Of a stretch of DNA of 22,140 nt, positions 1 to 22,140 are shown in pieces. The translations under genes and the position numbers were made by a program. Where the stretch lies: positions 1 through 22,140 of IMG/VR virus record IMGVR_UViG_3300037293_000085; one strand, given 5' to 3'. Positions within the stretch are counted from its first letter, which is position 1. Each line of letters starts with the position of its first letter. The DNA comes from a virus. Under the pieces are notes generated by a model that searched no databases, was not told where the DNA came from, and saw only the letters and a program-made list of their open reading frames with translations.

Positions 1-352
1 CAAGACCCGCTTGCATTGCCACTAGATTGAAAGTTGCTGTTCCATCGGTTATGACTATGCTATTAGAGGTTCTGGTAGGTATAGATACATTTGTTCCAAC
101 TATAACATGAACTTGAGGTAAGCCCGTGTCTAAAAATAAATTAGATCTGGCTTGTTGCCTTTCTGTTGCATTTTTTTCATCTGCTGAATTATAATGAACT
201 GCGTTTGAATCATTACCGCTACCACCATTAGGATTACTGCCTGGTGGATTAACCGGAGGCAAAGGTTCGCCCTCAACCCCTGAAGGAATGGAAGGACTCA
301 CGCCAACCAAGGTTTTTCTGCTTCTGAATATTTTTACAGGTACATCTGCCAT
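1..352 (-). CDS. Putative tail fibre/tail-tip protein, N-terminal part (runs off window)
   Basis: An open frame starts with ATG at 352 and stays open to the window edge (about 117 residues), so the C-terminus is missing. It begins MADVPVKIFRSRKTL, followed by a Pro/Gly/Asn-rich linker at about residues 25-50. The stretch SADEKNATERQQARSNLFLD resembles the 'AxEKxxARxNLGL' segment common in phage fibre and collar proteins. A Ser/Thr-rich beta-like stretch follows. The start lies 2 nt after the stop of the upstream tail gene, so it is the next gene of the tail operon. Position after the tape measure and a large tail-tip protein supports a receptor-binding or fibre role. That function is inferred from position and composition; no enzymatic domain is visible. 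Confidence 0.6.
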   Translation of the reverse strand, partial: MADVPVKIFRSRKTLVGVSPSIPSGVEGEPLPPVNPPGSNPNGGSGNDSNAVHYNSADEKNATERQQARSNLFLDTGLPQVHVIVGTNVSIPTRTSNSIVITDGTATFNLVAMQAGL

Positions 353-354
353 AA

Positions 355-2775
355 CTACAATTCAAATAATTCAACTCTCCAACGATCCCGAAAGCAATCC
401 CAATTAACCGCAAGAACTAACCAATACTTTTCTTGGTACAAAACTGACTGATAAGGCCTAGGTTTTACGCGTTCTAAGGTTCCGATAATCCTGCGATTCC
501 TAATTCCTTTCAAGTTAGCTAATTCGATGCAAACTACATCCAACAAAGGCAATTCCTCAATACCATCTCTAGTCCATAACTCAGAAACTGCATCATTGTA
601 GTCTATTAATCTTATAGCTGAAGAACTCATATTAGTTTCTGAATCGCCTATAAACGTCTCAAAGTCAGGATGCACATAAGTATGCGGGCTATCTGTGACC
701 GCTCGACTTGAAATTTCAGATAATTGGAATGCGCTATTCTGCTCAATACTCAGTTTGAAATCGTCAAATGCAAGGCAAAATAAATGCCTTGGGCCTGCTG
801 TATTAATAAGTTGGTATAATCTAACCTCAAATTTACCAGTTTGAGGAACTACTACACCGCTAATCTTAACAATATTAAATTCATCTCTATTTGTTGCATC
901 AAATAAAATTATATTTTCAGTTGTACTAAAATCAAATACAAGCTCAGAAACCCGATAAAGGTAAAAATCTCCAATCTTTACCATGAACCCGACCTTATGA
1001 TCTCCGTAATTAGTAGCTGGTTCGGCAACTGGAACTGATAACAGCATAAACTTAAATGAGATGCTTACCTTATTCGCAAGCTCGTCTGCAATAATTAACG
1101 GCCTGCCTGCAATATCCTGGGTCAGGAATACAAAACTCAAATTAGGATCGTTTACACCCGCATTAGTTGTGGTTGTCCAAATTTGTAAGTAGTCTCCCGC
1201 TTGATCTGACTGATATTGAACCAAAGCAGTTTCACCATCGGGCCTCCTGTTTGGCTGACTTATTTCACGTGACTTTGAATAACCCCAATAGCGCAACCTG
1301 TAAACATCGCCTCCGATTGGAAGCCACTCATCAACTGCAAATTTAGCTTCATAAACCGCTCCCTCTGTCTGTACGAAAAGTTTTCCTAGTTTTAAAATTG
1401 AGGTGAAAGAAGTAAATACCCTTCGAGCTGTGCGCTGAGGTAAATTGATACTGCAATCAATAGTAAGATTATTATTAACAATCAAAGGACCATCTAAAGT
1501 AGCGTCTGATTTATAAGTAAAACCCAAAGATTGAGATTGATTTAGGTCCGGTGTTCTTACTATCCAAAACTCATCTTCGTACAAAAAAACCCGACATTGA
1601 AATGGATTTAAAATCCTTTCTAGTGTTTCTTTAACATACAGAAAATTATTTTCTACTGAGCCATTATTTGAAAACTTGACCACTTCGCCATCAGTAAAAA
1701 CTGAGTTATCAGGTGTTACAAATTGCTCAAATAATCCCTGATCCCGATCCATTCTTTTTTCGTGAATGTTGCAAATGATATTCACATCCCGAAACTCTTT
1801 ATACGATTGATTAAGCGACCCAACCAAAGCAGAACTAGCCGGATTATTTGCAATTATAGGCCAAATATTCCTTTGGCATCTAATAGATTCAAATCCCTTT
1901 ATCCCATCGGTAGCCGTGAATGTTTGTAGCTGCTTACCTGCTTTGTCCAATGTATCTAAGAAATCAGCATTTATGAAACCAGTCCAGAAAATAACACCCG
2001 CATCTTTTAAAACTACTTTCCAGTCCCGATTACCACCAATCAAAAATTCATCAAATTGATTCACCGTTCCTGCAATCGTAAAATCGACAGTTGACCCGAT
2101 AACCACGTCCAAAGGATCGGCTCCAAAATTTCCAAAACTGTAAAAAATAGATTCAACTTCCAATAAACTAGAATCTCCATCGTAACCATCCTTAAATATC
2201 TCAATACGAATACATCTTGCAGTTGTTCCTGTATTCTGCAAAAACTCAGAAAAGTATTTTAATTGATAGTTTGAAACAGGAGCCGAAGCACCCTCCGCCT
2301 CTAATGTTAAAATAGATGTTTGACTAGGCATTTGAAATGTAAATGATGCTAAACTTGAAATAAAATTTCCATTTAGCCTCCATAGATAATTAGACCATCC
2401 AGGATCCAAAATTACCGAAACATTAACCGTACTACCCGACGATAATGTGATCGGATTTAGTGAAGATGAGTTTATTAATATTGATCCTGAACCTTTTATG
2501 AAATCTGAAAATAGCTCATAGTCCTGAGCTAAAACCGTAAAAACTTCAACCTGCAACAATGAAGCTTCTGAAGGCATTAAAAATGAAAAAGATCCAACAC
2601 CAGAAATAAAGGAACCGTTTAAAGAAGATGTAATATTTGTAAACGAACCATTTGGAGTTATGATTACATTTACCGTAGATCCTTCTTCAATTAATTGGCC
2701 TTGAAAAGTGGATCCATTTATTTCAATAGATCCACTACCTGAAGTAAATTCATTATTAAGCTGATAAGTAGCCAT
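355..2775 (-). CDS. Large tail-tip/baseplate-like protein with two N-terminal beta repeats
   Basis: This 806-residue protein follows the tape measure gene with a TAATG overlap. Residues about 4-83 and 86-165 are a tandem duplication: each has GSGSI...GSTVNV...LNGxFIS...SFxFxMPS, resembling InlB-type divergent B-repeats, and a third copy starts at about 170 but diverges. From about 180 the protein has the look of Bacteroidota phage tail proteins with a hub-like beta domain: WKVVLKDAGVIFWTGFI (about 250) and TATDGIKGF (about 285). The C-terminal half is long and beta-rich with no recognised enzymatic motif. By position it should be part of the distal tail (tail-associated or baseplate hub) and contact the cell surface. 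The tail assignment is secure from context; the exact structural role is inferred. Confidence 0.75.
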   Translation of the reverse strand: MATYQLNNEFTSGSGSIEINGSTFQGQLIEEGSTVNVIITPNGSFTNITSSLNGSFISGVGSFSFLMPSEASLLQVEVFTVLAQDYELFSDFIKGSGSILINSSSLNPITLSSGSTVNVSVILDPGWSNYLWRLNGNFISSLASFTFQMPSQTSILTLEAEGASAPVSNYQLKYFSEFLQNTGTTARCIRIEIFKDGYDGDSSLLEVESIFYSFGNFGADPLDVVIGSTVDFTIAGTVNQFDEFLIGGNRDWKVVLKDAGVIFWTGFINADFLDTLDKAGKQLQTFTATDGIKGFESIRCQRNIWPIIANNPASSALVGSLNQSYKEFRDVNIICNIHEKRMDRDQGLFEQFVTPDNSVFTDGEVVKFSNNGSVENNFLYVKETLERILNPFQCRVFLYEDEFWIVRTPDLNQSQSLGFTYKSDATLDGPLIVNNNLTIDCSINLPQRTARRVFTSFTSILKLGKLFVQTEGAVYEAKFAVDEWLPIGGDVYRLRYWGYSKSREISQPNRRPDGETALVQYQSDQAGDYLQIWTTTTNAGVNDPNLSFVFLTQDIAGRPLIIADELANKVSISFKFMLLSVPVAEPATNYGDHKVGFMVKIGDFYLYRVSELVFDFSTTENIILFDATNRDEFNIVKISGVVVPQTGKFEVRLYQLINTAGPRHLFCLAFDDFKLSIEQNSAFQLSEISSRAVTDSPHTYVHPDFETFIGDSETNMSSSAIRLIDYNDAVSELWTRDGIEELPLLDVVCIELANLKGIRNRRIIGTLERVKPRPYQSVLYQEKYWLVLAVNWDCFRDRWRVELFEL

Positions 2776-4712
2776 TAATTTTTCCTGTTTTGTCCCTGTG
2801 CCAATGCAAACCCTATTGCCTCGCCTGTAATTTCTCCTACAACCTCAATTTTAAAAGACCTGAAAGGATCAAAAGAATTAGACCCGGATCCCGTGAACGA
2901 ACCGCCCGAACCGCCCGCGCCAACACCTGAAGAGCCCGAACCGCCACCTCCGCCAAATCCTCTATTTCCTATTGACCCAATCGCTCCAGATATTGCAATT
3001 AAGGCTATACCAGCAGCGATTGCAAGAGGAGCCGCTCCTATTGCCGTAAAAGGATTTGTTAATGCCAGTGATAATTTTGCAAATGACATACCCGCAAACC
3101 CAAAAGCAATTAATTGTTTCCCAAATTCGCCTAAAAAACCTGCAAACGAATTTATTAATGAGCTGCCAATCGCCTCAATAACATTACCGCCATTGGCAAG
3201 TGCCGCCCCGATCGCCAATGAAAAATTTTCAATAGAGTCAGGAACGTTATTCCTAAACGTATCAGTAATACTTGCCACCAATCCCTTAACTCTTTCTTCA
3301 AATGTTGGGATCTCTTTGTCTAAAACATCGGCATATCCTTCTAATAAATCTTTTATAAAAGCTTCAAAATCAATTACGTTTGGGAATATTTTTTCTAAAG
3401 AAAGACCCGGAGCACCCGCCACTGCCTTGGCTAGGTTTGCATTTGCTAGATTAAACTGAGCCGCAAAGTCTAATCCCGTTCCTGTTCCATCTATTTTTTT
3501 AGGACTAAAAGCAGCATTAAAATCTGTTTGGGCGATATTAGTAGTACTTACCGCTTTTGGCGCATTAGCTCTGAGTTTCTGAATCCTAGCTAAATTAGCG
3601 GCTGTTTTCGCTAGTTCGTCGTTTAGTTTTTGTTGCTCAGTGGTGAGGGGAACGGCCTTATTTGCTGTAATTAGCAGCTGAACACCGTAAGCCTCTATCG
3701 CATCTAGCGTGTCTAGTAATGCGATACTACCTTTACTAGAGCTTCCTGCCAATTCTCTGAAAGAAGCAGCCGTACCATCTACTGCTCTTTTAATAGCTTC
3801 CTGATTGGTTAATCCTGGTATTTTTTTTAATAGGGTTTGAATTAGTCCATCTATTTCATTCTTTGTTTCTTGGATTTCATCACCTAGTTGAATAGACTCA
3901 ACCTCTTTCTTTAGGTCCTTGACTCCCTTTATAGCCGATGTGGCAAGCGAAGTGAAATTATTTAACCAGTCTAAAGTAGCTACAAAGGCTCCCGATGTTT
4001 GGTTTCCTATTGCCAACTTAACACCATCAATATTATCTCCAAGATTAGACATTTTACCGCCCAAAGTTTCGGATATTTTAGCCATCGACCCCGAAACCCC
4101 CTCAGCATTACCGAGACCGACCACGTAACCCTGTAAAGCCTCAGCAGTATTTTTAACTTTTGTTTCAACGCCTTTGAAGGTGAATATTACGTTATCGCCT
4201 GACTTCTTGGCCCGTATTCCAAATTCCTTCAATCGCTCAAATTCCCCTACCTGAGCATCAATAACCGCCTCGGCTAACTGGTCAAATGATTTTCCCGTAC
4301 TGGATGCAAGATCTCCTAATTGCCTTAATTCCCCGATAGTCGGTTTGAATCCCTGATTTGCCAATTTTACGAAAGCCCCCGTTAATTCATCAACTGCAAA
4401 AGGAGTGACAGATGCAAACTTTGTAATTTGAGCTAATGCTAGTTGCGCTTCCGATTCACTGCCTAGCGTATTTGAAAGGATAGCCTCAAATTTCTGAAAC
4501 TTTGCAGTTGTGTCTAGCACTGCTTTGCCAAAACTAATTACGGCACCAATGGAAAAGGCAGCCGCAATTCCCGAAAGAGCGGAAACCGCCAACGCATTCA
4601 AACGACCAAAGCTTCGCCCTGTGTCCGATAGGTTTCGGTCCGTTTCTCTGAGCCGCCTAGTTAACTGGCTGGTGTTGGCTCCTATTTCTACGTCAATTCT
4701 AGGATTTGACAT
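2775..4712 (-). CDS. Tail tape measure protein
   Basis: At 645 residues this is a short tape measure protein, which sets tail length and is threaded through the tube. Residues about 85-190 carry the conserved tape measure domain (TPFAVDELTGAFVKLANQGF, then LGDLASSTGKSFDQLAEAV and FERLKEFGIRAKKSGDNVIF). A helical central part follows. Near residues 520-580 are hydrophobic segments (FGKQLIAFGFAGMSFAKLSL, LAIAAGIALIAISGAI) of the type thought to insert in the host membrane. A Gly/Ser-rich linker at about 585-615 precedes the short C-terminal tail. It overlaps the upstream chaperone-T-like frame by 14 nt and the downstream tail gene by 1 nt (TAATG). Using the usual rough 0.15 nm per residue, the tail would be near 100 nm. 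Confidence 0.93.
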   Translation of the reverse strand: MSNPRIDVEIGANTSQLTRRLRETDRNLSDTGRSFGRLNALAVSALSGIAAAFSIGAVISFGKAVLDTTAKFQKFEAILSNTLGSESEAQLALAQITKFASVTPFAVDELTGAFVKLANQGFKPTIGELRQLGDLASSTGKSFDQLAEAVIDAQVGEFERLKEFGIRAKKSGDNVIFTFKGVETKVKNTAEALQGYVVGLGNAEGVSGSMAKISETLGGKMSNLGDNIDGVKLAIGNQTSGAFVATLDWLNNFTSLATSAIKGVKDLKKEVESIQLGDEIQETKNEIDGLIQTLLKKIPGLTNQEAIKRAVDGTAASFRELAGSSSKGSIALLDTLDAIEAYGVQLLITANKAVPLTTEQQKLNDELAKTAANLARIQKLRANAPKAVSTTNIAQTDFNAAFSPKKIDGTGTGLDFAAQFNLANANLAKAVAGAPGLSLEKIFPNVIDFEAFIKDLLEGYADVLDKEIPTFEERVKGLVASITDTFRNNVPDSIENFSLAIGAALANGGNVIEAIGSSLINSFAGFLGEFGKQLIAFGFAGMSFAKLSLALTNPFTAIGAAPLAIAAGIALIAISGAIGSIGNRGFGGGGGSGSSGVGAGGSGGSFTGSGSNSFDPFRSFKIEVVGEITGEAIGFALAQGQNRKN

Positions 4713-4995
4713 TCTTGAATTTATTTACTGTTTCCAATGTTTTTCTAGCATTCTCGTAATCTTTGGGTTCTGACCAATTAATTTCCTCTTTCTCATCCCA
4801 AGAAAAAGGAATTTCTTTTGAAATATTATAAGACTTTGGAGCGTAAGGGGAAACCATTAGCCCTACAAATCTCCTGTCAAGTTCCATTTTTTCTTTTATG
4901 TCGATTTCATGACCGTAGACCAACATATCAATTTCAGAATTTGACAAAATAAAAAGGTCTTGATAAGGGATTTTTAACCGCCCAACCAAGACCAT
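4699..4995 (-). CDS. Tail assembly chaperone, T-like part (expressed by -1 frameshift)
   Basis: This frame lies between tail tube/chaperone and tape measure genes, the position of gpT in lambda-type tails. The first ATG (4995) gives 98 residues, but the frame is open further upstream without a stop and meets the preceding gene at an A_AAA_AAG slippery heptamer at 5025-5031. The residues encoded before the ATG (VEINTIREYF) continue smoothly into MVLVGRLKIPYQDLFILS, and no clear ribosome binding site precedes 4995. The likely product is therefore a fusion of about 222 residues with the upstream gene rather than a separate protein. It contains LSNSEIDMLVYGHEID and an acidic C-terminus (SWDEKEEINWSEPKDY). 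It overlaps the tape measure start by 14 nt. Independent initiation at 4995 remains possible. Confidence 0.8.
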   Translation of the reverse strand: MVLVGRLKIPYQDLFILSNSEIDMLVYGHEIDIKEKMELDRRFVGLMVSPYAPKSYNISKEIPFSWDEKEEINWSEPKDYENARKTLETVNKFKNVKS

Positions 4996-5021
4996 AAAAT
5001 ATTCTCTAATTGTGTTTATTT

Positions 5022-5366
5022 CTACTTTTTTTTTGGAGTATTAGCAGTCTCATTTAATTGTTTAGTCAATTTATCAAGCTCCAAAACAATATTCATTTCA
5101 GCATCCAATAAATTACCCAAGTCTATAAATTCCTGCCCGTCTAAAAATAGCTGAAACTGATCTAAGCTATATTCTGCTTTTACAGAATCTTTTAGGCATC
5201 CCATCAAGTAGCATTTGTGAACTAATACGTGCCAATGTTTGTAAGTCATTCCCTTACTTATAATTTGAATCCAAGTTAATCCAAAATACGCCTCCCATTC
5301 ACCAATAGCCCCTTTATTGAGAAAAAAAGCAAGTTCGCCCAGTCCAGTTATGTTAAATCTAATCAT
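5022..5366 (-). CDS. Tail assembly chaperone, G-like protein
   Basis: This 114-residue protein follows the tail tube gene with a 2-nt gap and precedes the tape measure region, the place of the gpG-type tail assembly chaperone that coats the tape measure before tube polymerisation. It is mostly helical and has no recognisable enzyme motif. Its last codons are CCA AAA AAA AAG TAG, so it ends in PKKK on a 9-A run containing a zero-frame A_AAA_AAG heptamer immediately before the stop. A -1 slip there would fuse it to the 4699-4995 frame. The function is assigned from gene order plus the slippery site; the sequence itself shows no family I recognise. Confidence 0.82.
   Translation of the reverse strand: MIRFNITGLGELAFFLNKGAIGEWEAYFGLTWIQIISKGMTYKHWHVLVHKCYLMGCLKDSVKAEYSLDQFQLFLDGQEFIDLGNLLDAEMNIVLELDKLTKQLNETANTPKKK
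5025..5034 (-). promoter_or_regulatory. Programmed -1 ribosomal frameshift site (A_AAA_AAG)
   Basis: On the minus strand nine A residues (5034-5026) are followed by G (5025) and then the stop TAG (5024-5022). In the frame of the upstream gene the last codons are AAA AAG, giving the heptamer A AAA AAG. A one-base slip gives AAA then GTA GAA ATA AAC and enters the 4699-4995 frame with ten sense codons before its first ATG (5025 and 4995 are 30 nt apart, the same frame). This matches the layout of G/GT tail chaperone frameshifts. No obvious stimulatory hairpin was identified downstream by eye. Confidence 0.82.
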
Positions 5367-5368
5367 AA

Positions 5369-5782
5369 TTAAGATGCTGTTACGACCTCTGGAACACCTG
5401 AAATATCAAAGGTTCCCGAAAATGTGATTTGTGTGTTTCGTTCCGCTGTAAGCTCCAAAGCATTTAGCTGAGAATCGAAAAGGAAATACTTTTGACCCAC
5501 TGTTTTGTCTCCAAAGATAGTAGTAAAAACTTTTCCTAAATCGTCGTACAAATCGAAATAGGAATAAGCTATAGCCGGATCGTTGCCAAAATCAATATCT
5601 CCAGTAAAGGCAAAAGAACCGGACTTATCTCCACCTTCAAGCCTTACGCCCCAATCTCCAGAGCAGTTGTTTCGTACTGTAATACCTTCATTAGTCAACG
5701 ATAGCGAACCCGAAACCTGACAAACCACAGGCAAGCCCCTCCACTGAAATACAAAAGATTTACCTAATTTGTGTGTTGCCAT
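5369..5782 (-). CDS. Major tail tube protein
   Basis: This 137-residue protein starts MATHKLGKSFVFQWRGLPV and is beta-rich throughout, with FAFTGDIDFGNDPAI, YFLFDSQLNALELTAE and FSGTFDISGVPEV. Small tail tube proteins of long-tailed phages have this size and pattern, with a final beta strand ending in 'SGTFxxxG'. It lies between the tail terminator gene (9 nt upstream) and the assembly chaperones, which is the canonical position. It would form the stacked hexameric rings of the tail tube. The assignment combines composition and gene order; no single diagnostic motif was used. Confidence 0.82.
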   Translation of the reverse strand: MATHKLGKSFVFQWRGLPVVCQVSGSLSLTNEGITVRNNCSGDWGVRLEGGDKSGSFAFTGDIDFGNDPAIAYSYFDLYDDLGKVFTTIFGDKTVGQKYFLFDSQLNALELTAERNTQITFSGTFDISGVPEVVTAS

Positions 5783-5791
5783 GATAAATTT

Positions 5792-6250
5792 CTATGATTG
5801 AATAATAATATGACTAAATGTAATTCTTTTTCTGAATACTACCAAAGATTGACCGGGTTCAACAAAAGAAGTGCTGGCCACCTTGGTAGTCGATAGCACC
5901 TGAATAACCGAGTTATCAATATTAATTGATTGACCGTTTAGGAGATTTACCTGTGTTTGGATATTATCAGAAATCATTTCGCTTGCAAGTCTAGATCCTG
6001 ACCCGTTCGGAAACTTTGTAATTATATCGAGCGATATTGTTGCGGTTTGCCTGAATGTTGAAAAGTTGTTAGAAGTCTCGACCTCATTTTGATCTGTAAT
6101 TAGAACATAAGCCTGACTGGCCCGATAGGTTGCCGTTTGCTGATTTGGGTTTACCATTTCGTCCAAAACAGGAATCGTAACACCCTCCAATACTAATGGA
6201 TTAAGTAATTCCAAGTAAGCAAGCCTTAGCAGGTTTGAAACTTCTTTCAT
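5792..6250 (-). CDS. Tail terminator/tail completion protein
   Basis: This 152-residue protein lies between the gp10-like neck gene and the tail tube gene, where long-tailed phages encode the tail terminator that caps the tube. It opens with a helix (VSNLLRLAYLELLNPLVLEG) followed by a PVLDEMV strand. The central region, with YVLITDQNEVETSNNFSTF and TATISLDIITKF, resembles the alternating strands of DUF3168-type terminators. It starts 2 nt after the upstream stop. The call is from gene order and fold-like pattern rather than from a conserved catalytic motif. Confidence 0.7.
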   Translation of the reverse strand: MKEVSNLLRLAYLELLNPLVLEGVTIPVLDEMVNPNQQTATYRASQAYVLITDQNEVETSNNFSTFRQTATISLDIITKFPNGSGSRLASEMISDNIQTQVNLLNGQSINIDNSVIQVLSTTKVASTSFVEPGQSLVVFRKRITFSHIIIQS

Positions 6251-6252
6251 AA

Positions 6253-6735
6253 TTATCTAATAGCGTTTGCAATATTAGTGTTCAAATCAGAAACTAAATT
6301 AGCTGTATTTCTAATCCATGCAGGAAATAAAAACGGCCTCCCTCTCAATGTCCCTAAACCGTTCTTGAAAAACGTCATCGCAATGGCCCGCATTTCTGAA
6401 GTATAGCCCGGACCATTCAATATTTGTACCGCACTTTGTCCAGTGCCAAATTCCGCATACGCGTCAAAATCCTGTGTACCTTGAATACCGATTACAAATG
6501 TAAGCCCATTGTTTGAGGCTACCTTGTCAATACGCTGCTTTAGATTTAGAACGATTCTATCGACTTCTGAATCCAAAGAGGTTCCGGAAAGACTTCGTGG
6601 AGCTGCGTTTTTTGCCTCAAAATCAATAGCTGAAGCTGTTGAGGCCAAGGTTCTTTTTGCTGCATCGATGGCAAGTGCCCCTCTGTTATTAATATCCCGC
6701 AAAGCTGCATTTAACCCTATAACCCGAACTGACAT
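6253..6735 (-). CDS. HK97 gp10-like neck (head-tail) protein
   Basis: This 160-residue protein has the hallmarks of the HK97 gp10 family: an N-terminal helix after a short strand (LNAALRDINNRGALAIDAAK), a central region with DFDAYAEFGTGQSAVQIL, and the C-terminal signature LRGRPFLFPAWIRNTANLV, matching the 'YAxxxExGT ... RPFLxPA' pattern. Members sit between the head closure protein and the tail terminator, as here (2 nt from each neighbour). The product is needed for joining heads to tails. Length is typical for the family. Confidence 0.85.
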   Translation of the reverse strand: MSVRVIGLNAALRDINNRGALAIDAAKRTLASTASAIDFEAKNAAPRSLSGTSLDSEVDRIVLNLKQRIDKVASNNGLTFVIGIQGTQDFDAYAEFGTGQSAVQILNGPGYTSEMRAIAMTFFKNGLGTLRGRPFLFPAWIRNTANLVSDLNTNIANAIR

Positions 6736-6737
6736 AA

Positions 6738-7061
6738 TTATAATGTTGATCCTGTAATGATATATTCCCGATGTTGTCGCTCATCATTTTCCTGAATTGA
6801 CTTTATTTGAATATCCTTACCCTTATACGTTATTCTCATTGCAATAGTTGGAGTGAATGAATTTCTGTATTGAATCCTAAAGGTATAAATTAAGGGTAGC
6901 TCCATTTGCCCAGCCTCAGTGATATTGAAAGCCTTTGTAATCTTAACCGCTGCAAAGGTTGTGATCAGATTTACGAAATTAGGAACCGTACCGCCAAACC
7001 CATCAGAAATATTCTGGAATGACTTGAAATTAATCTTTTGGTCGTAGCTGCCTGATTTCAT
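6738..7061 (-). CDS. Head closure/head-tail joining protein (SPP1 gp16-like)
   Basis: This 107-residue beta protein shows the pattern of the Phage_H_T_join family: YDQKINFKSFQNISDGFGGT near the N-terminus, then FAAVKITKAFN, FRIQYRNSFTPTIAMRITYK, GKDIQIKSIQENDERQHRE and a final ITGSTL strand. Proteins of this family form the ring that closes the portal-connector channel and binds the tail. The start overlaps the upstream connector gene by 4 nt (ATGA), indicating coupling, and the gene is followed 2 nt later by the gp10-like gene. Confidence 0.85.
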   Translation of the reverse strand: MKSGSYDQKINFKSFQNISDGFGGTVPNFVNLITTFAAVKITKAFNITEAGQMELPLIYTFRIQYRNSFTPTIAMRITYKGKDIQIKSIQENDERQHREYIITGSTL

Positions 7062-7501
7062 CCTATAAATGAGTGTCTATACTTGTTTTCCTTATTGATC
7101 GAGCTGTTTACAGTCATATTTATTGCCTGTGTAGTTCCGTTTTCACGATAGCTGTAACCGGTAGCAACTCGCATTAGAATCGCTAGTTTAAGGTCAGCAG
7201 GCAAAAAAGAATATCCAGCTTCATACCTATAATCCTTGTTGTCGTCTTCTTTGTCCCAAGATTTAGGCTCTACATAAGGCAATATTGGGTATATCTTCTC
7301 ATGATCTGTATTGCCTGTTATCTGAATAGTTTTCAGTCCGTAGGCTCTTCCTGTGTAGCTCTCGGACTCAGATCGTGCTGCAATTATGAGTAAACTAATA
7401 AGCGAATCCCAATCGGGATAATCTATCTGTAAGAAAGATTTAGCCTCCTCTAAACTTACAGGTTCGTTTGCTAGATCTGTTATTACTTCAATTTGTAGCA
7501 T
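7058..7501 (-). CDS. Head-tail connector protein (HK97 gp6/phiE125 gp8-like)
   Basis: This 147-residue helical protein begins with LANEPVSLEEAKSFLQIDYP followed by DWDSLISLLIIAARSESESYTGRAY, the typical 'vsLeeaK.hLrid...D.lI..li.aAr..vE.yTgR' start of gp6-like connectors. The later PADLKLAILMRVATGYSYRE corresponds to the usual C-terminal helix ('P..lk.Ail.l...lY..R'). It forms the ring that docks under the portal. It overlaps the head closure gene by 4 nt. A DUF551 gene separates it from the capsid gene, where a connector would normally follow directly. Confidence 0.9.
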   Translation of the reverse strand: MLQIEVITDLANEPVSLEEAKSFLQIDYPDWDSLISLLIIAARSESESYTGRAYGLKTIQITGNTDHEKIYPILPYVEPKSWDKEDDNKDYRYEAGYSFLPADLKLAILMRVATGYSYRENGTTQAINMTVNSSINKENKYRHSFIG

Positions 7502-7531
7502 AGTTGAGCTATTTTGGTTTGGTAAATATAC

Positions 7532-7852
7532 TTATTTTTTTGGAGCTTCTGGTAGAGGCATCCAATGAGTGACTCCTGAAGCTCTTTCAGGAAACTCACC
7601 ATGCCACCAAAAACCACTAATCGAATAGTAAACAATACCGCCATAAACAGAATTATCATCAAAACAAGCTGTAACCATTTCTTTGTCTTTAGGCGGATTA
7701 TCAATGGTGATCCATCCATCCAAAACAACTGTATCGATAGCGATTCCTAAATCTGTTGGATTAACCATTCTTTTTGATTCTCCTAGTTCACCATCAAATC
7801 GCCTCCATTCATTGTGCTCAACTAATATCTCTTTTGCTTCTTTAATAGTCAT
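7532..7852 (-). CDS. DUF551-containing phage accessory protein
   Basis: This 106-residue protein ends in a DUF551-like domain: WITIDNPPKDKEMVTACFDD, then GGIVYYSISGFWWHGEFPE and THWMPLPEAPKK, matching the 'W...PP....V......G.W.......THWMPLPE.P' pattern. Its N-terminus (EHNEWRRFDGELGES, then NPTDLGIAIDTVV) is a second motif common in phage early genes of unknown function. It starts at ATG 7852 preceded by AAGAGCGAT, a pre-start motif shared with three other accessory genes here. It lies between the capsid and connector genes and is preceded by an intrinsic terminator, so it looks like an inserted accessory (moron-like) gene rather than a structural one. Biochemical function is unknown. Confidence 0.82.
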   Translation of the reverse strand: MTIKEAKEILVEHNEWRRFDGELGESKRMVNPTDLGIAIDTVVLDGWITIDNPPKDKEMVTACFDDNSVYGGIVYYSISGFWWHGEFPERASGVTHWMPLPEAPKK

Positions 7853-7886
7853 ATCGCTCTTTAGTTTAATTACCTATAAATATACC

Positions 7887-7916
7887 AAAAAAAAAGCCCC
7901 CGATTTCTCAGAGGCT
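7887..7916 (-). terminator. Intrinsic terminator after the capsid gene
   Basis: On the minus strand the arms AGCCTCTGA and TCGGGGGCT form a 9-bp stem with two U-G pairs closed by a GAAA tetraloop, followed by nine U (7895-7887). It starts 24 nt past the capsid stop codon, separating head genes from the DUF551 gene and the connector/tail genes. A weak -7-like TATATTTA lies just downstream (7884-7877). Confidence 0.88.
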
Positions 7917-7939
7917 CCCAATCTATTTTTTGCTCAATA

Positions 7940-9205
7940 CTAGACTGCTGAATCTAGTTCTGCAATCGCATCGGAGAGTAAACCCTTAACTAATACTTGC
8001 GTATCGTTAGCGGAAACGAACTGAACTAGCTCCTGCTCAACCAATACCGTTTTCAGGTTCTTGACAAAATCGTCTCCCGACATTTCAATTTGTACGGTCA
8101 TATTACCAGTGAAGCCGACATTAATAACACTCAAGTCACCGCCCATGAAATCAAAAGATCCCAAGTTTGCTTCTGTACGAATCAAAGGCACTCCGAAAGC
8201 GGAAACCTCGCCTTGCGCGTTGATCGTAACCCCTGCTGGCACAATGTACCTGCCATCAACGTCCTTTGTGGATAGCAGCACATCAACAATACCGCCTTTT
8301 ACATAGATACCATTTGTAACTCCTGAAGCTTTTCTAACCTGTGAAATAACGCCCAGCATCACATCCCATCCGGTAGGACTTGCGACGTTACCGTTCAAAT
8401 CTCCACCCGTGAATAATGTAGCATCTAGCATTACGCCTTTTAGGTTATTGCCAGTCCCATCACCTGTAAAGAGTTGGTTTTCTGTAGCAATATCCACACG
8501 CTTCATCATGAAGTTTTGAATGTGCGAAACCAACTGAGGTAAGTATCTCAAAAACTCAGTAGTGATTTTTGAGAAAACAGCGATCTTTTTAGCCTTTCTG
8601 TTTCTTTCTTCAAATCTTACTCCAATCTCGGTTTTTTCAGCAGCCTCAGCGATAAAAATTGGCGTGCCTGTGGAATCCACCATCTCCATCCACATCGCGA
8701 TAGGATTGTCTATCGCCAAAGATGCCTGAGAAACCCTTGTCAAATAAGAGGTGATTCTAGTACGGATATCAGATATGATCCCTGTGTTTTGAGTGATCGA
8801 AACCTGAGAGGCGGAGCCACTTGCTTCTACCGTAGTATTAAGCCCAATCGCTTTTAGATTCAAGACTAAAGGCCCTGTCATTCTTCCACCTGCTGCCAAA
8901 ATAGAATCTATTTCAGCTTTCTTTTCTTTTGCGGCAATGTAGAAAGAATCTTCAAAGCTCATTCGTTTTGTTTCTACCTTTGCTCCAGGCTTATTCATGT
9001 TTGCAGAAAGCGTGTTTAGATCCTTTCGCAAAGCCTCCAACTCAGTAGCGTTCTTTGTACTTGCATCCTTATTTAACACCATTCCTTCAATAAGCCCATT
9101 AGCTTTTTCAAATGCCTCTAGTGCCTTTTTCTGCGCTCCATCTACATTTGTTTTTAATGCGAGCTGTGCGTCTTGTATTTGTTTCGTTACTACTTCAAAG
9201 TCCAT
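7940..9205 (-). CDS. Major capsid protein, HK97 fold
   Basis: This 421-residue protein follows the prohead protease gene with a 2-nt gap, the standard order for HK97-type heads. The first ~100 residues are charged and helical (TKQIQDAQLALKTNVDG, LEALRKDLNTLSANMNK), which fits a scaffolding delta domain removed by the protease. The rest has capsid features: IAMWMEMVDSTGTPIFIAEA, EEKTEIGVRFEERNRKAKK-like E-loop/spine region, then FMMKRVDIATENQLFTGDGT, the 'E...l.GdGtg..p.Gi' motif, and GRYIVPAGVTINAQGEVSAF with a C-terminal VLVKGLLSDAIAELDSAV. An intrinsic terminator follows the gene. The exact cleavage site cannot be read from the sequence. Confidence 0.93.
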   Translation of the reverse strand: MDFEVVTKQIQDAQLALKTNVDGAQKKALEAFEKANGLIEGMVLNKDASTKNATELEALRKDLNTLSANMNKPGAKVETKRMSFEDSFYIAAKEKKAEIDSILAAGGRMTGPLVLNLKAIGLNTTVEASGSASQVSITQNTGIISDIRTRITSYLTRVSQASLAIDNPIAMWMEMVDSTGTPIFIAEAAEKTEIGVRFEERNRKAKKIAVFSKITTEFLRYLPQLVSHIQNFMMKRVDIATENQLFTGDGTGNNLKGVMLDATLFTGGDLNGNVASPTGWDVMLGVISQVRKASGVTNGIYVKGGIVDVLLSTKDVDGRYIVPAGVTINAQGEVSAFGVPLIRTEANLGSFDFMGGDLSVINVGFTGNMTVQIEMSGDDFVKNLKTVLVEQELVQFVSANDTQVLVKGLLSDAIAELDSAV

Positions 9206-9207
9206 TT

Positions 9208-9873
9208 TTAGGATTTTAGAATGTTAATTAATGATTTATATTGATCGGCTTCTAATTCCTTCAAAGTGTCTTTTGACGGCTTTAACAGTAATTCAAGTGA
9301 TTTAAATTCTAGTTCTAACTTACTGAGTGTTTCATCTGTGCAATCCGAAGTCTGCAAGAATCTTTTTAGTTTTTCAAGGTAAAAAAATGCGTCCGCTTCG
9401 TTTTTTAGGTCTATTCGTGTTGTGTCAGGGTTCATGCCTAAAAACTGGATAGCCGAAACCTCTAATAGCATTACTTCTTTCAGAATGTTTGCCTTTCGAT
9501 TCGGATCGTACATTTCCTTCATGGTAACGTAGCCGTAAGAATGCTGGTTAATAATTCCAGACTCAACCATTTTAACAAAATCGACCCCTTGGTTGTGGGT
9601 TCCTGCTTTCATTTCGTAGCTCGCTGTCTGTGCATCTTCGTACACGTCAGTAAGAACACCGGGAACCATTTTTTTATCGTGATCCAAAAGAAACTTCATC
9701 AGCCTAGATCCTTTAGGGCCTCGCTCCATGATTGACTTTGCAAAAACTCCCTGCTCTGATATGTCACCGCCTAAGTCTTTAATATTGTGCTTTGCAAATT
9801 GACCCGTAACAATTCCCTGCTTTAGATCAACATCTTTGAAACCTACATCAAGCCCTTTAGTTAACATTTGCAT
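9208..9873 (-). CDS. Prohead protease, HK97 family (S78-like)
   Basis: This 221-residue protein shows the serine protease signature of HK97 prohead proteases: FLLDHDKKMVPGVLTDVYED with catalytic His65, INQHSYGYVTMKEM with catalytic Ser112, and LKEVMLLEVSAIQFL with Glu138 as the likely third residue. It would trim the capsid delta domain and itself during maturation. The ATG at 9873 is preceded by a TATATTTG -7-like element (9892-9885) downstream of an intrinsic terminator, so the protease and capsid genes probably form their own transcription unit. The C-terminal ~55 residues are helical and charged. Confidence 0.92.
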   Translation of the reverse strand: MQMLTKGLDVGFKDVDLKQGIVTGQFAKHNIKDLGGDISEQGVFAKSIMERGPKGSRLMKFLLDHDKKMVPGVLTDVYEDAQTASYEMKAGTHNQGVDFVKMVESGIINQHSYGYVTMKEMYDPNRKANILKEVMLLEVSAIQFLGMNPDTTRIDLKNEADAFFYLEKLKRFLQTSDCTDETLSKLELEFKSLELLLKPSKDTLKELEADQYKSLINILKS

Positions 9874-9884
9874 ATTCGTTTAGG

Positions 9885-9915
9885 CAAATATACATTAAAA
9901 AGTAATTATAAAAAA
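9885..9915 (-). promoter_or_regulatory. Candidate Bacteroidota-type promoter for protease-capsid unit
   Basis: The minus strand reads TATATTTG at 9892-9885, a full match to the TAnnTTTG -7 consensus of Bacteroidota. Nineteen bases upstream is TTTT (9915-9912), an imperfect -33 element that overlaps the U-tract of the terminator. The site lies 11 nt before the protease start codon. Position directly behind a terminator supports it; the -33 element is weak. Confidence 0.45.
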
Positions 9916-9943
9916 AACACCTCGTTAGATTTGACGAGGTGTT
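9910..9943 (-). terminator. Intrinsic terminator after the CACG-motif gene pair
   Basis: The arms AACACCTCGT and ACGAGGTGTT form a perfect 10-bp stem with an 8-nt loop, followed on the minus strand by eight U (9917-9910). It lies 77 nt past the stop of the second paralogue. It isolates that gene pair from the protease-capsid genes. The 9944-10020 stretch before it holds no gene that I can see. Confidence 0.92.
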
Positions 9944-10020
9944 AAAATTGATAGTCTAGTTCCTATCAGTCAATGGCTCTAATTTTCTCCACCCGCCAAC
10001 ACAGTTAAAGATTGCGTCTC

Positions 10021-10335
10021 TTACTTTATAAGTTCTGCGATTAGTTCTTCTGATCGCTTTTCTATTTTGGCTAGTGTTTCTTTGGCTTTTTCCCAAAAAC
10101 AATTACGTATTTTTAGGCTAAACTTTACACCTAAATATTTCGATATGTCATCATAAGGCATACCCTCAGGGTTCCTAGGGATTGAGCTGCACTGAACACC
10201 ACAAGCGCAAGTCACCCAGTTTCCCGATAAATAAATGGCTAATTTGTGTTCTTCCGATCTTTTTTCAGGAGGATTTTCAAGAAACGCATTCCAGTCAAAT
10301 GTTTTCTTTTCCCATGTTTCTGCGTAGGTTTTCAT
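10021..10335 (-). CDS. Hypothetical CACG-motif protein, second tandem paralogue
   Basis: This 104-residue protein aligns without gaps to the gene immediately upstream, which is also 104 residues, at about 56% identity. Shared blocks are the start (MKxYAET), FDWNxFLxNPPE, WVTCACGxxCxxIPR at about 40-54, LGVxF, and the end (IEKRSEELI). The three cysteines (C43, C45, C49) could bind a metal, but there is no fourth ligand in a standard spacing. It overlaps the upstream copy by 4 nt (ATGA). Family not recognised. Its place between a MuF gene and the prohead protease, between a promoter-like site and a terminator, suggests an accessory gene and not a virion part, though a head-related role cannot be excluded. 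Confidence 0.75.
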   Translation of the reverse strand: MKTYAETWEKKTFDWNAFLENPPEKRSEEHKLAIYLSGNWVTCACGVQCSSIPRNPEGMPYDDISKYLGVKFSLKIRNCFWEKAKETLAKIEKRSEELIAELIK

Positions 10336-10646
10336 TTTGTTAGTTCAAATATTAGTTCTTCTGATCGCTTTTCAATTAGCCAAAGAGTGTTTTTTGCGTT
10401 TTGCCATTCACCTTCCTTAACTGAGTAATAAAAATTAACGCCCAAACTTTCTAAATCCGTATCACTAGGACGGCCAATCGGGCTCCTTGGTATAATATCG
10501 CAAAGGTTTCCACAAGCGCACGTAACCCATTCGCCCGCTAAATCACAGGCACGGTAGTGTTCGATTGAAAGATATTCAGGAGGATTGTCCAGAAAATTAT
10601 TCCAATCAAATGCTCTCTCTCCTTTTGTTTCTGCGTAGTTTTTCAT
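10332..10646 (-). CDS. Hypothetical CACG-motif protein, first tandem paralogue
   Basis: This is the upstream copy of the duplicated pair. The frame can be extended to a TTG at 10673, but ATG 10646 gives 104 residues, aligns exactly with the start of the paralogue, is preceded by AGAGCGATT, and leaves the -7-like TATATTTG (10678-10671) upstream. I therefore chose 10646. It carries FDWNNFLDNPPE, AGEWVTCACGNLCDIIPRSP and the conserved end LIEKRSEELIFELTK. The Cys triad of the WVTCACGxxC motif is kept in both copies, which points to a structural or metal-binding need. No family recognised and no function is proposed. Confidence 0.75.
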   Translation of the reverse strand: MKNYAETKGERAFDWNNFLDNPPEYLSIEHYRACDLAGEWVTCACGNLCDIIPRSPIGRPSDTDLESLGVNFYYSVKEGEWQNAKNTLWLIEKRSEELIFELTK

Positions 10647-10670
10647 AATCGCTCTATATTTAAGTGAATC

Positions 10671-10678
10671 CAAATATA
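10671..10678 (-). promoter_or_regulatory. -7-like element upstream of CACG gene pair
   Basis: The minus strand reads TATATTTG, matching TAnnTTTG, 24 nt before the preferred ATG at 10646. No TTTG was found at the -33 spacing. Directly upstream (10679-10698) is TAATATTAACTATTTTG; its 16-nt core TAATATTAACTATTTT also occurs, in the opposite orientation, in the promoter-like repeat at 15852. The site lies in the 56-nt gap after the MuF stop. Confidence 0.35.
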
Positions 10679-10702
10679 AACAAAATAGTTAATATTATAT
10701 CA

Positions 10703-12037
10703 TCACTCTGAAGGAAATTCTAAAATGTCACATAAAAAGAACTCTGGCAAGTCAAGAAACGATTTGCTGTAATCCCTTATAACCCCTCCGAAAATATCAG
10801 CGTCTTTCTCCCAAGGTAAATTTATATACTTTTGGAAGTTCTTTTGAACGGTTGCATAAGCTTTACTCCTTAACCCTTTATTTATAAGATTGTATTTAGT
10901 TATTGATATGTATGGCTTATTTTCCCAATGAATGAAGCCATCTTCAATATAAAGACCCATTTTTCTATTTTGCATAATATGTCTTAATTCATGCCTAATT
11001 GTTCCTTTAATGTCACTTCCAAACGCGTAAATATTTACGTCGTTACCTAGTTTAGATCCGCCATCTTTGGAAGGAACCCAACCGACTGAACCATTAGAAC
11101 CGTTCCTACCATTATAGAAGTTGAATTTAAGCTTCTCGTTTAAACCTAATTCAGACATTGTATTTCTAATGACTTCTTCGTACTGCTGACCAGCTAAAAC
11201 ATTACCTGAGATACTAAAGTTACCTAATTCCCTTGTATCTAATAATGTACTAGGTTTTAAAGCGATTGCAGCTCTCTCAGATAAGGCCTCTGGAAATCTT
11301 TCCCGAACAAAGTCCTCTGTTACAATAGCAATAGAACACCCGCAATTTATCACTTGTCTCGCCACGTCTTTACCCCCTTCGCCTCGTGCCGAATTACCCG
11401 GAGAATCTAATTTAACCCCTTCAATATTGAAAAATTGACTTTTTGGAATCGGTTTCCCCTGTGCTGAAATATGGCTTTGCCGTGGTTCGCGTCTTGCACC
11501 TGAGTGAATCCAAAGTTTGTACATCTTTAGTCCTGTGACTAACTCAAAGTCATCACCTGATCGCATTAACCCCATGTTATTAGCTCGTGTTCCCTCTGTG
11601 ATCGCTATGGCACGCGCTCTGGCTCTGCTTCCGATGGTTTCCGTTAGCAGTTGCTGAGTCTGAAATGGATTTAAACCTAATTCAATGGCCCTTTCCAGTA
11701 TTTTCCTAATCTCTAGTCTGGTCCCATTATTTACGTTTGTGATAAGACCGCCTAAGTTCTCACGAACCCAAACGCCAATCCAAGCTTTCCAGGTATTAAG
11801 AAACAAATCGCTCATTTCAAAGTCCTTAGTTTTCTGCATCGCACGGATCTGGAAATAACCCCTTCGGGCCGCATCGGGAAAAACTTTCTGATAGTATTCC
11901 ACATAAGCCGAAGTCATTAACCTTTCATCGAAAAAATCAGCCTGCGAAATAAGGGTTTTAAAAAATAATTCTTCGCCAAACTTTTGGTATTGCCTGTTAG
12001 CTTTTTTGTTCTCGCGTCTGATCTGAGCTATATTCAT
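10703..12037 (-). CDS. MuF-type minor head protein with C-terminal HExxH zincin-like domain
   Basis: This 444-residue protein follows the portal gene with a 1-nt TAATG overlap, the usual place for MuF/SPP1 gp7-like minor head proteins. Residues about 100-245 are the MuF domain: GSRARARAIAITEGTRANNM, YKLWIHSGARREPRQSHISA, QGKPIPKSQFFNIEGV and a VINCGCSI end. The C-terminal ~190 residues are not needed for MuF. They contain KGTIRHELRHIMQ with an HELRH (HExxH) motif at 349-353, and LPWEKDADIFG at 408-416 with E410/D412/D414 as candidate third ligands. This is the pattern of a zinc metallopeptidase. MuF proteins with C-terminal effector or enzyme domains are known; whether this one is injected, processes head proteins or acts on the host is unknown. 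Confidence 0.88.
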   Translation of the reverse strand: MNIAQIRRENKKANRQYQKFGEELFFKTLISQADFFDERLMTSAYVEYYQKVFPDAARRGYFQIRAMQKTKDFEMSDLFLNTWKAWIGVWVRENLGGLITNVNNGTRLEIRKILERAIELGLNPFQTQQLLTETIGSRARARAIAITEGTRANNMGLMRSGDDFELVTGLKMYKLWIHSGARREPRQSHISAQGKPIPKSQFFNIEGVKLDSPGNSARGEGGKDVARQVINCGCSIAIVTEDFVRERFPEALSERAAIALKPSTLLDTRELGNFSISGNVLAGQQYEEVIRNTMSELGLNEKLKFNFYNGRNGSNGSVGWVPSKDGGSKLGNDVNIYAFGSDIKGTIRHELRHIMQNRKMGLYIEDGFIHWENKPYISITKYNLINKGLRSKAYATVQKNFQKYINLPWEKDADIFGGVIRDYSKSFLDLPEFFLCDILEFPSE

Positions 12038-13416
12038 TATAGGTTCAAATCCTGAAAGTCCGCGCCGCCTTCAAAAGCTTCCTGAAGTGTAATTTTATTC
12101 GCCTCTGTGTAAATGGCCCGCGCATAGTCCTCGTCTATTTCGTCAAATCCAAGCATCGTTCTAACCTCGTTCAAGGTGGCTAATCCTCCATGCCAAAACG
12201 TTTCCATTATTAGTTTTGAATCTGCATTAAGCTCAGAATATTCTGAGATGTCGAAGTCTAAATAATCAGCTTCACCCGGGAACGCTGGTAAAAGAAATTC
12301 GCTCAATGCCTGTTCTAGCTGCTTCAAAAATGGTAAAGAGACATCTACAACTAACTGCTTTTTGGCTTCGTTTAAGTTATCGAACTTTGAATCTGAGCGG
12401 AAAAGAGCGGGATTAATACCCCATAGATTACATAATTTCTCATCATCGTACTCCATGCCTTTCAAGATGTCAAGAGCAACCGGACTGAGTGCGATTGATT
12501 GATATTGCATAGGAATACCCAAAGCACCAACACGATTTTTATTCATGCTTCCATCCCAATATTTTTGTAGTTGCTGCCTCAAGGTCGGTAGCTGATCAGC
12601 TGTTAGCCATTTTTCAGGATCTTGAGACGCGTCTGGACTGATAAAACCTTTTGCACCTTCATTCTCAAGTGATCTTTTTAAGCTTGAAACTGCCTCGTTA
12701 TTCTTGCTTAAAAACTTAATCCCTGCGAGTAGTGGACTTTGGCCCCTTAACTGTGTTCCCTGCAAATCCCAATACGGATTAACCATTTTAATGTGTTTGA
12801 TCTCAGAGGCTGGAATTTCAATGGTCTGATCTCCAATATTAAATTTAATACCTTTGAAAGGCATGAACATATCGCCCTGAATAAGGTCCAATCTATTGAC
12901 TGGCAAACAATACAGTTCTTTGAATTTGTTAGCATCTCGCAAACCGCCTCCAATCCTAACCCCGTAAATAAATACTTCGCCTGTTAGCCTGAACCACATT
13001 GATATTTCTTTCAAAAACTCAATTTGCGTTTGCCTTGGATTTGGATGTTTTAGAAGATCCGTTAGGTCGCCTGACTCAACCGCTTCAAGGTTCTTAACCC
13101 GCTCAAATTTGGACTGAGCGCGATCTAGTTCTCCAGACTTATATTTTATCGCTTTGTATCGCTTTTCCTTTCCGTTTTCCTTGAATGCCTGCAAAGGGAC
13201 TTCTGAGTCTTTTTCTCCAATCTTTTTGACTATCGAATAAATCATGGCATTACCCCGATACCCTTCGTTAATGAATGTATCGACCCTATTATCCATCCAG
13301 ACAACTAAGTTATTCACGTTAAATTGCCCGTAAATAGCTTTGTTAAGTAAGTTTACGTCTAAATCCGCTGTAGGTCTTGGACTTGTAAGGAGGTATTTTT
13401 GAATAAGAGAAATCAT
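12037..13416 (-). CDS. Portal protein (HK97 type)
   Basis: This 459-residue protein lies between the large terminase and MuF genes. It shows typical portal segments: YRGNAMIYSIVKKIGEKDSE near residue 60, LLKHPNPRQTQIEFLKEISM at about 122, WFRLTGEVFIYGVRIGG, a clip/stem region with GQSPLLAGIKFLSKNNEAV, SPVALDILKGMEYDDEKLCN, and WGINPALFRSDSKFDNLNEA followed by the C-terminal FWHGGLATLNEVRTMLGF. It would form the dodecameric DNA channel at one capsid vertex. The ATG overlaps the stop of the upstream 56-aa gene (ATGA), and the stop overlaps the MuF start, so translation looks coupled on both sides. Confidence 0.93.
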   Translation of the reverse strand: MISLIQKYLLTSPRPTADLDVNLLNKAIYGQFNVNNLVVWMDNRVDTFINEGYRGNAMIYSIVKKIGEKDSEVPLQAFKENGKEKRYKAIKYKSGELDRAQSKFERVKNLEAVESGDLTDLLKHPNPRQTQIEFLKEISMWFRLTGEVFIYGVRIGGGLRDANKFKELYCLPVNRLDLIQGDMFMPFKGIKFNIGDQTIEIPASEIKHIKMVNPYWDLQGTQLRGQSPLLAGIKFLSKNNEAVSSLKRSLENEGAKGFISPDASQDPEKWLTADQLPTLRQQLQKYWDGSMNKNRVGALGIPMQYQSIALSPVALDILKGMEYDDEKLCNLWGINPALFRSDSKFDNLNEAKKQLVVDVSLPFLKQLEQALSEFLLPAFPGEADYLDFDISEYSELNADSKLIMETFWHGGLATLNEVRTMLGFDEIDEDYARAIYTEANKITLQEAFEGGADFQDLNL

Positions 13417-13583
13417 TTATTATTCTTTAAGTCGATTGCAATAACCAAAAATACGTAAAATATTACAAAAACTGAACGACCCACCCAAAGCCATTGAATT
13501 GGGTTTAGGTTCCACGCTATGAAACTGCCTAATAGGTACATGGCAATTAGTAGGGACAAGTAAATAGTTAAAGTTTTTAGCAT
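13413..13583 (-). CDS. Small two-TM membrane protein between large terminase and portal
   Basis: This 56-residue frame starts MLKTLTIYLSLLIAMYLLGS and ends FYVFLVIAIDLKNNK. It has two hydrophobic segments at about residues 5-23 and 33-51 separated by a short NPIQWLWVGR loop, and a positively charged tail. Its ATG overlaps the terminase stop (TAATG at 13583) and its TGA overlaps the portal ATG, so it is tightly packed between two conserved genes and very likely translated. It is too small for most gene callers. It could be a membrane-acting phage protein (holin-like or exclusion-type), but nothing in the sequence decides this and holins rarely sit here. Confidence 0.72.
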   Translation of the reverse strand: MLKTLTIYLSLLIAMYLLGSFIAWNLNPIQWLWVGRSVFVIFYVFLVIAIDLKNNK

Positions 13584-14803
13584 TAGCTCATATCAATTAG
13601 TCCAACAGGGTTTTTGTTGTTAATCATTAATTCAGTTAGCCCCCACACCAGAGCATCAACTCGGTTAGGAGATTTACCTTTTGTCGGGTTCCAAGAAGTC
13701 ATTTCAATTTCCAGTTTATTCAGGTTACCGTAATGAAGTACTTTACCCTGCTCGTATATGTTTACAATAGGTTCCGCTCTTGTTACTTTTCCCCTACTTG
13801 CATGGACTTTTTTGTAAGCCACCGATTTATCCACAGATCTGATTACCGCCTCAATAAAGTCGCCCCCATTATTTGCCTCTCCAATTATTAGGTTTGCCTG
13901 CCATTTGTCGTACAATCCAATAGCCTTAACCGCCATTCCGTTAGGCGTGTATATTCCACTTTCGTCGTCAAATACGTAAGCATTACCATCAAATCCAAGA
14001 CCTACCGCCAATATTCCATGCTCGTCTGAATTTGGATCCGATGTAACAGCCGGGTCAATCGGGATTACTATTTTCTTCATTAATGGAAGCGAAGATACTT
14101 TTTTGATTAAGCTGTAATTCCATAAAGCCCCCTCAGCATCTTCAAAGTTTATTCCTTCGTAATCTCGTTCGTACTTTCTTCTGTCTCTATTCTTGACTAT
14201 AAGCCTTTTTTGGTGCCAAGATGCAGAAAGGTTTTGCAGGTTGTGCCGGTATGTTGTGTTGATTCTATCGGTCATGGTGTAATACAATCCATCAGGTTCA
14301 AAAAATTGTTTGTGCTGCCATGATTGTTTGTGTAGTGCATTTGATACTAAGACCATCTTATTGGATGCGATTATAGAGCGTACTGATTCGTCTAGCTTAT
14401 CAAAGGAATCTTGGTCCGGGTGTTCCTCAAACTCGTCATATATTACATCTGTAAGCCCTTGAACTGATTTTAGATTTGCGGTTTGATTCAGCGACGATGT
14501 TCTAACGCCCTTGAAAATAATCTTTGACCCTGTTTTTTTGTTGGTAATTTCTGAGCCTGAAATGTGAAATTCATGCTTACAATCATTATTAGACATTTGA
14601 GTCTCAAATTCTGGCACGATTGAAACCGAAGCGGAAACCATCGTATAACGCAAAAATAGAACTACCCGATTAAGGTCGTAGGTTAGTCTTAGCGCATAAT
14701 CAGAAATAACGAAAGATTTACCCGAACCCCTTCCGCCTTTTTCATAGACATACCTCTGATCAGAAGTGTATAGCAGTTGATGTATGTCATTAATCTTCGG
14801 CAT
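13583..14803 (-). CDS. terL: Terminase large subunit (PBSX/Terminase_3 type)
   Basis: This 406-residue protein is the packaging motor. The ATPase domain has Walker A GGRGSGKS at residues 23-30, Walker B VIYDE at 120-124 and a coupling-like LVSNALHKQSW segment. The nuclease domain shows VIPIDPAVTSDPNSDEHG with the first acidic residues, IIGEANNGGDFIEAVIR in the middle, and SPNRVDALVWGLTEL with Asp383 near the end, which match the three metal-binding clusters of TerL nucleases. It overlaps the small subunit by 14 nt. Length is typical. The genome-end type (cos or pac) cannot be deduced here. Confidence 0.95.
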   Translation of the reverse strand: MPKINDIHQLLYTSDQRYVYEKGGRGSGKSFVISDYALRLTYDLNRVVLFLRYTMVSASVSIVPEFETQMSNNDCKHEFHISGSEITNKKTGSKIIFKGVRTSSLNQTANLKSVQGLTDVIYDEFEEHPDQDSFDKLDESVRSIIASNKMVLVSNALHKQSWQHKQFFEPDGLYYTMTDRINTTYRHNLQNLSASWHQKRLIVKNRDRRKYERDYEGINFEDAEGALWNYSLIKKVSSLPLMKKIVIPIDPAVTSDPNSDEHGILAVGLGFDGNAYVFDDESGIYTPNGMAVKAIGLYDKWQANLIIGEANNGGDFIEAVIRSVDKSVAYKKVHASRGKVTRAEPIVNIYEQGKVLHYGNLNKLEIEMTSWNPTKGKSPNRVDALVWGLTELMINNKNPVGLIDMS

Positions 14804-15170
14804 CTTTTGACTTTACCCATTCGATAGGTTTAATTCCTGTTACGTCTTTGCCGTTCGTTGTGTGGTCAATATTGGATTTTTCAAAATACCCCCGTTTCTT
14901 TGCTTTAGTTTTTAGGTAAAAAATTGTTGAGCTAATATCTCCGTTATTAATATTAGTAAAAAGCTTTGATTCGACAAAATCCATTTGAAACTCTAACAAA
15001 TCATCAACTAACAATTTATATTCTTTGTCTTCTTTCATCCAAACATAATGAGTATTTCTAGAAATGCCTACCATTTCGCAAGCAGGAGAGACAACTCCCA
15101 AAGTATCCTTCAGTGCTGCAAGCATCTCCTTTTTTATAGTGTCATTGTTTGTCCTTGATACTTTATTCAT
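14790..15170 (-). CDS. terS: Terminase small subunit
   Basis: This 126-residue protein has an N-terminal helix-turn-helix (LAALKDTLGVVSPACEMVGI, then SRNTHYVWMKEDKEYKLLVD), as in phBC6A51-like and related small terminases that recognise the packaging site. A central helix (FQMDFVESKLFTNINNGDIS) fits the oligomerisation region, followed by TIFYLKTKAKKRGYFEK, a motif repeatedly seen in such proteins. It overlaps both neighbours: 8 nt with the PLD-like gene and 14 nt with the large subunit. The C-terminus is charged. Confidence 0.9.
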   Translation of the reverse strand: MNKVSRTNNDTIKKEMLAALKDTLGVVSPACEMVGISRNTHYVWMKEDKEYKLLVDDLLEFQMDFVESKLFTNINNGDISSTIFYLKTKAKKRGYFEKSNIDHTTNGKDVTGIKPIEWVKSKDAED

Positions 15171-15807
15171 TAGTCATTCTGAAAAACCCAAATGATTGTT
15201 TAGTCTCTACTTTTTTAACCTCTCCAAAAAACTTGTCTAATGCAGCGTTAACAACCCACATCTTTTCAACAAATCCTTCAGGGGTATTCTTAAATGTTTC
15301 TTCAATAAAGTTAAGATAAAAATCGTGAATTTCCTTGTTCTCGTCAATTTCAAAAGTTTCACACGTCTTATTGTCATTCAAATTCATGGATGTTCTAATA
15401 CAGATATTCCAGTTATCATTTCTTATTAAGACAAATTTTGCATGAATATCTGACGTTCTTATATTCTCATTCCCGAATAAATCAGAAATAGCCATCGCAT
15501 ACTTTTTTTGTCTGAGCGCAAAAGAATAATCAGTTACCAAAGTAAAGCTTTCAATTAAATTTGAGTTAATCAGCCATTTTATTTGATTAACGTCCTTTAT
15601 CCCAGCCGACCAAGTGCAACATATTATTTTCAACTTCCCTATTTTTTTTAATATTGAGTGGATAAGATCTATCAAACTAAACTGACCCCTTGTAAGGCCA
15701 ATCATTCTAAAGTCTTTTTCCAAGCATTCAATCGCTTGATCTGAATTTCCTGAAAAAACCCCAAGTTCTATTTCTTTAAAACGGAAACCCTTGCTGTATT
15801 TGTTCAT
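15163..15807 (-). CDS. PLD-like (single HKD-type) protein next to terminase
   Basis: This 214-residue protein has one PLD-like active-site half: SDIHAKFVLIRNDNWNICIR with H122 and K124 followed by TSMNLNDNKTCETFEI (N142, E150, E153). This parallels HxK...GSxN...E of phospholipase D superfamily nucleases. The Asp of the classic HxKxxxxD is not at the standard spacing, so the motif is degenerate. The N-terminal LTRGQFSLIDLIHSILKKIG and IICCTWSAGIKDVNQIKWLI resemble the first half of a Rossmann-like PLD domain. It overlaps terS by 8 nt and starts the packaging operon after a promoter-like repeat. A role in DNA processing at packaging, or an anti-competitor nuclease, are guesses from position; lipid activity is unlikely. 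Confidence 0.65.
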   Translation of the reverse strand: MNKYSKGFRFKEIELGVFSGNSDQAIECLEKDFRMIGLTRGQFSLIDLIHSILKKIGKLKIICCTWSAGIKDVNQIKWLINSNLIESFTLVTDYSFALRQKKYAMAISDLFGNENIRTSDIHAKFVLIRNDNWNICIRTSMNLNDNKTCETFEIDENKEIHDFYLNFIEETFKNTPEGFVEKMWVVNAALDKFFGEVKKVETKQSFGFFRMTNE

Positions 15808-15851
15808 GATGTTGTTTGGTTAGAAAGAGAACCTTTTCCCTTTTTGCTTAT

Positions 15852-15886
15852 GTAATATTAACTATTTTATTTAATAATTACAAGTA
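15852..15886 (-). promoter_or_regulatory. Promoter-like 35-bp repeat before packaging operon
   Basis: This 35-bp element is 33/35 identical to one at 17843-17877. Read on the minus strand it gives TTG, a 19-nt spacer, and TTAATATTAC, close to a Bacteroidota -33 TTG / -7 TAnnTTTG layout. It lies directly after an intrinsic terminator and 45 nt before the PLD-like start codon. That the same element precedes two operons supports a promoter; the -7 hexamer is imperfect. Confidence 0.55.
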
Positions 15887-15893
15887 AATAACC

Positions 15894-15924
15894 AAAAAAA
15901 AGCCCGAAAAGTTAATCCCGAGCT
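15894..15924 (-). terminator. Intrinsic terminator after the lipoprotein genes
   Basis: On the minus strand AGCTCGG pairs with TCGGGCT (7 bp with two G-U pairs, extendable by two weaker pairs), followed by eight U at 15901-15894. It lies 9 nt past the stop of the 85-aa lipoprotein gene and just before the promoter-like repeat of the packaging operon, so it ends the small-gene operon. Confidence 0.82.
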
Positions 15925-15933
15925 AATTAGGCG

Positions 15934-16191
15934 TTAATCAACTTTACTACTAATTCTCACTGTATTCCCCACATTTATGCCTGCCCTAATTGGATGATCG
16001 CTAATTCCAAAACAAGGCTGATTTTTATACCTTTGGTTCTCGCATTCCCAGAATACAGTATAGAACCCGTATTGCCTGTTAACCGCTATCACAGTACCTT
16101 CTTCGCTCATGATGCGCTGCCTGATTGCATTCCGCTTGTAAGTCTCACAACCTGACAAGAGAAGAAAAATGATGGCTATAACCGCTCTCAT
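15934..16191 (-). CDS. Small predicted lipoprotein
   Basis: This 85-residue protein begins MRAVIAIIFLLLSGCETY, a signal peptide with lipobox LLSGC (Cys15 becomes the lipidated residue). The mature ~70 residues look like a small beta barrel (EGTVIAVNRQYGFYTVFWEC, then GINVGNTVRISSK) with two further cysteines (in FWECEN and QPCFGI). The start is preceded by AGGAGG at 5 nt and its ATG overlaps the stop of the 40-aa gene upstream (ATGA). It is the last gene before a terminator. Exported phage lipoproteins can act in superinfection exclusion or lysis, but I see no direct sign of either. Confidence 0.72.
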   Translation of the reverse strand: MRAVIAIIFLLLSGCETYKRNAIRQRIMSEEGTVIAVNRQYGFYTVFWECENQRYKNQPCFGISDHPIRAGINVGNTVRISSKVD

Positions 16192-16310
16192 TTCCTCCTG
16201 TATTCATGCCTCATTTCGCATTTATGAGATGGACTTTTTAAACTGGAGCAACTGGAAAATATGGCTACCAGTATTAGAGTGATTATTCCTATTTTTATAA
16301 ATCTAGTCAT
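16188..16310 (-). CDS. 40-aa predicted lipoprotein
   Basis: A 40-residue frame starts MTRFIKIGIITLILVAIFSS followed by CSSLKSP and ends CEMRHEYRRK. The N-terminus has two positive residues, a hydrophobic core and a lipobox-like FSSC with Cys21 as the candidate lipidated residue (Phe at -3 is unusual). The remaining 20 residues are polar and basic. It overlaps the upstream gene by 8 nt and the downstream lipoprotein by ATGA, and its end carries the AGGAGG used by that gene. Two adjacent small lipoproteins with coupled translation recall nested spanin genes, but the inner-membrane spanin partner is not seen. Confidence 0.6.
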   Translation of the reverse strand: MTRFIKIGIITLILVAIFSSCSSLKSPSHKCEMRHEYRRK

Positions 16311-16719
16311 TTTCAAGTTCTCTTTTAATTAACTCTATTAGTTGTTCTTGCTTGGCTTGAATCTGTAAAATACCCAAGTTAACACAAAAATATACGCTTG
16401 TAAAGCCATTTTCATACACTTTACTTAGATTAAAATCTGTAATCTCAACCTCGTGATGAAGCTCAAAAGTAACCGAACAAGTCATTCCATCCTTAGCAGC
16501 TTGTTTGTTTAGTAGCTCAATAAGCTCCTCAGTTGATAGTTCTTTTTCTACTCGCTTCCATTCGTTAGAAATTGAATCTGATCCAGAGGCCCAAAAAGAA
16601 ACTGCCCTGACTCCCATTTTCGCACTATCAGGATATATATTTCCCATGATAGGAATGGAATTTGCGTACCCATTTGCCTGCTTTTGTGTGCCTACGTACT
16701 CATAATATTTAGTTTCCAT
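16303..16719 (-). CDS. Hypothetical protein with shared N-terminal module
   Basis: This 138-residue protein has an N-terminal ~57-residue module (KYYEYVGTQKQANGY, PIMGNIYPDS, VRAVSFWASGSD, EWKRVEK) that is also found as almost the whole of the 67-aa gene at 17197-17400. The C-terminal ~75 residues are different: a helix (LSTEELIELLNKQAAKDG), a beta strand set and a final helix with QAKQEQLIELIKRELEN. The start is preceded by GAGGAGCGAA and overlaps the upstream gene by 11 nt. No family recognised; likely cytoplasmic, since there is no signal or TM segment. Confidence 0.7.
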   Translation of the reverse strand: METKYYEYVGTQKQANGYANSIPIMGNIYPDSAKMGVRAVSFWASGSDSISNEWKRVEKELSTEELIELLNKQAAKDGMTCSVTFELHHEVEITDFNLSKVYENGFTSVYFCVNLGILQIQAKQEQLIELIKRELEND

Positions 16720-16906
16720 TTCGCTCCTCGATTAATTTGTTATTGTATAATAATTTAGCACTCTTAAAATATTTAACCTGACTCATAATCTTATCAAACA
16801 TCTTTCTAGCTTCATCTTCGGTTTCAGCAAAACCTTCTGCCTGATCTACTGTATGTAGTTTGACTAGAACTATCTGGTAATTTGTTCTTAGTATTGACCT
16901 TTTCAT
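16709..16906 (-). CDS. Small hypothetical protein
   Basis: This 65-residue protein reads MKRSILRTNYQIVLVKLHTV then AEGFAETEDEARKMFDKIM, a compact strand-helix pattern seen in small phage proteins of the 'xIVLVKxHxxxxAEGFAxTxxEAxxxF' kind. The start lies inside the 3' part of the upstream gene, giving an unusually long 83-nt overlap; the N-terminal sequence looks genuine, so I keep this start. It overlaps the downstream gene by 11 nt. Function unknown. Confidence 0.6.
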   Translation of the reverse strand: MKRSILRTNYQIVLVKLHTVDQAEGFAETEDEARKMFDKIMSQVKYFKSAKLLYNNKLIEERNGN

Positions 16907-17072
16907 CTTTGCTAAGATAGTTCATAAATTGCTGAACTCGCTTCTGTTTAATCAGTTGCTTTTTCTCGTACCTGCTTTCAAATATCTTCCAAAACGATAT
17001 TTTATATTCTATCGGAACTTTTGAGAACTCCACTCCTTTGTACGCTCCAAACTTTAGTTTTATCTGCTTCAT
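16824..17072 (-). CDS. Small hypothetical protein, DUF3820-like start
   Basis: An ATG at 17072 (a GTG lies one codon earlier) gives 82 residues. The first ~45, with KFGAYKGVEFSKVPIEYKIS then WKIFESRYEKKQLI, resemble the 'FGKYKGxxxxxVPxxYLxW' motif of DUF3820-like proteins. The final ~30 residues (LSKDEKVNTKNKLPDSSSQT...) are low-complexity and lie in the region where the next gene starts in another frame. Its ATG overlaps the TGA of the 40-aa gene upstream (TGATG). The N-terminal part is credible; the C-terminus may be a non-conserved tail or may reflect a frameshift. Confidence 0.55.
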   Translation of the reverse strand: MKQIKLKFGAYKGVEFSKVPIEYKISFWKIFESRYEKKQLIKQKRVQQFMNYLSKDEKVNTKNKLPDSSSQTTYSRSGRRFC

Positions 17073-17194
17073 CACAACGGAAGTTTATCACCATTCTCAT
17101 CTGTGTAGCTGCCCTTGTAATCAGGTCTTTTAGGATTGTCACCTTTGTCGTTCTTGAATAAGGCTCCTGATAATCTGTTATCGTAATCTGCCAT
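17072..17194 (-). CDS. 40-aa protein resembling the N-terminus of DUF736-like phage proteins
   Basis: A short frame reads MADYDNRLSGALFKNDKGDN then PKRPDYKGSYTDENGDKLPL and stops. The pattern GALFKNxK...PDYKG is the conserved start of small (~55-65 aa) phage and plasmid proteins related to DUF736; those normally continue with a W-containing strand segment that is missing here. It starts 2 nt after the upstream stop and ends in TGATG with the next gene, so it is properly packed in the operon. It may be a truncated but still translated form. Confidence 0.6.
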   Translation of the reverse strand: MADYDNRLSGALFKNDKGDNPKRPDYKGSYTDENGDKLPL

Positions 17195-17196
17195 TT

Positions 17197-17400
17197 TTAT
17201 TTATTGTTTGGTTTGTCCACTAATTTCCATTCTGAGCCAATTTGAAGATCAGTCATACCCGCCCAATAGGCTACTGTATAGCATCCTATTGGTTCATTTT
17301 CTGAGTATATCTGATTTCTTATTGGCATTCTAAGTAAATAGGAGTCAGCATCTTCTTGACTTCCAATAAACTGGTAGTACTTAATTTCATCGTTTTTCAT
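17197..17400 (-). CDS. Small hypothetical protein (single copy of shared module)
   Basis: This 67-residue protein consists almost only of the module also forming the N-terminus of the 138-aa protein at 16303-16719: KYYQFIGSQEDADSY, PIRNQIYSEN, YTVAYWAGMTD and EWKLVDK. Its ATG is preceded by AAAGCGAT, a pre-start motif shared with three other accessory genes. It overlaps the upstream gene by 4 nt. It lacks membrane or signal segments. Function not recognised; the two copies suggest an ancient duplication in this operon. Confidence 0.68.
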   Translation of the reverse strand: MKNDEIKYYQFIGSQEDADSYLLRMPIRNQIYSENEPIGCYTVAYWAGMTDLQIGSEWKLVDKPNNK

Positions 17401-17822
17401 ATCGCTTTGTTTAGGTGTGTTGATTTAATAATTAATTCAGTTCCAGCCACAGTGAAGTATAAGTTTTGAAGTTGGTGAACAAAATTAATCCCACGATTGT
17501 CTGTAATAAAATTTAGTTGATTTGATTGATTTATAGGGTCATAAATTGTGTAAACATCATTAAACCCTTTTCCTACAACATAAAACTCGATAGGAGTTTC
17601 TGCTTTATCTTCAAAAAGATAGCAAAATTTTTCCTTTGGTATCGCTTTAGATTTTTTAAACCCAAACTTAACGAGCCATTTCTCTGTCAAAGGAATGCCA
17701 GATATAATATCTTCTGGATATCCGTTAATATTAAATCTAGTTTTAAAATTGATTACCCTTGAAACAGTTACGCCATCTTGTAAATAAACTAAATTTCCAA
17801 TTCTTAAATCTTTTGCTTTCAT
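17397..17822 (-). CDS. Conserved Bacteroidota phage protein ('LRIGNLV/HQLQNLYF' type)
   Basis: This 141-residue protein has the two signatures of a hypothetical protein very common in Bacteroidota phages and genomes: an N-terminal MKAKDLRIGNLVYLQDG with SGIPLTEKWLVKFGF in the middle, and a C-terminal INFVHQLQNLYFTVAGTELI. The first part suggests a small SH3-like beta fold. No function is known to me. It is the first gene of the small-gene operon; its ATG is preceded by ATAGCGAT and, 21 nt upstream of the start codon, by a 35-bp promoter-like repeat. Confidence 0.8.
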   Translation of the reverse strand: MKAKDLRIGNLVYLQDGVTVSRVINFKTRFNINGYPEDIISGIPLTEKWLVKFGFKKSKAIPKEKFCYLFEDKAETPIEFYVVGKGFNDVYTIYDPINQSNQLNFITDNRGINFVHQLQNLYFTVAGTELIIKSTHLNKAI

Positions 17823-17842
17823 ATCGCTATTTTGTTTGGTTT

Positions 17843-17877
17843 GTAATATTAACTATATTATTTAATAATTGCAAGTA
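17843..17877 (-). promoter_or_regulatory. Promoter-like 35-bp repeat before small-gene operon
   Basis: This second copy of the element at 15852-15886 differs at 2 of 35 positions. On the minus strand it reads ACTTGCAATTATTAAATAAT then ATAGTTAATATTAC, giving TTG and a TAATATTA -7-like box about 20 nt apart. It lies in the 69-nt gap between the RusA-like stop and the first small-gene ATG. Confidence 0.55.
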
Positions 17878-17891
17878 TTATAGAAATAAAT

Positions 17892-18233
17892 TTATTGAAA
17901 CAGAACAAGATTATTGATTGAAACTGAGATAAATTCCTTTCCTTTTGAAACTATACATTTTCTAATATTAAGTTCAAAAATCTGATTGTCATTGAACCCG
18001 TATTTTTTTTGCATAATATCCAAAATCGGTTTTACAGGATTGTCAATGTCTGCAAGCGGGGAACTAAAACCAAAAAACAGTTCGATCCTTAACATTTCGG
18101 AAAATTTCCCTTTGCTTTTAGGTAAAATAATAATCATGTTTTTTTCAAAAGACTTATAAATATTTGTCTTGTAACGCTTTCCTTTCCAGCACTGATTTAC
18201 TGAGATTGGCTTTATATCTAGTTTAAACTGCAT
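17892..18233 (-). CDS. rusA: RusA-like Holliday junction resolvase
   Basis: This 113-residue protein matches RusA resolvases, homodimeric metal-dependent endonucleases that cut four-way junctions. The core motif ADIDNPVKPILDIMQKK gives Asp62, Asp64, Asn65 and Lys68, and YGFNDNQIFELNI gives Asp82, corresponding to the usual DxDN..K and downstream Asp. The N-terminal PISVNQCWKGKRYKT is the usual 'P.s.N..yr' start. It lies 8 nt after the DnaB-like helicase gene and closes the replication module; a role in resolving replication or recombination intermediates before packaging is expected. Confidence 0.88.
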   Translation of the reverse strand: MQFKLDIKPISVNQCWKGKRYKTNIYKSFEKNMIIILPKSKGKFSEMLRIELFFGFSSPLADIDNPVKPILDIMQKKYGFNDNQIFELNIRKCIVSKGKEFISVSINNLVLFQ

Positions 18234-18241
18234 GGTTGTTT

Positions 18242-19318
18242 TTAGAATGGATTTGGTTTATTGTCTCGATCATCCGGAAAACAACCAAAATCGCTCAGTC
18301 CGTTGCTCCTAAATTTTGTTTCTGAATAATGCTCTGGCACAATTAATTTTGAATTGCCTGAAAAGTAATCATAGCCATCCAATGAAACGTAGCGATTTTT
18401 TTGCCGATCAAAGTCAATCTCTATCTCATGGGGCATTCCTACTAGCTTCTGTTTCTTTATCTTGTCTGATTTTATAGTAACTAGTGTTGAAGTAGGATCA
18501 GTGCCTCTAAATGGCCTCCAAACGCTCAAACAATTATCAGCAGAATCTGCAAAGGTTCCTCCGCCTTTGATATTATACGAACTTGGAGGTGGATAATTGC
18601 CATCAGGATTTTTTCTAGGTGTAGTTTGATGCATTACAAGATGGTAGCTTACATTCTGCTTGCGTGTAAAATTAATTCGATCCATCATAAACCTTGACGC
18701 GTATAAATGCTCCTGCTCTCCAGGCATCATTTCATGCCTTATTTTAAGATATGGGTCTATTACAACAGCCTTAACGGATTCCTCAAATATCAAATATTCA
18801 AATATTTTCTCAATATTTTCAATGCTAAAATCGGGTCTGCCTTCTTTGTCCTCAGGATAAACAAAAAAGAAATTGCCTTTTATCAGTTCAAAGGCATCTA
18901 AATATTCGCACTCTGTCATATCAAATGATTTGTGATTCTTGTCAGTTGTTTTGCCAAGCATGGTATGGATAATATCGTCAAAAAATTCATCCGGTGGATA
19001 GTTTTCAGGACTGAAGAACGCAAATTTCCAATCCTCATTTATTGCTTTTAGCACACAAAGGAAAATTAGCGCCTGCGATTTACCCTCGTTGTTGTAGCCA
19101 GTCCAAAGGTTTAGCTCCCCTGGTCTCCAAGACCACAGTTTATTCCTATAACCATTACAGTCAATATTATCAATATCCCTCATGTAAGTCTTTGAGCCGG
19201 GAACCTTACCTTTTTTGAAAGTTTCGAGCATTGATTCTTTTTGGCCCGCAAATGTCTTGATAGAATTTTTGCAGTAATCCAAATCAAAATCTGATTTAAC
19301 TTTCTTTGAATAGCTCAT
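18242..19318 (-). CDS. DnaB-type RecA-fold replicative helicase/ATPase
   Basis: From ATG 19318 (a TTG one codon earlier is less likely) the protein has 358 residues. After an ~60-residue leader comes the P-loop ATPase domain: WRPGELNLWTGYNNEGKSQA with Walker A GYNNEGKS at 74-81, FAFFSPENYPPDEFFDDII, a Walker B AVVIDPYLKIRHEM, and a sensor-like YHLVMHQTTPR. KGGGTFADSADNCLSVWRP and the C-terminal IEIDFDRQKNRYV are typical of DnaB/Twinkle-like hexameric helicases. There is no N-terminal DnaB domain or primase domain, so primase must be elsewhere or supplied by the host. It overlaps the upstream helical gene by 23 nt. Confidence 0.85.
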   Translation of the reverse strand: MSYSKKVKSDFDLDYCKNSIKTFAGQKESMLETFKKGKVPGSKTYMRDIDNIDCNGYRNKLWSWRPGELNLWTGYNNEGKSQALIFLCVLKAINEDWKFAFFSPENYPPDEFFDDIIHTMLGKTTDKNHKSFDMTECEYLDAFELIKGNFFFVYPEDKEGRPDFSIENIEKIFEYLIFEESVKAVVIDPYLKIRHEMMPGEQEHLYASRFMMDRINFTRKQNVSYHLVMHQTTPRKNPDGNYPPPSSYNIKGGGTFADSADNCLSVWRPFRGTDPTSTLVTIKSDKIKKQKLVGMPHEIEIDFDRQKNRYVSLDGYDYFSGNSKLIVPEHYSETKFRSNGLSDFGCFPDDRDNKPNPF

Positions 19319-19607
19319 CAACTCTGGCTTTAAAAGTTTGATAATTACCTCCGATTTTCATCAGCTCAATAAGTTCCTGCTTTTCAAACTCTGCCAATTT
19401 TCCATTTAAATAGCTTTCTTCCTGCTTTAAAATGTTAAGCTCCCATTCCTGAAATGTCAAAAGGTCTGAATAATAGACTTGTAAAGCGTGCATCCTGTTA
19501 ATATTCTGCGTTAGCGTAGCCCAATTTTTACTTTGAACTGAGATCTGAATTAGCTTCCAAATGTCGCCTGAAGACTTGTTTACCTTTTTAATGTCTAGTT
19601 TTTTCAT
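19296..19607 (-). CDS. Small helical protein between replication protein and helicase
   Basis: ATG 19607 overlaps the upstream stop (ATGA) and gives 103 residues; a TTG two codons earlier is less likely. The protein is nearly all helical and charged (DIWKLIQISVQSKNWATL, YYSDLLTFQEWELNILKQEE, LAEFEKQELIELMKIGGNYQ) with no motif I recognise. Being encoded between the DUF6291-like protein and the DnaB-type helicase, and overlapping the latter by 23 nt, it may act with the helicase, for example as a loader-type accessory, but it has no P-loop and the sequence itself does not show this. Confidence 0.68.
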   Translation of the reverse strand: MKKLDIKKVNKSSGDIWKLIQISVQSKNWATLTQNINRMHALQVYYSDLLTFQEWELNILKQEESYLNGKLAEFEKQELIELMKIGGNYQTFKARVDELFKES

Positions 19608-20251
19608 CCCCAATTATTGTTTAATATTTTAGATACTTTGTTACGTTCTTTTTTAATTTGCTTTAGCGCTGCTGAATTATTATTTAGATGTAGGTTCAGG
19701 CTTCTTTTAAGGTGTTTTTCGTTTGCGAACTCTGTATCGGTGTTCATTACTAACCATTCATTGAGTCCGGTATTAAATTGGAAGTCTTCTAGGCTGTAGA
19801 GTTGAATTAACATCTGCCTAAATGTCTTTGCCCCTAATCTTGAAAAATCAATAATTTCAATATTATTAATAGTAATAATATCATTATCATTATCATTATC
19901 ATTATCATTATCACTATCCTTATCACTATCGGGTTTTTTGGGTTCGAGTGGGTTACCAATTAACCCAGTGGGTTTTTTGGGTTCTTTTGGGTTTTCCTTT
20001 GTTGGTCTACCGCCCTTACTACCGTTTTTACTATTCTTTTCACAAGTTTTTCTCCATGTTTCCAAGTCCCTTTTTAGACTTAATTTTATAGGAGTAAATG
20101 CAATCCTTAAAATCTGGTCTTCAATCACAGGACTTTTATCATTGACATATTCCAGAATTATCTTCAAAAGCTTTCCTGCCTGCTCATCAGATAGCTCTTC
20201 AATACTGTGAATCAAATCACAATAAAGCAAAAATGACATCTTTCCTTCCAT
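19604..20251 (-). CDS. DUF6291-like replication-module protein with D/N-rich linker
   Basis: ATG 20251 gives 215 residues; ATG 20239 (MSFLLYCDLIHS, closely preceded by GGAAAG) is also possible, and the frame upstream starts at a TTG inside a terminator stem, so it is rejected. Residues ~5-85 match the DUF6291-type domain (IEELSDEQAGKLLKIILEYV, then FTPIKLSLKRDLETWRKTCE and KNSKNGSKGGRP). A linker follows with repeated EPKKP units and (DN)n encoded by GATAAT repeats. The C-terminal ~75 residues are helical (SRLGAKTFRQMLIQLYSLED). Such proteins precede helicase genes in Bacteroidota phages; a DNA-replication initiation role is inferred. A terminator-like hairpin sits 14 nt before the start. Confidence 0.72.
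   Translation of the reverse strand: MEGKMSFLLYCDLIHSIEELSDEQAGKLLKIILEYVNDKSPVIEDQILRIAFTPIKLSLKRDLETWRKTCEKNSKNGSKGGRPTKENPKEPKKPTGLIGNPLEPKKPDSDKDSDNDNDNDNDNDIITINNIEIIDFSRLGAKTFRQMLIQLYSLEDFQFNTGLNEWLVMNTDTEFANEKHLKRSLNLHLNNNSAALKQIKKERNKVSKILNNNWG
19881..19930 (-). repeat. GATAAT hexanucleotide tandem repeat inside the gene
   Basis: On the plus strand five perfect ATTATC units (19883-19912) are followed by three one-base variants (ACTATC, CTTATC, ACTATC) to 19930. In the gene this reads GATAAT, encoding alternating Asp-Asn. Unit changes of one hexamer would keep the frame and alter linker length by two residues. Confidence 0.9.
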
Positions 20252-20264
20252 AATTTTTGTAAAT

Positions 20265-20300
20265 AAAAAAGCCCTCAAAGCGTCGTAGACTAAGAGGGCT
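20265..20300 (-). terminator. Terminator/attenuator-like hairpin in replication operon leader
   Basis: AGCCCTC (20300-20294) and GAGGGCT (20276-20270) form a perfect 7-bp stem followed by six U (20270-20265). The 17-nt loop contains CTACGAC (20288-20282), which is exactly complementary to GTCGTAG at 20340-20334 upstream, allowing an H-type pseudoknot or an alternative structure. The hairpin is only 14 nt from the start of the DUF6291-like gene, a leader position rather than a simple gene end. Confidence 0.7.
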
Positions 20301-20380
20301 AGGGGTTTTAAATCCTATGAACTAAATCTAAGGCTACGACCTCCTAAATTTACTTCTAATACACCTGTAATATAGTGATT

Positions 20381-20566
20381 TTATTTGGTTTTTAAATCCC
20401 AAACGTAATTCTTATCATCCTTAAATCCCTGGTTATTGAGCTTATATTTCATGTTAAGTACTGAAGTCTTACTCCTTCCCAATAGCTCAGAAAGCTCTTC
20501 AAGCGACATTAGGAAGTTATCTCTGACTATCTTGATTTCGGGTTCGGTCCATGTTTTGTTTTTCAT
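20381..20566 (-). CDS. Small SANT/Myb-like helix-turn-helix protein
   Basis: This 61-residue protein reads KNKTWTEPEIKIVRDNFLMS then LEELSELLGRSKTSVLNMKY, the pattern of SANT/Myb-like DNA-binding domains ('WT.eE...l..n...s..ELa..LgRs..sV..k...L') with Trp6 as the first core residue. It would bind DNA and could regulate the early region or assist transcription switching. It is separated from the DUF7768-like gene by 55 nt containing a junction motif (20591-20621). The start ATG has only a GAAGA ribosome-site-like stretch upstream. Confidence 0.7.
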   Translation of the reverse strand: MKNKTWTEPEIKIVRDNFLMSLEELSELLGRSKTSVLNMKYKLNNQGFKDDKNYVWDLKTK

Positions 20567-20590
20567 TCTTCAAATTTTGTGGTTAAATTC

Positions 20591-20621
20591 TCGGCCTTAT
20601 AGTAGCTGCCAAACGTTAGCA
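20591..20621. repeat. Junction motif abutting a stop codon (copy in HTH gene leader)
   Basis: The plus strand reads TAGTAGCTGCCAAACGTTAGCA ending at 20621, directly against the minus-strand TAA (20624-20622) of the DUF7768-like gene. The same arrangement (ACGTTAGC directly before a minus-strand TAA) occurs at 22042-22053. It resembles the R' end (GTTRRRY-like) of integron attC sites but lacks an obvious partner arm here. Confidence 0.4.
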
Positions 20622-20939
20622 TTAATAAAGGGTTCTGTACTCTAAATTAACATTGTGTTCTTTTGCGTATTTCTCTGCATACTTCATTCCTGTACTCATT
20701 CCGAAGTCAATATAAAACACCTGAAGGTCTGCCACTTCTTTCCACGCAAGCCCTGCGTTAATTCCCCACATTCTCTCCTCCTTTATTAATTCGTCTAATA
20801 CACCATCTTGGGTGTATAATAAATGGCTTGCTATTGGTGCTTCACCACGCTTTAAGCTATCTTTCAAACACTCTCTAGCGTATTTTACATTTCGTTCTAT
20901 TTCCCCAGCATAAGGGCTTTCTAATATCACTCTTTTCAT
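20622..20939 (-). CDS. DUF7768-like protein
   Basis: This 105-residue protein matches the DUF7768-type small Rossmann-like proteins: KRVILESPYAGEIERNVKYA, then RECLKDSLKRGEAPIASHLL, YTQDGVLDELIKEER and WGINAGLAWKEVADLQVFYI, and a FGMSTGMKYAEKYAKEHNV end. Such proteins are widespread in phages and are related in fold to nucleoside deoxyribosyltransferase/SLOG-like proteins, but their substrate is not established. A 96-bp leader, duplicated before the 58-aa gene, precedes it directly; the ATG lies 4 nt from the leader copy. Confidence 0.85.
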   Translation of the reverse strand: MKRVILESPYAGEIERNVKYARECLKDSLKRGEAPIASHLLYTQDGVLDELIKEERMWGINAGLAWKEVADLQVFYIDFGMSTGMKYAEKYAKEHNVNLEYRTLY

Positions 20940-20942
20940 AAT

Positions 20943-21038
20943 GTTTTGTTTTTCATTTATTTTTTTTTAGCCATAGCGAAATATATATAATTACATTCCT
21001 TAATAGTGATTCAGTTCTTTCCATTTTGGAAATATGTG
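20943..21038. repeat. 96-bp leader repeat, copy A
   Basis: This block is 91/96 identical without gaps to 21285-21380 and ends 4 nt before the start of the DUF7768-like gene. Read on the minus strand it contains TTTCCAAAATGGAAA (perfect inverted repeat, operator-like), an AT tract with TATATATATTTCGC (-7-like) and a run of nine A shortly before the start codon. Likely a promoter/operator; the repeat itself is seen directly, the function is inferred. Confidence 0.85.
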
Positions 21039-21084
21039 CTTATCTACAAGCCGTTTAATATACCAAGCGTTACCGGACCATCTT

Positions 21085-21261
21085 TCAACTCCCACACCCA
21101 ATACAATCAAACTCAGATCCTTCAGGCTTGACCCCCTTCAGCTGCATTTGTAAATTATGGATCCGATCCTTTGCCTCCATGTCCGCAAACATTTCACCCA
21201 CCAGGGTAGCTTTCAAAGCTTCTATTTTTTCGAGCAATTCATTTTTTTGAGTCTCGTTCAT
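21085..21261 (-). CDS. 58-aa coiled-coil protein with CxxC tail
   Basis: A frame starting MNETQKNELLEKIEALKATL runs 58 residues and ends EFDCIGCGS. The first ~45 residues are a continuous amphipathic helix (EKIEALKATLVGEMFADMEA, then IHNLQMQLKGV), and the terminal CIGC motif could bind metal or form a disulfide. Small phage proteins ending in 'CxxCGS' are familiar in Bacteroidota phages but have no known role. It is driven from leader copy B (21285-21380), 23 nt upstream of the ATG. Its GC content looks higher than that of the surrounding DNA. Confidence 0.68.
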   Translation of the reverse strand: MNETQKNELLEKIEALKATLVGEMFADMEAKDRIHNLQMQLKGVKPEGSEFDCIGCGS

Positions 21262-21284
21262 TATAAGTTAGTTTATTTCTATTG

Positions 21285-21380
21285 GTTTTGTTTTTAATTT
21301 ATTTTTTTTTAGCCAGAGCGAAATATATATAATTAAATTCCTTAATAGCGATTCAGTTATTTCCATTTTGGAAATATGTG
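21285..21380. repeat. 96-bp leader repeat, copy B
   Basis: Second copy of the block at 20943-21038, offset by exactly 342 bp, with five substitutions. It lies between the 50-aa HTH gene (stop at 21391) and the 58-aa gene. It keeps the TTTCCAAAATGGAAA inverted repeat and the TATATATATTTCGC stretch, so both copies are probably functional in the same way. Confidence 0.85.
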
Positions 21381-21390
21381 ATTTTATAAA

Positions 21391-21543
21391 TTAATTAGCA
21401 TTTTTCAATAACTTATAATTAACCTTGCTCGAACTATACCCCATCTTGATTCCGATCTCCGCAGAGTTCTTACCCTCCGCGCTTAGATCTCTTATAGTAG
21501 CTAATTCAGCAGCCGTGAACTTGCTGCAATCGTTAGCGGGCAT
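21391..21543 (-). CDS. 50-aa helix-turn-helix protein
   Basis: A frame reading MPANDCSKFTAAELATIRDL then SAEGKNSAEIGIKMGYSSSK and VNYKLLKNAN encodes a single homeodomain-like helix-turn-helix ('FTaaEla.Ir.L...Gkns.eIg.kMg.s.skV.y.ll'). It overlaps the upstream gene by 11 nt (its ATG lies before that gene's TAA) and ends 11 nt before leader copy B. It may be a small regulator; one obvious candidate site is the inverted repeat in the two leader copies, but this is inference. Confidence 0.65.
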   Translation of the reverse strand: MPANDCSKFTAAELATIRDLSAEGKNSAEIGIKMGYSSSKVNYKLLKNAN

Positions 21544-21814
21544 TGTATTCGACAACCTTCCCAACTAAGTTTCTTTGAGGATAATCTTTGACAGCTTTTT
21601 TAAGTGCTTTTTCTGCAACCTTTTGATTTCTAAATTGCTTTGCATTGACTTCAAGTAAAGTTCTTCCTGGGTCTCCTTCCCAACCAGCAATGTAAAAAGG
21701 CTCGTTTCCATTATCGAACTTTACGATAAAACAACGACCCGCCAACCGATTTGCAATAGGCGGGGTTTCGTTCTCCATAGAAAGTTTTTCGTTTTTATTA
21801 AGTTCTGTTTTCAT
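21533..21814 (-). CDS. Small hypothetical phage protein
   Basis: The preferred start is ATG 21814 (93 residues, MKTELNKNEKLSMENETPPI). The frame is open to 21967, but that extension would be encoded by an attC-like repeat and reads as non-protein-like sequence. The body, RLAGRCFIVKFDNGNEPFYI then AGWEGDPGRTLLEVNAKQFR and AEKALKKAVKDYPQR, is a strand-strand-helix pattern seen in small phage proteins of unknown function. A ribosome-site-poor, A-rich leader precedes the ATG. Function unknown. Confidence 0.65.
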   Translation of the reverse strand: MKTELNKNEKLSMENETPPIANRLAGRCFIVKFDNGNEPFYIAGWEGDPGRTLLEVNAKQFRNQKVAEKALKKAVKDYPQRNLVGKVVEYNAR

Positions 21815-21835
21815 AATTAAGTTTTTAGTTATTAA

Positions 21836-21875
21836 GTCCCGCCCATCGCAAATCTGCAAAACGTTATACACAACC
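21836..21875. repeat. Single attC-like arm upstream of the 93-aa gene
   Basis: The plus strand contains CGCAAATCTGCAAAACGTTA then TACACAACC, similar to the right arm of the element at 21918-22050 (CGCAAAGCCACAAAACGTTA) and in the same orientation, with GTTATAC at 21863-21869. It has no complete left partner in the same orientation nearby, so it looks like a partial or decayed copy. Confidence 0.4.
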
Positions 21876-21917
21876 CTAAAAGAGCCTCGTCTGTGAAATG
21901 AAATCTGCATATCGTTT

Positions 21918-22050
21918 GTATAACAGTGGTTTTGCGTCATTGGGGGCTTAGTGCTATCTATAATCATTTGTGCTTAAATTAAAATTTGTACTATCAATCG
22001 GATTTAGTGCTGGAAATCCCCAACGAACGCAAAGCCACAAAACGTTAGCC
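21918..22050. repeat. attC-like imperfect inverted repeat
   Basis: About 133 bp begins GTATAACAGTGGTTTTGCGT (21918 on) and ends GCAAAGCCACAAAACGTTAG then CC (to 22050). The arms GTGGTTTTGCGTCATTGGGG and CCCCAACGAACGCAAAGCCA then C pair with a few mismatches, and the outer ends are TATAAC and GTTAGCC, close to attC R sites (RYYYAAC / GTTRRRY) with one mismatch each. The right end directly abuts the stop codon of a minus-strand gene (22053-22051). Length is inside the attC range. No integrase is in view, so integron function is unproven. Confidence 0.5.
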
Positions 22051-22140
22051 TTAATTGCCCTCCCACACAGCATCGTATGCTACAAAAGGTTTTCTAGGCT
22101 TACTCATTAACTCGTCTCTAAGTTTAATTGCTTCCGTTGG
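22051..22140 (-). CDS. C-terminal end of an unidentified gene (enters from right edge)
   Basis: A minus-strand frame open from the window edge reads PTEAIKLRDELMSKPRKPFV then AYDAVWEGN and stops with TAA at 22053-22051. Only 29 codons are visible, so family assignment is not possible. The stop codon touches the attC-like element, an arrangement repeated at the end of the DUF7768-like gene. Confidence 0.5.
   Translation of the reverse strand, partial: PTEAIKLRDELMSKPRKPFVAYDAVWEGN

Follow-up and report, generated by a model that had tools for sequence, protein, structure and literature searches.

The window, by which we mean the whole analysed stretch of 22,140 nucleotides (IMG/VR virus record IMGVR_UViG_3300037293_000085), carries a tail gene module on its minus strand in which two short open reading frames, here called G and T, are located between the genes of the major tail protein and the tape measure protein (Table 1). 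The second frame lies in the -1 phase relative to the first, with a slippery heptamer in their overlap at the end of G, as is typical for loci of the lambda G/GT type. Besides its PHROG matches the tape measure gene matches Pfam TMP_3 (2.1e-7, under the family cut-off), and its ATG overlaps the end of T. Neither window G nor window T matched a family in Pfam or PHROG, a tblastn search of phage records with G found nothing, and structure predictions (pLDDT 59.5 for T and 51.6 for G) were too poor for a fold search.

Table 1. Features of the G/T locus and its neighbours in the window
Feature	Position	Strand	Remarks
Major tail protein, upstream neighbour of G	5369..5782	-	PHROG 1407, E 8.5e-9
G-like ORF, putative tail assembly chaperone	5022..5366	-	114 aa, zero frame; between tail tube and tape measure genes
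Slippery run AAAAAAAAAG	5025..5034	-	-1 phase in all T-family relatives examined
Heptamer A_AAA_AAA	5034..5028	-	overlaps A_AAA_AAG
Heptamer A_AAA_AAG	5031..5025	-	zero frame, directly before TAG 5024..5022
Zero-frame stop TAG of G	5022..5024	-	next codon after slip site
T-like part, -1 frame after slip	4699..5025	-	108 aa and stop; frame open from 5040
Ten codons VEINTIREYF, from slip site to first ATG	4996..5025	-	residues align in distant relatives
ATG, only candidate separate T start	4993..4995	-	its G is the first base of the hairpin
3' RNA hairpin GGUCUUGGU...AUCAAGACC	4956..4993	-	31 nt after heptamer; two compensatory pair changes in L011/L015
Tape measure protein, downstream neighbour of T	2775..4712	-	PHROG tape measure families, down to 2.6e-45

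The slip site and the two frames

On the minus strand the 3' end of G reads ACT CCA AAA AAA AAG TAG, i.e. nine A at 5034..5026 followed by G. An earlier reading made from the sequence alone (the sequence-only reading) had placed a zero-frame A_AAA_AAG directly before the stop codon, ten open codons of the -1 frame before the ATG at 4995-4993, and a fusion of about 222 residues. All three statements hold: the -1 frame has no stop codon between 5040 and the TAG at 4699, and the G-T fusion would comprise 114 + 108 = 222 amino acids. Zero-frame A_AAA_AAA or A_AAA_AAG heptamers are rare in the window genes, with only eight occurrences in 6618 codons, two of them at the end of G. Without regard to phase and conservation, one would be expected by chance within the 19-nt overlap of the G and T frames in about 1% of cases.

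Two arguments of the sequence-only reading have to be restricted. It called A_AAA_AAG the most efficient -1 heptamer known; this site is very shift-prone in E. coli (PMC5009743), and the property is documented there, not for the host of this virus, which is probably a member of the Bacteroidota, judging from the hosts of related phages and the lack of Shine-Dalgarno sequences. It also took the missing ribosome site at 4995 as support for the fusion. A Shine-Dalgarno sequence is indeed absent there but this carries no weight, because 26 of the 31 window genes, including G and the major tail protein gene, do not show even a 4-base match, and Bacteroidia are generally devoid of such sequences (PMC8710568). 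The argument was therefore rejected.

Some observations concern other genes on the same strand. The product of 10703-12037 resembles Mu F-like head proteins (Pfam PF04233, E 2e-6, just below the cut-off) and has an HExxH motif (HELRH) in its C-terminal part, where a metallopeptidase domain is possibly located. Inside the head gene cluster 10021-10335 and 10332-10673 are overlapping tandem paralogues with 56% identity, and two related small proteins (39% identity over 59 residues) are encoded at 16303-16719 and 17197-17400.

Conservation of run and phase in related phages

About 100 loci from several protein families, with T down to approximately 25% identity, show the -1 phase together with a slippery run at the end of G. 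The sequence-only reading had proposed an alignment of homologous G/T regions as a check, and in this comparison both the A-run and the phase are kept in near, intermediate, Bacteroides and large IMG/VR relatives; homologues with a conserved separate start and no slippery run, which would have spoken against a frameshift, were looked for and none was seen among them. This conservation supports the view of G and T as a putative frameshift pair.

Four IMG/VR contigs encode G and T at 96-97% identity and retain run and phase throughout. In one of them (L004) a G-to-A substitution extends the run to A10, while total length, stop codon and phase are unchanged. Two intermediate relatives (L011/L015) have the slip site GAA AAA AAA GCG (A8), again with the -1 relation. 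Compared with the window (2775-5782) their tail tube protein is 96-97% identical but G and the body of the tape measure protein are different, and the T proteins of L011 and the window share 34% identity; the tape measure C-terminus is again identical over approximately the last 57 residues. Apparently a cassette of G, T and most of the tape measure gene has been swapped between near relatives, as is to be expected if chaperones must fit their own tape measure protein. The homology of T in L011 and in distant relatives reaches upstream of the window ATG.

Bacteroides phage Bacuni_F1 (MT635598) represents a more distant group. Its T is homologous to window T (25% identity, pairwise E 1e-7); it was found by tblastn and gave a weak match in the collection search. 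The gene order is that of the window, with T in the -1 frame and again an A9 run, the zero frame reading GAA AAA AAA AGT TAG and hence offering A_AAA_AAA, and there is no ATG at the start of T. In the record the two genes (gp5/gp4) are annotated as separate hypothetical proteins. Further contigs of this group from IMG/VR and from Bacteroidota genomes show the same A9 and -1 relation. In several of these loci (L025-L027, L032, L034/L035, L039) a stop codon of the T frame directly precedes the A-run and the first ATG follows only 74-155 nt past the G stop, whereas conservation of the T protein already sets in at the run. With a stop before the run and no nearby start codon T can hardly be read except by frameshifting, so that in these loci, to judge from their sequences, the fusion appears to be required. 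Bacuni_F1 T matches phrog_16333, a family of which the function is not known, and a profile comparison between window G and Bacuni_F1 G revealed no similarity. The recorded start of gp4 (L022 4953-5363) is a GTG inside G and upstream of the run, and is likely a misannotation of a frameshifted T.

In a third family (L037), for which the best 80 of 469 matching stretches were kept, all 78 scored loci (about 72-73 distinct sequences) have exactly A9 and the -1 phase; the sequence before the run is variable. Searches of Bacteroidota genomes, for which the tape measure domain or T profiles served as queries, gave additional chaperone pairs, all of them in -1 relation. The profile searches of 396 genomes yielded few matches. 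The tape measure search returned other tail modules that are useful as independent examples. Three of the additional pairs (L045, L046 and L049) have A9. In L047, the tape measure domain of which is 50% identical to that of the window, a textbook cassette is found, consisting of A_AAA_AAG with six A, an 8-nt spacer and a strong stem (z -3.9). The slip site is T_TTT_TTG in L050 and G_GGA_AAC, occurring twice, in L052.

Cellulophaga phage phi39:1 shows a different picture. In its gp19/gp20 pair (L133 3583-4309) an A8 run stands at the end of G and T follows in the +1/-2 frame instead of -1, which points to a shift of another kind or, alternatively, to a homopolymer error in the database entry. 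Most of the neighbouring genes were annotated from virion MS/MS, gp19 and gp20 were not, a hint that their products are absent from the virion.

The RNA element downstream of the run

The window RNA can form a hairpin with a 9-bp stem (4993-4985 with 4964-4956) and an additional inner stem (fold z -2.3). Across the window family and L011/L015 95% of the pair cells of this hairpin are kept, in comparison with 41-66% when the partners are slid against each other, and in the diverged relatives two pairs have changed in a compensatory manner, from U-A to G-C and from G-C to U-A. We regard this evidence for covariation as good but not overwhelming, as it derives from five distinct sequences that represent, in effect, two lineages. 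Within the window family alone the lower variation downstream of the site does not reach significance (p = 0.07), and an Rfam search found nothing near a gathering score.

The L037 family adds a second case. Here, a 13-bp hairpin begins 29 nt after the A9 run and is paired in 9/9 variants with one compensatory pair. With a synonymous diversity of 0.014, T codons 1-27 vary far less than codons 28-105 (0.331) and the end of G (0.363), with a Mann-Whitney p of 9e-11. In L053-L132 and L134-L212 the 72 nt that follow the run, around the 13-bp hairpin, are almost without synonymous variation. As conservation extends to either side of the hairpin, the latter may be part of a larger fold. A lower stem between the end of the A-run and a U-rich stretch past the hairpin, proposed by RNAalifold, was seen in few sequences only and was set aside, as was an extended lower stem in the L037 family, two pairs of which are broken in 4/9 variants. 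Such a stem would have reduced the gap between slip site and hairpin. The Bacuni_F1 group has no consistent 3' hairpin, and low variation is confined there to a few codons.

With a conserved hairpin, compensatory changes and synonymous constraint the 3' RNA element typical of -1 frameshift cassettes is present, and we infer that it stimulates slipping. Its distance is unusual: spacers mostly measure 5-9 nt, with other lengths known (PMC5009743), and those of the window (31 nt) and of the L037 family (29 nt after A9) fall outside this range. In both families an in-frame ATG is positioned 31-33 nt after A9, in the stem or at its base, and this only candidate start codon of T is within the hairpin.

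This coincidence allows a bolder reading, in which A9 and a hairpin at approximately 30 nt with an enclosed or abutting in-frame ATG constitute a new frameshift layout of Bacteroidota phages, with one structure performing two jobs. The hairpin would set the slip rate by a long-spacer contact or by a pseudoknot and, in hosts that choose start codons by their lack of structure, would at the same time block separate initiation of T. At present we consider such a layout tentative and rather unlikely.

Probable ribosomal frameshifting, its rivals and known systems

What can be read directly from the compared sequences are the phase, the slip site with its conservation, a conserved RNA element on the 3' side and the position among the tail genes. 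Together they make it probable that G and T form one tail assembly chaperone locus of the lambda G/GT type, in which a ribosomal -1 frameshift produces the fusion. Most ribosomes would stop at TAG 5024-5022 and release G with its 114 amino acids. A minority would slip back by one base on A_AAA_AAG/A_AAA_AAA and continue in the -1 frame to the 222-aa G-T fusion, a step that the downstream hairpin probably promotes while also hiding the only internal ATG. In the manner of the lambda proteins, G would form a coat on the tape measure protein, and recruitment of the tail tube protein would fall to the T part of the fusion. The ribosome as the place of slipping, the rate and the chaperone roles are our deductions, and the RNA element as well as the rival discussed next go beyond the sequence-only reading.

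The same protein could arise by transcriptional slippage, if the polymerase added one A to the A9 run, since an A10 mRNA would encode the fusion in one frame. The length of the run agrees with this: the window, the Bacuni_F1 group and all scored L037 loci have runs of exactly nine A, while a ribosome needs only six or seven, and nine is a length prone to slippage in many bacterial genomes (PMC1088944). Nevertheless about nine A or T are not found in all members. L011/L015 have A8, and the A6G, T6G and GGGAAAC sites of related or analogous tail modules (L047, L050 and L052) do not fit. Moreover, the conserved RNA 3' of the run argues for the ribosome because it has not yet been made when the polymerase slips and thus cannot act there. 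The constraint downstream of the run and the sites without an A-run in comparable modules favour ribosomal slipping, and we consider transcriptional slippage as the source of the fusion quite unlikely, although both processes could contribute.

It is very unlikely that T is made, solely or additionally, as a separate protein from the ATG at 4995, with ribosomes either reinitiating past the G stop or starting anew. The window family, L011/L015 and the L037 family all retain an in-frame ATG at this position, and the lack of a Shine-Dalgarno sequence is normal in this setting (26/31 window genes; PMC8710568). However, this ATG sits at the base of the conserved hairpin, which may prevent initiation, since Flavobacterium johnsoniae selects its start codons partly for low structure (PMC8710568). 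The Bacuni_F1 group lacks such a start, protein-level conservation extends into the frame ahead of the ATG, and separate initiation leaves the conserved slippery run and its phase unexplained. Homopolymer run-length errors are common in some sequencing methods, but an assembly error that split one uninterrupted gene by the loss of an A can practically be dismissed, because independent contigs agree, the substitution in L004 keeps length, stop and phase, and dozens of other loci are split at the same place.

With ribosomal frameshifting as the preferred explanation, the G/GT frameshift is extended to several Bacteroidota phage groups with chaperones outside the curated families, which are annotated as two unrelated hypothetical proteins as in the case of Bacuni_F1 gp5/gp4. 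A slippery run and the position before the tape measure gene allow such genes to be called by annotators even where sequence similarity is lacking. In the L037 family the ultra-conserved 72 nt after the run offer a test case for frameshift stimulation over a long spacing in bacteria that rarely use Shine-Dalgarno pairing. A literature search in open-licence papers found none that describes a G/GT frameshift for these phages.

A conserved -1 frameshift in the tail assembly chaperones of tailed phages was reportedly described by Xu, Hendrix and Duda in 2004. The slip site of lambda is G_GGA_AAG, that of the window A_AAA_AAG within an A9 run. Lambda gpG/gpGT uses the frameshift, an arrangement with wide conservation among long-tailed phages (PMC5009743). 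The window shares with lambda two ORFs between the tail tube and tape measure genes, the -1 frame of the second and a slippery heptamer at the end of the first, and some of its relatives are without a separate start; it differs in having no detectable similarity to curated chaperone families and in the 3' hairpin at a distance of 31 nt. In E. coli dnaX the spacer is short and there is a Shine-Dalgarno-like stimulator on the 5' side. The heptamer A_AAA_AAG and a 3' stem-loop are common to dnaX and the window (PMC5009743), whereas the window spacer is long and its likely host group rarely uses Shine-Dalgarno pairing. Bacuni_F1 gp5/gp4 agrees with the window in its homologous T, gene order, A9 run and -1 phase, and deviates in the zero-frame A_AAA_AAA and in the missing ATG at the T start. 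Transcriptional slippage of the Thermus dnaX type has the nine-A run in common (PMC1088944), but the 3' element of the window and the sites without an A-run in comparable modules point to the ribosome. The G/T pair of the window is most probably a new member of the known lambda G/GT arrangement with an already known frameshift device, and its less ordinary part is the conserved RNA hairpin about 30 bases downstream that buries the only alternative start codon.
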